Positions 1-64,000 of a stretch of 64,000 nucleotides of DNA are shown piece after piece. The DNA lies in contig NZ_CP069338.1 in assembly GCF_016859125.1 (NCBI RefSeq), positions 12,465,501 to 12,529,500 of the forward strand. Direction: 5' to 3'. The translations under genes and the position numbers were made by a program. The first letter of the stretch is position 1; the number at the start of each line of letters is the position of its first letter. The notes below the pieces were generated by a model. That model saw only the letters and a list, made by a program, of their open reading frames with translations, did not search any database and was not told the DNA's origin. The stretch comes from Archangium violaceum. Its GTDB lineage: Bacteria; Myxococcota; Myxococcia; Myxococcales; Myxococcaceae.

Positions 1-85
1 CGCCGCGACCCGGACGGGGATCGGGCACGGACTCCATCTTCAGGTTGCTCGCTTCACCAAACTGACGCAGAACGACAGCCTTCAT
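1..85 (-). CDS. Quinone oxidoreductase / zinc-type alcohol dehydrogenase, N-terminus only
   Basis: Only the first 28 codons lie in the window. They begin MKAVVLRQFGEASNL and continue into a VPDPRPG segment, the usual opening of the medium-chain dehydrogenase/reductase superfamily (NADPH:quinone reductase-like enzymes): a beta strand followed by the loop leading into the GroES-like fold. An AGGAG ribosome binding site lies 5-10 bases upstream of the ATG, which fixes the start. It follows the CoA-transferase-like pair on the same strand with a 30-base gap, so it is probably the last gene seen of the same operon. Substrate cannot be judged from this fragment. Confidence 0.7.
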   Translation of the reverse strand, partial: MKAVVLRQFGEASNLKMESVPDPRPGRG

Positions 86-115
86 CCGGGTACTCCTGAC
101 AGGAAAGACGGTGGC

Positions 116-856
116 TCACGCCCCCACGAGCTGGTCGCGGAGGCAGCGGGAATCGATCGTCCGGATCGCCGACACGGTGCGTGCATCCGGAAGCGAGGTG
201 ACGGGCAGCGCCTCGTCCGCGTGGAACGAGAAGCCGGTGCGCTCGCGAATGGCGTCGAGCGAGGCCCAGGGGTGACGCGAGAGGAGCCGGGCTCCACCCG
301 CCCCGAGCTCGAAGACACCGAGGTCGGAGATGAGCTTGACCGGACGGCGATCATCCCGCGTGGTCACCACCTGCACCTCGGGCACGAGGTTGCGGCGCGA
401 CTGGCGAGGCACCACCAGCACCGGCCGACGCACCCACTGCCGCAGCGTGGCCGCACCCGCCACACCGGGGAACTTGGTGCGCGGACGCTCCAGGCTCCCC
501 GAGGCCGTCATGTTCGTCTGTCCCCGGGCATCCACCTCGGCGGCGCCGAAGAAGACGGTGTCCACCCTGCCCCGCCGGGCATGGTCGAAGAGGTCCGGAA
601 TGGTGACCTCCGCCGAGCGCCCCTCCAGGTAGCCGAGGTCCTCGGACGAGGGGAGCAACGAGGGCAGGTCCGGATCCAACGAGCCGACACACGCCAGGTA
701 CGTCAGCGAGGGCGCGTGCGTGGCCCGGGCCACGGCGATGGCGAGGATGGCCAGCGGCGAGGCGACCCCGGTGGCCACCACGCCCCCATCGTCGATCTCC
801 TGGGCGAGCAGCGAGACCACGACCTCCGCGGGCGTCACGGACGATTCCACGTTCAT
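116..856 (-). CDS. CoA-transferase-family protein, subunit B (beta)
   Basis: The 246-residue product has the fold signature of the second subunit of class I CoA-transferases (glutaconate CoA-transferase B, IpdB-like): a GVVATG loop near residue 28, then a THAPSLTYLACVG strand, an FFGAAEVDARGQTN segment near residue 105 and a late LISDLGVFEL strand. The start ATG overlaps the stop of subunit A (ATGA), as expected for a heteromer made stoichiometrically. In glutaconate-type transferases the strand after THAP carries a catalytic glutamate (EAG/ESG); here the matching segment reads LACVG with no glutamate. That resembles the IpdAB ring-opening hydrolases more than true transferases, but this rests on motif memory and not on an alignment. 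Confidence 0.8.
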   Translation of the reverse strand: MNVESSVTPAEVVVSLLAQEIDDGGVVATGVASPLAILAIAVARATHAPSLTYLACVGSLDPDLPSLLPSSEDLGYLEGRSAEVTIPDLFDHARRGRVDTVFFGAAEVDARGQTNMTASGSLERPRTKFPGVAGAATLRQWVRRPVLVVPRQSRRNLVPEVQVVTTRDDRRPVKLISDLGVFELGAGGARLLSRHPWASLDAIRERTGFSFHADEALPVTSLPDARTVSAIRTIDSRCLRDQLVGA

Positions 857-1656
857 GCCGCGCTCCGGGTCCGCCGCAGCAGGGAGTCGAGGAACTCCGC
901 CTCGCGCCCGGCCTCGGCCAGCGAGAGGTAGTCCGCGAGCATCGCGTCGTCATGCGGGTACAGCCCGACGCAACCGGTGGGCAGCGCCCCACCGCGCGAG
1001 AGCGCGACGCGCTCCACCTGGAAGCCGGGGATCGTCACCCGGGGGAGCCGGGTCACACGCTCCTCGGCCGTCGCCAACACCCGGCGAGCGGCGCCCGCCA
1101 CCAGCAGATCCGTCGTGGGGTCCTCGATGTAGAGGTTGCCCCGCTCGTCCGCCGCGCGCGCGTGGATGAGCGCCACGTCCGGATAGACGGCCGGCTCGAC
1201 CGGCACCCGCTTCCCCGTGAAGGGATCCACCACCACCTGGAGCGGCTCGGCATCGGCCAGCTCGGACACGTCCGCGTCGGGCGCCGGAATGAAGGGCAGC
1301 CCCATGGACGCCGCGCGCAGCCGCTGCACCACGCGGTACCCGTCATGCTCGCGCCAGACGATGCTCCCCTGCTCGATGGCCCGCTTGAGGCAGGGCATGG
1401 GACGCACCCGGCCCTCCAGGTTCAGCGCGCCGAAGGGCAGCTCCACCCGCGACAGACAGCCCCCGGCCACCAGGAACTCGGCGGGCAGCGGGTTGGGCAG
1501 CGAGATGAGCTGGAGGTTCTTGCGGCCCTGGGCGATCAGCTCCAGCACCAACGCCATGGGCGCGCGGCCCAGCATGAAGCCCCCGGTGGCCAGCGAGGCC
1601 CCGTCGGGGATGGACGCCACCAGCTCCGATACCGAGCCCCAGCGACCGGACTTCAT
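853..1656 (-). CDS. CoA-transferase-family protein, subunit A (alpha)
   Basis: The 267-residue product opens with a SVSELVASIPDGASLATGGF segment, the usual alpha-subunit start of glutaconate/IpdA-type CoA-transferases (substrate and CoA loop with ATGGF). DVALIHARAADERGN near residue 150 is the second family hallmark. The ATG overlaps the stop of the TetR gene (ATGA) and the stop overlaps the start of subunit B, so three genes are translationally coupled. The likely role is transfer or hydrolysis on an acyl-CoA intermediate in acid, aromatic or sterol-type catabolism. The substrate is not readable from sequence. Confidence 0.82.
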   Translation of the reverse strand: MKSGRWGSVSELVASIPDGASLATGGFMLGRAPMALVLELIAQGRKNLQLISLPNPLPAEFLVAGGCLSRVELPFGALNLEGRVRPMPCLKRAIEQGSIVWREHDGYRVVQRLRAASMGLPFIPAPDADVSELADAEPLQVVVDPFTGKRVPVEPAVYPDVALIHARAADERGNLYIEDPTTDLLVAGAARRVLATAEERVTRLPRVTIPGFQVERVALSRGGALPTGCVGLYPHDDAMLADYLSLAEAGREAEFLDSLLRRTRSAA

Positions 1657-2324
1657 GACTCCCCTCCCGCCACCTTGGGAGGAACGATGGACAACACGGG
1701 AGAACCCGTCGCGCCCGCGGCGGCCACCACCGGAGACACCAGACCGGTGAAGAGCAGATCCACCATCTCGTTGGCGACCTGCTCGGCCGACAGCCGCCCG
1801 TCGGGCTGGAACCACTTGTAGATCCACAGCACCATGCCGAGGAACGAGAACGCGGCCACCGTGGGCTGCACGGGGCGGATGCGCTCCATGCGCACGGCCT
1901 CGGAGAACGCGTCCTCGAGGAACCGGACGTAGTTCTTCTTGCGGCTGTCGATGAAGGCCCGGGCCTCGCCGGTGAGCGTGGCGTGCTCGTGGAGGATGAT
2001 GATGACCTCCTTGCTGCACCCGCCCGTCACCAGGTGGATGTTGAGCCGCATGCACTCGCGCAGCCGCTCGACGGGATCCGGGAAGTCGCGCACCTTGTCG
2101 AGCACCTGCTGCTCGAAGGCGTCCATCCCGTAGCTCATGATGTCGAAGAGCAGCTGCTCCTTGTTCTGCACGTGGTGGTAGAGCCCCGCCTTCGTCATCC
2201 GGCACGCGGCGGCGATCTCCTGCATCGAGGTGCCCTCGTAGCCGCGCTCGCAGATGAGGCGCGCCGCCGTCTCCAGGATCGTCCGGTAGCGCTCGCCGTC
2301 ATCCTGCCTCCGACCCGAATGCAT
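1653..2324 (-). CDS. TetR/AcrR-family transcriptional repressor
   Basis: The 223-residue product has an N-terminal TetR DNA-binding domain. The helix-turn-helix spans about residues 14-60, with a TSMQEIAAACRMTKAGLYHH core and the usual YxHVxNKEQLL exit into the ligand domain. The C-terminal half is helical and ligand-binding in type. AAGGAGGAG lies just upstream of the ATG. The gene leads the operon that continues through the CoA-transferase-like pair, and a perfect 16-bp palindrome sits about 46 bases ahead of its start, so autorepression with an acyl-CoA or related inducer is the natural model. Regulators with this operator type (PaaR, FadR and LiuR-like TetR proteins) often sense CoA thioesters; that extension is inference. 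Confidence 0.9.
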   Translation of the reverse strand: MHSGRRQDDGERYRTILETAARLICERGYEGTSMQEIAAACRMTKAGLYHHVQNKEQLLFDIMSYGMDAFEQQVLDKVRDFPDPVERLRECMRLNIHLVTGGCSKEVIIILHEHATLTGEARAFIDSRKKNYVRFLEDAFSEAVRMERIRPVQPTVAAFSFLGMVLWIYKWFQPDGRLSAEQVANEMVDLLFTGLVSPVVAAAGATGSPVLSIVPPKVAGGES

Positions 2325-2370
2325 CGCGTGTCTCCTCCTTGGGGGGCAGCCCGATGATTCCCGGCTGACC

Positions 2371-2386
2371 TACCGACCGGTCGGTA
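2371..2386. promoter_or_regulatory. Perfect palindromic TetR operator
   Basis: TACCGACCGGTCGGTA is an uninterrupted 16-bp palindrome upstream of the TetR gene. ACCGACCGGTCGGT is a known core for several TetR repressors of acyl-CoA catabolism. The position just ahead of the TetR gene fits autoregulation of the whole minus-strand operon. No good -35/-10 pair could be assigned around it. Confidence 0.75.
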
Positions 2387-2471
2387 AATGCCCGGAACCA
2401 ACACAAGGCGTCAAGGGCAAAGCTTCAGAAGGCACACAACCCGAGTTATTTCAAGGGTTTGCGGTTGCACG

Positions 2472-2496
2472 CCGCCCCCCCGGACAGGGGGGGCGG
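2472..2496. terminator. Very stable G+C hairpin in a divergent intergenic region
   Basis: A 10-bp stem (C/G runs) closes on a GGACA loop. No T-run follows on either strand, so intrinsic termination is doubtful. It lies between the TetR operator and the start of the small secreted protein and could instead act in the 5' leader of that gene. Confidence 0.3.
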
Positions 2497-2564
2497 GGCT
2501 CGCTGCACAGAAAGCACCTACATGGCCACTTTCGTGACGCCATGAACCTGGCAGGAGGTGGAAC

Positions 2565-2909
2565 GTGGTCCTCACCCTGAAGACACGACTCATGCTGGCT
2601 GGCGCCGTGGTTGGCGCCTCGATGCTGACGCTGGCGGTCGCCAATGCGCAGTTCGACCCCACCACTGGCGCCCCCACCACCACACCGGGCGTCCCCCAGA
2701 CGACGCCGGGGATCTCCCCTCCCCCTGGGAGCGTCCCCACCACGCAGCCGTCTCCCTATGACACCGGAATGGACGCCGGCACCGGAGGATCCGGCGCGAT
2801 GCCAACCTTCCCCTCGCCCTTCGGCTCGACGGACGCGGGGTTCGGCGGCTCCGGGCTCATGCCACCCCCATCGTACGGAACGGATTCGCAGGACGCGGGG
2901 TTCCGGTAG
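2565..2909 (+). CDS. Small secreted Pro/Gly/Thr-rich protein
   Basis: The 114-residue product starts at GTG 2565, chosen because AGGAGG lies 7 bases upstream; an ATG at 2592 is possible but lacks a site. Residues 1-28 form a Sec signal peptide (basic KTR, hydrophobic core, cleavage after AVANA). The mature chain is low complexity: TTGAPTTTPGVPQTTPG followed by Gly/Ser/Pro stretches with two DAGF motifs, and no cysteine. It shows no domain I recognise. It stands alone between a minus-strand operon and moaC. A disordered envelope or extracellular protein is the most that can be said. Confidence 0.6.
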   Translation: MVLTLKTRLMLAGAVVGASMLTLAVANAQFDPTTGAPTTTPGVPQTTPGISPPPGSVPTTQPSPYDTGMDAGTGGSGAMPTFPSPFGSTDAGFGGSGLMPPPSYGTDSQDAGFR

Positions 2910-2938
2910 CGGTGGGCGGGCGCGGTGAGCGCGCGAAA

Positions 2939-3448
2939 CTAACGCCGGGCCGGACGAGCGGTCTTGCGCCGGGAGCGGGTCGCCGGCCGTTTCCCGGCCG
3001 GCTTCCCGGCCTCGCTCGCGCGGTCCCACGTGCCGGAGCGGCCGCCGGACTTGTGGTCCAGCTGCACGTTCTCCATCACCATGCCCCGGTCCACGCTCTT
3101 GCACATGTCGTAGACCGTGAGGGCCGACGCGCACGCCGCGGTGAGCGCCTCCATCTCCACGCCCGTGCGGTCCACCGTCCGCACCGTCACGCGGATCTCC
3201 AGTGCGTCCTCCAGCGGCTGGAGATGCACCTCCACCCCGGACAGCGCGATGGGGTGGCACAGCGGGACGATGTCCGGCGTGCGCTTGGCCGCCATCACGC
3301 CCGCGAGGCGAGCGGCGGCCAACACGTCCCCCTTCTCCACCTTCCCCTGGAGGATGCGCTCGAGCGTCGCCGGGAGCATGCGCAGCCGAGCGGTGGCCAC
3401 CGCCACGCGCTCGGTCTTCTCCTTCCCTCCCACGTCCACCATCTTCAC
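2939..3448 (-). CDS. moaC: Cyclic pyranopterin monophosphate synthase MoaC
   Basis: The 169-residue product makes cyclic pyranopterin monophosphate from the MoaA product in molybdenum cofactor synthesis. MVDVGGKEKTERVA at the start, LCHPIALSGVE at about 63-73 and MCKSVDRGM at about 115-123 are the family motifs; the last two carry the active-site His, Lys and Asp. The protein ends in an extra, very basic tail (about residues 148-169, KRPATRSRRKTARPARR) beyond the usual MoaC length. The ATG overlaps the stop of the upstream PLP-enzyme gene (ATGA), so the two are coupled although no metabolic link is obvious. No other moa gene is in the window. Confidence 0.93.
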   Translation of the reverse strand: MKMVDVGGKEKTERVAVATARLRMLPATLERILQGKVEKGDVLAAARLAGVMAAKRTPDIVPLCHPIALSGVEVHLQPLEDALEIRVTVRTVDRTGVEMEALTAACASALTVYDMCKSVDRGMVMENVQLDHKSGGRSGTWDRASEAGKPAGKRPATRSRRKTARPARR

Positions 3449-4632
3449 CGCTTCATCGCCTCCGACACCGCGGCGAGCAGATCGTCCGCGATGTCATCCG
3501 GGTCTTCCAGGCCCACCGAGACGCGGATGAGGCTCTCGCCGATGCCGGCGGCCTGCCGCTCCTCGGGCGTCATGCGGCGCGCGCTGGCGCTGGCCGCGTG
3601 CATCACCAGCGTGCACACGTCTCCGAGCGACGGCGCCGCCCGCGCCAGCTTCACCTTCTCCAGGAAGCGGAAGCAGTCCGGCCGGCTCGCGTCCTTGATG
3701 TCGAAGGCCACCATGCCGCCGAAGCCGCCCTCCAGCACCTGCTCCGCCACCGCGTGGTCCGGGTGCTCCGGCAGGCCCGGGTAGTGGACGCGCGCGACGA
3801 GCGGTGACTCGGAGAGCCGCTTCGCCACGTGCAGGGCGTGCTCGCAGTGGGCCTTCATGCGCACCGGCAACGTGCGCACCCCGCGCAGCGTGAGCCACGC
3901 CTCGAAGGGCCCCAGCACGTCACCACCGAGCAGACGCGCGGCCCGCAGCGCCGCCATCTTCTCGCGGCTGCCGCTCACCGTGCCGCCCAGCGCGTCGCTG
4001 TGCCCGTTGAGCCACTTCGTCGTGGACTGGATGGCGTAGTCCGCCCCCAGCTCGCACGCGCGCTGCCCGTACGGCGAGGGGAAGGTGGCATCCACCGCGA
4101 GCGCCGCGCCCACCTCCCGGCACGCCCGTGACAGCGCCCGGATGTCCGGCACGCGCAGCAGCGGGTTGGTGACGCTCTCGGCCATGACCAGCTTGGGACG
4201 CAGCGCGACGATGCGCTCGGGCGCCGAGGCGTCCGAGAGGATGAGCGCCTCGATGCGCGCCCCGATCCGCGCGGCCAGGTTCTTGAAGAGCGACCGGGTG
4301 ACGCCGTAGCCGTCCGCCGGCATCACCACCACGTCGCCCTGTTTGAGATTCAGCACGTCGAAGACGGCCCGGAGCGCGGCCATACCGCTCGCGTAGGCCA
4401 CGCAGGCCTCCGCGCCCTCCAGCGCCGCCACCGCCTCCTCGAGCAGCGCGGCATTGGGCGCCGCGATGCGCGAGTAGACGTAGTCCTTGCCATCCAGCGC
4501 CGCGTCCAGCTCGTCGCTGTTGTCGAAGAAGCTCACCGCCGACACGTGGATGGGCGGCACCACCGGCTGGGACCTGCTGCCCGTCAGTTGCGCGCCCGCG
4601 TGTACCGCCACCGTCTTCCGCTTCGTGCTCAT
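3445..4632 (-). CDS. Cys/Met-metabolism PLP-dependent enzyme (cystathionine gamma-synthase/lyase family)
   Basis: The 395-residue product is a fold-type I PLP enzyme of the MetB/MetC/MetZ family. Visible features are the YSRIAAPNAALLEEAVAALEG region that binds the cofactor of the neighbouring subunit, YASGMAA for the phosphate, the PLP-ring aspartate at about 181 (AVDATF) and the Schiff-base lysine at 206 within STTKWLNGHSD. The C-terminal VRVSVGLEDPDDIADDL segment is also typical. Sequence does not separate cystathionine synthase, lyase or O-acyl-homoserine sulfhydrylase activity. It is the first gene of a two-gene operon with moaC. Confidence 0.87.
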   Translation of the reverse strand: MSTKRKTVAVHAGAQLTGSRSQPVVPPIHVSAVSFFDNSDELDAALDGKDYVYSRIAAPNAALLEEAVAALEGAEACVAYASGMAALRAVFDVLNLKQGDVVVMPADGYGVTRSLFKNLAARIGARIEALILSDASAPERIVALRPKLVMAESVTNPLLRVPDIRALSRACREVGAALAVDATFPSPYGQRACELGADYAIQSTTKWLNGHSDALGGTVSGSREKMAALRAARLLGGDVLGPFEAWLTLRGVRTLPVRMKAHCEHALHVAKRLSESPLVARVHYPGLPEHPDHAVAEQVLEGGFGGMVAFDIKDASRPDCFRFLEKVKLARAAPSLGDVCTLVMHAASASARRMTPEERQAAGIGESLIRVSVGLEDPDDIADDLLAAVSEAMKR

Positions 4633-4670
4633 GGTGTGTCCAGGGTCTCCAAGAACCTGTGCCGGGGGGC

Positions 4671-5630
4671 CTACTCGCCGTGCTCGATGAGCCAGCGCTC
4701 GGCGTCGATGGCCGCCATGCAGCCCGTGCCCGCCGCGGTGATGGCCTGCCTGTAGTAGCTGTCCTGCACGTCGCCGCAGGCGAACACGCCCTCGATGTTG
4801 GTGCGGGTGCTGCCCGGCACCGTCTTCAGGTAGCCACCCTGGTGCGTCTCCAGCACGCCCTGGAACAGGGCCGTGTTGGGCGTGTGGCCGATGGCCACGA
4901 ACAGGCCCGTGGCCGCCACCAGCCGGGTGTCGTTCGTCTTCAGGTTGCGCACCACCGCGCCCGTCATGCCCTTCTGGTCACCCACCACCTCGTCGATGGC
5001 GCTGTCCCACAGGAAGGAGATCTTCGGGTTCTTCAGGGCCCGCTCCTGCATCACCTTCGAGGCGCGCAGAGAGTCGCGCCGGTGCACCACGGTGACGCTC
5101 TTGACGATCTTCGCCAGGTAGGTGGCCTCCTCCATGGCGGTATCACCGCCACCCACCACCAGCACGTCCTGGTTCTTGAAGAAGGCGCCGTCGCACGTGG
5201 CGCAGGCGGACACGCCGCGGTTCTTGAACTGGTCCTCGCCCTTCACGCCCAGCCACTTCGCGCTCGCCCCCGTGGCGATGATGATCGTCTCCGAGTAGCA
5301 GCTCACGCTCTCGCCCTGGATGAAGAAGGGGCGCTTGGAGAGGTCCAACTTCACCACGTTCTCCATGTGGATGACGGTACCGAAGCGCTCGGCCTGCTTC
5401 TGGAAGCGCTCCATCAGCTCCGGACCGGTCACCGCCTCGGGGAAGCCGGGGTAGTTCTCCACGTCGGTGGTGACCATGAGCTGGCCGCCGGGCACGCGCT
5501 GCGGGTCATCCAGCGTGGGACCGCCGGAGAACATGACCGGCTCCAGGTTGGCACGCGCGGCGTAGATGGCCGCGGTGTAACCCGCGGGCCCCGAGCCGAT
5601 GATGGTCACCTTGTTGATCTTCTCCGCCAC
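4671..5630 (-). CDS. trxB: Thioredoxin-disulfide reductase TrxB
   Basis: The 319-residue product is a low-molecular-weight thioredoxin reductase, which passes electrons from NADPH via FAD to thioredoxin in the cytoplasm. FAD-binding GSGPAGYTAA sits at about residues 12-21, the redox pair C143/C146 in SACATCDGAFF, the NADPH-binding GGGDTAMEEA near 160, and the FAD-closing FACGDVQDSYYRQ near the C-terminus. The start is GTG 5630, supported by AGAGGAG upstream; no in-frame ATG fits better. It is divergent from the cyclic-nucleotide-binding gene across 81 bases. Confidence 0.95.
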   Translation of the reverse strand: MAEKINKVTIIGSGPAGYTAAIYAARANLEPVMFSGGPTLDDPQRVPGGQLMVTTDVENYPGFPEAVTGPELMERFQKQAERFGTVIHMENVVKLDLSKRPFFIQGESVSCYSETIIIATGASAKWLGVKGEDQFKNRGVSACATCDGAFFKNQDVLVVGGGDTAMEEATYLAKIVKSVTVVHRRDSLRASKVMQERALKNPKISFLWDSAIDEVVGDQKGMTGAVVRNLKTNDTRLVAATGLFVAIGHTPNTALFQGVLETHQGGYLKTVPGSTRTNIEGVFACGDVQDSYYRQAITAAGTGCMAAIDAERWLIEHGE

Positions 5631-5670
5631 GGGTCGTCACTCCTCTGTAATCTCGAATGTGGGGTGTCAC

Positions 5671-5699
5671 CGTACCAGAGCCCCTCGGGTCGTGGTACG
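5671..5699. promoter_or_regulatory. Inverted repeat in the trxB / CNB-protein divergent promoter region
   Basis: CGTACCA and TGGTACG form 7-bp arms separated by 15 bases, centred between the two divergent starts. The spacing suits a dimeric regulator, but no known consensus matches. Confidence 0.28.
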
Positions 5700-5711
5700 A
5701 ACTGGCGCCAC

Positions 5712-6170
5712 ATGGATGCCTCGATCCTCAAGAAGGTTGCGCTCTTCGAGGGACTCACCCAGAGTCAGCTCCACCGGGTGGCGTCAATCGCCCGTCCCCG
5801 GGGCTACGAGGCGGGCGCCTGCCTGTTCCATGAGGGAGATACCGGCCAGGAAATGTTCATCATCCTGGAAGGCAAGGTGCGCATCTCCCAGCAGGTGCCC
5901 GGCATGGGCGAGGAAGCGCTCGCCATCCTGGAAAAGGGCCAATATTTCGGGGAAATGTCCGTCATCGAGGACATTCCCCGCTCGGCCGATGCCTTCGCCC
6001 ACACCGCGTGTACCCTGTGGGTCATCGAACGCGAGCAACTGGATCACCTGATGTTCACGGACAAGGACCTGGCCTATGTGCTGCTGTGGTCCTTCGTGCG
6101 CACCCTGTCGGTGCGTCTGCGCGAGACGAACGCGAGGATGAAGACCTTCCTCGCGCTGTCGCGGTTCTGA
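5712..6170 (+). CDS. Stand-alone cyclic-nucleotide-binding domain protein
   Basis: The 152-residue product is one cNMP-binding domain of the CRP/FNR superfamily with no helix-turn-helix. FHEGDTGQEMFIILEGKVRI gives the beta-roll entry, and FGEMSVIEDIPRSADAFA near residue 80 is the phosphate-binding cassette with its Glu and Arg. The chain then ends in a short amphipathic helix (RLRETNARMKTFLALS). Without a DNA-binding domain it probably acts as a cAMP/cGMP-responsive or structural partner protein rather than as a transcription factor. A close relative with the same layout lies at 56321-56770 in the mgl block. Confidence 0.85.
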   Translation: MDASILKKVALFEGLTQSQLHRVASIARPRGYEAGACLFHEGDTGQEMFIILEGKVRISQQVPGMGEEALAILEKGQYFGEMSVIEDIPRSADAFAHTACTLWVIEREQLDHLMFTDKDLAYVLLWSFVRTLSVRLRETNARMKTFLALSRF

Positions 6171-6217
6171 CGGGCGGGCACCCCCACCCGGGCCCGAGCC
6201 CCTCCCCGCTCGGCGGC

Positions 6218-6832
6218 ATGGGGGCCCGCCGGGGTGACCCGTGCCCGCCTGGGAGACCTCGCCAATACCGGCTCGGATGCGCTAGCACTCGGCGTCCGCC
6301 CGCCTCCGTTCGAGCCCCTCATGATTCCGCCCCCCTGCCGCCGGATGAGCCACGGCGTCTCCAGGCCCTCCGGAGTCTGGGCCTGCTGGACACCCCAGCC
6401 GAGGAGCGCTTCGACCGCATCGTCCGGATGGCCGCGCGGATGTTCCACGTCCCCATCACCCTGGTGACGCTGGTGGACGAGTCGCGGCAGTGGTTCAAGG
6501 CGCGGCTCGGCCTGGACGCCTCCTCCACCGCGCGCGGCATCTCCTTCTGCGGTCACGCCATCCTCACCCCGCATACCTTCGTGGTGCCGGACGCGCTCGA
6601 GGACCGGCGCTTCGCCGACAACCCGCTCGTCACCGGCGAGCCCCACGTGCGCCTCTACGCGGGCCAGCCCCACCACGCCCTCGACGGCAGTCCCGTGGGG
6701 ACGCCCTGCCTGCTCGATCGCCGGGCACGCGACTTCAGCGCCGAGGAGCGCCAGCTGCTCGCGGACCTGGCCTCATGGGTGGAGCTGCCCGAGTGCCCCG
6801 CAGTCCCCTCGCCGGCTCAGGAGGACCCATGA
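6218..6832 (+). CDS. GAF-domain signalling protein, start uncertain (possible 1-base frameshift)
   Basis: The reading frame from about 6335 to 6832 encodes a typical single GAF protein: PDEPRRLQALRSLGLLDTPA, then ERFDRIVRMAARMFHVPI, VDESRQWFKARLGL, ISFCGHAI and a late PVGTPCLLDRRARDFS. The only in-frame start is ATG 6218, which adds an atypical Arg/Pro/Gly-rich leader of about 39 residues. A much better start, ATG 6321, lies one frame away. One extra C in the C-run at 6330-6335 would join it cleanly as MIPPPLPPDEPRR, so a deletion or a sequencing slip is likely. The stop overlaps the start of the receiver gene (ATGA), pointing to one signalling operon. Confidence 0.65.
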   Translation: MGARRGDPCPPGRPRQYRLGCASTRRPPASVRAPHDSAPLPPDEPRRLQALRSLGLLDTPAEERFDRIVRMAARMFHVPITLVTLVDESRQWFKARLGLDASSTARGISFCGHAILTPHTFVVPDALEDRRFADNPLVTGEPHVRLYAGQPHHALDGSPVGTPCLLDRRARDFSAEERQLLADLASWVELPECPAVPSPAQEDP

Positions 6833-7206
6833 CGATTCGCAAGGTGCTGCTCGTGGATGATGAGGACGACATCCGGACCATCGGCCATCTGAGCCTCAGC
6901 CGCGTGGGAGGCTGGCAGACGGTGCTCGCCGCGTCGGGAGCCGAGGCCCTCACCAAGGCCGCCACCGAGCAGCCGGACCTCATCCTCCTGGACGTGATGA
7001 TGCCGGGCATGGACGGGCCCACCACGCTCGGGCAGCTGCGCGCCCAGGAGTCCACCGCGAAGACGCCCGTCATCTTCATGACGGCGAATATCCAGAAGCA
7101 GGAGGTGGCACGCTACCTGGAGCTGGGCGCCGTGGGCGTCATCGGCAAGCCGTTCGATCCCATGACCCTGCCCGCCGAAATCAAGCGGCTGCTGCCGCCC
7201 ACCTGA
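6829..7206 (+). CDS. Single-domain response regulator (receiver only)
   Basis: The 125-residue product is a CheY-like receiver with all key residues: acidic pair at D10/D11 (LLVDDEDD), phospho-acceptor D55 (LLDVMMPGMDG), the switch Thr in FMTAN and the Lys in IGKPFDP. It has no output domain. The start overlaps the GAF gene by four bases and the histidine kinase follows 6 bases later, so it was probably phosphorylated by that kinase. The kinase has lost its ATPase domain, so the receiver may now be an orphan. Confidence 0.9.
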   Translation: MTIRKVLLVDDEDDIRTIGHLSLSRVGGWQTVLAASGAEALTKAATEQPDLILLDVMMPGMDGPTTLGQLRAQESTAKTPVIFMTANIQKQEVARYLELGAVGVIGKPFDPMTLPAEIKRLLPPT

Positions 7207-7212
7207 GGACGC

Positions 7213-8937
7213 GTGAAGACCCTTCTCTCGAAACGCTCGGTGGTGCTCGCCGCGGGGGCGCTCGTGCTCCTCTGCGTGCTCTTCGCGCTGGGCCGCCCCA
7301 TGAGGGCCGCCGAGCATGACAGCTACCGGACCCGGCTGCGCCAGCTGCGCGTCAAGAGCGCCGAGCTGGAGCAGGACACCCTCCGGACCCACCTGGGACT
7401 GCCCCAGGCCCAGGGCTCCTCGCCGGAGAAGGTGGCCGAGCTGCGCCTGAGGGCGGCGGAGCTGCGCGCCTTCCCGAGCCTGCTGCCGGAGCGGGAGCAG
7501 CGCACCCTGGGCGCGGTACTGGACGCCTATGTCCGCGCGCTGGTGGACGAGGAGCTGTTGCTGGCGCGCCTCCACGAACAGACGGCCGGGAGACCGGAGC
7601 TGGAGGCGCCGCGCGCGGAGCTGGAGACTCGTGCCCGGGCCCTCCTCACCCAGGAGCGGGAAGCCGACGCCACGCTCCGGCGGCTGATGGAGCACCCCGC
7701 CAGCCTCGAGGCCGAGCGCCTCATCACCACCTACCTCCAGCTCTACGAGGGAGCCCTGGCGCGCGCCGAGCGCTTCCGCATCATCCTCTTCGCCTTCTCA
7801 CTGCTGCTCGTCGCCTTCGTGTTGATGGTGCTGATGCGGCTGGCGCGCACGGGGGCGGCGCTCGACACGCTCAACGCGGAGCTGGAGCGGCGCGTGGAGG
7901 AGCGCACCTCGGCCTTCGCCACCGCCAACGCGGGGCTGCGCGAGAGCGAGGATCGCAAGGCCGCCATCCTGGAGAGCTCGCTCGACGGCATCATCTCCCT
8001 GGACGAGGGGGGCCGCATCCTGGAGTTCAATCCCGCCGCGGAGCACATCTTCCGGCTGCCGCGGGCACAGGCACTGGGCCGCGACTTCCTGTCCCTGGAG
8101 CTGGCCGTCACCGTGAAGGCCGAGCAGCGCGAGAAGGTGAGACGCGCGCTCCGGGCCGATGCCACGCCTGGCCACGCCACCCGCCTGGAGCTGTCCTGCC
8201 TGCGCATCGACGGCAGCACCTTCCCCGCCGAGCTCACCCTGCTCCGGGTGCGCAGCGACGGCCCCGCGCGCTTCACCACCTACGTGCGCGACATCACCGA
8301 GCGCAAGGAGGTGGAGCGGCTGAAGAACGAGTTCGTCTCCACCGTCAGCCACGAGCTGCGCACGCCCCTCACCTCCATCCGCGGCTCGCTGGGTCTGCTG
8401 GAGGGAGGCATCCTGGGCGAGCTGCCCCCTCCGGCCCAGGACATGGTGCGCATCGCCCGCACCAACACCGAGCGCCTCATCCGCCTCATCAACGACATCC
8501 TCGACCTGGAGAAGATGGAGTCCGGCAAGCTGGAGCTGAAGCTGCAGCCGGTGGAGGTCTCCGAGGCCATCGAGACCACCTTCAGCGGCGTGCAGGCCAT
8601 GGCGGACACGGCGCGGGCGGACAGGGATCGGCTCATCCAGGTGCTCACCAACCTCGTCTCCAACGCCACCTGGGAGGCAAGGAGGGAGGCTTCGCCGCGG
8701 CGGAGCGGCTGCGCGCCGAGCCGGAGCTGCGGGAGCTGCCCCTGGGCTTCTTCGGCGCCGGGGGGGACGTCACCTACCGCATCGCGGCGATCCACCGCGG
8801 CGCGTCGCTCTACCTGCCACGGCCGTTCTCCGCGGTGGAGCTCTCGGAGGGGGTGGAGCGGATGGTGTCCGCGCGGCGCCCGGAGCGCTCACGGGTGCTG
8901 GTGCTGGACGATGATCCGGAAGCGGTGCGCGCCCTGA
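7213..8937 (+). pseudogene. Membrane sensor histidine kinase truncated inside its ATPase domain
   Basis: The frame opens at GTG 7213 with a membrane segment (about residues 10-30), a long helical periplasmic sensor, a second membrane segment (about 192-212) and a coiled coil into a PAS domain (about 253-365). A HisKA dimerisation helix follows, with the phospho-acceptor His near residue 380 (FVSTVSHELRTPLTS). The ATPase domain begins with DRDRLIQVLTNLVSNA (N-box) but stops being homologous at about 8670. The remaining 90 residues are Arg/Ser-rich out-of-frame translation, so the G-boxes needed to bind ATP are gone. The linker ahead of the N-box also looks shortened at about 8610-8625. It is most likely a non-functional relic or dominant-negative remnant. 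Confidence 0.75.
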
Positions 8938-9758
8938 GCGCGGCCCTGACCAGCCAGCTGGTGGAAGTGGTGGGACTGGAAGATCCCTACCGTCTGGTGG
9001 ACGTGCTGGCCGAGCAACGGCCGGATCTGCTGCTGCTGGACGTGGAGATGCCGGGGCCGAGCGGGTTCGACCTGTGCCGCATCGTGCGCTCCATGCCCGA
9101 GTGGCAGGGCCTGCACATCCTCTTCATCACCGCGCACACGGGGGTGGAGTTCCGGGTAGCGGCCTTCCAGGCGGGAGCGGACGACTACCTGGCCAAGCCG
9201 GTGATGCGCGAGGAGCTGCGAGCGCGCGTGCAGTCCCGGTTGGAGCGGGCACGGCTGGCGCGCGAGCGGGCCGAGCGCGATGTCCTCACGGGGTTGCTGC
9301 TCCGCCGTCCCTTCCTGGAGGGCCTGCGCGCGCGGCTGGCCGAGGCGCAACGGACGGGCAGGCCGCTGTCGCTGGGCTTCCTGGACGTGGACCGCTTCAA
9401 GAAGGTGAACGACACGCACGGGCACCTGGCGGGAGATCGCGTGCTGATGCAGATGGGGCGGCTGCTGACGTCACGCTTCCGCAAGGAGGATCTTCGGTGC
9501 CGGTGGGGCGGCGAGGAGTTCGTGGTGGCGCTGATGGGCGCACCGGCGGAGGGCGCTCGCGACATCCTGGCGCGCACGGCGGCGGAGCTGGCGCGGGCCG
9601 ACTTCGAGGGGGACAAGGGCGAGCACTTCCGCGTCACCTTCAGCGCGGGACTCGCGGTGGCGCCCCAGGACGGCGCCGACGTGGAGACCCTGCTGCGCGT
9701 GGCGGACGAGCGGCTGTACCGGGCCAAGGCCCAGGGTGGCAACCGCATCGAGGGCTGA
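8835..9758 (+). CDS. Receiver-GGDEF diguanylate cyclase, N-terminally truncated
   Basis: The 307-residue product starts at GTG 8835. A complete receiver (LVLDDDPEA, phospho-Asp in LLLLDVEMPG, YLAKPV) spans about residues 20-135. A GGDEF domain spans about 140-305 with active-site GGEEF at 225-229 and an inhibitory RxxD site five residues earlier, so c-di-GMP synthesis with product inhibition is expected. In the same frame upstream of the start, codons from about 8673 encode the back half of another receiver-like domain (AAIHRGASLYLPRPF), with no start codon. The ancestral gene therefore had a first receiver whose front is lost. The loss abuts the truncated kinase, so one deletion probably removed both. 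Confidence 0.82.
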   Translation: MELSEGVERMVSARRPERSRVLVLDDDPEAVRALSAALTSQLVEVVGLEDPYRLVDVLAEQRPDLLLLDVEMPGPSGFDLCRIVRSMPEWQGLHILFITAHTGVEFRVAAFQAGADDYLAKPVMREELRARVQSRLERARLARERAERDVLTGLLLRRPFLEGLRARLAEAQRTGRPLSLGFLDVDRFKKVNDTHGHLAGDRVLMQMGRLLTSRFRKEDLRCRWGGEEFVVALMGAPAEGARDILARTAAELARADFEGDKGEHFRVTFSAGLAVAPQDGADVETLLRVADERLYRAKAQGGNRIEG

Positions 9759-9760
9759 GC

Positions 9761-10174
9761 TCAACCCCGGGGCAGGAGCTCCTCGGCCCAGTAGCGCCCG
9801 GCGACTCGCCGCTGTCCGCTGCGGATGAGGAAGAAGGGCCGGGCCTGTTTGTAGTGCCAGTGGATGGCGACGATGACGCCGGTCCGCTCGCGATCCCTGC
9901 GCAGCCGCACCTCGCCACCGAATCCGAAGGCGGGCGGGGCAACGGGTTGGAAGAGCTCCGGCCGGACGCGAAAGGTGCTCTCGCCATAACGCAGCACGAT
10001 GAAGCCCTGCTCCGGGGCCTCGCCGAGCCGCTGGAGGACCTTGCAGTAGGGCCACAGGAGCGTGAGGCGCTCGAGGTCATCGGGATGGACGAGCCGGCGC
10101 TCGGCCTCGGATTGTCCATGCCAGGGATAGAGCCCCCACGCGCGCTCCTTCGTCTGCTCGGAATCGGTGGTCAT
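9761..10174 (-). CDS. Conserved hypothetical protein, 137 aa
   Basis: The ATG at 10174 follows a GAGGAGG site. The cytoplasmic-looking product has no signal peptide or membrane segment. It begins with polar residues, then WGLYPWHGQSEAERRLVHPDDLE, LWPYCKVLQRLGE, a strand-rich VLRYGESTFRVRPELF, and a basic C-terminal half (GGEVRLRRDRERTGVIVAIH) ending in RRVAGRYWAEELLP. This looks like a small single-domain beta-rich protein. I do not recognise a family with confidence. It converges on the diguanylate cyclase with a 2-base gap. Confidence 0.65.
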   Translation of the reverse strand: MTTDSEQTKERAWGLYPWHGQSEAERRLVHPDDLERLTLLWPYCKVLQRLGEAPEQGFIVLRYGESTFRVRPELFQPVAPPAFGFGGEVRLRRDRERTGVIVAIHWHYKQARPFFLIRSGQRRVAGRYWAEELLPRG

Positions 10175-10557
10175 CGGTACCTCCTCGATTGCGCGGGGTC
10201 CCCCCGGGCCTCGGACCCGTGCGAAGCGTGAGCGCCAGACGGACGCCGAGGCCAGGCGCATCCCTGACGTGACACCGCGCGGGGAGATCCGCCAGCCGTC
10301 GTCATCCCGGCGGTGGGTCGATCCGCACACAATGAGACGGTCCCGCCCGGAAATCCCGAGGCAGGAGTGGTCGGCACGCGCGTTGCTCCACATCCCGGCG
10401 CGGACGAAGGGCGAGTGGGCGTGTCGGGTGGCGTGCAGGAAGGTGCGGAGGGAAGTCCGAGTGAGAGGGGTCGGTGAGGAGTGTTGCCTCACCGACCCCG
10501 ATCCTGGCTCCATGCGCCAACGGCGGGCCCGGCACAGGCCCGCCGTAGCGAGGACAC
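10175..10557. other. Intergenic region without a supported gene
   Basis: Open frames here on both strands are Arg/Pro-rich, lack ribosome binding sites and look like shadows. The only clear structure is the terminator-like hairpin at 10467-10499. The remainder presumably holds the promoter of the 9761-10174 gene. Confidence 0.5.
10467..10499 (-). terminator. Strong hairpin downstream of the 10558-10884 gene
   Basis: GGGGTCGGTGAGG pairs perfectly with CCTCACCGACCCC (13 bp) around a 7-base loop. It lies 59 bases past the stop of the minus-strand gene. There is no T-run on either strand, so it may stabilise the mRNA 3' end rather than terminate by itself. Confidence 0.55.
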
Positions 10558-10884
10558 TCACTGTCCCGTTTCACTCGGCTTGGAGCCTACCCGCGCGGCC
10601 GTGAACGTGGTCGGCACGCCCTGCTGCAGCATGTAGAAGCTGCCGTTCAACCCGGAGAAGGTACTCATGATGCCGGTGATCGACCTGCTCGCGAGGGTGC
10701 CAGCGTAGGTCGTCTCGGTGTTGTTGAACGTGAACATGAACATTCCAGCGATCTGGACCCATAGGCCGCCAAGGCCACCACCGGTGGTGAAGGTCCCGTT
10801 GGCATTCACCCTCATCGAGGTCGTGCTGTAGGAGCCATCGGAGCCCCAGTCGTAGAACAAGGTCCAGTTACCAGGTACAGGCAT
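10558..10884 (-). CDS. Small beta-rich hypothetical protein, 108 aa
   Basis: GGAGGAG lies upstream of the ATG. The product has no signal peptide. It is rich in Gly, Thr, Ser and aromatics with alternating strand patterns: NWTLFYDWGSDGSYSTTSM, then NANGTFTTGGGLGGLWVQ, MFMFTFNNTETTYAGTL and a closing FTAAR strand. This fits a small beta-barrel or lectin-like single domain, but no catalytic or binding motif is evident. The gene is solitary, with its own ribosome binding site and a downstream hairpin, so it is probably expressed on its own. Confidence 0.6.
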   Translation of the reverse strand: MPVPGNWTLFYDWGSDGSYSTTSMRVNANGTFTTGGGLGGLWVQIAGMFMFTFNNTETTYAGTLASRSITGIMSTFSGLNGSFYMLQQGVPTTFTAARVGSKPSETGQ

Positions 10885-11112
10885 GGTGTGCTCCTCCGTA
10901 TGGAAATGCGTTGCGTTGATCGGGTCGAGAAGCCCGTGCTGCTTTTTGCTTTCGAAAAGACAGAGGAGCTTCGGAACGGATGTGAGGAGCGCCGCGGCCT
11001 CTCATGGGCCCGTCTCGGTGGAGAGCTGATCCACGCACAACGGGACGGTGAATCCTGACGCTCCCGAGGGGAGCACCTCCGGCACGCGCGTTGCTCTTGT
11101 CACGCAACGCGG

Positions 11113-11892
11113 ATGGAGGGCGGGATGGAACGGACGGCGGCGTTGGCGACGGTGGGGTGGGAGGAGTCCGCGGGCGATGGGTCGGTGAGGGAGAAACTTC
11201 CGGAGGCACAGAGCCCCCGGGAGCGTCTCTTCCGGTTGGGGGCGGCGGCCCTCACCGACCCGGAGCTGCTTTCCGTGGTGCTGGGCTCGCGCTCACAGGC
11301 CCTGGCGGAGGCGCTGCTCGCCACGCGAGGGGGGCTCAAGCAACTCGTGCAGCAGGATCCGCGCGAGCTCTGCGCGCGTCCCGGAATGGGGCCGGTGCGC
11401 ACGGCACAGGTGATGGCGGCGCTGGAGCTGGGACGCCGAGCCCAGCGCGTCACGGAGCGGCGGCCCCGCCTGCGCACCCCGAGGGAGATCTACACGTACC
11501 TCGCGCCCAACCTGAGCGCGCTGCGGCGCGAGGTCTTCCACGTGCTGTGCTTCAACGCGCGCAACGTGCTGCTCCACGACGCCCGCGTGGCCGAGGGCAC
11601 CATCAACGCGTGCCCGGTGGATCCGCGAGAGGTGTTCGCCGCGGCCATCACCTCGCGCGCCTCCGCCATCGTGCTGGCCCACAACCACCCGTCGGGGGAT
11701 CCGGAGCCCTCGGGGCAGGATCTGGGCCTCACCGCGCAGCTCATCGAGGCGGGCCGGGTGCTGGGCATCAAGGTGTTGGATCACGTGGTGGTGGGAGACG
11801 GGACGTACACCTCGCTGCTCGAGCGGGGCGAATTGCCGCTGCTGGGCGGGGAGACGAAAGGCTCATGGAGCATGGCGGGAGAGCGTGGATGA
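11113..11892 (+). CDS. radC: RadC-family JAB/MPN domain protein
   Basis: The 259-residue product has the RadC layout: a helical N-terminal region with SPRERLFRLGAAALTDPELL, helix-hairpin-helix-like segments, then a JAB/MPN metalloprotease-like domain. The zinc motif is clear: EGTIN supplies the upstream Glu, and AHNHPSGDPEPSGQD supplies HxHPSG and the later Asp. The actual role of RadC proteins is unsettled; an original DNA-repair claim was withdrawn. GCGTTGC/GCAACGC arms at 11088-11110 sit directly before the start. The next gene begins inside the 3' end of this one. Confidence 0.92.
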   Translation: MEGGMERTAALATVGWEESAGDGSVREKLPEAQSPRERLFRLGAAALTDPELLSVVLGSRSQALAEALLATRGGLKQLVQQDPRELCARPGMGPVRTAQVMAALELGRRAQRVTERRPRLRTPREIYTYLAPNLSALRREVFHVLCFNARNVLLHDARVAEGTINACPVDPREVFAAAITSRASAIVLAHNHPSGDPEPSGQDLGLTAQLIEAGRVLGIKVLDHVVVGDGTYTSLLERGELPLLGGETKGSWSMAGERG

Positions 11893-12203
11893 TGCTGGGT
11901 GCATTGGGTGTAGCGGCATGTGGCGGGACGAGCGGGACCGTTCAGGTGGAGGTGATGGAGGACGAGGTGGCGCAGGTGGTGCCCGTGGGCGGCGGCAAGG
12001 CGTACGTGGTGCCGCGCTCCACCCTGCCCCCGGGAGCCCGGGAGGGAGACGTGGTACGGGAGGGCCGCCTGGATGCCGAGCTGGGAGCCCGGCTGGCCCG
12101 GGAGGTGGCCGAATGGCGGGCGCGCCTGGCTGTTCCCGTACCTGACGGGCTGGACCTGGACGCAGGAGCCTCTGGGTCGTTGACGGCCAACAAGGAACAG
12201 TGA
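11865..12203 (+). CDS. DUF3006-like lipoprotein, 112 aa
   Basis: ATG 11865 overlaps radC by 28 bases; ATG 11889 is an alternative. Starting at 11865 gives a short charged n-region and a lipobox-like GVAAC, so export and lipidation are plausible. The mature part, VQVEVMEDEVAQVVPV, then AYVVPRSTLPPGAREGDVV, matches the small DUF3006 beta-barrel pattern (a protein region ending in LPxGxREGDVL). The remaining residues are a charged helix. It sits between radC and recQ and is probably cotranscribed with both. Confidence 0.65.
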   Translation: MEHGGRAWMMLGALGVAACGGTSGTVQVEVMEDEVAQVVPVGGGKAYVVPRSTLPPGAREGDVVREGRLDAELGARLAREVAEWRARLAVPVPDGLDLDAGASGSLTANKEQ

Positions 12204-12205
12204 AT

Positions 12206-14272
12206 ATGCGACGGATGCCGGTGGCCCTGCCCTACTTCGAGCAAGCCCAGGAGGGACTGGTCCGCCATTTCGGGCTGACCGAGTTCAGGCCGGGGCAGGC
12301 CCAGGTCATCAGCTCCGTGTTGAGTGGGCGCAACACCGTGGTGGTGATGCCCACGGGCGCGGGGAAGAGCCTGTGCTACCAGCTCCCCGCCCTGCTCCTG
12401 TCCGGAGTGACGCTCGTCATCTCCCCCCTCATCGCGCTGATGAAGGATCAGGTGGAGCAGCTCACCGGCCGTGGCATCCCCGCCACGTTCATCAACTCGT
12501 CCCTGTCGGACATGGAGCGCGCGGACCGCCTCCGCCGCATGCGGGCGGGCGAGTACAAGCTCATCTACGTGGCGCCCGAGCGCTTCCGCAGCCCCAGCTT
12601 CCTGGACGCGCTGGCGCAGGTGGGGGTGGAGCTGCTCGCCGTGGACGAGGCCCACTGTATTTCCCAGTGGGGCCATGACTTCCGGCCGGACTACGCGCAG
12701 CTCGGCCAGGTGCGCAAGCGCCTGCGTCCGCCGCGCACCGTGGCCCTCACCGCCACGGCCACCCCCGAGGTGCGCGACGACATCATCCGCTCCCTGCTGA
12801 TGAAGGATCCGCAGGTGTTCGCCGAGGGCTTCGACCGGCCCAACCTCTTCCTGGAGGTGTTCGAGGTCGGCGGGGACGAGGACAAGCGCCGGGCCTGCGC
12901 GGGGCTGGCGTCGCTGGGAGGCAGCGGCATCATCTACTGCTCCACCCGTAAGTCGGCGGAGAACACGCACGCGTCGCTGATCGAGCGGGGGGTGAACGCC
13001 ATCCTCTACCACGCGGGGATGGACGATGACGCGCGGCGCCGCGCCCAGGACGAGTTCATGTCCGCCAAGGAGGCGGTGGCGGTGGCCACCAATGCCTTCG
13101 GCATGGGCATCGACAAGCCGGACATCCGCTTCGTCGCCCACGCCAACATCCCCAAGGCGGTGGAGGCGTACTACCAGGAGATCGGCCGCGCGGGCCGCGA
13201 CAGGGGGCCGGCCTTCGCCGCGCTCCTCTTCAACCACGCGGACGTCTACACGCAGGAGCGGCTCATCGAGAGCAACCACCCCTCGGAGGCGGTGCTCTCG
13301 GACATGTGGAACGTGCTGCGGAGCGTGCCCGAGTACGACAAGGGCCTGCACGTCCTGGCCGCCCAGGCGGGCGCCAGCGAGTTCGAGATCTCCGCCGCGC
13401 TGCGCATCCTCGAGCGCGAGGGCAAGGTGGAGCGCGGGAGCCGCGGCGAAGGTGAGTACGGCATCACCCTGACGGAGAAGGCCTCCACGACCCAGCCCCA
13501 TGCCCCGGATGCCCGGCGCCTGCTGGCCTCGCTGTTGGAGACGTTCCCCGTGGGGCGCTCCGCCACCACCGAGCTCCCCATCCTCGCGCGGCGCACCGGG
13601 CTGTCCGGCGATGAAATCCAGCACGCGTTGAAGCTGCTGGAGCGGGCCGGAGCGCTGCGGGTGCGCCGTCCCTTCTCGGGGCGAACCATCCGCGCGCTGT
13701 CGCAGGTGCCCTTCCGCGAGCTGGGCGTGGACCTGAGCAAGGTGCGCGAGCAGGAGCGGCGCTCCATGCTGCACCTCAAGCGGATGACGGACTACGCCTA
13801 CACGAAGCGCTGCCGGCGGGCCTTCATCCTCCAGTACTTCGGACAGCAGGACGTGGAGCCCACCTGCGGCAACTGCGACACGTGCGCCGGGAGCCGGATG
13901 AGGCGCCTGGAGGGACTGGCCCGCTCCTCCACCGCGCCCCGCGCCACGCCGACGCTGGCACCGGGACGGCCCGAGGGCTACAGCGAGCTGGCCGCCACCG
14001 AGCTGCGCCGCTGGCGCAAGGAGCTCGCGCGCGAGCTCGAGGTGCCGCCCTTCATCATCTTCAACGACGAGACGCTGCGGGGGCTCGCCGCGGCCCTCCC
14101 CATCGATCGCGAGTCCTTCCTCACGGTGAAGGGCACGGGCGAGAGCCGCTGGGAGCGGTTCGGACCCAAGGTGGTGGAGATCTGCCTCATGGCCCGCGCC
14201 GCCGGCCACGAACCGGTCGCGGTGGCCCCCGTGCCGCCCCGGGTACGCAAGTCCCGGAGCGCCCGCCACTGA
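12206..14272 (+). CDS. recQ: ATP-dependent DNA helicase RecQ
   Basis: The product of about 688 residues unwinds DNA 3'-5' in recombination and repair. Walker A (MPTGAGKSLCY, about 50-60), the DEAH box (VDEAHCISQWGHDFR, near 148), TATATP, and the helicase-C motif QEIGRAGRD are all present. The RQC zinc site (CRRAFILQYFG...CGNCDTC) and winged helix follow, and an HRDC domain closes the protein (ELRRWRKELARELEVPPF onward). ATG 12206 was chosen for its AAGGAA site; a GTG at 12200 is possible. A linker of about 30 residues rich in Ala/Pro/Arg separates the zinc site from HRDC. Confidence 0.96.
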   Translation: MRRMPVALPYFEQAQEGLVRHFGLTEFRPGQAQVISSVLSGRNTVVVMPTGAGKSLCYQLPALLLSGVTLVISPLIALMKDQVEQLTGRGIPATFINSSLSDMERADRLRRMRAGEYKLIYVAPERFRSPSFLDALAQVGVELLAVDEAHCISQWGHDFRPDYAQLGQVRKRLRPPRTVALTATATPEVRDDIIRSLLMKDPQVFAEGFDRPNLFLEVFEVGGDEDKRRACAGLASLGGSGIIYCSTRKSAENTHASLIERGVNAILYHAGMDDDARRRAQDEFMSAKEAVAVATNAFGMGIDKPDIRFVAHANIPKAVEAYYQEIGRAGRDRGPAFAALLFNHADVYTQERLIESNHPSEAVLSDMWNVLRSVPEYDKGLHVLAAQAGASEFEISAALRILEREGKVERGSRGEGEYGITLTEKASTTQPHAPDARRLLASLLETFPVGRSATTELPILARRTGLSGDEIQHALKLLERAGALRVRRPFSGRTIRALSQVPFRELGVDLSKVREQERRSMLHLKRMTDYAYTKRCRRAFILQYFGQQDVEPTCGNCDTCAGSRMRRLEGLARSSTAPRATPTLAPGRPEGYSELAATELRRWRKELARELEVPPFIIFNDETLRGLAAALPIDRESFLTVKGTGESRWERFGPKVVEICLMARAAGHEPVAVAPVPPRVRKSRSARH

Positions 14273-14290
14273 GGCCCGCGGGGCGGAAGG

Positions 14291-14659
14291 CTACCTCCGC
14301 GAGGCCTTGCGAAACAGGAGGCTGCGCAGCGAGCCCATGAACACCCCCACCACCACCGCGAGCAGGAAGATGATGACGATGGTGGTGGCGCCAAAGACGA
14401 GACGCACCGCGGACACGGAGAGGCGTTCGGAGTAGTAGGCGTCACGCAGCGGCTGCATCAACCCCACCAGCTCCAGCGCCCGGGCCGGCAGCGAGTCGAG
14501 TGACAGGGAGAGTCGCTGAAGGAAGACAGAGGGCCACAGGCGCTGCGCGCCCTCCACCACGATGCCCACCAGCAGGTAGAGCACGGACAGCAGGAAGGCA
14601 TTGCCGCCCATGATGCGCATCAGCGGCAGGGGCGGCGGGGTCTGGGTCCGCACGCTCAT
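14291..14659 (-). CDS. Small two-helix membrane protein
   Basis: The 122-residue product has a Pro-rich cytoplasmic start, a first membrane helix (NAFLLSVLYLLVGIVVEG), a loop of about 50 residues and a second, strongly hydrophobic helix (TTIVIIFLLAVVVGVFMGSL) ending in a basic FRKASRR tail. No family is recognised. Its ATG overlaps the stop of the giant TPR gene (ATGA), so the two proteins are made together and may form a membrane pair. Confidence 0.7.
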   Translation of the reverse strand: MSVRTQTPPPLPLMRIMGGNAFLLSVLYLLVGIVVEGAQRLWPSVFLQRLSLSLDSLPARALELVGLMQPLRDAYYSERLSVSAVRLVFGATTIVIIFLLAVVVGVFMGSLRSLLFRKASRR

Positions 14660-17600
14660 CTGCCTCCCGCTTTGCGTAGCAGCGCCGGCAGGGCCTTCTT
14701 CACCCGGCCCGCCTCGGGAGAGGCCGCCGCCAGCTTCAGGAAGGACTGGTACGCCTCCACCGCCTTCGCCGTCTCGGCGGGGTTGCGCACGAGCGCGTCC
14801 GCCAGGGCCAGCCGGGCCAGTCCGTCCACGGGCTCCAGTTCCACCGCGCGGGAGAGTTCCTTCAGGGCCGTGGCCTCGTCGCGCTGCTTGAGCGCCACCT
14901 GTCCCAGCACCAGGTGGTTGCGCCCGGAGAAGGGAGCCAACCGCACCGCCTCGTCCGCCGCCTCGCGCGCATCCTTCGTGGCCCCGGCGGCGAGCAGCAC
15001 CCGCGCCATGGCCGCCTGGGCGAACGCCTTGTCCCACGTGGTGGGCGCCTTCTCGGCGATGCCCTGCAGCACCTTCGCCGCGGCCCGGCCGCCCGAGTCC
15101 TCCACCCAGTGCTCACCCGTCCGGCCGCAGGGAGTGTCCGGTCCCTCGCGCCGCGCCGCCTCGAAGGCCTTCTCCGCGTTGGCCACCAGGCCCTGCCGCA
15201 TGAAGGCGAAGGCGATGGCGCAGAAGGTCTCCGGCGACTTGCTGTCCAGCTTGTTGGCGCTCTCCAGGGCGCGGAAGCCCCCCTTGGTATCGCCCAGGGC
15301 GAAGAGGATGTCCGAGCGCACCCGGTGCGCCTCGGGATCATTGGGGATGAGCTTCACCGCGCGCTCCGAGGCCGCCTCCGCCTCCTTCGTCCGGCCCTCG
15401 TGGAAGAGCGCCAGGGCGAAGCCCTTGTGGGCGGACGGGGCGCCCGGGTTGTCGAGCTGCCACTCCTCGAACTGCTTGAGGGCCTCCTTGGTGCGGCCCA
15501 GCGCCAGCAGCGCCCGGCCGAGCGCCTCGCGTGCCTCGCCATGCGAGCCGTTGCGCTCCACCGCCTGCGTCAGCGGCTTCATCGCCAGGTCCGGCAGACC
15601 CCGGGAGATGAGGAGCCGGCCCAGCGCGCACGGGGCCTCGAAGTCCCGCGGATCCTCCGCCACGGCGGCTTCCAGCAGGGAGCTCGCCTTGTCCAGGGAC
15701 TTGTCCTGCCAGTGCAGCAGCCCCAGCGCCGTGCGCACCTCGGCCTTGGACGTCTTCGTCGCCGCGAGCGTCTTCTCCAGCGCGGCCACCGCCCGGTCGC
15801 GCTCGCCCTCGGCGATGTCGGCCTGGGCCAGGTAGATGATGGCCTCGGCGGGGTAGCGGTCCTCCACGCTCGTGCGGGCCAGTTCCACCCGGGCGCGCTT
15901 CCAATCACCCAGCTTCGCGTACGCCGCGCCCCGCACCAGCGACACCTGACGGCTCTCGCCATCCACGCGGGAGAGCACCTCGCGCTCACGATCGCGGTCC
16001 AACAGCACCCGGCCCAGGCCCGCCTTCGCGTCCTCGCTGTCGGGCTTCAGCTTGAGGGCCGCCTCGAAGGCCCGCTGGGCGGCGGCCATGTCCCCGGCCG
16101 CGCGGTTCGCCTCTCCGAGCGCGAGGTGGGCCTCATAGGCCAGCGCGCCCTCGGTGCCCCCGGCGAGCAGCGTCCGCGCGTCGGGGGCCTGGCCGAGCGC
16201 CGTCATCAACCGGCCCTGCACCAGGCGCTGGCGCTCGCGCAGGGCGACCGGCAGCGTGTCCCCCGCCAGGTCCTTCACGTCGGCGAGGGCCTGCTTCAAC
16301 TGCTCCAGTTCCTGGCCGAGCACCAGCCGGCTCTCCGCGACGCCGAGCCGCGCCGCCGGGTGCTCGGGGGCCAGCTTCGTGGCGGCCGTGTACATCTTCA
16401 GGGCGTTCACCGGATCACCCGCGTCCCGGTAGTAACCACCCAGCGTCACCAGGGCGCGCACGTTGCGCGGCGACGCCTTCAGGGCCCGCTCGAGACGCTC
16501 CAGGGCCTCCTTCGTCCTGCCCTGCTCGAGCAGGACGGCGCCAGCCAGCGCCTGTGCTTCCGGGGCCTCCACCTTCGCGCCCACGAGGGCCCGGCGAGCC
16601 GCGTCGCGACCCTTCGCATCGGCCACCAGCACGTCCACGAGCAGGGCGCTCACCGGGTGCTCCGCGCGCACACCCGGGCGGTCCAGCGCGGCGAGCGCCT
16701 GCGCGCGCTCCTCGGCGGAGGCATTGTCCGCGTACCGCAGGGCATGGGCATAGGCCGAGAGGGCCCAGGCCCGGGTGTTGTCATCCTCCAGCCCCACCAC
16801 GTGGGAAAGGAGCGCGAGCGACTCCTTCCGGGAGGACTCCGTGTCCTGCTCGAGTTGCCGGGAGACGCGATCCAGCGCCGCGACGAGCGCCTGCCCGCCC
16901 TGCTTCGCCCGCACCACGAGGAGCACGCCGAGCAGCACCACCACGATGGCCACCGCGCCCATCACCTTCAGGGTGCGGCCGGAGAAGAAGGTATCCGAGC
17001 CCTTGGGAAGCAGCTTCTCGCGCAGCTCTCGCTCGTAGGCCGCGGTGAGGGCCGCCACGTCCTGGGCGGGAAGTCGGCTCACCGGAGCGGCGGCCGGCAC
17101 GGGCGCCCGGACGACGCTCTCCGTGGTCGCCTCGGGCAGTTCCTCGAGCAACCCGCGCCGGGAGCCCGTCGCGGCGTGAGCGGGCGAGAGGACGGTGGGA
17201 GGCTCCTCGGCCACGGGCGGCGCCTCGGCCGTGGGCGCGGCGGGCGCCTCCAGGGGAGGAAGATCCGCGAGCAGCCCTCCCTCGTCCGCGGAGGCTGCCT
17301 CCCCCTGAGCGGAGACCTCCACGTCCGACGTGATGGGAATCTCCGCCGACAGGAGCAGCGGCACCTCCTCGGTGGACACGCCCTCCCCGGAATCCTCGGA
17401 AGGAGCCGCCTCGGAAGGAGCCGCCTCGGAAGGAGCCGCCTCGGAGGCCTCGGCCGGAGGCGCCTCCGGGGACGCGCCCACGTCGATCTCTCCGGTGTCC
17501 AGTGCCAGCACCGGCTGGGAGTCCTCGGGGGGAGCCTGCCCCACCGGGGTCTCGGCGGTCTCGGCATCGGGAGCCGGCTCCTCGGAAGCAGGGGCCGCGT

Positions 17601-18096
17601 CCGCGGGCGCCTCGGGAGGAGCTTCCGACGCGGAGGCCTCGGCCTGGGGCTCGAGCGCGTTCAGCTCACCGAAGGCCGGAGCGGGTCCACCCGCGAGCGC
17701 GGCCTGGGCCTGCTCCATCCATCCGCGCACGCGCCCATCGTTGGGCTGCAGGGCCAGGGCCTTGCGCAGGATGGGCAGCGCCGAGCGGAACAGGCCCCGC
17801 TGCAGCAGCACCTCGGAGATGAGGTTGTAGGCGTGTGGGTTTTCCTTGTCGATCGCGATGGCTTGATCGAACTGGGCCATCGCCTCCGCGGGGCGACCCA
17901 TGAGGATGAGGGCCTTGCCCCACAGCACCCGCCCCGTGACCGAGTTGGGATGATGGGAAATGCCTTGCTCGCACACCGAAATGGCACGGGCATGCTCGCC
18001 CTTGGCGATCAAGGCCTTGGCCAGTTCTACGAATACCGACGATGCAGGATCCTGGGCGAGGAGCTGCTCGTAGCGCTCCACCAACGATTTGGCCAT
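14656..18096 (-). CDS. Giant membrane-anchored TPR protein
   Basis: The product is about 1146 residues from ATG 18096 (MAKSLVERYEQLL), with ATG 18111 five codons upstream as an alternative. An N-terminal TPR block (about residues 5-125) is followed by a 250-residue acidic Ala/Pro/Glu linker, one membrane helix near 385-410 (VMGAVAIVVVLLGVLLVVR), and about 700 residues of TPR repeats to the C-terminus. The topology suggests a cytoplasmic TPR head and a long periplasmic TPR arm. No enzymatic motif is seen. The zinc-ribbon/GYF/TPR protein at 28456 has a comparable plan. A scaffold spanning the inner membrane is the likely job. Confidence 0.8.
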   Translation of the reverse strand: MAKSLVERYEQLLAQDPASSVFVELAKALIAKGEHARAISVCEQGISHHPNSVTGRVLWGKALILMGRPAEAMAQFDQAIAIDKENPHAYNLISEVLLQRGLFRSALPILRKALALQPNDGRVRGWMEQAQAALAGGPAPAFGELNALEPQAEASASEAPPEAPADAAPASEEPAPDAETAETPVGQAPPEDSQPVLALDTGEIDVGASPEAPPAEASEAAPSEAAPSEAAPSEDSGEGVSTEEVPLLLSAEIPITSDVEVSAQGEAASADEGGLLADLPPLEAPAAPTAEAPPVAEEPPTVLSPAHAATGSRRGLLEELPEATTESVVRAPVPAAAPVSRLPAQDVAALTAAYERELREKLLPKGSDTFFSGRTLKVMGAVAIVVVLLGVLLVVRAKQGGQALVAALDRVSRQLEQDTESSRKESLALLSHVVGLEDDNTRAWALSAYAHALRYADNASAEERAQALAALDRPGVRAEHPVSALLVDVLVADAKGRDAARRALVGAKVEAPEAQALAGAVLLEQGRTKEALERLERALKASPRNVRALVTLGGYYRDAGDPVNALKMYTAATKLAPEHPAARLGVAESRLVLGQELEQLKQALADVKDLAGDTLPVALRERQRLVQGRLMTALGQAPDARTLLAGGTEGALAYEAHLALGEANRAAGDMAAAQRAFEAALKLKPDSEDAKAGLGRVLLDRDREREVLSRVDGESRQVSLVRGAAYAKLGDWKRARVELARTSVEDRYPAEAIIYLAQADIAEGERDRAVAALEKTLAATKTSKAEVRTALGLLHWQDKSLDKASSLLEAAVAEDPRDFEAPCALGRLLISRGLPDLAMKPLTQAVERNGSHGEAREALGRALLALGRTKEALKQFEEWQLDNPGAPSAHKGFALALFHEGRTKEAEAASERAVKLIPNDPEAHRVRSDILFALGDTKGGFRALESANKLDSKSPETFCAIAFAFMRQGLVANAEKAFEAARREGPDTPCGRTGEHWVEDSGGRAAAKVLQGIAEKAPTTWDKAFAQAAMARVLLAAGATKDAREAADEAVRLAPFSGRNHLVLGQVALKQRDEATALKELSRAVELEPVDGLARLALADALVRNPAETAKAVEAYQSFLKLAAASPEAGRVKKALPALLRKAGGR
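17396..17445 (-). repeat. 15-bp tandem repeat inside the TPR gene linker
   Basis: About three copies of GGAAGGAGCCGCCTC encode the repeated pentapeptide SEAAP in the acidic linker. The copies are nearly identical at DNA level, indicating recent slippage. Confidence 0.8.
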
Positions 18097-18146
18097 GCGG
18101 CCACGGACCATAGCACCGGGACTGCTCCCGTTTCGCCCCCTCCGCG

Positions 18147-18587
18147 ATGGGTGCTACCGTCCTCCGGGTGAATCGCCTGCTTGCTGTGCTCCTCGCCCTC
18201 ACTCTTGGTGGGGCCTGCGCCCACACGAAGAAGACCACTGACATCGAGAGCCTTCGCCCCGTGGTGGAATCCTTCCACCAGCGTGTGCGCTGGAAGGACT
18301 TCCGGTTCGCCACCCGCCACATCGTCCCCGAGCGCCGTCAGGATTTCGAGAAGGCCCTCCGGGAGAGCGAGGCCGAGCGGGACCTGAACATCACCGACTA
18401 CGAGATCGAGAACGTCGAGATGGCGGAGGAGGGCCAACGGGCCATCGTCACCAGCATCATCCGCTGGACGCGCCTGCCCTCGGTATCCGAGCAGAAGGCC
18501 ACCGTCACCTCCGAGTTCGTCTTCCGCAACGGGACGTGGCTCCTGGAGCGGCAGCTCGGGGGACCCTTCGACGGCGTGCTGCCCTGA
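18147..18587 (+). CDS. Small lipoprotein, 139-146 aa
   Basis: GTG 18168 gives the cleanest lipoprotein signal (VNRLLAVLLALTLGGAC, lipobox LGGAC); ATG 18147 would add seven residues. The mature domain is alpha+beta: SLRPVVESFHQRVRWKDFRFA, a helix with VPERRQDFEKAL, and four strands ending FRNGTWLLERQLGGPF. The pattern is like NTF2-type or SnoaL-type small periplasmic domains, but no family is assigned. A TACCGT box seven bases before the GTG could be a -10 for a nearly leaderless transcript. It is divergent from the giant TPR gene. Confidence 0.7.
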   Translation: MGATVLRVNRLLAVLLALTLGGACAHTKKTTDIESLRPVVESFHQRVRWKDFRFATRHIVPERRQDFEKALRESEAERDLNITDYEIENVEMAEEGQRAIVTSIIRWTRLPSVSEQKATVTSEFVFRNGTWLLERQLGGPFDGVLP

Positions 18588-18599
18588 GGCAAGCCGGGC

Positions 18600-18642
18600 A
18601 AAAAAATCGCCCACCGCCTCGGGGCCGGCCGAGACGGTGGGC
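18600..18642 (-). terminator. Rho-independent terminator, shared between convergent genes
   Basis: GCCCACCGCCTCGG pairs with CCGAGACGGTGGGC (13 of 14 bp) around a 6-base loop. Read on the minus strand it is followed by seven T residues (the A-run at 18600-18606). It therefore ends the epimerase/acyltransferase operon. The same stem lies 21 bases past the plus-strand lipoprotein and may serve both. Confidence 0.8.
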
Positions 18643-18861
18643 GCCGGAGGCTCCCCCATGGAACCCCCTAACCATGTCCGGCCATTGAGCAAGGCGGGTG
18701 CCAGTCTCCTGGCGCCAGCTCCGCCTCGTGAAATCAAGGGGTTGAACGCGCCCCCCCCGTGAAGCGGTGTGTCGGAAAAGCCAGGGGCCCTGACAGCCGT
18801 GTCAGAGCGCCCTCGGAGCCCCGGGGTTCGGGGGTCCTGACACGAGCGCCCGGGGAAGCTC

Positions 18862-19806
18862 CTACTCGCCCACGACGGAGCGGATCGTCTCCCGCATGGA
18901 GTGGCGGGGCTTCCAGGCCACGTCCTTCTGCCAGCGCGAGCCGTCGACGTTGCAGAGGAACTGGATGTGGTCCAGTTCGGGCGGGGGGAAGTTGGCCAGC
19001 CGGTACTTGAAGAGGACGCCGAGCAGCGGCCGGGCCACGGGGTGGGGCACGGGGATGGGGCTGTGGCCGAGCTCGCGGTGGATGGCGGACAGGGGCACCT
19101 CACCGGGGCCCACCACGTTGTAGACGCCCTTGGGCTCGGGGCGCAGGGCGGCCTCGACCATGGCGCGCGCCACGTCCTCCACGTGGATGAGCTGCACCAT
19201 GGGATCGAACCCCGCCAGCACCCACGGGCGGCGCAGCCGCAGGTAGTTGCTGGGAGCGTTCTTGATGGTGGGGCCCACGATGTGGACGGGCCGGAGGATG
19301 ACCGTCTGGATGTGGGGGTGCTTCCAGAAGAAGCTGTGCGCGAGCATGTCCACTTCGATGAGGTCGCGCACGCCCGAGAAGCGGCTGGCCGCCATGAGCG
19401 GAGCGTCCTCGGTGAGGAAGTTGGAGTTGTCCGGGCTGGGTCCGTAGACGTTGGCGGACGAGAGGACCACCACCTTGGACACGCCGTACTTGGCGCAGTA
19501 CTCGAGCAGGCGCGTGGTGCCCACCACGTTGAAGGAGTGGTGCTCCTCCTCGCTCATGCGCGGGTCGTGCATGATGCCCATGTGGATGACCGCGCGGATG
19601 TCGTTCTTGCGGAAGACGTCCTCCGCCTTCTTCTTGCGCAGGTCCAACTGGTGCATCTCGACGTCCTTCGGCCGGCCCACGAAGGGGCGCCGGTCGATGC
19701 CGATGATGCGCTCGTGCTTGTGCAGCAGCTTGGCGAGGGTCCGGCCCAGGTTGCCGCTGATGCCGGTGACGACGACGGCCGGTCTCTTGGAAGGATCCTG
19801 ATTCAT
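18862..19806 (-). CDS. NAD-dependent epimerase/dehydratase-like extended SDR
   Basis: The 314-residue product has a Rossmann start (VVVTGISGNLGRTL), the cofactor-selecting Asp in IGIDRRPFVG, VIHMGIMHDP and SSANVYGPS. RPVHIVGPTIKN and a C-terminal sugar-nucleotide-type subdomain follow. Where extended SDRs carry the catalytic YxxxK, this protein reads RFSGVRDLIEVD, so neither Tyr nor Lys is evident. It may bind NAD(P) without the usual redox chemistry. It follows the acyltransferase gene by 19 bases. Pairing with an acyltransferase hints at lipid or surface-glycan modification. Confidence 0.8.
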   Translation of the reverse strand: MNQDPSKRPAVVVTGISGNLGRTLAKLLHKHERIIGIDRRPFVGRPKDVEMHQLDLRKKKAEDVFRKNDIRAVIHMGIMHDPRMSEEEHHSFNVVGTTRLLEYCAKYGVSKVVVLSSANVYGPSPDNSNFLTEDAPLMAASRFSGVRDLIEVDMLAHSFFWKHPHIQTVILRPVHIVGPTIKNAPSNYLRLRRPWVLAGFDPMVQLIHVEDVARAMVEAALRPEPKGVYNVVGPGEVPLSAIHRELGHSPIPVPHPVARPLLGVLFKYRLANFPPPELDHIQFLCNVDGSRWQKDVAWKPRHSMRETIRSVVGE

Positions 19807-19825
19807 GGCGCGCGTGCCGGGCCCG

Positions 19826-20680
19826 TCACCAGAAGACGCCCTGGCGCTCCTTGAGGCCCTGGTTGAGCATGGTCTGGATGGCGGTCTTCACGGTGCGGAC
19901 CTTCTTGTCCAGCTCGGAGTCCTCGTCGTCCGGGCGGCCGGTGAAGCGCAGCGGGTCTCCGAAGTAGATGCGGTACTTGGTGGGCAGCGGCAGGGGCAGC
20001 CCGGTGACGGTGACGGGGAAGGTGGGGAAGCCGAGCAGCTTCGCCACGGGCTTCACGTCCATGAGCGCGGGGGCCTGCTCCTCGGCGCCCACCACGGCGA
20101 TGGGGACGATGGGGGTGTTCGTCTCCAGGGCCAGGCGCATGAAGCCCAGGCCGAAGTCCTGGAGCTGGTAGCGCTGGGGCCACAGCTTGCCCAGGCCGCG
20201 GACGCCCTCGGGGAAGACGAGGATGGCCTCGTCCGCCTCCAGCAGGCGCCGGCAGTTCTCCGGGGTGCCGACGATCTGCCCCACCCGCGCCATGAAGGTG
20301 GAGACGTAGGGCAGCGAGGGCACCCACTTCTCCACCATGCTGCGGATGGCGCGCGGCGGATCCGCCTCCAACAACAGCGCCACGCCGATCATCGCCCCGT
20401 CCATGGGGAGCTGGCCGGAATGGTTGGAGATGAGGAGGACGCGCCCCTTGGGCACCTTCTCGATGCCGTAGGTCTCCACCCGGTGGTAGTGGCGGTAGAG
20501 CCAGAAGAAGGGGGCGAGCGCCGACAGGCTGTAGTCGAGGTTGAAGCCGAACGGATCCACCCCGTACTCGTTGCCGGAACGGGCGAGCGCCTGCAGGCGC
20601 TCCTTGCGCTCCGGCCCCACCATGCGCTCCGTCCACTCCCGGAGCTCCTGCTTCACCTTGTCGCCGAGCTGCTCGAGCAT
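19826..20680 (-). CDS. Lysophospholipid-type acyltransferase (PlsC-like)
   Basis: The 284-residue product has the PlsC/LPLAT blocks: motif I around SNHSGQLPMDG, motif III LVFPEGVRGLGK, and motif IV NTPIVPIAVVG. A weakly hydrophobic N-terminal helix region (LAPFFWLYRHYHRV) fits peripheral membrane binding. The canonical HX4D spacing is stretched: His is followed by SGQLPM before Asp, as in a recognised subfamily of bacterial LPLATs. The expected role is acyl transfer from acyl-CoA or acyl-ACP to a lysolipid or related acceptor at the inner membrane. It is the first gene of an operon with the epimerase-like protein. Confidence 0.88.
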   Translation of the reverse strand: MLEQLGDKVKQELREWTERMVGPERKERLQALARSGNEYGVDPFGFNLDYSLSALAPFFWLYRHYHRVETYGIEKVPKGRVLLISNHSGQLPMDGAMIGVALLLEADPPRAIRSMVEKWVPSLPYVSTFMARVGQIVGTPENCRRLLEADEAILVFPEGVRGLGKLWPQRYQLQDFGLGFMRLALETNTPIVPIAVVGAEEQAPALMDVKPVAKLLGFPTFPVTVTGLPLPLPTKYRIYFGDPLRFTGRPDDEDSELDKKVRTVKTAIQTMLNQGLKERQGVFW

Positions 20681-20891
20681 GGGGCGTGTCTATATCATCG
20701 TGACCCGCACCGGGAGGGAAACGGGGCCCGAGTGCCGACTGGCGGCCGTTCCGGGTGCGTCCCCGGGCGCGGGGGGAGGGAGCGGGCAGGTGGGGACCGG
20801 GCCCCCGCCGGGCCGCCCGCCCTCGGCGCTTGCGGGCCTCCGAGCCGCGCATCAGCTTTGCATCGTTCATCTGGCCAAGGGGGTTGCGGAC

Positions 20892-21551
20892 ATGAGGATG
20901 CGGCGATTGTTGTGGGGCGCGGGGCTGCTGGCGCTCATGGGGATGGGCGCGGGCTGTGCCCATGACGAGGCGAAGCAGGCGCGCAGCCGGGGCGAGAGGA
21001 TCGGCGAGGCCTTCGCGGAGAAGGTCCGTTATACGGACCAACTCTCCCTGTTGAACCAGGAGCAGATCGCCCTGGGCCACCTCGCCCTCATGAAGTCCAG
21101 TCACCCCGAAGTGAAGGCCTTCGCCCAGGATCTCATCCGGAACCACCAGAACAGCCAGCAGGACCTGCTGACGTTGGCCCAATCCAAGGCCATGTCGCTG
21201 GCCGCCGTGGACCTGTCCACGCAGGACCAGGCCATCGGCGGTGCGGGTGCCGAGGGCGTCATGCAGGGGATGGAGCAGGGGGAGGAGAAGTACGACAAGA
21301 AGTTCGACAAGCAGGTGAACCAGTTCCTCGAGAAGCGCAACGAGCTGGCGGGCCTGAGCGGCCGCGACTTCGACAAGGCCTTCCTGGAGCAGGTGAAGGA
21401 GGACCAGGAGCGGGGCGCGGAGCTCATCGACCAGGGTCTGGAGAAGTACCGCGACGACACAGCCCTCGCCCTGTTGCTCAGCAGGACCTCGCCCGTCATC
21501 CAGGCCCACCAGCAGCGGATCGCGACGCTGAGGGGCTTCATCGGCGACTGA
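20892..21551 (+). CDS. DUF4142 ferritin-like lipoprotein
   Basis: The 219-residue product begins at ATG 20892. It has a lipoprotein signal (LLWGAGLLALMGMGAGC) and then a four-helix-bundle DUF4142 pattern: EQIALGHLALMKSSHPEVKAFAQDLIRNH, NSQQDLLTLAQ, FDKAFLEQVKEDQERGAEL and a final SPVIQAHQQRIATL helix. The His/Glu-rich helices resemble ferritin-like bundles, but metal binding is unproven for the family. It is probably anchored in the envelope. It has no operon partner. Confidence 0.85.
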   Translation: MRMRRLLWGAGLLALMGMGAGCAHDEAKQARSRGERIGEAFAEKVRYTDQLSLLNQEQIALGHLALMKSSHPEVKAFAQDLIRNHQNSQQDLLTLAQSKAMSLAAVDLSTQDQAIGGAGAEGVMQGMEQGEEKYDKKFDKQVNQFLEKRNELAGLSGRDFDKAFLEQVKEDQERGAELIDQGLEKYRDDTALALLLSRTSPVIQAHQQRIATLRGFIGD

Positions 21552-21559
21552 GAGTTCCC

Positions 21560-21960
21560 TCCTGCTTCAATGGTGGGGTTCGCCCGGGTGCTCGTGCGCA
21601 CCGCGCCCATGCGCACCAGCACGTCCACCGCCCGCTCCATCTCATCTGACGCGGCAGGCTGCCGGCGTACAGGTCCATCCGCGCGAGCAGTTCCTGCGTG
21701 TTCTGGAGGGCGGCGGCCGTGGCCCCCAGCAGGCCCACGCCGGAGCGGTCCGTGAAGGCTGGGCCAACAGCGCCCAGCCGTCGATCAGCGCCGCCACCGG
21801 ATCCTGGGACATACCCGACCTGCCCACGCGCGCCAGTGAGACGAGACCGCGTCACACGTCGAACACCCGGCCCCCGCCCCGCCGCGACTTCTCCGGCTCG
21901 GGAGGGAACTTCTCCAGCAGCTTCTCGACGGATTGGAGACGCAGGTCCTCCAAGGTATGA
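21560..21960 (-). pseudogene. Decayed gene fragments on the minus strand
   Basis: Protein-like stretches occur in changing frames on the minus strand. Reading down from 21955 they are EDLRLQSVEKLLEKFPPEPE (stop at 21852), then MSQDPVAALIDGWALLAQ, then AFTDRSGVGLLGATAAALQN with TQELLARMDLYAGSLPRQ, and last MERAVDVLVRMGAVRTSTRA. Each joins its neighbour only after a 1- or 2-base shift. This is what a single helical protein broken by at least two frameshifts would leave. The family is not recognised. The region fills the 450-base gap between the DUF4142 gene and the kinase. Confidence 0.5.
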
Positions 21961-22001
21961 CTGTCCTCCCGGCGACAGGACCCAACAGGGGAGGCAGGCA
22001 C

Positions 22002-25000
22002 ATGAAGGACATGGAGCCGCGGGCGAAGGAGGAGTCGGGCACCGGCGCCATGGAGGAGGAACCCACCCTCGTCCGGAGCCTCTCCTCGCCGCCGCCGGAG
22101 ACCCGCGAGGACCTCGAGCAGTTGGGGAACGCCGCCACCCAGGTCCGCAGCCTCGCGCCACGGCCCTTCCGCGAGCCCACCTCCTCCACGCCCCGCGCGA
22201 CCGGGCCCCTGCCCAGGGCCCCCGGCAATACCCTGGCGGGCCGTTACACCGTGCTCAACCCGCTCGGCCGCGGAGGCATGGGCGAGGTGGTGGCCGCCTA
22301 CGACTCGCGGCTGGACCGGCGCGTGGCGCTCAAGCTGCTCCGCCGGGAGTGGGACACCGGCCAGTCCCAGGATGACCTCGAGGCGCGCATGTTGCGTGAG
22401 GCCCAGGCCATGGCCCGCCTCTCGCATCCCAACGTGGTGGCCATCTATGACGTCGGCACGCTCGAGGACGGCTCCATCTTCATCGCCATGGAGATGGTGG
22501 AGGGGCAGACGCTGCGGCGCTGGTGCGAGCAGGCCCCACGCACCTGGCGGGAGATCCTGACGGTGTACCTGGCCGCCGCACGCGGGCTGGCGGCCGCGCA
22601 CGAAGCGGGCCTCGTCCACCGCGACTTCAAGCCCGAGAACGTCCTGGTGGGGAACGACGGGCGGGTGCGGGTGACGGACTTCGGCCTGGCGCGAGCGGAG
22701 TCCTCCCCTCCCCTGGCCGCGCCCTCGACTCCACCGTTGCAGCTGCCACAGGGCGCCCTGGACAGCCCCCTCACGTTGCAGGGCACGCTGCTGGGCACGC
22801 CCCGCTACATGGCTCCCGAGCTGCTACGGGCCGGCTCCGCCGACGCGCGCAGCGATCTGTTCGCCTTCTGCGTGGCCCTCTACGAGGCGCTCTACCAGCA
22901 ACACCCGTTCTCGGGCGCCACGCAGGCCGAGTCCATCCAGGCCCAGCTCGAGGGCCGGGTGAAGCCCCCTCCCGAGGAGACGGAAGTGCCCGCGTGGGTG
23001 GCGAACACGCTGCTCCAGGGATTGAGGGCGGACCCCTCGCGGCGCCCCGCCTCCATGGAGAAGCTGGTGGCGGCGCTGGCGGACGACCCCGAGGCGCGGC
23101 GCCGGAGCCGCCGACGCGCGATGGCCGTGACGGCGCTGGTGACGGGACTGACGGCACTGACGCTCTGGAGTTGGTTCCCGCTCGGGGCGCAGGAGTCGGC
23201 GTGCGCGCACCTGGAGCGCAGGCTCACCGGCACGTGGGACGACACGGTGAAGGCACGGATGAAGCAAGCCTTCCTGGACACCCGGCTGCCGTACGCGCGG
23301 GACACCTTCACGCGCGTGTCCGCGCTGCTCGACGGCTACGCGGGGACGTGGGTGCGGATGCGGACCGAGGCGTGCGAGGTCGGCCAGGAGCAGGAGCTGT
23401 CGCCGCAGGATCCGCTGGTGTTGCAGGTGTACTGCCTGGAGCGGCGGCGCGGCCAGCTGCGCGCGCTGACGGAGGTATTCGCCCAGGGCCCCGATGCGGG
23501 CAACCTGTCGAAGGCCGTGCAGGCGGTGCAGTCCCTGCCCTCCCTGGACGCCTGTGCGGATGCCAAGGCCCTGACGGCAACGGTCCCGCCGCCCGAGGAT
23601 GCGGCGGTGCGAGCCAGGGTGGCGACCTTGCAGGAGAAGGTGGACCGGCTGGACACGCTGCGGGAGGCCGGGAGGTACCGCGAGGCGCTGTCGTCCAGCG
23701 AGGAGCTGCTGCGGCAGGTGGAGAAGGTGGGCTACGAGCCCCTCCTGGCACAGGCGCTGTACCAGGTCTCGTACTTGAAGGAGCTGGCCGGGGACTACGC
23801 GGGCTCCGAGGCCCTGGCGCGGCAGGCCATCCCCGTGGCGGCGCGGAGCAGGAACCTGGCGCTGGTCGCCGAGACGTGGGTGCTGCTGTTCCGTCAGGTG
23901 GTGTGGCGGCAGGCTCGCCACGCGGAGACGACGGGCCTGCAGCTGGCGATGGAATCGGCCATGGAGGTCGCGGATGACGATCGGATCCGCGCGGAAGCCC
24001 TCAACACCGAGGCCATCGTGTTCCAGGAGATGGGCAGGTACGAGGAGGCCCGGACCCGGTACGAGCGCTCGCTGGAGCTGCGCAAGAAGGCCCTCGGGCC
24101 CGAGCACGCGAAGGTGGCGGCCTCGCTCAACAACCTGGGCACCGTGCTCGGGGAGATGGGGAAGTACAAGGAGGCGCGGGCCTCGTACGAGAACGCCCTG
24201 CTCATCCGGCGCAAGGCGCTGGGGTCCGATCATCCGCTCGTGGCCCTCTCCTACAGCAACCTGGGCACCGCGCTGGGCGCGATGGGCAGGTACGACGAGG
24301 CCCGGGACTGGTTCGAGCACGCGCTGGCCATCCGCAAGAAGGTGCTGGGGCTGGAGCATCCCGACGTCGCCAGCTCGCTCACGAACCTGGGAACGGCGCT
24401 GGACCCACTGGGCCGGTACGAGGAGGCGGTGACGTTGTACGAGCAGGCGCTGGCCATCCGGGAGAAGCTCCTGGAGCCGGAGCACCCCGACATCGCCAGC
24501 ACCCTCAACAACCTGGGCAGTGCGCTCCGGGGGTTGGGCCGGTATCCGGAGGCGCGGGCACGGCTCGAGCGAGCGCTGTCCCTGCGCGAGAAGGTGCTGG
24601 GCCCCGAGCACCCGGATGTGGCCAGCACGCTCAACGAGCTGGGCCAGGTGCTCCGAGCCCAGGGGAAGCACGAGGAGGCCCGGTCACGGTACCTGCGCGC
24701 CCTGGCCATCCAGCGGAAGGCACTGGGACCCGAGCACCCCGACATCGCCGTCTCGCTCAATGGGCTGGGCAACGTGAACCGGGACATGAAGAAGTACGAG
24801 GAGGCACGGGCCCGGCTCGAGCGGGCGCTGGCCCTGCGCGAGAAGGCGCTGGGACCCGAGCACCCCTTGGTGGCGGAGTCGCTCGACAGCCTGGGCCGGA
24901 CGCTGGTGCGACTCGGGAGCTGGGACGAGGCCGGACGCGCGCTGGAGCGGGCACTGGCGCTCTGGGAGAAGGAGTCGAGGCCCTCGCCCCGGGGTTACGC

Positions 25001-25193
25001 CGAGGGGCTGCTGGGAATGGGGGAGCTCCTGCTGGCCCGGGGCCAACCCGCCGAGGCCGTGTCTCGACTGGAGAAGGCCCTGGAGCTCGCCCCGGCGGAT
25101 CTGCTCCCCGAGGTGCGGCCCGTGTTGGAGAAGGCACGAGCCGCGGGCACCCCGGACAGGAACGCCAGGACCGCCCTGGGGCCCATCCCCTGA
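22002..25193 (+). CDS. Ser/Thr protein kinase with membrane helix and kinesin-light-chain-type TPRs
   Basis: ATG 22002 follows GGGGAGG; in-frame codons upstream to 21933 overlap the decayed gene and look non-coding. The kinase domain (about residues 79-350) is complete: GRGGMGEV, the Lys in RRVALKLL, HRDFKPENVL, DFGLAR and MAPE. A membrane helix near 375-395 is followed by about 650 residues, of which the last 450 are 42-residue TPRs of the kinesin-light-chain pattern (AxxLNNLGxxLxxxGRYxEA...). Autokinase signalling with a TPR sensor or scaffold is expected. It is convergent with the deacetylase gene, with only 12 bases between. Confidence 0.93.
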   Translation: MKDMEPRAKEESGTGAMEEEPTLVRSLSSPPPETREDLEQLGNAATQVRSLAPRPFREPTSSTPRATGPLPRAPGNTLAGRYTVLNPLGRGGMGEVVAAYDSRLDRRVALKLLRREWDTGQSQDDLEARMLREAQAMARLSHPNVVAIYDVGTLEDGSIFIAMEMVEGQTLRRWCEQAPRTWREILTVYLAAARGLAAAHEAGLVHRDFKPENVLVGNDGRVRVTDFGLARAESSPPLAAPSTPPLQLPQGALDSPLTLQGTLLGTPRYMAPELLRAGSADARSDLFAFCVALYEALYQQHPFSGATQAESIQAQLEGRVKPPPEETEVPAWVANTLLQGLRADPSRRPASMEKLVAALADDPEARRRSRRRAMAVTALVTGLTALTLWSWFPLGAQESACAHLERRLTGTWDDTVKARMKQAFLDTRLPYARDTFTRVSALLDGYAGTWVRMRTEACEVGQEQELSPQDPLVLQVYCLERRRGQLRALTEVFAQGPDAGNLSKAVQAVQSLPSLDACADAKALTATVPPPEDAAVRARVATLQEKVDRLDTLREAGRYREALSSSEELLRQVEKVGYEPLLAQALYQVSYLKELAGDYAGSEALARQAIPVAARSRNLALVAETWVLLFRQVVWRQARHAETTGLQLAMESAMEVADDDRIRAEALNTEAIVFQEMGRYEEARTRYERSLELRKKALGPEHAKVAASLNNLGTVLGEMGKYKEARASYENALLIRRKALGSDHPLVALSYSNLGTALGAMGRYDEARDWFEHALAIRKKVLGLEHPDVASSLTNLGTALDPLGRYEEAVTLYEQALAIREKLLEPEHPDIASTLNNLGSALRGLGRYPEARARLERALSLREKVLGPEHPDVASTLNELGQVLRAQGKHEEARSRYLRALAIQRKALGPEHPDIAVSLNGLGNVNRDMKKYEEARARLERALALREKALGPEHPLVAESLDSLGRTLVRLGSWDEAGRALERALALWEKESRPSPRGYAEGLLGMGELLLARGQPAEAVSRLEKALELAPADLLPEVRPVLEKARAAGTPDRNARTALGPIP

Positions 25194-25205
25194 GGGCCGG
25201 AAGGG

Positions 25206-26150
25206 CTACACGGTGACGGCGAGGTGGGACGCCGCGTCGCGCAGTGTCACCACGTCGTAGTCGGACTTCAGCCAGCCGAAGAGGGTCCTCAAACGCTCCA
25301 GCTTGTGCGCGACGGGGACTCGCAAGTCTCGCTGCTGGCGCACCAGCTCGGGGGGAATTCCGTCCTCCGCGCCCAGCACGTCCACCGCGTGCAGCTCGAA
25401 GTTGAAGAACGGCTCGCCGAGGCAGGCCCGGTACAAGGCCCGGACGGCCGGCATCGGCAGCGTGGTGGCGAAGGTGCCGATGAACGGGAAGCGCACTCCG
25501 GGCGTCACCGTCATGGGCAGCTCCAACACGGCCCCCCTGCCCCGCGAGTAGGGCCGGTCCGGCTCGGGCCGGTAGGGCGTGCGAGGCGCGAGCAACACCC
25601 GGGGCGAGTCCAGCACCGCCCGCGAGGGACGTCCCAGCAACGCCAGCGCCCCCATCACCGCCGCCTTCGCCGTGTAGTACGGGGCCGCGGGGAACGTGGA
25701 CGAGCCGTAGCGGTAGCCGCGCTCCACCGTCGCAGCGTACAGGGCCGCGTTGAGCGTGTAACCCGGCGCGCGGAAGCCCACCGGACGCACGCCCGTGGCC
25801 GCCTCGAGCACCTCGTCCGCGCGCCGCAGGTCCTCGCGGATGCTCTCGAGCGGGCGCCGGGTCAATGCGTAGTCGTGCGAGAAGCTGTGGCTGGCCACCT
25901 CCACGCCCGCCTCGTGCGAGGCGCGCAGCATTCGAGCCGCCCCCGCGTCCGCCGCCACGTCCTCGCCAATGGCGAAGAACGTCCCCGGCACACCCACCGA
26001 CGCCAGCAGGTCCCTGAACCGGGGCACCGCCGTGGTGTAGACGAGCCCTCGCGCCCGAGCGTCCAGCAGCGACTCGGGCAGCCCGTGGATGCGGCAGTAG
26101 TGGGGCAGCGAGTCGAGATCGACGGAGATGGATGCGAGCCGCCGCGCCAC
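25206..26150 (-). CDS. Polysaccharide deacetylase (CE4 / NodB-like)
   Basis: The 314-residue product has the CE4 landmarks. ISVDLDSLPHY supplies the first Asp region, GTFFAIGEDV the strand after it, and VASHSFSHD the HxxxH metal site, followed by RAPGYTLN. Such enzymes remove N-acetyl or related groups from chitin-like, peptidoglycan or exopolysaccharide chains; no signal peptide is evident, so it may act on a lipid-linked precursor in the cytoplasm. It is the last gene of a minus-strand set with a GT2 glycosyltransferase and an FAD oxidoreductase. Confidence 0.9.
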   Translation of the reverse strand: MARRLASISVDLDSLPHYCRIHGLPESLLDARARGLVYTTAVPRFRDLLASVGVPGTFFAIGEDVAADAGAARMLRASHEAGVEVASHSFSHDYALTRRPLESIREDLRRADEVLEAATGVRPVGFRAPGYTLNAALYAATVERGYRYGSSTFPAAPYYTAKAAVMGALALLGRPSRAVLDSPRVLLAPRTPYRPEPDRPYSRGRGAVLELPMTVTPGVRFPFIGTFATTLPMPAVRALYRACLGEPFFNFELHAVDVLGAEDGIPPELVRQQRDLRVPVAHKLERLRTLFGWLKSDYDVVTLRDAASHLAVTV

Positions 26151-26160
26151 CCTCGCCTCC

Positions 26161-26871
26161 TCAGGTGCCGCGGATGCGGATGACGTAGAACAGCTTGCCC
26201 ACGTTCTTCAGCACGTTGGGCACGCGCTTGAAGAGGTGGATGGACGGCTGGCGCTTCTCGTGGAGCTTGATGGGGATCTCCACCACCCGCAGCCCCTCGC
26301 GCCAGGCGCGGATGACGAACTCGCTGGCGAACACGTCCATGTCCACCACGCACCGGGCCACCACGGGGAGCAGCGCCTCGCGCCGGAAGGCCTTCAGCCC
26401 GTGCGTGTCCGTGCCCTGGAAGCCCAACGTCACGCGCAAGAGCTTGTTGTGCACCCGCGTGGCCACGCGCCGCACGAGCGGCCGCTGATCACTTGCGCCC
26501 TTGGCCGCCTTCGAGCCCACCACCATGTCCGCCCCGCCCTTCTCGAGCACCGGCAGCGCGGTGTCATAGAAGGTCAGGTCGCACAGGTCGATCTCATCGC
26601 AGAAGACGTAGGTGCCCCGGGCCTTCTCGATGCCGGCCTTGAGCGCCACGCCATAGTTGGGCCGCTCCGAGTGGAACCAGCGCAGGCGCGGGTTCTTCGC
26701 GCACATCTCCTCGAGGATTCGCGGCGTGGCGTCGCGCGAGCCGTTCTCCGCGAAGATGACCTCGTAGTCCCACCCGCGAGCATCCAACCCCTGGGTGAGC
26801 TCCGCCGCGGCGGAGACGACGATGGAGGCCTCGTTGTAGACGGGGATGACGATGGAGAGATACGGGGCCAT
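26161..26871 (-). CDS. Family 2 glycosyltransferase
   Basis: The 236-residue product begins MAPYLSIVIPVYNEAS, the GT2 nucleotide-binding strand. FAENGSRDATPRILEEM follows, and FCDEIDLCDLTFY is in the place of the DxD metal site. It has no membrane helix and ends in a basic tail, as in dolichyl-phosphate-mannose-synthase-like enzymes that sit on the membrane face. ATG 26871 was preferred because it begins at the conserved strand. The deacetylase follows after a 10-base gap. The pair suggests transfer of an amino sugar to a lipid carrier followed by deacetylation. Confidence 0.9.
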   Translation of the reverse strand: MAPYLSIVIPVYNEASIVVSAAAELTQGLDARGWDYEVIFAENGSRDATPRILEEMCAKNPRLRWFHSERPNYGVALKAGIEKARGTYVFCDEIDLCDLTFYDTALPVLEKGGADMVVGSKAAKGASDQRPLVRRVATRVHNKLLRVTLGFQGTDTHGLKAFRREALLPVVARCVVDMDVFASEFVIRAWREGLRVVEIPIKLHEKRQPSIHLFKRVPNVLKNVGKLFYVIRIRGT

Positions 26872-26924
26872 GGACGGACGTGCGACGTAGCACGCCCCCA
26901 AGGGCCCCGTCGACGGTCAATCCA

Positions 26925-28238
26925 TCAACCGTTCAACCTGCGCGCGCAGGCCCGCCCGGCGAGGATGGCGTCCTCCATGGAGGAGTACTCCCACTGCCCG
27001 TATCGTCCCGCGGTGAGGATGCCCGCGTGCTCCAGGAAGCGGAGGATCTCCGTCTTCGCGGGCCCGTACGCCTCATCGTAGAGGACGTAGGCGTGGGGGA
27101 TTTCCCGTGCATGGGCGAAGAGGATGTCGTCCGCCGAGTGCACCATGTGCGAGCGCACCAGATCCTCCACCGCGTACGTCTCGGCCTGGGCCATGGAGAG
27201 CTCGCCGTGGTGGCTGTACTCCACGTAGAAGGTGGCGGTGTCCGGAGGGGCCAGCGGCGCGTACACCGCCGAGGGCGAGCCGATGCGGTACGTCTTGAAC
27301 TCGGGCTCGGGCAGGTAGATCCAATGCCACGGCTGCCGGTTCTTCCCGCGGGCGGCCACGCACACGTACGTCACCGTGGTGGCGCGCAGACGTCCGGCGG
27401 CGGCCAGCACCTCATCGGGCACGCCCGAGGCCCCCTTCGCCAGAAGCCGCACCAGCCCGGGCAACGAGATGGAGGAGACGAGCTGTGAGTAGCCGAGCGT
27501 GCGCCCGTCGGACAGCGTCACCCGCCGGGCCTTCCAGTCGATGGCGGTGGGCTCGGTGTTGACGCTCAGCTCCCCACCTCGCAGGTGGGCCAGCATGGCG
27601 CGGGCGAGGCTCTCGATGCCGCCCTCGCGCGGATAGCGGAAGGAGGCGTTGTAGCCCAGCGCGTCACTGCCCACGCCCAACGCCCCGTCCACCACCTCCT
27701 TCAACGTGGGCCGGGGCACGAAGCGACCCACCCAGGCGGCGGACAGCTCGGACGGGTCCACCGTCCACAGCTTCTTGTTGTAGGGGATCATGAAGTTCTT
27801 CGCGAACCCCTCCCCCATGTAGCGCAGGATGAACTCGGTGAAGTTGCGCGGCTCGCGCTCACGCAGCTCCCGGCCCTTCTCCCCGTAGACGGCCTCCACG
27901 TAACCCAGGAGGTTCTCCGCCACCACCTCGGGCGGCAGGCCGTGCGTGTTGACCTGGTAGGGGAAGCGCGTGAAGACGCCCCGCGAGTAGATGCCCGCCT
28001 TGCGCTGGATGGACACCATCTGGCCCGGCAGCCAGCGGGTGTCCACCAGTTCCTGGATCTCCGGGTCCCTGAGGTGGAGCCAGTGGCCGGTGGGGTCGAA
28101 GTAGCACCCGTCGATGGCCTCGGTCTTGATGAGGCCACCCACCCGCTCGGACTTCTCGATGAGGCGCCAGGGACGCTGCAGGAAGTGAGCGGCCGAGAGC
28201 CCGGCGAGGCCCGCGCCCAGAATGACGATGGGTTCCAT
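26925..28238 (-). CDS. FAD-dependent protoporphyrinogen oxidase-like / amine oxidase-family protein
   Basis: The 437-residue product has an N-terminal FAD fold: VILGAGLAGLSAAHFL, the Glu in RLIEKSERVGGLIKT, and a C-terminal LTAGRYGQWEYSSMEDAI that closes over FAD. GHWLHLRDPEIQEL near residue 50 resembles the UDP-galactopyranose mutase/amine oxidase superfamily. The context (GT2 and deacetylase on the same strand) favours a sugar or polyprenyl-linked substrate over porphyrin. It is divergent from the zinc-ribbon/TPR gene across 217 bases. Confidence 0.85.
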   Translation of the reverse strand: MEPIVILGAGLAGLSAAHFLQRPWRLIEKSERVGGLIKTEAIDGCYFDPTGHWLHLRDPEIQELVDTRWLPGQMVSIQRKAGIYSRGVFTRFPYQVNTHGLPPEVVAENLLGYVEAVYGEKGRELREREPRNFTEFILRYMGEGFAKNFMIPYNKKLWTVDPSELSAAWVGRFVPRPTLKEVVDGALGVGSDALGYNASFRYPREGGIESLARAMLAHLRGGELSVNTEPTAIDWKARRVTLSDGRTLGYSQLVSSISLPGLVRLLAKGASGVPDEVLAAAGRLRATTVTYVCVAARGKNRQPWHWIYLPEPEFKTYRIGSPSAVYAPLAPPDTATFYVEYSHHGELSMAQAETYAVEDLVRSHMVHSADDILFAHAREIPHAYVLYDEAYGPAKTEILRFLEHAGILTAGRYGQWEYSSMEDAILAGRACARRLNG

Positions 28239-28366
28239 GGAGCCCCGGGTCTACCACCTTCGCCGCTACGACGGGCAACAGGAGCGTGACCGCCATGAGC
28301 CGGGAGCCGGTCCCCCGCCCGCCTGCCCTGCCGCCGGGGATGTGTCGACTCGGGACGTCGCGTTCT

Positions 28367-28394
28367 TTGCCGCCTGGAAAATGCCTCTGATAAC
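28367..28394 (+). promoter_or_regulatory. Possible sigma-A promoter of the zinc-ribbon/TPR gene
   Basis: TTGCCG and GATAAC are separated by 16 bases, 62 bases ahead of the ATG at 28456. Each hexamer matches four of six consensus positions. Assignment is by eye. Confidence 0.3.
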
Positions 28395-28455
28395 CTGCGC
28401 CCGCCGCGGGTCAGTGCGGCCGCTCGCGTCCGATGGCCCCCGCTGAAGGAAACCC

Positions 28456-33988
<5,533 letters not shown>

Positions 33989-34006
33989 TCGCCGGAGTGC
34001 TGTCAG

Positions 34007-34047
34007 CATCCGGGGCCCCACAACGTTGTTGCAATGGGCCCCGGATG
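34007..34047 (+). terminator. Hairpin between serS and the tRNA cluster
   Basis: CATCCGGGGCCC pairs perfectly with GGGCCCCGGATG across a 17-base loop that itself contains the palindrome ACAACGTTGT. It lies 18 bases past serS. No T-run follows, so attenuation is as possible as termination. Confidence 0.5.
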
Positions 34048-34099
34048 TTGTAGAAGGGCGGCCCACGCGGTTCGGTGGTCCGCACGGCTTCAAGCAGTT

Positions 34100-34186
34100 G
34101 GAGGAGTGGCCGAGCGGCTGAAGGCAGCGGTCTTGAAAACCGCAGGTGGCGCAAGCTTCCCGTAGGTTCGAATCCTACCTCCTCCG
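34100..34186 (+). tRNA. tRNA-Ser (anticodon TGA)
   Basis: GGAGGAG pairs with CTCCTCC in a 7-bp acceptor stem with G discriminator. The anticodon stem GCGGT/ACCGC presents TGA at 34134-34136, and the T-arm GTAGG/CCTAC closes on TTCGAAT. A long class II variable arm is present, as for serine. The 3' CCA is not encoded. It reads UCA codons. Confidence 0.95.
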
Positions 34187-34229
34187 ATTTTGTTCTTGTG
34201 GTATGCGGTTCTTTGACAGTAAAGGCAGA

Positions 34230-34319
34230 GGAGAGATGGCCGAGAGGCTGAAGGCACAGGTTTGCTAAACCTGCATACTCGAAAGGGTATCGAGGGTTCG
34301 AATCCCTCTCTCTCCGCCA
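34230..34319 (+). tRNA. tRNA-Ser (anticodon GCT)
   Basis: GGAGAGA pairs with TCTCTCC. The anticodon GCT lies at 34264-34266 in a CAGGT/ACCTG stem, the variable arm is long, and the T-arm is GAGGG/CCCTC. CCA is encoded at 34317-34319. It reads AGC and AGU. Confidence 0.95.
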
Positions 34320-34328
34320 CTCATCTTG

Positions 34329-34378
34329 GTTGTGGTAGCGCGAAAGAGGTTGTGGTACAGAGGCTGCGGTTGTGGTAG
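34329..34378 (+). repeat. Three GGTTGTGGTA direct repeats with 20-bp period
   Basis: GGTTGTGGTA begins at 34329, 34349 and 34369, exactly 20 bases apart, in the spacer between tRNA-Ser(GCT) and tRNA-Arg. A fourth partial copy, TTGTGGTA, is at 34196-34203 in the preceding spacer. Confidence 0.75.
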
Positions 34379-34400
34379 AGCGGTGAAAAGGAAACGGCAA

Positions 34401-34477
34401 GCTCCCTTAGCTCAGCTGGATAGAGCGTCGGACTACGAATCCGAAGGCCGGAGGTTCGAATCCTCCAGGGAGCGCCA
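34401..34477 (+). tRNA. tRNA-Arg (anticodon ACG)
   Basis: GCTCCCT pairs with AGGGAGC. The anticodon loop CTACGAA in a TCGGA/TCCGA stem presents ACG at 34435-34437. CCA is encoded at 34475-34477. A34 of this tRNA is the classic bacterial substrate for deamination to inosine, and tadA lies 24 bases downstream. Confidence 0.96.
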
Positions 34478-34501
34478 CCCTTTCCCCTCACCCCATTCTC
34501 C

Positions 34502-34969
34502 ATGAGTCTGGACGAAGCTTTCATGCAGCAGGCGCTCGCGCTCGCGCGGGAAGCCGCTGGGCTCGGGGAAGTTCCTGTCGGAGCGGTCGCCGTACACGAT
34601 GGCAAGGTCATCGGGGTCGGCTTCAACCGGCGGGAAATAGACCGGAACCCTCTGGCCCACGCGGAGATCTTCGCGCTGGACGCGGCCTCCAAGGCGCTGG
34701 GAGCGTGGCGGCTCACGGGTGTCACCCTGTATGTGACGCTGGAGCCGTGCGCGATGTGCGCTGGAGCGTTGGTCCAGTCGAGGGTCACCCGTCTGGTCTT
34801 CGGAACGAAGGATCCGAAAGCCGGAGCCGTTGGCTCGCTCTACAACCTGGCCGAGGAGCCCCGGCACAATCACCGGCTCCAAGTGATGAGTGGAGTGTTG
34901 GCGGACGAGAGCCGCCAGATGCTGAAGGATTTCTTCGAGCGACTGCGCGAGAAGAAACGCGACAAGTGA
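34502..34969 (+). CDS. tadA: tRNA-specific adenosine deaminase TadA
   Basis: The 155-residue zinc deaminase converts A34 of tRNA-Arg(ACG) to inosine, letting one tRNA read CGU, CGC and CGA. The HAE motif (NPLAHAEIFAL, near residue 53) gives one zinc ligand and the catalytic Glu, and LEPCAMCAGAL (near 84) gives the two cysteines. Length is normal. The gene lies between tRNA-Arg(ACG), its own substrate, and tRNA-Ser(CGA), which starts 5 bases after the stop, so the mRNA and tRNAs are probably one transcript. Confidence 0.96.
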   Translation: MSLDEAFMQQALALAREAAGLGEVPVGAVAVHDGKVIGVGFNRREIDRNPLAHAEIFALDAASKALGAWRLTGVTLYVTLEPCAMCAGALVQSRVTRLVFGTKDPKAGAVGSLYNLAEEPRHNHRLQVMSGVLADESRQMLKDFFERLREKKRDK

Positions 34970-34974
34970 ATATT

Positions 34975-35061
34975 GGAGAGCTGGCCGAGTGGTCGAAGGC
35001 ACCTGACTCGAAATCAGGCATACCGGGAACGGTATCGTAGGTTCGAATCCTACGCTCTCCG
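34975..35061 (+). tRNA. tRNA-Ser (anticodon CGA)
   Basis: GGAGAGC pairs with GCTCTCC. The CCTGA/TCAGG stem presents CGA at 35009-35011, the variable arm is long, and the T-arm is GTAGG/CCTAC. No CCA is encoded. It reads UCG. Confidence 0.95.
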
Positions 35062-35074
35062 CAGAGTGTCTCAT

Positions 35075-35161
35075 GGAGAGGTGGCCGAGCGGTTGAAGGC
35101 GCACGCCTGGAACGCGTGTATATCTGAAAGGGTATCGTGGGTTCGAATCCCACCCTCTCCG
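35075..35161 (+). tRNA. tRNA-Ser (anticodon GGA)
   Basis: GGAGAGG pairs with CCTCTCC. The CACGC/GCGTG stem presents GGA at 35109-35111, the variable arm is long, and the T-arm is GTGGG/CCCAC. No CCA is encoded. It reads UCC and UCU. Confidence 0.95.
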
Positions 35162-35185
35162 TAGTTGTTTCAGTCATTGAAGAGC

Positions 35186-35275
35186 TTGTGGTCGGGACAA
35201 CGTGGGGACGTGAACCCCGCCAGGTCCGGAAGGAAGCAACGGTAGCGCACCTCCGCGTGTGTCCCGGCCGTTCTT
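35186..35275 (+). ncRNA. ffs: Signal recognition particle RNA, small bacterial (4.5S) type
   Basis: The conserved domain IV core is present: GTGAACCCCGCCAGGTCCGG, then AAGGAAGCAACGGTAGC with the GGAA tetraloop and the symmetric and asymmetric loops that bind Ffh. A closing stem forms from GGTCGGGAC (35190-35198) with GTCCCGGCC (35261-35269). Ends are estimated from this stem. It lies 25 bases after tRNA-Ser(GGA) and right before a strong terminator, so it is probably processed from the tRNA transcript. Confidence 0.92.
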
Positions 35276-35278
35276 GTG

Positions 35279-35324
35279 AAGGAGCCGATTCGCCTGAAAA
35301 GGGGAATCGGCTCCTTCTTTTTTT
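35279..35324 (+). terminator. Rho-independent terminator after ffs
   Basis: AAGGAGCCGATTC pairs with GAATCGGCTCCTT (13 bp) around a 12-base loop, followed by C and seven T residues. It ends the serS-side tRNA/tadA/ffs unit, 9 bases before the stop of the convergent mannosyltransferase gene. Confidence 0.95.
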
Positions 35325-35332
35325 GGCCGGTA

Positions 35333-36778
35333 TCAGTCGCGCGCGAGCACCGTCTCCCTGCCCACCTGCCCCACCACCCGGAAGCCGGCCGCCTGGAGCT
35401 CGGCGAGGGCCCGGCCCTCGAAGGTGACGACGCGGTTGAAGCGCCTGTCCCTCATGGCCCCCTGGAAGTTGGCGTCCCGAGGCCAGTCGCAGGTCGCCCA
35501 GGGGATGTTCTTGCCGATGTAGAAGTAGCCCCCCGCCCCCCACAGCCCCTCGTTGACGATGAGAAGTCCGCGGGTGCCCTCGTCCCGGGTGGCCGCGACG
35601 ATGCCTCGGAACTGGTCTCCGCGCAGGTCCACCGGCGGATAGAAGCGCCCGCTCACCACCGTGGCCATCAACGCCAGGGAGCCCACCGCCTGGCGCATGC
35701 GGGCCGCCTTCCGGCTCAGCATGAAGGCGGCCAGGGATGGGGCCGCGGCCATGACGAGGAGGACCAGTCCCGGGTAGAGGAAACGTTCCTCCTTGTGAGC
35801 GGTGGCGGTGAGCGCCGCGAGGTAGGCCACCGCGCAGGAGAGCGGCAGCGAGACGGCGCGCCGCTGGTGGAGCGAGCGCAGTCCCAGGGGAGCCACCGCC
35901 CATATCCAGAGGGGCAGTCCGGAGAGGAAGGGCCCCAGGTAGAAGCCCGGCGGTGAAGCACCGAACTGCCTCGCGGCCTGCCCGGAGAGGACGTTGAAGT
36001 CCACGTAGGCGATGAAGGAGTGGAAGGGCTTGCCCCACGTCGCCCAATCGAGCGCGCCCAGGCCGAGCGCGACGCCCATCCCCGCGAGACAGGTGAAGGC
36101 GAGCACCCGCCAGCGCCGCTCCACCATCAGCCAGAGGAGCGCCGCCAGCACCACCACCGCCGAGCCGTAGCGCGCCACCACCGCCAGCCCCAGCGCCAAC
36201 CCCCCCACCAGGCCCGCTCGCACCGGCCGCTCGGTGCGGTCCAGTGCCTCCAGGGCCACCACCAGGAAGGCGGTGGAGAGGGACTCACCCAGCGTCCGCC
36301 CCGCGAAGACGATCACCGGCCCGTAGAGGCCCACGGCCAGGGCCGAGAACAGCGCTCCGGTGGATCCGGCGCGGCGCTCGGCGAAGCGGTACACGGACCA
36401 CAGCATCCACCCATGCAGCACGGCCTGGGCAACGGCGAGCAATCCCCGGTACGCCACCGGATGGGTGAGGCCCAGCACGTCCGCCAGCCGCAGCAGCCAC
36501 GAGGCCACTCCGGGTAGGGCCCAGTTGCGCAGGCCCGCGCGCCACTCCCAGGCCAGCACCCCGTAGCCATGCGCACGGAACCAGGCCGGCTCGAGCAGCT
36601 GGTACACCTCGTCCGGGTGGATGCGGCCGAGCTGCACCACCGCGACGACAGCGGGCACGAGCCCCACCACGCCCAACATCAGGACGTGCGACCAGCGCCG
36701 GCGCGCCACGGTGGGTGGCGACCCGGGAACGGGAGCGACGGAGGGCGGAGGAGCGGAAAGGGGCGCGGGCACGGTCAT
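35333..36778 (-). CDS. GT22-like (ALG9/PIG-B type) polytopic mannosyltransferase
   Basis: The product from ATG 36778 is about 481 residues with roughly ten membrane helices. The luminal/periplasmic HPDEVYQLLEPAWFR loop after the first helix, followed by GYGVLAWEWRAGLRNW, is the GT22 signature; the acidic DE is the proposed catalytic site. GT22 enzymes use polyprenyl-phosphate-linked mannose. The last 100 residues form a soluble alpha/beta tail. It points opposite to its neighbours and separates ffs from dnaX, which are adjacent in many bacteria, so it looks inserted. Confidence 0.85.
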   Translation of the reverse strand: MTVPAPLSAPPPSVAPVPGSPPTVARRRWSHVLMLGVVGLVPAVVAVVQLGRIHPDEVYQLLEPAWFRAHGYGVLAWEWRAGLRNWALPGVASWLLRLADVLGLTHPVAYRGLLAVAQAVLHGWMLWSVYRFAERRAGSTGALFSALAVGLYGPVIVFAGRTLGESLSTAFLVVALEALDRTERPVRAGLVGGLALGLAVVARYGSAVVVLAALLWLMVERRWRVLAFTCLAGMGVALGLGALDWATWGKPFHSFIAYVDFNVLSGQAARQFGASPPGFYLGPFLSGLPLWIWAVAPLGLRSLHQRRAVSLPLSCAVAYLAALTATAHKEERFLYPGLVLLVMAAAPSLAAFMLSRKAARMRQAVGSLALMATVVSGRFYPPVDLRGDQFRGIVAATRDEGTRGLLIVNEGLWGAGGYFYIGKNIPWATCDWPRDANFQGAMRDRRFNRVVTFEGRALAELQAAGFRVVGQVGRETVLARD

Positions 36779-36959
36779 CTGAACGGGTTCCAACAATAGA
36801 CGACGAATGGACGACGCCGGCCGCGATCGGACGCCGAGTGAAGCACCCGACTCCTGGCATCCCCTTCCTGGACTCCCTGGGGAGGACTTCAAAAGTAGAG
36901 CGGCCAGCGCATGGAACTCGTGCGCTCGCGTGTTCTACGTGGTTAGATTCCGGCCCCCC

Positions 36960-38177
36960 ATGAGCTACCTCGTCCTCGCCCGTAAATGGCGCCCGCAGAC
37001 CTTCGACGACATGACCGGCCAGGAGCACGTGGTCCGGACGGTCGCCAACGCCATCAAGATGAACCGGGTGGCGCACGCCTACCTGTTCTGCGGCCCGAGA
37101 GGCGTGGGCAAGACGACCGCCGCCCGCCTGCTCGCCAAGGCACTCAACTGCGAGAAGGGGCCCACCTCGAATCCCTGCGGCGTCTGCCAGGCCTGCACGG
37201 AGATCGCCGCGGGCACCTCGGTGGACGTGGCGGAGATCGACGGTGCCTCCAACAACGGCGTGGAGAACGTCCGCGAGATTCGCGAGAACGCCAAGTACCT
37301 GCCGCAGCGCGACCGGCACAAGATCTACATCATCGACGAGGTCCACATGCTCTCGGGGGCGGCGTTCAACGCGCTCCTGAAGACGCTGGAGGAGCCGCCC
37401 GGGCACGTGAAGTTCATCTTCGCGACCACCGAGGCGCACAAGCTCCCGGACACCATCCTCTCGCGCTGCCAGCGGCACAACTTCCGGCGCATCCCCGCGA
37501 AGGTGATGCTCGAGCGGCTGAAGTACATCTGCGAGCAGGAGAAGGTGGCCATCTCGGAGACCGCGCTCTCCATGGTGGTACGCCAGTCCGAGGGCGGCAT
37601 GCGCGACGCGCTCAGCCTCCTGGATCAGATCTTCTCCGCCTGTGGCGCCGAGCCCACCAACGAGGCCGTGGCCGACGCGCTGGGCGCCATCGACCGCACG
37701 GTGGTGCAGGACTTCGCCGAGGCGCTGGTGCGCAAGGACGCGAAGCGCGTGCTGGAGCGGGTGGAGGAGGTCTTCAACCGCGGTACGGACCTCAAGCGGC
37801 TGACGGAGGAGCTCGCGCTGCAGCTGCGCCACCTCTTCGTGGCCAAGACGCTGGGCGAGGCCCCCGCGGAGCTCGCCGAGTCCGAGCGCAACGCCCTCAC
37901 CGCGTTGGCGAAGGAGGCGGACCCGGCGCAGATCTCCCGCCTCTTCGACATCGTGCACGGGTGCGTGTGGGACGTGTCGCGCGCGGCCCAGCCCCGGCTC
38001 GCGCTGGAGATGGCGCTGCTCAAGGCCATCCAGCTCTCGCCGGTCGGCTCCATCCCGGAGCTCCTCGCCCGGGTGGATCGCCTCGCCGCCGGACTCGGTG
38101 GTTCCGATGACGCTCGCAAGGTTGCTGCTGGGGCGCCCGGAGGTCGCTCCAGTTCGCCCAACTTTCGCGCCCACTGA
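36960..38177 (+). CDS. dnaX: DNA polymerase III gamma/tau subunit DnaX, gamma-like frame
   Basis: ATG 36960 opens a 405-residue frame with the clamp-loader AAA+ domain: Walker A GPRGVGKTTAARLL, the four-cysteine zinc module (CEKGPTSNPCGVCQAC), Walker B IIDEVHML and the SRC motif in TILSRCQRHNF. Domain III follows, ending near PELLARVDRLAAG. The frame closes at TGA 38175-38177 after a short Gly/Ser-rich run, about the size of E. coli gamma. The tau-specific part continues in the +1 frame. A TAGATT box 11 bases before the ATG suggests a nearly leaderless transcript. Confidence 0.93.
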   Translation: MSYLVLARKWRPQTFDDMTGQEHVVRTVANAIKMNRVAHAYLFCGPRGVGKTTAARLLAKALNCEKGPTSNPCGVCQACTEIAAGTSVDVAEIDGASNNGVENVREIRENAKYLPQRDRHKIYIIDEVHMLSGAAFNALLKTLEEPPGHVKFIFATTEAHKLPDTILSRCQRHNFRRIPAKVMLERLKYICEQEKVAISETALSMVVRQSEGGMRDALSLLDQIFSACGAEPTNEAVADALGAIDRTVVQDFAEALVRKDAKRVLERVEEVFNRGTDLKRLTEELALQLRHLFVAKTLGEAPAELAESERNALTALAKEADPAQISRLFDIVHGCVWDVSRAAQPRLALEMALLKAIQLSPVGSIPELLARVDRLAAGLGGSDDARKVAAGAPGGRSSSPNFRAH

Positions 38178-39162
38178 GCGTCCGCCAGAGCCTGCCCGTC
38201 CTCCCCCCGCGCCTCGCGCGCCCGAGCCCGCCGTGACTCCGGCGGCGGCTCCGGCCCCGTCACGCCTCGCGGAGGCCCGAGGTCCCGGTCCGGCGTCCGC
38301 TCCGCCTGGCCCGGCACCTCGCAATGCCGCCGCGGCTCCGGCCTCGTCTCCGTGGGGCATGTCCCGAGGTGGCCCCGCTCCCGCCGCCCCGGTCTCGCGT
38401 CCACCCGAGGCTCCCGCCCCCGCCCAGCCCGTGGTGCGGGTGACGAACGTGCGCCTGCCCACGCAGCCCCCCCCTCCCGTCGAGGACGAGCGTTTCTTCG
38501 CCGAGGAGGGTCCAGCCGGCGGATGTGCCTCCGGCGAGTGCCTCCCGGACGAGCCGCCCGTCCCTCTCGCCGAGCCGGAGCCAGAGACCGAGTCCGTCCG
38601 GCCCTTCGACGTCCACCACGCCTCGCGCTCCGCGGCTCCCATGGCCGCCTCGGGCCGCGACAACCCCCGGCGACCCCTCCAGGAGCGGTGGCGCGCGGCC
38701 GTGGACACCGTGCGCACGGCGTCCGGACGACATGCCAAGTCGCTCGCCTGCGGACGCCTGCTGTGGATCCGCGAGGGCGAGGTGGCGCTCGCCTACCCTC
38801 CGAGCCAGGGCTTCCACAAGACAACGGTGTCCGGGAGTAGCGGGCGCCCCATCGTCGAGAAGGCTCTCTCCGAGCACTTCGGTCGTCCCACGAAGCTCGT
38901 GGTGCAGGACTGTGCCGAGGCCGACAAGTCGGCGGCGGACGTACCGGGTGCTCCGGGCACGGGTCTCATCAGCATCGCCGAGCAGGACGCCCAGGAGCGC
39001 GCCGCGTACGAGAAGAGCGCCGAGGGCCGGGTACGTTCCCATCCCGCGCTCCGGGCCACCCTCAAGTACCTGGGGGGGGAGATCGAACACATCCAGGTGT
39101 ACGAGCAGCCCGTGCGCCCGGTGGCCGCCCCGACGAACGACCTCCCTGACGAGAGCCCCTGA
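38098..39162 (+). CDS. Tau-like C-terminal part of DnaX, in the +1 frame relative to the gamma frame
   Basis: This frame is open through the end of the gamma-like ORF and runs 330 codons beyond it. It starts with an Ala/Pro linker (ERPPEPARPPPAPRAPEP and similar), typical between the clamp-loader core and tau tail. A folded domain follows: ERWRAAVDTVRTASGRHAKS, LLWIREGEVALAYP, and KALSEHFGRPTKLVV. Its first codons (GTG 38098, ATG 38107) have no convincing ribosome binding site, so separate translation is unlikely. Joined by a +1 shift in 38098-38177 it would give a tau of about 730 residues. Programmed frameshift, mutation and sequence error all remain possible. Confidence 0.7.
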   Translation: MVPMTLARLLLGRPEVAPVRPTFAPTERPPEPARPPPAPRAPEPAVTPAAAPAPSRLAEARGPGPASAPPGPAPRNAAAAPASSPWGMSRGGPAPAAPVSRPPEAPAPAQPVVRVTNVRLPTQPPPPVEDERFFAEEGPAGGCASGECLPDEPPVPLAEPEPETESVRPFDVHHASRSAAPMAASGRDNPRRPLQERWRAAVDTVRTASGRHAKSLACGRLLWIREGEVALAYPPSQGFHKTTVSGSSGRPIVEKALSEHFGRPTKLVVQDCAEADKSAADVPGAPGTGLISIAEQDAQERAAYEKSAEGRVRSHPALRATLKYLGGEIEHIQVYEQPVRPVAAPTNDLPDESP

Positions 39163-39187
39163 CAACGGGCGCGCCCGACGCTAGGGT
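39159..39187 (+). promoter_or_regulatory. Sigma-A promoter for ybaB-recR
   Basis: CTGACA and TAGGGT are separated by 17 bases. The -10 resembles the AAGGGT of the M. xanthus vegA promoter. The expected start is near 39194, giving a 55-base leader before ATG 39249. It overlaps the end of the tau-like frame. Confidence 0.55.
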
Positions 39188-39248
39188 GCGCGCTTCGACT
39201 CAGCCGAGCGGTCTCCGATGCCCGCTCGCACGTCCTACGAGGAAGCTC

Positions 39249-39566
39249 ATGCCCGGCATCGACCTGAACTACTTCATCCGTCAGGCCAACAAGCTCACGG
39301 AGAAGATCGAGCAGCGCAAGAAGGAGCTGGCCGACGAGACCGTCGAGGCCAAGGCCGGTGACGGCCGGGTGACCGTGGTCGCCAACTGCGTGCAGGAAAT
39401 CAAGAGCATCAAGATCGACAAGTCGCTCGTGGACCCCAACGACCTGGGCATGCTCGAGGACCTGGTCACCGCCGGCGTCAACGCTGCCCTGGCGAGCAGC
39501 CGTGAGAAGATGCAGCGCGAGCTCGGCAAGATCTCCGGCGGCGTGAAGATCCCCGGCATTACTTGA
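39249..39566 (+). CDS. YbaB/EbfC-family nucleoid-associated protein
   Basis: The 105-residue product is a small dimeric DNA-binding protein. The pattern is a long N-terminal helix (YFIRQANKLTEKIEQRKKELAD), then VEAKAGDGRVTVVANCVQEIKSIKI strands, and a C-terminal helix (AALASSREKMQRELGKI). The dnaX-ybaB-recR order is conserved widely, supporting the call and a role in chromosome maintenance. recR follows after 6 bases. Confidence 0.92.
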   Translation: MPGIDLNYFIRQANKLTEKIEQRKKELADETVEAKAGDGRVTVVANCVQEIKSIKIDKSLVDPNDLGMLEDLVTAGVNAALASSREKMQRELGKISGGVKIPGIT

Positions 39567-39572
39567 TACCGA

Positions 39573-40166
39573 ATGACTCCTGATCCGCTCAACCGCCTGG
39601 TCGCCCAGCTCGCGAAGCTCCCTGGCATCGGGGAGAAGACGGCGCAGCGTCTGGCGTTCCACATCCTCCGCTCTCCGGGCGAGTACGCCCAGGAGCTGTC
39701 CCAGGCCATCCGCGAGGTGAAGGAGAAGGTGCACCTGTGCACCCGCTGCTTCTCCCTCACCGATGCGGAGCTGTGCGGCTTCTGCCGGGACAACCGCCGT
39801 GACGAGCGCGTCCTGTGCGTGGTGGAGACGTTCGCGGACCTGATGGCGCTCGAGCGCACCCGGGAATTCAAGGGGCGCTACCACGTGCTGCACGGTGTGC
39901 TCTCGCCCCTGGACGGCGTGGGCCCCGAGCAGCTGCGCATCAAGGAGCTGCTCACGCGTCTGGGAGACGGGCATGTCGAGGAGATCATCCTCGCCACCAA
40001 CCCGGACGTGGAGGGCGAGGCCACCGCGCTCTACCTCACGCGACTGCTCAAGCCGATGGGCATCCGCGTGAGCCGCATCGCCCAGGGCCTGCCCATGGGC
40101 GGAGACCTCGAATACGCCGACCAGGCCACGCTGGCCAAGGCGCTCAGCGCCCGGCGAGAGCTGTGA
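39573..40166 (+). CDS. recR: Recombination mediator RecR
   Basis: The 197-residue product helps RecFO load RecA on gapped DNA. The N-terminal helix-hairpin-helix (LAKLPGIGEKTAQRLAFHIL), the four-cysteine zinc finger (LCTRCFSLTDAELCGFC), the Toprim domain (VVETFADLMALE...ATNPDVEGEATALYL) and the C-terminal GLPMGGDLEYAD are all intact. It ends 10 bases before the convergent kinase gene. Confidence 0.97.
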   Translation: MTPDPLNRLVAQLAKLPGIGEKTAQRLAFHILRSPGEYAQELSQAIREVKEKVHLCTRCFSLTDAELCGFCRDNRRDERVLCVVETFADLMALERTREFKGRYHVLHGVLSPLDGVGPEQLRIKELLTRLGDGHVEEIILATNPDVEGEATALYLTRLLKPMGIRVSRIAQGLPMGGDLEYADQATLAKALSARREL

Positions 40167-40174
40167 GACCCCTG

Positions 40175-40197
40175 GGCTACCGTGTGACGCGGTAGCC
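40175..40197. terminator. Short hairpin between convergent recR and the kinase
   Basis: GGCTACCG pairs with CGGTAGCC around TGTGACG; one arm includes the last codons of the kinase gene. There is no T-run. Confidence 0.35.
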
Positions 40198-41949
40198 GAA
40201 GGGCAGCACCACCGTCACTTCCTTGTCCCGGTGCGCGGGGAAGCGCAGGCGCTCCACCTGCTTCTCCAGACACCTGCCCACGGGCCGCTTCGCCAGGGGC
40301 CCCTGCGTGGCCGCGTTCGCCTTGCCCGAGGAGTAGATGGTGAAACGCACCTGCACATCCCCCTCGTCCGCGGGCAGGTCGCGCTTGTACTGCTCGAAGC
40401 ACGTCATGATGCGCGCCCGGTTGCGCGACACCACGCGTTGGATGTCCGCGGCCTCCAGTGACACGCGCGACTTCGTCGTCTTACGCGCCGATGCCTTCAC
40501 CGGAGGTGGCGGCTCGGCCTGGACCTCTGGCGGAGCGGCGGCCACGACGGCCTCTGGCGTGGGAGCCGGTTCCGCCGGCACGGGCGGCGGGGTGACCGGC
40601 CGCGCCTCGGCGACGGCGGCCGGAGCCACGGCGGCTCCTGGTGACGCGGCGGCGGGCACCTCGGGGCTCGCCGAAGGCACGGGATTCGACGGCGGCGGAG
40701 TGGCAGCGCTCACGGGTGCGAGCTCGCGCCCCACCACGAACGCCCCACCCGCCAGCAGCAGGCAGCCCGCCACGAGCGCGGCGACGACTCCCCCGCGACG
40801 CGAGCGCTGGACCGTCGGGATGCCCGTCCCGGACCGCGAAGGGACGACACTCGTCCGGGTTTCGAAGGACGCGGTGGGCGTGGCCCCGGAGTACGTCGGG
40901 AAGGAACCGGACGACAGCGACACGGGGATCCCCACCATCCCCAGCGTCGCGAGCGTGGGGATGCGAGTCTTCTCCGCGTAGCGCTGCTCTCCGAAGCTGG
41001 TGCGCAGGTACGCGGCGAGGTGGGCTCCGGTCGTCGGCTGGGGCTCGCGCGCCAGGATGCGCTCCAGGTCGTCGGCGAACTCCGCGGCGGTGGCGTGGCG
41101 GTGCGCGGGCTCATGCGACATGGCCTTGAGGACCACCGCCTCCAGCTCCGGGGACAGCTCGGGCCGCAGCGCCCGGGGTGGCTGGTAGTCGCCCTCCATC
41201 AACGCGTTGAGCACCGCCAGATCGTTGTCCCGGGCGAAGGGCCGCACGTGGGTGAGGGCCTCGTAGAGGCTCACGCCCAGCGAGAAGATGTCCGCGCGTC
41301 GATCCACCTCGGCGCCCCGGGCCTGCTCCGGCGCCATGTAGACGTACTTGCCCTTCACCACGCCGGTCCGCGTGTGGGCCAGGCGCGACTCGGCCTTGGC
41401 GATACCGAAGTCCAGCACCTTCACCTGTCCCTCGTACGTCACGTACAGATTGGAGGGTGAGATGTCGCGGTGGACGATGTTCAATCGCCGGCCCGACTCG
41501 TCGGTGAACTCGTGGGCGTAGTGCAGACCGCGCGCCGCGTCGGCGAGCACGCGCAGCACCAGCGGAATGGGGACGTACTCGCCCCGGAAGCTCGCCGTGC
41601 GCACCGTGGTGGAGAAGTCCTCCCCCGGCAGGTACTCCATGCAGATGAAGTAGCAGCCGTCGGCGAAGCCCAGCTCGTGGATCTGCACCACGTTGGGGTG
41701 CACCAACCGCGCCGCCAGCCGTGCCTCGTCGCGGAACATCTCCACGAAGTCCGGCAGGCCCGACAGGTTGGCCAGCATCCGCTTGATGACGACGTTGCGC
41801 TCGAAGCCATCCGCCCCGAGCCGCTTGGCGAGGAAGATCTCCGCCATGCCGCCCTCGGCCAGCTTGCGAACCAGCACGTACTGACCATAGGGCCGGGGCT
41901 GAGCCTCGGTGCTCCCTCCGGTCTCCGGCCTGGCTTGGGGGGTCGTCAT
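40177..41949 (-). CDS. Ser/Thr protein kinase with membrane helix and TonB/AgmX-like C-terminal domain
   Basis: The 590-residue product starts at ATG 41949. The kinase domain (about residues 24-300) has AEGGMAEIFLA, the Lys in NVVIKRML, HRDISPSNLYV, DFGIAK and MAPEQ. A linker and membrane helix near 381-403 (VVAALVAGCLLLAGGAFVVG) follow, then a Pro/Ala-rich stretch. The last 90 residues form a TonB-C-like domain: VVSRNRARIMTCFEQYKRDL, VQVRFTIYSSG, CLEKQVERLRFP, VVLPFGYRV. The two cysteines match those in the GltG-like protein at 54924. It is the last gene of a three-gene operon. Confidence 0.9.
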   Translation of the reverse strand: MTTPQARPETGGSTEAQPRPYGQYVLVRKLAEGGMAEIFLAKRLGADGFERNVVIKRMLANLSGLPDFVEMFRDEARLAARLVHPNVVQIHELGFADGCYFICMEYLPGEDFSTTVRTASFRGEYVPIPLVLRVLADAARGLHYAHEFTDESGRRLNIVHRDISPSNLYVTYEGQVKVLDFGIAKAESRLAHTRTGVVKGKYVYMAPEQARGAEVDRRADIFSLGVSLYEALTHVRPFARDNDLAVLNALMEGDYQPPRALRPELSPELEAVVLKAMSHEPAHRHATAAEFADDLERILAREPQPTTGAHLAAYLRTSFGEQRYAEKTRIPTLATLGMVGIPVSLSSGSFPTYSGATPTASFETRTSVVPSRSGTGIPTVQRSRRGGVVAALVAGCLLLAGGAFVVGRELAPVSAATPPPSNPVPSASPEVPAAASPGAAVAPAAVAEARPVTPPPVPAEPAPTPEAVVAAAPPEVQAEPPPPVKASARKTTKSRVSLEAADIQRVVSRNRARIMTCFEQYKRDLPADEGDVQVRFTIYSSGKANAATQGPLAKRPVGRCLEKQVERLRFPAHRDKEVTVVLPFGYRVTR

Positions 41950-41957
41950 GCGGGGCC

Positions 41958-43928
41958 TCACTTCAGGGTGCGCACCGAATACACGTCCGGTGCACCGGGG
42001 CGAGACATCTTGAATACGACGCGGGGCGGCCGTCCCTCGGAGGATACCCAGGTATCGAACCGGTGTTTCGAATCCAGGGACAGGGGCCGTCCGTTCACGA
42101 ACAGCTTCGCATCCACCGGGGCCACTCCGGACACGCGGACGCGACGCCCCGCCCGCTGCCCTTCCCGAGGCGCGTTGACGATGAGCGTGGGCACCGAGTT
42201 GTCGAAGACGAGCTCCAGCTTGCTCATCCTCCCGCCGCGCACCGGCCTTCCATCCGCCGCCACCGGGGTGATGGACCAGACGAAGCTGCCCTCCTTCAGG
42301 ACGCCCGCCTCGAGCGGCACCTGGGGCGCGGAAGCGGACCGCTCCGCCACGGGCTGACCGAGCGCGCCGCTCCGGTACACCGCGACCTTGTAGGACGCCG
42401 CGCCCGGCTCGGCCTGGCAGGTGAAGGTGACGGCCGGGGGCTTGTCCTGGAAGAAGATGGTCGTCTTCTCCGGCCCCTCGGGCACGCGGTTGCGCAGCCG
42501 GCCCAGCGCGCCCTTCGCGGAGCGCTCCGGACCGAAGAACGCACTGCCACGCGCCACCTCCGCGCCTTCCGGCCGCCGCACCCGCCAGTACAGCGAGCCC
42601 TTCACGGGAGCCATCACGTTGACGAAGCCGCGCCGGGCCACACCCGCCAGCACCGGCTTCTTGAACCCGGCGTCCGAGGCCACCTCCACCCGCACCTCGC
42701 CGGCCTCCTCCCACGTGAGGGCCACCTCCGACGGACGCTTGTGGAACACCTGCTGGCCCGCGGTCGAGGACAGCGCGAGAGGGGCCTGCTCCACGGCCTC
42801 GACACGCGCGGTGGCCGCTCCCGCCACGGTGGCCCGCTCGCCCGCGCGCAGGGACTCTCGGGCCTCGCCGCGCACCAGCGTCACGTCACCCGCGCGCGAG
42901 TCCACGGTGAAGCCATCCCCGGTGCGCCGGACGTCGAGCCGCGCCGCCCCGTCGCTCTCCAGCGAGAGCCCTGGCAACACCACCCGGCTGGCGCGGCCCG
43001 GAGCCAGCATCAGCCCCAGCTCGCCCTTGAGCAGCGCCAACCGCGCCTCGTCCGTCGAGCCGCGCCGCTCCACTCCCTCCACCACCAGCTCCCCCCCCGG
43101 GCCGAGCGAGAGCGTGGACTCCGAGCCCTCCAGTGTCAGCAACGCCGAGCCCTGGCGTGCGCGCACGCTGTCTCCGGCCTTCAGCGCCTCGCCGTCGCGG
43201 TCCACCCCGCGCCACCGGGCACTCCCCTTCTGGCGCCACTCCGTACGGCCCGTCCCGGCATGCACCGTCACCTGGACGGTCGCCAGCTCCAGCACCCGCG
43301 TCGTCACGCCCTCGGGCTTCACCGACAGCACCTGCCCCCGCGTGGCCCGCACCGACTTCCCGTTCTTCGCCACCACCTCCACGGTGCCGAGCAGCACCTC
43401 CACACGGCCCTCGTCCTGCCCCACCTCGACCCGAACCTCGCTCTCCTCCGAGCCCGTGCGGGTGAGGCCGAAGGGCGTGAGCACGGTGAGCTGTACCCGC
43501 GGGCCCGCCTTTCCCCGCGTCCGCTCCGCCGGCACCCGAGACAGCACGAAGCCTCGCGACACCGCCACCACCACGCCGCTCGCATCCTCATCGAGCAGGA
43601 AGCGCGCCTCCGGCCCCACCTCCACCGTGCGCCCGTCGGCGAAGAGCACCGTGGCGCCTCCGTCCGCGCCCGTCTCCAACGCGTCACCGCGCCACAGCGG
43701 GCCCCGCTCCGCGGGCGCCTGCTTCCCTCCGCGCTCGAGCCGCACCTCGCCCGTCACCGTCGTGAGCCGCGCGAGCTCCACCACGCCCGCGTCCACCACC
43801 TGCGCCCGTGCTGGCTTCTCCACCTCGGCGGAGGGAGCGGGTGCGCGAGGCAATGGCTCTTCCTCCCCGCAGCCAGTGGCCAGCAGCAGGCACAGCGCGG
43901 ACAGGAGTCGAGGGCGGAGGGTGCTCAC
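41958..43928 (-). CDS. FecR-like lipoprotein, 656 aa
   Basis: A lipobox (LLLATGC, Cys20) is followed by a short Pro-rich spacer and at least two FecR-type beta-rich domains. The first (about 45-210) has VTGEVRLERGG, PLWRGDALETGADGGATVLF and GRTVEVGPEARF; a second begins near 240 with GEALKAGDSVRARQGSALLTL. The C-terminal 250 residues contain fibronectin-like/Ig-like strands (YWRVRRPEG, SFVWSITPV). It is probably an outer-membrane or periplasmic sensor scaffold. Its ATG overlaps the stop of the next gene upstream, and the kinase starts 8 bases after its stop. Confidence 0.85.
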   Translation of the reverse strand: MSTLRPRLLSALCLLLATGCGEEEPLPRAPAPSAEVEKPARAQVVDAGVVELARLTTVTGEVRLERGGKQAPAERGPLWRGDALETGADGGATVLFADGRTVEVGPEARFLLDEDASGVVVAVSRGFVLSRVPAERTRGKAGPRVQLTVLTPFGLTRTGSEESEVRVEVGQDEGRVEVLLGTVEVVAKNGKSVRATRGQVLSVKPEGVTTRVLELATVQVTVHAGTGRTEWRQKGSARWRGVDRDGEALKAGDSVRARQGSALLTLEGSESTLSLGPGGELVVEGVERRGSTDEARLALLKGELGLMLAPGRASRVVLPGLSLESDGAARLDVRRTGDGFTVDSRAGDVTLVRGEARESLRAGERATVAGAATARVEAVEQAPLALSSTAGQQVFHKRPSEVALTWEEAGEVRVEVASDAGFKKPVLAGVARRGFVNVMAPVKGSLYWRVRRPEGAEVARGSAFFGPERSAKGALGRLRNRVPEGPEKTTIFFQDKPPAVTFTCQAEPGAASYKVAVYRSGALGQPVAERSASAPQVPLEAGVLKEGSFVWSITPVAADGRPVRGGRMSKLELVFDNSVPTLIVNAPREGQRAGRRVRVSGVAPVDAKLFVNGRPLSLDSKHRFDTWVSSEGRPPRVVFKMSRPGAPDVYSVRTLK

Positions 43929-45427
43929 CGGTTCTTGGGGAAGAGATCGACGTTGAAGATGGCTTGTTCGCCGTCCTGCACGGTGACGACCTTGGTCTGG
44001 GACAGGTGCCCGGGAGCCGAGAAGACGAGACGATACCTACCTTGCTTGAGCTGGACCTGGAAAGACCCCCGGGCATCCGTGCGGCGGCGGAGCTTCGCCT
44101 CCGGAATGATCAGCCAGGCCCGGAGCGGCCTGCCCCGCCGCACGCTTCGTACCTGTCCCGACAGGGTGGCGAGCGCTGCTTTTTGCCTGGAGGCCAGTGA
44201 CACGGGCAACCCCGTCTCCGTTCCGGCGACGATGACCACGGCCTCCTGGGTGGCTCGAAAACCCTCGGCGGAGATATCCACTGACAGCGGACCCGGGGTG
44301 AGTCCCTCCACGCGGGCTCGACCCTCCGCGTCGGTGAGCACCTCGGTTCCCCCCACGGACACGGCCGCGCCCGGAAGGGGCTTCCCACCGCGCGAGTCCA
44401 CCACGGTCACGAGCAGGGAGCCCACGCGCGGCTCCTGGCGCACGCGCACCACCCGCTCCTCGCGCCCACCGCTCGTCACCGTGAAGCGCTCCTCCGCGGG
44501 CAGATAGCCACCCACGCTCACCCGCGCGAGCACCTCGCCCGGAGGCAGCACCACACCCGGCAACCGCCCGTCCAGGCCGGCCACGCGGGGCGCCTGATCC
44601 ACCCCCTCCGCCGTCAACACCACCCGGGCCTCGGGCAGGGCCTTGCCGGAGTCCGCGTCCACCACCGACAGGAAGAGCTCGCCCGTCTCCGGCCGCGCGC
44701 GGACATCCCCACCCCCCAGGGAGAGCTCGAGGGCCACTCCCGCGCGGCTGATGACCTGTCGGGACGTCCACCCCTCCGCGCTCGTCAGCACGTCGCGCAC
44801 ATACTGATAGTCGAGCACCAGCGCCCCACCCCACCCGTCCCGCCGAACCACCGGGACGAGCAACGCGCCACCAGCCGCGAAGCCACTCGACGTGGAGCCG
44901 AGTGCCACGGGCACCTCGCCGCGCACCTCCACGCGCAGATGCCCGGGCAGAGGCACGAGGACGCGGGCTCCCACCAGCGCGGCATGGCGCACCGTGGGCA
45001 CGAGCCGCACCTGTCCCGAGCCGGAGAACGCCGGCAGCTGCGCGAAGCCGTAACCGGCGCTCAGCTCGGCACGCACCGGCCCCAGGAAGACACGCGCCGC
45101 CGGCCCCACCGAGGCCCGCAGCAGGCCGCCGCTCGTGATGAGCTCCGTCTCCCGGGAGAAGCCGAGGCCCTCGCGCTGCACGCCGGCCCACGCCCCCCAC
45201 CACCCCCCGCCGAACACCGCGGCCCACAGCGCCACGTCATTGGGCGTCAGGCCCCCGTACGTCACCGCCGGCACGGACTCCTGCGCGCCCTCGCGGAAGG
45301 CCAGCCCGTAGCGCAGTCGCAGCGAACCCCACTCCGCGTCCTCGGACCCCGCCGAGGCGCTGATCGGCCCCAGCAGGGTGAGCACAAGTAGGAGGGCGGA
45401 TAAAAAGGTGGGCGAGCGAACCGGCAC
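43925..45427 (-). CDS. Envelope protein with beta-barrel-like N-terminus and carboxypeptidase-regulatory repeats
   Basis: GTG 45427 gives a clear signal peptide (SPTFLSALLLVLTLLGPISASA); ATG 45478 is an alternative. Residues about 40-270 show amphipathic strands with Gly/aromatic pattern, like a small outer-membrane barrel. The C-terminal half holds repeated carboxypeptidase-regulatory-like/PEGA folds: GELFLSVVDADSGKALPEARV, VGSLLVTVVDSRGGKPLPGAAV, ATLSGQVRSVRRGRPLRAWL, with a final QVQLKQGRYRLVFSAPGH. It starts a three-gene operon that is divergent from mglB. Confidence 0.75.
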   Translation of the reverse strand: MPVRSPTFLSALLLVLTLLGPISASAGSEDAEWGSLRLRYGLAFREGAQESVPAVTYGGLTPNDVALWAAVFGGGWWGAWAGVQREGLGFSRETELITSGGLLRASVGPAARVFLGPVRAELSAGYGFAQLPAFSGSGQVRLVPTVRHAALVGARVLVPLPGHLRVEVRGEVPVALGSTSSGFAAGGALLVPVVRRDGWGGALVLDYQYVRDVLTSAEGWTSRQVISRAGVALELSLGGGDVRARPETGELFLSVVDADSGKALPEARVVLTAEGVDQAPRVAGLDGRLPGVVLPPGEVLARVSVGGYLPAEERFTVTSGGREERVVRVRQEPRVGSLLVTVVDSRGGKPLPGAAVSVGGTEVLTDAEGRARVEGLTPGPLSVDISAEGFRATQEAVVIVAGTETGLPVSLASRQKAALATLSGQVRSVRRGRPLRAWLIIPEAKLRRRTDARGSFQVQLKQGRYRLVFSAPGHLSQTKVVTVQDGEQAIFNVDLFPKNR

Positions 45428-45769
45428 GGCCGGAGTATAGTGAATACCCGACAGGGCCCCCGGAAACTGGAAGCGCATGGAAATCCGTGGTCCCATGCCC
45501 TGGATGGTCCCCCCTCGCATGACCGCCTCCCTACTCTCGCCGGACCTGAGCAGGCAACCACTGTGGGCACGTGCCTGCACGCCAGCCCCCGGAGCACGGG
45601 CTTCCACGGAAGGCGGTGGCTTCTTGCCGGGTTGGAAGGGCTTTGCTAAAGCTCCCCCGGTCGGGAGCGCCGCACCTAACCTCCGAAATTCATTCCGGAA
45701 ACCTACGGGGAACCCTCGGGGGCCGCGGAAGTACAAGGTCGAGCGAGACGCTTAGGAGCGTAAACGCCC
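45428..45769. other. Divergent intergenic region between the kinase operon and mglBA
   Basis: No gene is supported here. The near-palindromic GTATAGTGAATAC (45435-45447) offers -10-like TATAGT (plus) and TATACT (minus) boxes. TAGGAG at 45753-45758 is the mglB ribosome binding site. No clear -35 could be assigned. Confidence 0.4.
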
Positions 45770-46249
45770 ATGGGCACGCAATTGGTGATGTACGAAGAGG
45801 AGTTCACCAAGATCAACGCGGTTTGCGACCGGCTGACCAAGGACGCGAACGCGAAGGTGGTGTTCCTCGTCGACAAGAACGGCCAGCTCATCTCCTCCGC
45901 GGGACAGACGCAGAACATCGACACCACCTCGCTGGCCTCGCTGACGGCCGGTAACGTGGCGGCGATGGGCGGCCTCGCGAAGTTGATTGGCGAGAACGAG
46001 TTCCCCCACCAGTTCCACGAGGGGGCCAAGGACTCGCTCTACATGACCATCGTCGGAAGCCGGGTGGTCCTGGTCGTCATCTTCGACAATCGGACCAGTC
46101 TCGGTCTGGTGCGCCTGCGCATCAAGAAGGCCAGCGACGAGCTGACCAAGATCTTCGAGAGTCTGGTGAAGAAGACGGATGGTCCCGGGGTCGGCTCGCC
46201 GTTCGCCGAGATTTCCGACGACGATATCGACAACCTCTTCAGCGAGTAA
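45770..46249 (+). CDS. mglB: MglB, Roadblock/LC7 GTPase-activating protein for MglA
   Basis: The 159-residue product is a Roadblock/LC7 protein that forms homodimers, stimulates GTP hydrolysis by MglA and marks the lagging cell pole in gliding myxobacteria. The fold pattern is a first helix ([15 protein letters not shown]), the [17 protein letters not shown] hairpin, [22 protein letters not shown], and a [19 protein letters not shown] strand pair. The acidic C-terminal tail ([13 protein letters not shown]) is also seen in M. xanthus MglB. mglA follows 11 bases later, matching the known mglBA operon. Confidence 0.97.
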
Positions 46250-46260
46250 CCCGGGAAGCC

Positions 46261-46848
46261 ATGTCCTTCATCAACTACTCGTCTCGCGAAATCAACTGCA
46301 AGATCGTCTACTACGGTCCCGGGTTGTGCGGGAAGACGACGAACCTGCAGTACATCTACAACAAGACCGCCGCGGAAACGAAGGGCAAGCTCATCTCGCT
46401 CTCCACCGAGACGGATCGCACGCTCTTCTTCGACTTCCTCCCGCTGTCGCTGGGTGAGATCCGCGGCTTCAAGACGCGCTTCCACCTCTACACGGTGCCG
46501 GGTCAGGTCTTCTACGACGCCAGCCGCAAGCTCATCCTCAAGGGCGTGGACGGCGTGGTGTTCGTGGCCGACAGCCAGGTGGAGCGCATGGAGGCCAACA
46601 TGGAGTCGTTGGAGAACCTCCGCGTCAACCTGGCCGAGCAGGGCTACGATCTGAACAAGATCCCCTACGTCATCCAGTACAACAAGCGTGACCTACCCAA
46701 CGCGGTGACCGTGGAGGAGATGCGCAAGGCGCTCAACCCGCGCAACATCCCCGAGTACCAGGCGGTCGCCCCCACCGGCGTGGGCGTCTTCGACACGCTC
46801 AAGGCCGTGGCCAAGCTGGTGTTGACGGAGTTGAAGAAGGGCGGCTAG
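46261..46848 (+). CDS. mglA: MglA, Ras-like polarity GTPase
   Basis: The 195-residue small GTPase switches the leading pole and activates both the Agl-Glt gliding machine and type IV pili in M. xanthus. The P-loop GPGLCGKTT has Gly21 and Lys25. Arg53 (the intrinsic arginine finger), Thr78 in place of the usual Asp of DxxG (TVPGQ), Gln82 and NKRDL for guanine specificity are all present. These are the diagnostic MglA features. The product is full length and intact. Confidence 0.98.
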
Positions 46849-46852
46849 GCAC

Positions 46853-47659
46853 GTGGCGGGCCCTCGGGTCCGCCCCAGACGAGGTCGCTCCTTCGTGCGC
46901 TCCGCAACCTCCATCCTCCGAGTGCTGGCGCTGGTCGGCACGGCCCTGTGGGCCCCTGCGTTCGCGCAGCAGGGCCCTGGTGCCGTTGCCACGCCACAGC
47001 CCGCTTCGCCCACCCCCGCGGCCCCGGCGCCCGCTCCCGCCAACACCCAGGCCCAGACGGCCGACGAGGCCTTCAACACCCGGGTGAGGACGCTCGAGGA
47101 GCAGGTCGTCGACCTGAAGGAGAAGGTCTTCCGCTCCAAGGCGCGCCTGCAGGTGCTGCAGGAGACGGTGCTGGGCGGAGACCTCTCCACCGGAGCGCGC
47201 GCGGTGCTCGTCCACCGCAACGAGATGGGAGACTCGTTCGTGCTGGAGTCGGTGGCGTACGCGCTGGACGGCGCGCCCATCTTCACCCGCACGGACGAGG
47301 ACGGGGACCTGACCGGCCGCCCGGAGCTGGAGATCTTCAACGGCCGCATCGTGCCGGGCCAGCACCAGGTCGCCGTGCGGCTCGTCTACCGGGGCCATGG
47401 CTACGGGCTGTTCAGCTACCTCGAGGGCTACCGCTTCAAGGTGCAATCCAGCTACACCTTCAACGCGGAGCCGGGGAAGGTGACGACCGTGCGCGTGGTG
47501 GGGTTCGAGAAGGGGGGCCTGACCACGGACCTGCAGGATCGTCCCGCGGTACGCTACGACATCGAGTCGGCACGCGACGCGGGGAAGCAGAAGACGGCGC
47601 CCGCCTCGGACGCCGCCCCACCGGCTCCCGCCGCCACGGCCCCCACCGAAACGAAGTAG
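46853..47659 (+). CDS. Periplasmic protein with Ala/Pro linker and coiled coil
   Basis: GTG 46853 follows mglA by 4 bases. A signal peptide (VLALVGTALWAPAFAQ) is followed by a Pro/Ala linker, a coiled coil near residues 70-105 (TRVRTLEEQVVDLKEKVF) and a beta-rich domain containing FVLESVAYALDGAPIFTRTD, QHQVAVRLVYRGHGYGLF and GKVTTVRVVGFEKGG. The Ala/Pro linker can trigger a false dihydrolipoamide acetyltransferase hit, but no lipoyl or catalytic domain is present. It is probably a periplasmic part of the same complex as the following genes. Confidence 0.8.
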   Translation: MAGPRVRPRRGRSFVRSATSILRVLALVGTALWAPAFAQQGPGAVATPQPASPTPAAPAPAPANTQAQTADEAFNTRVRTLEEQVVDLKEKVFRSKARLQVLQETVLGGDLSTGARAVLVHRNEMGDSFVLESVAYALDGAPIFTRTDEDGDLTGRPELEIFNGRIVPGQHQVAVRLVYRGHGYGLFSYLEGYRFKVQSSYTFNAEPGKVTTVRVVGFEKGGLTTDLQDRPAVRYDIESARDAGKQKTAPASDAAPPAPAATAPTETK

Positions 47660-47669
47660 AGGGCCGGCC

Positions 47670-50036
47670 TTGGGTACGTCGCGCCTCCATGCCCTGCTGC
47701 TCGCGGCGGCCACGCTCGTGGCTCCTGGTTCCGCGCATGCCGCGGAGGCCTCGCCCGTCTCCCGCCCCTCCGTCAAGGAGCTGTCCTCGCGCCTGCAGCA
47801 GGTGTCCGGTCAGCTCCAGGCGGCCGAGGAGAACCTCCGCTTCGTCGAGACGCAGTACACCCAGCGTCCCGAGCCCGGTGAGACGGAGATGCAGCTGCGG
47901 CGCTTCTCCGACGGGGAGATTCAATACCTGCTGGGCGACTGGCCCGCCGCGTCGGTGCTCTTCTACGACCTGGTGGGAGACCCCCGGTTCCGCGACAACC
48001 CGCGCTACCCGGACGCGCTCTTCTACCTCTCGGACTCGCTCTACCAGCAGCAGAACTACATCGCCGCGCGCATCTACCTGCGCGAGCTGCTCACGCTCCC
48101 CCACACGAGCCACTACCGGGAAGCGCTCGTGCGCTACCTGGAGGTCGCCAGTCGGCTCAACCAGTTCACGGGACTCGACGAGTACATCGAACGGGCCCGG
48201 AGCCTGTCGGGCGGCCAGCTGCCTCCGGAGCTCGAGTACGTCTACGCCAAGTGGCTCTTCAAGCGGACGGACCTGCCGGATGACCAGCGGCGGGAGCGGG
48301 CCCGAGCCGCCTTCGAGCCGCTGGCCCGGACGGCCGGTGGACGCTTCCAGAAGCAGAGCGCGTACTTCCTGGGTGTGCTGTCCGTGCAGGCCGGCGACTA
48401 CGCGGGCGCCGTGGAGCAGTTCCGCCCCCTGGCGGCCGGCACGCCCGAGCAGCCGGAGCTCGTGCGCCTGAAGGAGCTGGCCAGTCTTTCGCTGGCGCGG
48501 CTGCTCTACGAGCTGGGCCGCTACGACGAGGCGCTCGACCGCTACGCGGAGGTTCCGCGCGAGAGCGAGTCCTTCGTGGATTCGCTCTACGAGATGGCCT
48601 GGGTGCACGTGAAGAAGGGGGACTTCGCGAAGGCGAAGAACGCCACGGACATGCTCCTGCTGGTGGGGCCCGAGTCCACCCTCGCCCCCGAGGCCCGCCT
48701 GCTCCAGGGACACCTGCAGCTCAAGCTGAGGAACTACGACGAGGCCACTTCCACGTATGAGGGCGTCATCGGCACCTACAAGCCGGTGCGCGACCAGGTG
48801 GACGGGCTGCTGAGGGAGAACCAGGACCCCATCGCGTACTTCGACAACCTGCTGGCGCGCAACGAGCGCACCCTGGACATCACCACGCTGCTGCCGCCGA
48901 TGGCGCTCAAGTTCGCCACCACGCAGAAGGAGGTGGCGGACGCGCTGCGGATGCAGAAGGACATCGACAGCAGCCAGCAGGGCGTGGAGGAGTCGAAGGC
49001 CATCGCCACGCGCATCCTCCTGGCCCTGGACGAGCGCGGCCTCGAGGTGTTCCCCGAATTGCAGGAGGGCTACCTCCGGGCGGACGCGGTGGACAGCGCG
49101 CTCGTGCGCTCGGAGCAGTGGTTGGTGCAGGTGGAGGGGGACGTGCTGCGCGACAAGCTCACCCCCGAGGAGCGCACCGCGCTGGAGGGCGTGCGCCACG
49201 AGCGGGAGGCCCTGGGCAAACGCCTGGCCACCCTTCCCACCAACCAGGAGGAGCTGAAGGCACGTCAGCAGCGGATGCAGGACCGGGTGGACGAGCTGGA
49301 CCGCGAGGCCTTCCAGCTGGGCTTCGAGCTGCAGAGCATGAACGCCATCGCCACCGCGGTGCGCAAGTGGCTGGACGACACGCGCGAGGAGAGCCAGGCC
49401 ACTCCCGAGGAGGAGAAGGAGTTCCTCACCCAGCTGCGCAACGAGGAACAGACGGCGCGGGCGCTCCAGGACGAGCTGCAACGGCTGCGCTCGCGCCTGG
49501 CGGACGAGCGCGCCTCCTCCAACGCCTACGTCTCGGGAGAGCACGTGCTGCGCGAGCAGTACCGGGAGACCCTGCGCCGCGAGCACGCGCTCATGGCCGC
49601 GGCCGAGCAGCGGCTGTCTGGAGACGACGCGGCGCTGGTGGCCCGGACCCACGAGACGCGCCAGCGCTCCGACGCCCTGCGCGCCCGGGTGGAGGTGGCC
49701 CGGCAGGTGCTGCGTGCCCAGGTGGAGCAGCGCGGCAGGGTCATCCGCGACAAGGTGCTGGCCGAGCAGAAGCTCCTCCAGGACTACCACCAGGAGGTGG
49801 CCAGCGTGACGGGCAGCGCGCGCCACCTGGTGGGCCGCATCGCCTTCGAGAGCATCCAGAAGGTACGCAAGCAGTTCTATGACCTGGTCCTCAAGGCGGA
49901 CGTGGGGCTGGTGGACGTGGCCTTCACGCGCAAGCAGGACAAGACGACAGAAATCCAGCAGCTGTCCGTGCAGAAGGACGAGGAGCTGCGCTCCCTGGAG
50001 AAGGAGTTCGAGGAAGTCCTCAAGGATGTGAACTAG
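47670..50036 (+). CDS. Periplasmic TPR / coiled-coil protein, 788 aa
   Basis: TTG 47670 with an AGAGGG site opens a signal peptide ending SAHA. Residues about 85-380 are TPR repeats (DGEIQYLLGDWPAASVLFYD onward). A long coiled coil follows (about 480-690, rich in Glu/Arg/Gln, e.g. RQQRMQDRVDELDREAFQL). The C-terminal segment ends EEVLKDVN. The stop directly abuts the ATG of the next gene. The TPR-plus-coiled-coil layout suits a scaffold in the Glt-like set. Confidence 0.82.
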   Translation: MGTSRLHALLLAAATLVAPGSAHAAEASPVSRPSVKELSSRLQQVSGQLQAAEENLRFVETQYTQRPEPGETEMQLRRFSDGEIQYLLGDWPAASVLFYDLVGDPRFRDNPRYPDALFYLSDSLYQQQNYIAARIYLRELLTLPHTSHYREALVRYLEVASRLNQFTGLDEYIERARSLSGGQLPPELEYVYAKWLFKRTDLPDDQRRERARAAFEPLARTAGGRFQKQSAYFLGVLSVQAGDYAGAVEQFRPLAAGTPEQPELVRLKELASLSLARLLYELGRYDEALDRYAEVPRESESFVDSLYEMAWVHVKKGDFAKAKNATDMLLLVGPESTLAPEARLLQGHLQLKLRNYDEATSTYEGVIGTYKPVRDQVDGLLRENQDPIAYFDNLLARNERTLDITTLLPPMALKFATTQKEVADALRMQKDIDSSQQGVEESKAIATRILLALDERGLEVFPELQEGYLRADAVDSALVRSEQWLVQVEGDVLRDKLTPEERTALEGVRHEREALGKRLATLPTNQEELKARQQRMQDRVDELDREAFQLGFELQSMNAIATAVRKWLDDTREESQATPEEEKEFLTQLRNEEQTARALQDELQRLRSRLADERASSNAYVSGEHVLREQYRETLRREHALMAAAEQRLSGDDAALVARTHETRQRSDALRARVEVARQVLRAQVEQRGRVIRDKVLAEQKLLQDYHQEVASVTGSARHLVGRIAFESIQKVRKQFYDLVLKADVGLVDVAFTRKQDKTTEIQQLSVQKDEELRSLEKEFEEVLKDVN

Positions 50037-53000
50037 ATGCGCCGCCCCCTGCTGCTCACCCTCCTGACGTTGGCCACCGCGCGGGCCGCCGCGCAGGACC
50101 CGGCGCGTCCCGAGCCGGCCGCCGCCGCGCCCCAGCAGCAACCGGTGCGCTCGCGCTTCGCGGGCCTGGGCCGCACGCCCGAGCAGGAGAAGCTGCTGGA
50201 GGAGCTCAGCGAGGCCGTCCAGCGCTACGAGGAGGAGTCGCGCGAATACAAGCGCGAGGTGCAGCGCCTCATCGAGAAGAAGTACCAGGAGCGGCGCGAT
50301 CGGCTGTCGGAGGCGTACGAGCAGACGCTCTCGCACCTGGAGGTCCAGGAGCGTCAGGAGCGGCAGGAAGCCATCGCGCGCTTCGAGGAGTTCCTCCGGC
50401 GCTACCCCGACGAGCAGCGCTACACGCCGGACGTGATGTTCCGTCTGGCGGAGCTGTACTTCGAGCGCTCCAGCGACGCGCACAACGTCGCCATGCGCGA
50501 ACACCAGGAGAAGCTGCGCACCCTCCCCGAGAACGCCGAGCCCCCCGCCGAGCCGCAGGTGGACTTCAACCCGTCCATCGCGCTCTACCGGCAGCTGCTC
50601 TCCCGCTTCCCGGACTACCGGCTCAACGACGGCGCCTGGTACCTGCTCGGCTACTGCCTGCAGGAGCAGCGGGCCTTCGAAGAGGGCCGCGTCGCCTATC
50701 AGCAGATCATCACCCATTACCCCAAGAGCCGCTTCGCCACCGAGGCGTGGGTCCGCATCGGCGAGTACTACTTCGACAACCCGGACACGCTCCCCCAGGC
50801 GGCCGAGGCGTACGAAGCCGCCATCCGCAACACCTCGCACCCGCTCTACGACAGGGCCCTCTACAAACTGGGGTGGACGTACTACCGCCTGGACCGCTTC
50901 GACGAGGCGGTCGATCGCTTCATCGCGCTGGTGGACTTCTATGAGGCCCAGCGTGCCGCCACGGGCAGTGACGCCGGCGGAGACCTGCGCACCGAGGCGC
51001 TCCAGTACACGGCCATCTCCTTCGCCGACGAGCAGTGGGGCGGCCTCGACAAGGCCCGGGCGTACTTCGCGCGGATCGGCCCCCGCCCCTACGAGCCCGA
51101 GCTGTATCGGCGCCTGGGGGATGTCTACTTCGACCAGACCAACCACGAGGCGGCCATCGCGGCCTGGCGGCTGGTGCTGGAAAAGGAGCCCCTCGCACCG
51201 GACGCCCCCCTGCTCCAACAGAGGATCGTCCAGGCGTACGAGCGCGACCGCAAGCTGACCGAGTCCTCCGCCGAGGCCCAGAAGCTCTCCGAGCTCTACT
51301 CGCCCGGCTCCGCCTGGTACCAGAAGCACCAGCGCGATCCGGACGTGCTGGCCACCGCGAACGACCTGACGGAGAAGAGCCTCTACTCCAGCGCCATCTA
51401 CCACCACCAGCAGGCGCTCGTGTTCAAGCAGGAGGGCAAGGTCGACCAGGCCAAGGCGAGCTTCGAGATGGCCGCCACCGGCTACGGCAAGTACCTGGAG
51501 CGCTTCCCTCGCAGCAAGAACGCCTACGAGATCGAGTTCTACGCCGCCGAGTGTCTCTACAACTCGCTGCGGTTCGCCGAGGCGGCCCGGCACTACGAGG
51601 CGGTGCGCGACTCGACCCTGGGCAACAAGTACTTCGCCGAGTCGGCCTTCAGCGCGGTGCTCGCCTGGCAGAAGCAGCTCGAGGTGGACATCAAGGCGGG
51701 CAAGCAGCCCGAGCCCACGCCGCTGCGCTCCACCGAGCGCCCCGAGGGCCGCGCCGTCACGCCCACCCCGCTCACCCCGCTCGAGGCGAAGCTGGTGGCC
51801 GCCTCGGACATCCACGTGGCGAAGCTCCCCACGAGCGAGCGCAACCCCACCCTCGCCTACAAGGCGGCGGAGCTGTACTACGCCCACGACGACTTCCCCG
51901 AGGCGCGCCGGCGCTTCGAGGCCATCGTGAAGGCCTGGCCCCAGCACGAGGTGGCCCGCTTCTCCACCAACCTCATCGTGGAGAGCTTCCTCATCGACCA
52001 GGACTGGAAGAGCGTCGAGGAGGTCAGCGGCAAGCTCGCCAACAACAAGGACGTCATCGATCCCACGAGCGACCTCCACAAGGACCTGGTCCGCTTCAAG
52101 CTCGCCGGCCGCTTCAAGCTCGCCGACCAGCTCCTCGCCGAGGGGAAGTACGAGGAGGCCGCCGCCAAGTACATCGAGCTCGTCGACGAGGCCCCGCGCC
52201 ACGAGTTCGCCGACAAGGCCCTCAACAACGCCGCCGTGGCCTATGAGAAGACCCAGCGCTTCGACTCGGCCCTCAAGCTCTACGAGCGCATCTTCCGCGA
52301 GTACCCCTCCTCGCCGCTCGCCGACGGAGCCCTCTTCCGCGTGGCGGTGAACGCGGAGAACTCGTACGACTTCGACAAGGCGGTGGACAGCTACCAGAAG
52401 CTGGTGAAGGACTACCCCGCCTCGAAGGACCGCGAGGCCGCGCTCTTCAACGCCGCGCGCCTGCTCGAGGGTCAGCAGCGCTACGCCGAGGCCGCCGCCG
52501 CCTTCCAACGCTACGCCGAGCTCTTCCCCAAGGCCGAGGACGCCCCGCGCAACCAGTACCAGGCCGCGCTCATCCTCGAGAAGCAGCAGGACTGGAAGGG
52601 GGAGATCCGCGCGCTGGAGTCCTTCGTGCGCAAGTTCGCCTCCCAGCCCGCGCAGGTGGAGCTCGTGGTGGAGGCCCGGCGCCGCATCGGCGACGCGTGG
52701 GCGAAGCAGAAGAACGAGAAGGAGGCCCTGCGCGCCTACGCGGCCTCCGCCGACGAGTTCGACCGCCGCAAGCTCCAGCCGGACACCCACCCGCGCGCCG
52801 CGGACGCCGCCGCCTACAGCCGCTTCCACCTCGCCGAGGCGGAGCTGCGCAGGTTCGACGCGCTGAAGATCGGCGGCAAGGGCAAGGCCCTCGAGCGCAG
52901 CTTCACCGCCAAGCGCACCGCGGTGAAGTCCGTCAATGACGCCTACGCCCGCGTCTTCCCCTACAAGCGGCTGGAGTGGACGCTCGCCGCGCTCTACCGC

Positions 53001-53327
53001 CGTGGCTACGCCCTGGAGCGCTTCGCCAACACCATCATCGAGACGCCCGTCCCACCCGACGTGAAGCGGCTCGGCGAGGAGGCCGTGGTCGCCTACCAGG
53101 ATCTGCTCTCCCAGCAGACCGCGACGCTGGAGGACGCGGCCGTCGAGAGCTACGCCGCCACCCTCCAGGAGGCACGCAAGAGCCGTATCTCCAACGAGTG
53201 GACGAAGAAGACGCTCGAATCGCTCCACCGCTTCCGGCCCAAGGAGTATCCGGTGCTCAAGGAGCCCAAGGACGCCATCGCCTCGGATCTGCTCTACCCC
53301 GAGGGCCCCCTGGAAGGTGGACAGTGA
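50037..53327 (+). CDS. Large periplasmic TPR protein, GltD/AgmU-like
   Basis: The 1096-residue product has a signal peptide (RPLLLTLLTLATARAAAQ), a basic coiled coil (about 50-105) and then TPR repeats throughout (ALYRQLLSRFPDYRLNDGAWYL, EAYEAAIRNTSHPLYDRALYKL and many more). Its length and TPR composition, and its position ahead of a TPR lipoprotein, small periplasmic protein and GltG-like protein, match the GltD-E-F-G order of the M. xanthus gliding cluster. It is a paralogue by arrangement; orthology to GltD itself is not claimed because mgl and glt lie apart in M. xanthus. Confidence 0.85.
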   Translation: MRRPLLLTLLTLATARAAAQDPARPEPAAAAPQQQPVRSRFAGLGRTPEQEKLLEELSEAVQRYEEESREYKREVQRLIEKKYQERRDRLSEAYEQTLSHLEVQERQERQEAIARFEEFLRRYPDEQRYTPDVMFRLAELYFERSSDAHNVAMREHQEKLRTLPENAEPPAEPQVDFNPSIALYRQLLSRFPDYRLNDGAWYLLGYCLQEQRAFEEGRVAYQQIITHYPKSRFATEAWVRIGEYYFDNPDTLPQAAEAYEAAIRNTSHPLYDRALYKLGWTYYRLDRFDEAVDRFIALVDFYEAQRAATGSDAGGDLRTEALQYTAISFADEQWGGLDKARAYFARIGPRPYEPELYRRLGDVYFDQTNHEAAIAAWRLVLEKEPLAPDAPLLQQRIVQAYERDRKLTESSAEAQKLSELYSPGSAWYQKHQRDPDVLATANDLTEKSLYSSAIYHHQQALVFKQEGKVDQAKASFEMAATGYGKYLERFPRSKNAYEIEFYAAECLYNSLRFAEAARHYEAVRDSTLGNKYFAESAFSAVLAWQKQLEVDIKAGKQPEPTPLRSTERPEGRAVTPTPLTPLEAKLVAASDIHVAKLPTSERNPTLAYKAAELYYAHDDFPEARRRFEAIVKAWPQHEVARFSTNLIVESFLIDQDWKSVEEVSGKLANNKDVIDPTSDLHKDLVRFKLAGRFKLADQLLAEGKYEEAAAKYIELVDEAPRHEFADKALNNAAVAYEKTQRFDSALKLYERIFREYPSSPLADGALFRVAVNAENSYDFDKAVDSYQKLVKDYPASKDREAALFNAARLLEGQQRYAEAAAAFQRYAELFPKAEDAPRNQYQAALILEKQQDWKGEIRALESFVRKFASQPAQVELVVEARRRIGDAWAKQKNEKEALRAYAASADEFDRRKLQPDTHPRAADAAAYSRFHLAEAELRRFDALKIGGKGKALERSFTAKRTAVKSVNDAYARVFPYKRLEWTLAALYRRGYALERFANTIIETPVPPDVKRLGEEAVVAYQDLLSQQTATLEDAAVESYAATLQEARKSRISNEWTKKTLESLHRFRPKEYPVLKEPKDAIASDLLYPEGPLEGGQ

Positions 53328-53329
53328 GC

Positions 53330-54619
53330 ATGCGCCGACTGCTCGCCCCGGGCCTGCTGCTGCTCTCGCTGGCCTGCGCCACCACGCCCGGGCCCGGCCC
53401 GGAGGCCGGGACGGACGCCCCGCCCACGAAACCCTCGGACACGAGCACCCCGGACACGAGCACCCCGGACACGGGCACCCCACCGGCCGCCACGTTGGAG
53501 AAGCAGCCGACCCGGGACACCGGAAAGAAGGCGCCTCCCGCGGCGGAGTCCTCGTACAAGACCCAGGCCGAGCGCCGCCCGAAGGACGACCGCGCATGGA
53601 CGAACCTCGGCATCGTCCAGGAGCGCATGGGCCGCAACGACGAGGCCGAGCGCTCCTACCGGCAGGCGCTGACGCTGAAGCCGGACCAGCAGGCCGCCTG
53701 GGACAACCTCACCCGCCTCCAGTGCCGCACCGGACGCGCCGCCCAGGCCGAGTCCTCGCTGCGTGAGCAGCTCCAGGCCACGCCGGGCGCCGTCGCCCCG
53801 CGCATCGCGCTCGTCCAGGCCCTGCTGTGCCAGAAGAAGCTCGACGCGGCCGCCACCGAGGCCAAGCGCGTCCTCAAGGCCGAGGAACGCAACGTGCGCG
53901 CCATGCAGTTGCTCGCCCAGGTGTACTACCGCGAGCGCAAATACGAGCTGGCCAGGATGGTGCTCGAGAACGCCCGCACCCTCGCCCCCGGCGAGGCCGT
54001 CACGCACAACGCCCTGGGGCTGGTGCAGCTCGCGCTCGGGTCGAAGCCCGCCGCCCTGGAAGCCTTCAAGAAGGCCTCGGAGCTGAAGCCGGAGTTCGCC
54101 GAGGCGCGCAACAACCTCGGCGCCCTCCTCAACGAGGCCCAGGACCACGAGGCCGCCGCCCGTGAGCTCGAGGCCGCTGTCCAGGCCGCCCCGGACTTCG
54201 TCTCCGCCCGGCTCAACCTCGGCAACGCCTACCGCGGCCTGGGTGATTTCGCCCGCGCCCTCGCCGAGTACCAGCACGTGCTCCGCCTCGCCCCGGAGCT
54301 GCCGGACACCCTGTTCAACCTCGCCATCCTCCACCTCGACGCCGAGCCCCCGGACATGGACACCCTCGTCCGGCTCCAGACGAGCCTCTCCTACTTCGAG
54401 CAGTACCGCGCGAAGGGCGGCAAGGACGAGCGGGTGGACACCTACGTCAAGGACGCCAGGAAGGGCATCGAGAAGGAAGAGCGTCGGCGCGAGCGCGAGA
54501 AGCGGGAGCAACTGCGCAAGGCCCAGAAAGCCGAGGAAGACAAGAAGAAGGCCGGCGGTGCCCCTCCCCCTGCCCCCGAGGCCGCCGGCTCGGGTAGAGT
54601 GGCCGAGGACAAGAAGTGA
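53330..54619 (+). CDS. TPR lipoprotein, GltE/AglT-like
   Basis: ATG 53330 was chosen, with GTG 53324 as an alternative. A lipobox (LLLLSLAC) is followed by a Thr/Pro linker with three 15-bp repeats, then TPRs from about residue 85 to 345 (AWTNLGIVQERMGRNDEAERSY, ARNNLGALLNEAQDHEAAAREL). A highly charged C-terminal helix rich in Lys/Glu/Arg ends the protein. It follows the GltD-like gene by 2 bases and matches GltE in type and order: an outer-membrane lipoprotein with TPRs. Confidence 0.85.
   Translation: MRRLLAPGLLLLSLACATTPGPGPEAGTDAPPTKPSDTSTPDTSTPDTGTPPAATLEKQPTRDTGKKAPPAAESSYKTQAERRPKDDRAWTNLGIVQERMGRNDEAERSYRQALTLKPDQQAAWDNLTRLQCRTGRAAQAESSLREQLQATPGAVAPRIALVQALLCQKKLDAAATEAKRVLKAEERNVRAMQLLAQVYYRERKYELARMVLENARTLAPGEAVTHNALGLVQLALGSKPAALEAFKKASELKPEFAEARNNLGALLNEAQDHEAAARELEAAVQAAPDFVSARLNLGNAYRGLGDFARALAEYQHVLRLAPELPDTLFNLAILHLDAEPPDMDTLVRLQTSLSYFEQYRAKGGKDERVDTYVKDARKGIEKEERRREREKREQLRKAQKAEEDKKKAGGAPPPAPEAAGSGRVAEDKK
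53438..53482 (+). repeat. 15-bp tandem repeat in the TPR lipoprotein linker
   Basis: Three copies of GACACGAGCACCCCG (the last slightly diverged) encode repeated DTSTP. They lie directly after the lipobox region. Confidence 0.75.
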
Positions 54620-54627
54620 GCCCGCCC

Positions 54628-54897
54628 ATGCGCCCTGCCCTCGCCCTCCTCCTGCTGCTCGCCACGCCCGCGCTCGCGCAGGAAGGCGCCTCGTCCACGA
54701 CGTCCACGGCCTCCAAGGACAAGGACACCAAGAAGAAGAAGGTCATCCGCCTGGACGCCATCACCGTCGAGGGCCACATCCAAAAACCGCAGGCCTTCTA
54801 CGTCCTCTCCCGCTCCAACCTGAACTTCGACGAGCTCAACAAGGCCGAGAGCTTCACGCCCAAGGTCGTCAAGAGCGTGGAGAAGGAACCTTTCTAG
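54628..54897 (+). CDS. Small periplasmic protein, GltF-position
   Basis: ATG 54628 gives a product of about 89 residues; GTG 54616 is an alternative. A signal peptide (LALLLLLATPALAQ) is followed by a Lys-rich stretch and a short domain, RLDAITVEGHIQKPQAFYVL and FDELNKAESFTPKVVKSVE. No family name is recalled. Its place between the TPR lipoprotein and the GltG-like protein matches gltF, but the match rests on order only. Confidence 0.7.
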   Translation: MRPALALLLLLATPALAQEGASSTTSTASKDKDTKKKKVIRLDAITVEGHIQKPQAFYVLSRSNLNFDELNKAESFTPKVVKSVEKEPF

Positions 54898-54923
54898 GGT
54901 AGGAAGGGTCCCAGAGAAGAACC

Positions 54924-56282
54924 ATGGCTTCCCCTCAGCACAGCAGGATCCTCCGCGTCGGCCTCGTCCAGGACGGGCGCATCCTCGAGGAGCGTCACCT
55001 GCGCCAGCCCGGTGACTTCACCGTCGGGCAGGATCCCAAGAACACCCTCGTGCTGCCGCTGCCGGACCTGCCGGCCAGCTTCCCCGTCTTCGAGTACCGG
55101 GCCAACCAGTACAGCCTCGTCTTCAACGAGGACATGAAGGGCCGGGTGAACCTCGGCTCCTCGGACGTGGACTTCCAGACGCTGCGCACCCAGGGCATGG
55201 CCATGGAGCGCGGCGATCAGTACGTCCTGCCCCTGCAGGAGAGCGCCCGCGGGCTGGTGGAGCTCGACAAGGATCTCCGCCTCCTCTTCCAGTTCATCAC
55301 CCCCCCGCCCGAGTCCGAGAAGCCGCAGCTTCCCCCGGACCTCCAGGGCGGCTCGTGGCGGACCATGGACCGGATGTTCTTCGGCATCCTGGCCGCCTCG
55401 CTGCTCATCCACTTCTCCGGCGCGGCGATCATCATCGCCTCCGAGCCGCCCCCCGAGCCCGAGCTGGAGCTGGATCAGCTGGATGACCGCTTCGCCCGGG
55501 TGTTCCTCCCTCCGCCCAGGCCCGAGGAGCCCAAGCAGCAGGCCGCCGACAAGGCCCAGGCGGAGGCCCCCGAGGAGAAGAAGCCCAAGGAGAGCAACCC
55601 GGACGACAAGCCCGCCGAGACGGCCTCCAGGCCCGCCAACGCGGAGGAGGCCGCCGCCCGGAAGGCCGAGGTGGCGAAGAAGGTGGCGGGCAAGGGCCTG
55701 TTGAAGATCCTCGGCTCCTCGGGCAGTGGCAGCGGAGGCGCGTTCGCGGACGTGCTCGGCGGCAGCACCAGGAGCGGCGACATCGCCTCGGCGCTGGCGG
55801 GCGCGGGCGGAGTGGGCGTCGCCACCGAGGCCTCGGTGGGCAAGAACGGGCCCCGCGGAGGTGACACCGGAAAGGTGGCCGGCATCGGCGACCTCGGCAC
55901 CAGCGGCGGCGGCAAGGTGGACCTGGGCTCCAAGAAGGAGGTCGAGGTCTCCGGCCGCGTCACCAGCTCCGCCCCCGAGGTGGAGAGCTCGGAGGTGGAC
56001 CGGGACGCGCTCGCCCGCTACGTCAAGAACCGCCTCCGGTCCATCCAGGGCTGCTACGAGAAGGAGCTCAAGCGCAACCCCAACCTCAAGGGCAAGGTGC
56101 TGGTGCGCTTCAGCATCAGGCCCACCGGGCGGACGGGGGAGATCGAAATCGAGGAAAACACCCTGGGCAATGACGCGGTGGCCAGTTGCATCCGGACGGT
56201 CATCCGCGGCTGGGTGTTCCCCTTCAAACCAGACGACGATGTTTCGGTGGCCTACCCGTTCGTCTTCTCGCCCGCGGGGTAG
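54924..56282 (+). CDS. GltG-like inner-membrane protein with FHA-like and TonB/AgmX-like domains
   Basis: The 452-residue product has an FHA-like N-terminal domain (about 10-115: RVGLVQDGRILEERHL, FTVGQDPKNTLVLP), a single membrane helix at about 151-173, a long acidic Pro/Ala/Lys linker and a Gly-rich segment. The C-terminal TonB-like domain (about 360-452) contains VKNRLRSIQGCYEKELKRNP, VLVRFSIRPTG and SCIRTVIRGWVFPF. The two cysteines probably pair. This is the plan of GltG and NfsG, which span from cytoplasm to periplasm in myxobacterial trans-envelope complexes. Confidence 0.85.
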   Translation: MASPQHSRILRVGLVQDGRILEERHLRQPGDFTVGQDPKNTLVLPLPDLPASFPVFEYRANQYSLVFNEDMKGRVNLGSSDVDFQTLRTQGMAMERGDQYVLPLQESARGLVELDKDLRLLFQFITPPPESEKPQLPPDLQGGSWRTMDRMFFGILAASLLIHFSGAAIIIASEPPPEPELELDQLDDRFARVFLPPPRPEEPKQQAADKAQAEAPEEKKPKESNPDDKPAETASRPANAEEAAARKAEVAKKVAGKGLLKILGSSGSGSGGAFADVLGGSTRSGDIASALAGAGGVGVATEASVGKNGPRGGDTGKVAGIGDLGTSGGGKVDLGSKKEVEVSGRVTSSAPEVESSEVDRDALARYVKNRLRSIQGCYEKELKRNPNLKGKVLVRFSIRPTGRTGEIEIEENTLGNDAVASCIRTVIRGWVFPFKPDDDVSVAYPFVFSPAG

Positions 56283-56320
56283 ACTCCGAGCAGCGCACCG
56301 CATCCTGGGGGGTCGGGGAC

Positions 56321-56770
56321 ATGGAGAAGCTGGCCATCATTTCCGCATCGCCGCTGTTCGAGATGCTCTCCAGCACGGAGTTGGCGCATCTGGCCGAGCT
56401 GGCCGAGCAGCGGCGCTATGCCGACGGGGAGCTCGTGTTCGAGGAGGGAGAGCTGGGTGACAGCCTCTACGTCATCGTTCGCGGCGAGGTGGAGGTGGTC
56501 CGCGGCGACGGCGGTGGGGTGCTCCGGCCGCTCACCGTGCTCACCGCTCCGGACTTCTTCGGGGAGATGAGCGTCATCGACAAGGAGTACCGCTCCGCCA
56601 CGGTGCGGGCGCGCACGGAGGCTGTGCTGCTGCGACTCACCACCCAACACCTGGCCACCTTCCGCCAGACCCACCGAGACGGCTTCACCTTCGTCGTCAT
56701 CAACATCGCGCGAATCCTGTCCGCGCGGGTTCGCGAGGCCAATGCCCGCCTCACGGCCAGGCAAGCCTGA
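56321..56770 (+). CDS. Stand-alone cyclic-nucleotide-binding domain protein in the mgl block
   Basis: The 149-residue product is a single cNMP-binding beta-roll: LVFEEGELGDSLYVIVRGEV and a phosphate-binding cassette FFGEMSVIDKEYRSATVRA with Glu and Arg. A short C-terminal helix follows; no helix-turn-helix is present. Its paralogue is at 5712-6170. It lies 38 bases after the GltG-like gene, so cyclic-nucleotide or c-di-type control of the envelope complex is possible. Ligand identity is not shown. Confidence 0.85.
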   Translation: MEKLAIISASPLFEMLSSTELAHLAELAEQRRYADGELVFEEGELGDSLYVIVRGEVEVVRGDGGGVLRPLTVLTAPDFFGEMSVIDKEYRSATVRARTEAVLLRLTTQHLATFRQTHRDGFTFVVINIARILSARVREANARLTARQA

Positions 56771-56784
56771 GACCACAGCCCGCG

Positions 56785-56814
56785 TTGACACCCCCGGCTC
56801 GCCTTTCTTAGGGT
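56785..56814 (+). promoter_or_regulatory. Sigma-A promoter inside the mgl block
   Basis: TTGACA (perfect -35) and TAGGGT are separated by 18 bases, with the start predicted near 56821 and a leader of about 28 bases before ATG 56849. The -10 is the vegA type. It would express the last three genes independently of mglBA. Confidence 0.5.
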
Positions 56815-56848
56815 CGGGACATTTCGCCGCAGCCCTGGAGCAGAGGAC

Positions 56849-57412
56849 ATGCGCTACATCCGAATGCTAGCGGTGGTGCTCGCAAGTGGGCTCGCGCAGG
56901 CCCAGTCCACCCCCCGTACACCCCCGGCCGCCGGCCCCGCGTCCTTCCTGCAGGAGAAGGCCAGCGACGTACCGGACGTGACGAAGCTCGAGCGCAGCAA
57001 CAACTCCCTCACCTCCATGCGGGAGGTGCTCCGGGACGTGCTGGCCAAGCTGGAGGAGGCCCGGCGCGCCAGGGACGTGGTGAAGCTCAACTGCGTCAAC
57101 GAGAAGCTCACGCAGATCAAGGGCCTGCTGCGCATCTCCGAGCAGTCCGACGTGGCGCTCCAGGAGGCGGTGGCCAGGAAGGACAACACCTCCAGCGAGC
57201 ACGAGTACACCAAGGTCCTGATCGCCCATCAGAAGGTGTCCGGGCTGCGTTCCGAGGCGGAGAAGTGCATCGGCCAGCTCGCTTTCCGAGCGGACGAGAA
57301 CATGTCGGTGGAGGTCGAGGAGCCCGAGGGCCTGCCCGGAGGAGACCCCACCCAGCCCAGGCCCCTCGAGGACATCCGCGTCCGCCCTCCGCCAAGCAGC
57401 GCGGTTAGATGA
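56849..57412 (+). CDS. Small secreted helical protein, 187 aa
   Basis: A signal peptide (IRMLAVVLASGLAQAQ) precedes a helical domain: SLTSMREVLRDVLAKLEEAR, LNCVNEKLTQIKGLLRISEQ and EYTKVLIAHQKVSGLRSEAE, with cysteines near residues 71 and 131. The tail is acidic and Pro-rich. The function is not recognised. From memory its counterpart sits at the same place before wzpB in M. xanthus, which suggests a link with polysaccharide export. Confidence 0.75.
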   Translation: MRYIRMLAVVLASGLAQAQSTPRTPPAAGPASFLQEKASDVPDVTKLERSNNSLTSMREVLRDVLAKLEEARRARDVVKLNCVNEKLTQIKGLLRISEQSDVALQEAVARKDNTSSEHEYTKVLIAHQKVSGLRSEAEKCIGQLAFRADENMSVEVEEPEGLPGGDPTQPRPLEDIRVRPPPSSAVR

Positions 57413-57532
57413 TTCCAGCCAGGTTGACTTCCAGCCCCCCAGGCGGCCGTGACCGTCGGGGCCTGGGCAAAGTCATTTCGAGCACGGATGAAGTGCGTGC
57501 TATGAGCACTGGCTCGGGGAACTGATCGTCTC

Positions 57533-58813
57533 ATGACGCAGCCTGCCAACACATCGAGGGCCTGGTGCCTGCTGGCAACGCTGGCGATGCTGGCCTCGTG
57601 GCCGGCGTTCGGACAGGCGGAACCTCCGACCTTCCGGGGAAGCCCGGAGCGAGGCGGTAACGGCCTCAAGGTGGGTAACGGTCGGCTGCACCTCACCTTC
57701 GACTTCGAGACGCGGTACGACAGCGCCGCCGGCTACTTCCCTCCCCCGGGTAACGTCGATCCCACCGCGGTGTCGGACCAGCTCTCCGGGGAAGCCGTGA
57801 TGCACATCCGTCCCGGACTGAAGCTGGAGCTCCCCGGCTCCAGGCTGGACGTGGACTTCAAGGGCTACGCCGACTACGTCCATTACACCGGCCTGTTCGC
57901 TCCGGGCTCGACCAACACGTCCCGCGTGGAAGCGCTGGCGGACCTCGGCATCACCTACGACAGGGAAGCACCCATCGGGGTGGAGCTGATGGACCACCTC
58001 CAGCGCTCGGACCAGACGAGCAGCGTGGCGCTCGGCGCGGGCGTGCTGTCGCTCTACAACGAGGCGCAGCTGAAGGTGCCGATCCGGCCCGGAGGCGGCG
58101 CCTTCGAGGTGACGCCCCAGCTGGCCTGGGGATTGGAGCACTTCAAGGCGACCGGCGCCCTGCGCCCGATAGGCTGCGACGGGCCCGAGTGCGATCCGGC
58201 CCTGGTGAGCACCTTCGACTACAGCAACGTGCGGGCGGGTCTCAATGCCCGCTGGCGCTTCCTGCCGAAGACGGCGGTGGTGATGGACACCGACTTCAAC
58301 GTGCGCACCTACGCCGAGGGCGGGACTCCGACCGCCCTGCTGATGCACGCCCGGGCGGGTCTATCGGGACTGGTGACCCCGAAGATCTCCGTGACCGCCA
58401 CGCTGGGCTGGGGCAAGGATTTCGGCACGGTGGCGGCGAGCTCGCTCCTCGCCCAACTGGAGGCCAACTACCTGCTGAGCCAGACGGCCAGCATCAAGGC
58501 CGGCTATTCGCGCACCCTGGAGCCCGTGGCGTACCTGGGCATGTTCCGAGATGACCGCGGGTACATGGAAGCGCAGGCCCTGCTCGGAGGCCGGCTCTCC
58601 GTGCGGGGACTCGCCTCGTTCGATCGCCTGAGCTTCGAGGGCGACCGGCGCGACACGATCTTCAAGCTGGATATCGGCCCCCAATACCAGTTCGAGAAGT
58701 GGCTCATCGTCGGGGCTGGCTACCTGTTGGGAGTCCGTTCGTCCTCGATGAGCGGCGCCGGAATCAACTACTCCCGCCACGAAGGGTATGTTCGAGTGTC
58801 CGTGGTGTATTGA
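57533..58813 (+). CDS. wzpB: Outer-membrane beta-barrel, WzpB-like polysaccharide export porin
   Basis: A signal peptide ([15 protein letters not shown]) is followed by about 400 residues of alternating amphipathic strands with Gly/aromatic girdles ([34 protein letters not shown] at the C-terminus). The last strand ends in Tyr, typical for outer-membrane insertion. It lies 13 bases before a short Wza-type gene. In M. xanthus a barrel called WzpB is encoded next to WzaB and completes the export pore for biosurfactant polysaccharide; the gene order relative to mglA is the same here (recalled, not searched). Confidence 0.8.
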
Positions 58814-58826
58814 GACGGCCTCCGTG

Positions 58827-59438
58827 ATGCGCTCCCCATTCCTGCTCGTATTGCTGCTCGGCGCGCTGACGGCGTGCCGCACTCCCGCTTCCTCCCAGGC
58901 GCTCGACGCCTCCACCGTTCCTCCGCCCTCGGCGCCCGTGGCCTCCGACACCGGCCGCACGCTCGGCGCGGGAGACCTGGTGGATGTGCGCGTCTACCAG
59001 GAGCCCGATCATTCGGGTGTCTGGGCCGTCTCCTCCGAGGGCACCATCGACTACCCGCTGTGCGGGAAGATCCACCTCGCGGGCCGCACCTCCGGGACCG
59101 CCGCGGACGTGCTGCGCGAGTGCCTCGCCCGCTACCTGAAGCACCCCGATGTGTCCGTCGTCATCCGCGAGTACAACTCGAAGAAGGTCTTCGTCTTCGG
59201 CGAGGTGCAGAAGCCGGGCACGTTCTCCTACGAGGAGGGGATGACCGTCATCGAGGCGCTCACCCTGGCCGGCGGCCTCACCAAGACGGCCTCGCCCAAC
59301 GGCACCCAGGTGGCGCGGCAGATGGAAGGCCAGCAGCTGAAGATTCGCGTCCCGGTGAAGGACATCCGCGACGGCGTGGAGAAGAACTTCCCCCTCCAGC
59401 CGGGCGACATCATCTTCGTGCCGGAGAGCTTCTTCTAG
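58827..59438 (+). CDS. wzaB: Short Wza-type polysaccharide export lipoprotein, WzaB-like
   Basis: ATG 58827 (GTG 58824 alternative) gives 203 residues. A lipobox (LLLGALTAC) precedes a PES domain ([39 protein letters not shown]) and one SLBB-type repeat ([20 protein letters not shown]), ending [11 protein letters not shown]. The chain stops there: it lacks the extra ring domains and the C-terminal amphipathic helix by which E. coli Wza crosses the outer membrane. That fits the short OPX class that needs a separate barrel, which is encoded just upstream. Confidence 0.85.
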
Positions 59439-59442
59439 GCGC

Positions 59443-60267
59443 TCAGGCGCGCGGGGCCGGGGGCGTCCAGCCGATGTCGGCGAGGAAGCCCTGGGACTCG
59501 GAGATGAGCTGCGCGGCCAGCCCCGGCGCGCAGGCGAGCACGTCGCCGATTCCCACCTGGAAGGGGGCCCCGTCGATGCGCACCATCGTCCCGCCCGCCT
59601 CGCTCACCAGCAGCGAGCCCGCGGCCACGTCCCAGGGCTTGAGGCCGAACTCGAAGAAGCCATCGAAGCGGCCGGCGGCCACGTAGGCCAGATCCAACGC
59701 CGCGCTGCCCGTGCGCCGCATGCCCTGCGCCCGGACGATGAAGCGCCGCAACAGCCCCACCGGGCCCTCGGGCCGCTGGTGCACGTCATAGGGGAAGCCC
59801 GTGCACAGCAGCGCGTGCCCCAGCTCCGTGGTGCCCGAGGCCCTCAGGGGATGACCGTTGAGCGTGGCCCCCTCCCCTCGCGCCGCGGAGAAGAGCTCGT
59901 CCAGCATCGGGTTGTAGATGGCGCCGGCGAGCACTCCGTCCGGCCCCTCCACCCCCACGCTCACACAGAAGTGCGGCACCCGGTGCGCGTAGTTGGTGGT
60001 GCCATCCAGGGGATCCACGATCCACCGCAGGCCCGAGCCCTTCGAGGCCCCACTCTCCTCGGCCAGGATCGCATGGCCCGGGTAGCGCTGGCGGATGAAG
60101 CCGAGCACCGCCGCCTCGGCCGCCCGGTCCGCGTCGGTGACCAGATCGATACCTCCCTTGTACTCGATGGTGCGCTCGCCCTGGAAACGCTCGGCGAGCA
60201 CGCGGCCCGCGAGCCGGGCCCCCTCCTCGGCGATGCGGCGCAGGGTCGCGGGCGATTCATCCGACAT
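59443..60267 (-). CDS. Inositol monophosphatase-family protein (SuhB-like)
   Basis: The 274-residue product has the metal-site motifs of the family: LAEESG supplies one Glu, WIVDPLDGTTNYAHR the Asp-Pro-Leu-Asp core, and KPWDVAAGSLLVSEAGG the C-terminal Asp. Such enzymes hydrolyse inositol or related sugar phosphates, or 3'-phosphoadenosine phosphates. It is the last gene of a five-gene minus-strand operon with peptidoglycan recycling functions and converges on wzaB with 4 bases between stops. Confidence 0.92.
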   Translation of the reverse strand: MSDESPATLRRIAEEGARLAGRVLAERFQGERTIEYKGGIDLVTDADRAAEAAVLGFIRQRYPGHAILAEESGASKGSGLRWIVDPLDGTTNYAHRVPHFCVSVGVEGPDGVLAGAIYNPMLDELFSAARGEGATLNGHPLRASGTTELGHALLCTGFPYDVHQRPEGPVGLLRRFIVRAQGMRRTGSAALDLAYVAAGRFDGFFEFGLKPWDVAAGSLLVSEAGGTMVRIDGAPFQVGIGDVLACAPGLAAQLISESQGFLADIGWTPPAPRA

Positions 60268-60288
60268 GACGGCTCCTCCCTCCTTCGT

Positions 60289-60834
60289 CTACTTCGCGGG
60301 CTCGGCGAGCAGTTCCTCGATCTCCGCCTGGTACTTGGAGAGGAACTCCTCGGCGAAGCCCTCGTGCACGTAGCGAACCACGCCCTTGCGATCAAGCAGC
60401 ACCGTGGTGGGCATACCGCGGATCCGCAGCACCTTCTCCGACACCTCGGCGTTGGCGTCGAGGAGCACGGGCAGCGTCACCTTCGCCTCCTCGAGGAAGG
60501 CGGGAATCCCCCGGGTGTCCCCATCCACGTTGAGCGCGTACACCTTCAGGCCCCGCGAGGCGTAGTGCTTCGCGAAATCCTGGTACATCGGGAGCGCATC
60601 GCGGCAGGGCGCGCACCAGGTGGCCCATACGTCGAGCAGCACCACGCTGCCCCGGTCGCTGGCGATGGAGAAGGGCTCACCACCGGGGTAGCGCTTGACG
60701 GTGAACTCCAGCGGGGTGGGCGCGGACTCCAGCCCCCCCGGGGAGGTGGCCAGCGCGGGAGCCGTGAGCGACGGCATCTTCTGCGCGCAACCGGAGAGCG
60801 CGAGCACGGCCAGGGCGAGGCGGAAGGGACGCAT
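60289..60834 (-). CDS. TlpA-like thioredoxin-fold lipoprotein
   Basis: The 181-residue product has a lipobox (LAVLALSGC), a short linker and a thioredoxin fold with the redox site WCAPC in DVWATWCAPCRDALP. The cis-Pro loop GMPTTVLLDRKG is intact. It is exported and lipid-anchored, so it would reduce or resolve disulfides in the periplasm (ResA/TlpA type). It starts 3 bases after mpl ends, an unusual neighbour, which points to coupling with cell-wall recycling or simple operon sharing. Confidence 0.88.
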   Translation of the reverse strand: MRPFRLALAVLALSGCAQKMPSLTAPALATSPGGLESAPTPLEFTVKRYPGGEPFSIASDRGSVVLLDVWATWCAPCRDALPMYQDFAKHYASRGLKVYALNVDGDTRGIPAFLEEAKVTLPVLLDANAEVSEKVLRIRGMPTTVLLDRKGVVRYVHEGFAEEFLSKYQAEIEELLAEPAK

Positions 60835-60837
60835 GCC

Positions 60838-62304
60838 TTATTGTGCCCCCAAGCGGGCCCGCAGCGCGACGAGCAACTTGTCGATGAACCCACCGAAGGC
60901 GCCATTGCTCATGACGAGCAGCACGTCACCGGGCTGGGACTCGCGCGCGACGCGCTCGACGAGCGTGGGCACGTCCGAGGCGAGATCCGCGGCGATGCCC
61001 TGGGACTTCAGCTCCTCGGTGACACGGGGCACGTCCAGTTCCTCGCCGGTGGGCACCTTGTCGTGACGCTCGGGCACCTTGAGGCTGGCCCTCGTGGCCC
61101 CGGTGAAGGAGTGCGCGTAGTCCTCCTGGTGGATGTTGCGGCGGCTGGTGTTCGAGCGCGGCTCGAAGATGGCCCACAGCCGGCGCTCCGGGTAGCGGTG
61201 GCGGATGGCGGCGATCGTCTCCCGCACCGCCGTGGGGTGGTGCGCGAAGTCATCCACCACCAGGATGCCGCCAATCTCCGCCCGCACCTCCTGGCGGCGC
61301 TTCACCCCGCGGAAGGTGGCCAGGCCCTTGGTGATCTCCTCGAAGGACAGGCCCAGCCCACGCGCCGCGGCGATGACGCTGAGCGTGTTCTCCACGTTGT
61401 GCAGGCCGGAGAGCGGCAGCAGCGCGGTGCCCAGCACGGTGCCACGCTCGACCACCTCGAAGCGGGCGCCCTCGGGGCCGAAACGCACGTTGCGCGGGGT
61501 GTAGTCCGCCTCGGCGCCCTCCTTCGCCACGTAGGTGATGACCTGGCCCTGGCACGCTTGCGCCAGCTTCACGGCGTTGGGGTACGCGGCGCACACCACC
61601 AGCCGGCCGTCCTTGGGAATCAGCCGGACGAACTTGTCGAAGGTGGACTCGTAGTGCGGCAAGTCCCGGAAGATGTCCGCGTGGTCGAACTCCACGCTGG
61701 TGAGGATGGCCGTCTTCGGACGGTAGTGAAGGAACTTGGAGCCCTTGTCCCAGTAGGCCGTGTCGTACTCGTCGCCCTCGACGACGAAGTGCGGCCCCTT
61801 CCCCACCCGGTAGTTGCCCGAGTAGTTCTGCGTGACGCCGCCCACGAGGAAGGACGGATCCTTCCCCGCCTCCACCAGCACGTGCGCCATCAGCGAGGAC
61901 GTGGTCGTCTTGCCGTGCGTGCCGGCCACCACGACGGAGTGCGCCCGGTCCAGGAAGAGCGAGCCCAGCGCCGCCGGGAAGCTCATCTGGGCGATGCGGC
62001 GCTCGCGCACGGCGGTGGCCTCGGGGTTCACCCGGCGGATGACGTTGCCGATGATGACCAGGTCCGGCTTCGCCACGTCGAGGTTCTCCGGACGGTAGGG
62101 CGTGAGCGCCTGGATGCCCCACTCGCGGAGCATGTCGCTCATGGGCGGGTAGACGTTCTCGTCGCTGCCGGTGACGTCGTAGCCAGCGGCCTTGAGCATA
62201 CCGGCGAAGGAGCCCATGCCCGTTCCGGCCACGCCGACGAGGTGGATGCGGCGCACCGCGCCGGGGGTGATGGTTTCGAGGACGTTGCCGTTGTCGTCAG
62301 CCAT
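60838..62304 (-). CDS. mpl: UDP-N-acetylmuramate:tripeptide ligase Mpl
   Basis: The 488-residue Mur-type ligase reattaches recovered L-Ala-gamma-D-Glu-meso-DAP to UDP-MurNAc. The N-terminal GVAGTGMGSFAGMLKAAG, the ATP loop VAGTHGKTTTSSL, EGDEYDTAYWDKGSKF and the central EFDHADIF, plus the C-terminal FEPRSNTSRR, are Mpl hallmarks that separate it from MurC. ATG 62304 overlaps the end of the serine-hydrolase gene by 8 bases. Confidence 0.95.
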   Translation of the reverse strand: MADDNGNVLETITPGAVRRIHLVGVAGTGMGSFAGMLKAAGYDVTGSDENVYPPMSDMLREWGIQALTPYRPENLDVAKPDLVIIGNVIRRVNPEATAVRERRIAQMSFPAALGSLFLDRAHSVVVAGTHGKTTTSSLMAHVLVEAGKDPSFLVGGVTQNYSGNYRVGKGPHFVVEGDEYDTAYWDKGSKFLHYRPKTAILTSVEFDHADIFRDLPHYESTFDKFVRLIPKDGRLVVCAAYPNAVKLAQACQGQVITYVAKEGAEADYTPRNVRFGPEGARFEVVERGTVLGTALLPLSGLHNVENTLSVIAAARGLGLSFEEITKGLATFRGVKRRQEVRAEIGGILVVDDFAHHPTAVRETIAAIRHRYPERRLWAIFEPRSNTSRRNIHQEDYAHSFTGATRASLKVPERHDKVPTGEELDVPRVTEELKSQGIAADLASDVPTLVERVARESQPGDVLLVMSNGAFGGFIDKLLVALRARLGAQ

Positions 62305-63472
62305 GTGCTTTCGGGGTGAGGTCGCTGAGGCCGAGGGCCTGCACGACGAGATCGTGGAAGACGGGGCGGAAATCGCGGATGCGAACTTCCTTGCGGCCAT
62401 GCGCCACGCGGTTGGTGACGAGCGCCACCACGAGCGAGCGGCGCAGGTCCACCCAGAGACTGGTGCCGGTGAAGCCGAGGTGGCCCACCGCGCCCGGAGG
62501 CGTGTCACCGATGAAGTGGCCCGCGCTGGACAGGCCCTGGGAGGGCGAGTCGAACCCCATGGAGCGGGTGCTGCCCTCCAGGATGGGATCGCTGGCCAGC
62601 GCGCGGTACCAGAGCGGACCGGGAGCGATGGAGGGCTCCCCCGCGCACCCGGCGAGGACGGCCTGGCCGAAGCGGGCCACGTCCACCGCGGTGCCGAAGA
62701 GGCCCGCGTGACCGCTGACGCCGTCCATCACCCAGGCGTTGTCGTCATCCACCTCGCCGGGCATCGAGGCACGGGAGGGAAGCTCGCCCCACATCCCGTC
62801 CTGACCGGGAGCGGGCTCCCGAGGACGGGTGGCTCCGGTGGGCGCCACGCGGCCATCCGTGGGGAAGTCCGTGAGGCGGTGGAAACGAGCGGAGAGCCCG
62901 AGCGGCTCGGCGACATGGCGCGAGAAGAGGACGTCCAGGGGCGCGCCTCCCGCACGGGCCAGAATCTCTCCCAGGAGGATGAAGCCCACGTCGCTGTAGG
63001 CGGTGGCGGTGCGCAGCGGAGCCACGAGCGGGGTGCGCGCGGCGGCCTGGATGACCTCCTCACGGACTCGGGCGCGGGTAGCCGAGGGACAGGAAGGCTC
63101 GAGGAGCTCGGGCGTGGAGGTGAGTGCCTCGGCGAAGAAGGGCACGAAGGGCGGCAGGCCCGAGCGGTGATAGAGCAGGTCCGCCACCGTGGCACCCGCG
63201 TCCCCCACGGGCGAGCCCGGGTAGAAGCGGGCCACGGGCGTCTCGGGACCGACCTTGCCCTCGGTCCAGGAGCGGAGGAAGAGCGCGGTGGTGCAGAGCA
63301 CCTTGGTGAGGGAGGCCAGGTCGAAACGCGTGTCTCCGGTGACGTTGCCGGCCACGCCGCCAAAGACCTGGGCACCCCGGTGCATCACCACGGCCTGCGC
63401 GGCCGGGAAGATGCCGAGTGAGACGGCCTCCTCGAGAACACCCTGGAGCTCCGCGATGGGGTGACTGCTCAT
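62297..63472 (-). CDS. Serine hydrolase of the beta-lactamase / class C penicillin-binding family
   Basis: The 391-residue product has the SxxK motif in ASLTKVL, YSDVG in the YxN position and HLGFTG in the KTG position. LLYHRSGLPPF also fits. No signal peptide is seen, so it may act in the cytoplasm on muropeptide-like substrates, as expected from its neighbours LD-carboxypeptidase and mpl. The Asp in YSD instead of Asn is seen in some family members. The start ATG overlaps the stop of the LD-carboxypeptidase gene. Confidence 0.88.
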   Translation of the reverse strand: MSSHPIAELQGVLEEAVSLGIFPAAQAVVMHRGAQVFGGVAGNVTGDTRFDLASLTKVLCTTALFLRSWTEGKVGPETPVARFYPGSPVGDAGATVADLLYHRSGLPPFVPFFAEALTSTPELLEPSCPSATRARVREEVIQAAARTPLVAPLRTATAYSDVGFILLGEILARAGGAPLDVLFSRHVAEPLGLSARFHRLTDFPTDGRVAPTGATRPREPAPGQDGMWGELPSRASMPGEVDDDNAWVMDGVSGHAGLFGTAVDVARFGQAVLAGCAGEPSIAPGPLWYRALASDPILEGSTRSMGFDSPSQGLSSAGHFIGDTPPGAVGHLGFTGTSLWVDLRRSLVVALVTNRVAHGRKEVRIRDFRPVFHDLVVQALGLSDLTPKAHG

Positions 63473-64000
63473 GCCTGCACCGCTCCTTCGAGGAAGGTGA
63501 GGCGGGCGGCGCCAGCATCCAACCGCACCTGGGTGCCAAGGGCGACGGGGTAGTTGGGGATGTCGTGGCCGATGGGGAAGCCAGCGGCACACGGCACCCC
63601 CGCCTCCTCGGCGAGCGAGCGCAGGACATCCGCGCTGCTGTAGGGAGCGGCCTTCTGCTCGCAGTCGGTGAAGTCGCCGAGCACGATGCCACGCACCCGG
63701 TCGAAGACGCCCGCGAGCATCAGATGGGTCCAGATGCGGTCGAGCCGGTAGGGGCGCTCGCCCACGTCCTCGAGCAGCAGGATGGCCCCGTCGAGCGATG
63801 GCATGTAGGGGGTGCCCAGCAGCCGGGACAGGACGGAGAGGTTGCCCCCGAGGAGCGGGCCCTCGACGACACCGGGGACGAAGGTGGCCTTGCCCTGGAG
63901 CGGCGGCGGAGGCTCTGGGGATTCGAGCAGACGGAAGAGGTACTCCTGGACCTCGGGCGGCTGCTTGCCCAGGTGGGTGAGCACGGGCCCGTGGATGGTG
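63469..64000 (-). CDS. LD-carboxypeptidase (S66 family), C-terminal part
   Basis: The window holds the last 176 codons; the start lies beyond the right edge. GPLLGGNLSVLSRLLGTPY and LLLEDVGERPYRLDRIWTHL carry the S66 pattern with its Glu, and the C-terminal GFPIGHDIPNYPVALG carries the catalytic His. The nucleophile serine is outside the window. S66 enzymes cut the D-Ala from recycled tetrapeptide, producing the tripeptide used by Mpl, so the operon order makes metabolic sense. Confidence 0.9.
   Translation of the reverse strand, partial: TIHGPVLTHLGKQPPEVQEYLFRLLESPEPPPPLQGKATFVPGVVEGPLLGGNLSVLSRLLGTPYMPSLDGAILLLEDVGERPYRLDRIWTHLMLAGVFDRVRGIVLGDFTDCEQKAAPYSSADVLRSLAEEAGVPCAAGFPIGHDIPNYPVALGTQVRLDAGAARLTFLEGAVQA

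Follow-up and report, generated by a model that had tools for sequence, protein, structure and literature searches.

The closest described counterpart of the locus analyzed here is the masABK operon of Myxococcus xanthus (MXAN_1927-1929, with MasK encoded by MXAN_1929), whose genes masA, masB and masK are cotranscribed (PMC3546991). Both social motility and pilA expression were reported to be lost upon deletion of masABK, and complementation of the deletion required pilA plus masABK (PMC3546991). The mglA8 mutation was suppressed by a masK allele, and a MasK-MglA interaction and tyrosine phosphorylation come from earlier work cited in the same paper (PMC3546991). In yeast two-hybrid assays MasK interacted with MasB and with MasA(77-175), but not with MasA(196-505), and of 15 moving cells, 11 displayed the strongest MasK-mCherry signal at the leading pole (PMC3546991). 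The published model places MasA in the inner membrane, with one helix at 58-77 and another at 177-195, a topology supported by one PhoA-positive fusion, the fusion on the cytoplasmic side being uninformative; two helices were predicted in MasK (PMC3546991).

The words TonB and AgmX are absent from the main text of this 2013 masABK paper (PMC3546991). Among the matches listed for the MasK tail or for AgmX/TonB-tailed kinases in the open-access literature, PMC3546991 was the one MasK paper recognized; PMC2877116 names MasK within a kinase classification, and "mask" in PMC12368150, PMC2907295, PMC7332107 and PMC12691611 denotes image masks or the verb, not MasK. The masK gene and the family of its tail domain were known already; new with respect to the literature searched are the combination of kinase and tail, the revision of MasA and the exchangeable module.

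TonB and TolA possess a Pro-rich or extended linker, and an S-x3-H motif in the transmembrane helix of TonB couples it to ExbBD. The barrel of a TonB-dependent receptor has 22 strands. FecA-FecR-FecI surface signalling comprises an outer-membrane barrel, a FecR-domain protein and a cytoplasmic output, and GltJ carries GYF/zinc-ribbon-like parts. The route from outer-surface events to the control of polarity and motility in myxobacteria is, to our knowledge, an open question.

Gene order of the locus and architecture of its products

The window, i.e. the whole stretch of 64,000 nucleotides that was analyzed, contains the following features.

39573..40166 (+): recR, ORF convergent with masK; conserved neighbour, published layout
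40177..41949 (-): masK ortholog, 590 aa, ATG start; from the ORF, profiles and the published MXAN_1927-1929 layout
40198..40455 (-): MasK tail domain, residues 499-584, NF033768, predicted TonB/TolA-like fold; profile and model
40270..40272 (-): invariant Cys560 of the MasK tail; 28/28 MasK tails, 10/10 other tails of the genome
40399..40401 (-): invariant Cys517 of the MasK tail; 28/28 MasK tails, 10/10 other tails of the genome
40456..40728 (-): Pro/Ala-rich linker of MasK, residues 408-498; composition
40729..40794 (-): transmembrane helix of MasK, residues 386-407; hydropathy
41092..41880 (-): kinase domain of MasK, residues 24-286; Pfam PF00069 (Pkinase), 102 bits
41958..43928 (-): masB ortholog, FecR-domain lipoprotein, 656 aa; FecR profile, lipobox by reading
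43925..45427 (-): masA ortholog with signal peptide, predicted 10-strand barrel and carboxypeptidase-regulatory-like domains; GTG start uncertain
45770..46249 (+): mglB, ORF divergent from masABK; published layout
46261..46848 (+): mglA, ORF beside mglB; published layout
54924..56282 (+): second tail protein, GltG-like; NF033768

The three plus-strand ORFs flanking the operon are those we take to be recR, mglB and mglA. The order masA-masB-masK was found together with divergent mglBA and convergent recR, and 8 nt separate the masB stop from the masK start. Because this synteny and spacing agree with the published masABK layout, the gene is, as judged from its sequence context, masK, the third gene of masABK and a known gene with a published MglA link. 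A promoter and terminator scan of 40100-46000 found none.

The kinase domain of MasK possesses the catalytic residues HRD160, DFG180 and APE206. In a hydropathy scan of the whole protein the sole segment above the usual threshold was 388-406, and the linker behind the helix comprises 91 residues, with 26% Pro and 25% Ala. Another Pkinase match in the window lies at 22245-23060 (+), genome positions 12487745-12488560, and a tRNA cluster with four tRNA-Ser (tga, gct, cga, gga) and one tRNA-Arg at 34099-35162.

The MasB of the window scores 23.3 bits against the FecR profile, just below the cut-off of 24.0, and the FecR domain was found in 22/22 orthologs at E up to 0.01. The structure model of MasA (pLDDT 83.7, pTM 0.45) displays ten long strands at 40-246 followed by Ig-like domains, and profiles of the carboxypeptidase-regulatory domain match the protein. 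The barrel part resembles OpcA (Z 21.6, 190 residues, 2.7 A) and OmpT (Z 17.4). The model makes it most likely that MasA forms a barrel in the outer membrane and exposes its Ig-like domains to the periplasm, in which case MasABK would reach across the whole envelope. None of the three operon genes encodes a sigma factor, a kinase is present, and MasA, modelled with about 10 strands, does not match a TonB-dependent receptor.

An outer-membrane MasA would call the published inner-membrane topology into question. In an M. xanthus strain the 505-residue MasA would start with a typical signal peptide; the first proposed helix corresponds to model residues 73-91, the second ends at 201, and both fall on predicted beta-strands. 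The single positive PhoA fusion is compatible with either topology. MasA(77-175), the fragment to which MasK bound in yeast, is part of the predicted barrel, and this contact may thus be an artefact.

Family, predicted fold and conservation of the MasK tail

Four motifs had been claimed in the preliminary description to be shared by the C-terminal ends of MasK and the protein encoded at 54924, and all of them were found in both translations. I-x2-C-[YF]-E reads I-M-T-C-F-E in MasK and I-Q-G-C-Y-E in the 54924 protein, and G-x-V-x-VRF-x-I reads G-D-V-Q-VRF-T-I and G-K-V-L-VRF-S-I, respectively; C-L and LPF in MasK correspond to C-I and YPF in the other tail. The comparison of residues 500-590 with TonB-C/AgmX profiles that had been proposed as a check was run, and NF033768, the model of the AgmX/PglI C-terminal domain (curated cut-off 40 bits), matches residues 499-584, with 68.1 bits and E 5e-19 on the isolated last 107 residues and 63.3 bits on the whole protein. 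The same model scores 100 bits on the 54924 protein and matches 28/28 orthologous MasK tails at E up to 1. In a profile-profile comparison, the 28 MasK tails aligned with the genome's 10 other tails, the 54924 tail included, with probability 99.1 and E 7e-19 over 92 columns. A chance motif is ruled out by the NF033768 score and this profile-profile match.

Neither Pfam TonB_C nor TIGR01352 matches the MasK of the window. Among the 28 MasK tails, at E up to 1, TonB_C was found in two (best 0.0018) and TIGR01352 in seven (best 0.0015). The GltG tail of the same genome passes TIGR01352 with 34.2 bits (cut-off 27.1), and the 54924 protein reaches 22.1 bits against Pfam TonB_C, where the cut-off is 24.6.

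The model of the MasK tail (pLDDT 90.7) has the order helix-helix-strand-strand-helix-strand. Its top Foldseek matches are TonB C-terminal domains, with a best E of 1.2e-3 and none below 0.001. In a second structure comparison against the PDB, rows 1-22 are all TolA, TonB or FusB (Z 4.4-6.3), and row 23 (Z 4.0) is unrelated; the list is consistent, with Z values that are moderate (all below 8) and obtained from a predicted model. FusB is a TonB homologue. When PDB sequences were searched with the tail profile, TonB likewise ranked first, at E 0.14. The MasK tail is therefore predicted to share the C-terminal fold of TonB and TolA. The earlier wording of a TonB/AgmX-like tail holds for the AgmX/PglI family and for the predicted TonB/TolA fold, but not for the Pfam TonB_C profile. 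As to the proposed place of this tail, in the periplasm and within an envelope complex, an AgmX/PglI-type domain behind a membrane helix on a cytoplasmic-type kinase has the form expected, and the complex is plausible because of MasK's operon partners.

No S-x3-H motif was found in the MasK helix, and 71 of 73 sequences lack His in the helix segment; the two with His represent one protein, in which it lies at the segment edge. The helix of the 54924 protein reads S-L-L-I-H, resembling the TonB motif for ExbBD and unlike MasK. That protein had been called GltG-like, which stands for the family of its tail and fails for its identity: the curated model gives it 167 bits against a cut-off of 650, so that it was rejected as GltG and is a GltG paralog, encoded downstream of mglBA and of genes for TPR-like proteins. 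Other loci of the genome encode proteins that exceed the cut-off for GltG (L009, 933 bits) or for GltJ (721 bits). A second copy of the 54924 protein, also elsewhere in the genome, has a tail 82% identical to the 54924 tail (L011). The source genome further encodes a 165-residue ORF with a signal-peptide-like start and little beyond the tail domain (L016).

The tail was found on the kinase in 27 of 34 named loci; three of the others end at a contig edge and four are other kinases without a tail. A further 29 loci all have kinase and tail, established for L025 and L040 by reading. Among 20 matches of greater divergence, 19 fall on ORFs with a kinase match, with that of L096 being partial and L086 being a different double kinase; in the last, L087, the ORF is cut. 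The search behind these last two sets, at E up to 1e-12, gave matches in 80 of 145 genomes, from which 30 loci and 20 further matches were examined, and misses in it are not absences: G052 was unmatched and yet L262, from this genome, contains the operon including a MasK with tail. Among the complete MasK orthologs examined, none lacks the tail. The M. xanthus strain possesses the same tail with the same cysteine pair. The suppressor mutation of a 2002 study of masK reportedly maps to the 3' end of the gene, a position that would be in or near the tail.

In comparisons with five congeners and one further relative (L024 and L048 being one sequence), dN/dS was 0.19-0.40 for the tail, 0.24-0.38 for the kinase, 0.49-0.79 for the linker and 0.68-0.93 for the stretch between kinase and helix. 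The MasK tail is under purifying selection comparable to that on the kinase domain. The catalytic-loop pattern HRD[IV]SPSN was found in 73 of 75 MasK sequences, a set that includes repeats from two overlapping collections; the other two gave no pattern match. A segment above hydropathy 1.6 lies between kinase and tail in 72 of 73 sequences (1.48 in L025), and the linkers vary in sequence and in length, from 47 to 149 residues. Whole-protein scans of the 27 named orthologs revealed one hydrophobic region in 25 and a weak second one in L070 and L072. Two real helices in MasK, as predicted in PMC3546991, would put the tail in the cytoplasm and would count against the model proposed below.

Tail kinases and their partners across the Myxococcota

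Tails matching NF033768 are present in 112 of 116 sampled Myxococcota genomes, with up to 35 per genome. The suggested survey of kinases with this tail was carried out, and such kinases recur in the phylum. In seven genomes at least 5 of 143 tail ORFs are kinases, a lower bound as 36 of these ORFs are incomplete at one end. The source genome has the kinase on one of its 11 tails (ORFs read), among at least 150 kinase matches.

MasB-like genes (E up to 1e-10) were found in 62 of the 116 genomes, namely 50 of 55 from the source family (Myxococcaceae) and 12 of 61 from outside it, with ten candidates at most being scored per genome. Eleven of the 12 outside neighbourhoods were inspected, the remaining one being a weak match in G181. 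A kinase with one or two tails adjoins masB in nine of these 11 loci. A MasA match is present in eight of the nine, mostly to the Ig-like C-terminal part, which is a common domain; L245 gave no match to the MasA profile. In five of the nine (L244, L245, L246, L251 and L255) the kinase is convergent with masB, and these are tail kinases of another family. In L252, MasA is inverted. The genes thus remain adjacent through such strand rearrangement. L250 and L254 have MasB without a neighbouring tail kinase. L244-L246 were first found through their tail kinases and are recovered by the MasB search as well.

Two tandem tails per kinase chain occur beside masAB in L249, L253 and L256. The tail kinases of L244-L246 start with a zinc-ribbon-like CxxC...CxxC segment (Zn_ribbon_4 below cut-off), a type also found in the GltJ-like L013. 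The masB copy at L246:3108-5345 contains an in-frame stop, from either a sequencing error or a pseudogene. Among five second copies in the source family, tail kinases are present in L257 and L261. In L259, a kinase at 2 kb from masB has a divergent tail that scores below threshold; the sequence of L258 ends where the tail would begin, and L260 has no tail kinase.

In genus g6 (L264-L266) a tailed masK lies between mglBA and recR, and masAB is not nearby; the MasB survey listed two of its three genomes, G072 being the third, and gave no match in G074 and a weak fragment only in G075. The tail thus acts there without MasAB or has another partner, which is evidence against a strict need for MasAB. 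The g6 kinases have a longer branch than their neighbours in the kinase tree. Tail kinases without masAB in the examined stretch were also found in L247, L248 and L084, and in L086, which lies on a 3-kb contig. No mglBA match was found in the sequence around the masAB-kinase sets outside the source family.

A quick-method tree of the kinases (106 rows) is compatible with one clade for the MasK of the source family and the tail kinases of other families (p 0.83). A single lineage for all masAB-linked tail kinases was rejected: the tree that holds them together is 240 log units worse, with a p of 5e-58 that is a guide only, as the group, which includes the second-copy kinases, was picked after the tree had been seen. 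It is unlikely that the masAB-linked kinases form one clade. From this rejection it follows that tails of one kind, with the same neighbouring partners, are preceded by kinase domains from distinct lineages, which were probably exchanged on a common chassis.

A putative signalling chain across the envelope

We propose, with a probability of roughly 0.7, that MasA, MasB and MasK form a chain across the envelope in which the tail is the receiving end and the signal runs inwards. MasK would most likely be a single-pass inner-membrane kinase whose N-terminal kinase domain is cytoplasmic and meets MglA there. Its Pro/Ala linker would extend the TonB/TolA-like domain, with the conserved Cys pair, through the periplasm, and MasB would act as a FecR-like lipoprotein between MasA and MasK. 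An event at the outer membrane could then pass from MasA to MasB and on to the MasK tail. This input may alter how active MasK is or how it clusters at the leading pole, and the output of MasK would reach MglA and the control of pilA. Inward signalling is the likeliest mechanism, with its direction inferred, as are the periplasmic tail, its putative disulfide and contact made via the tail. In favour of the chain are the published MasK-MasB contact in yeast, the FecR domain of MasB and the tail kinases that adjoin masB in nine of 11 loci outside the source family. The chain is contested by the published inner-membrane MasA, by the need for pilA in complementation, by L250 and L254, where MasB has no tail kinase beside it, and by the pTM of 0.45 for the MasA model.

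The probability given here overlaps with those of the next two readings, since they share parts of the architecture. The tail could instead be a localization anchor that holds MasK to peptidoglycan or to an envelope complex at the pole, leaving the kinase to be regulated from the cytoplasm via MglA. This would suit the brightness of MasK-mCherry at the leading pole (11/15 moving cells, PMC3546991), the masK genes of g6 that sit beside mglBA without masAB, and the presence of most tails on non-kinases (10/11 in the source genome). However, the occurrence of one kind of tail on distinct kinase lineages next to masAB suggests an input module more than an anchor at the MglA pole, and the masAB-kinase sets outside the source family showed no mglBA match in the examined stretches; we regard the anchor as unlikely, though it deserves serious weight. 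Control might also run outwards, so that MglA sets the kinase, which in turn shifts or frees a TonB-like arm acting on MasA, e.g. for gating of the barrel or of an adhesin. The predicted TonB/TolA fold and the barrel prediction for MasA fit such control, but the MasK helix lacks the TonB-type S-x3-H, and this direction appears quite improbable. The wide occurrence of the domain (112/116 sampled Myxococcota genomes) could finally mean that a domain so frequent in these genomes has been left behind on MasK as a neutral remnant, with no role in the protein. That is hardly credible and is contradicted by conservation, for the tail is under purifying selection like that of the kinase domain, its cysteines are invariant, and every complete MasK ortholog examined carries it.

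The inward chain from MasA to MasK bears on sensing by MasK, a point that the published account of masABK appears to leave unexplained (PMC3546991): a TonB/TolA-like tail and an outer-membrane MasA would provide a concrete route across the envelope. The phylum-wide linkage of the parts, together with the kinase swaps, suggests a general signalling design. Chances are about even that MasABK represents, as type member, a class of Myxococcota kinases acting across the envelope. Its members would combine an outer-membrane barrel bearing periplasmic Ig-like domains with a FecR-like lipoprotein and with a kinase that spans the periplasm by its TonB/TolA-like, disulfide-capable tail. Such a class would be FecA-FecR-like with phosphorylation as its output, kinase lineages being swapped onto one sensory chassis that is wired to MglA in the source family.

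The operon shares with that of M. xanthus the gene order, the divergent mglBA, the convergent recR, the lipoprotein MasB and the membrane kinase MasK, and differs from masABK as published in the TonB/AgmX-like tail, in the predicted location of MasA, given there as the inner membrane, and in the number of MasK helices, given there as two. GltG (PglI) and GltJ (AgmX) of the gliding machinery possess the same NF033768 domain after a transmembrane helix and linker; neither has a kinase, GltG carrying an FHA domain, and the two are components of the Agl-Glt motor (PMC3169522). TonB and TolA resemble MasK in their transmembrane helix, linker and C-terminal domain of the same predicted fold, whereas MasK carries an N-terminal kinase domain and the conserved Cys pair and lacks both S-x3-H and a Pfam TonB_C match. 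The MasA barrel, of about 10 strands, differs from the 22 strands of a TonB-dependent receptor. MasABK is like FecA-FecR-FecI in its predicted barrel, its FecR-domain protein and its cytoplasmic output. Unlike in that system, MasB is a lipoprotein, and a kinase bearing the TonB-like tail, not a sigma factor, provides the output.
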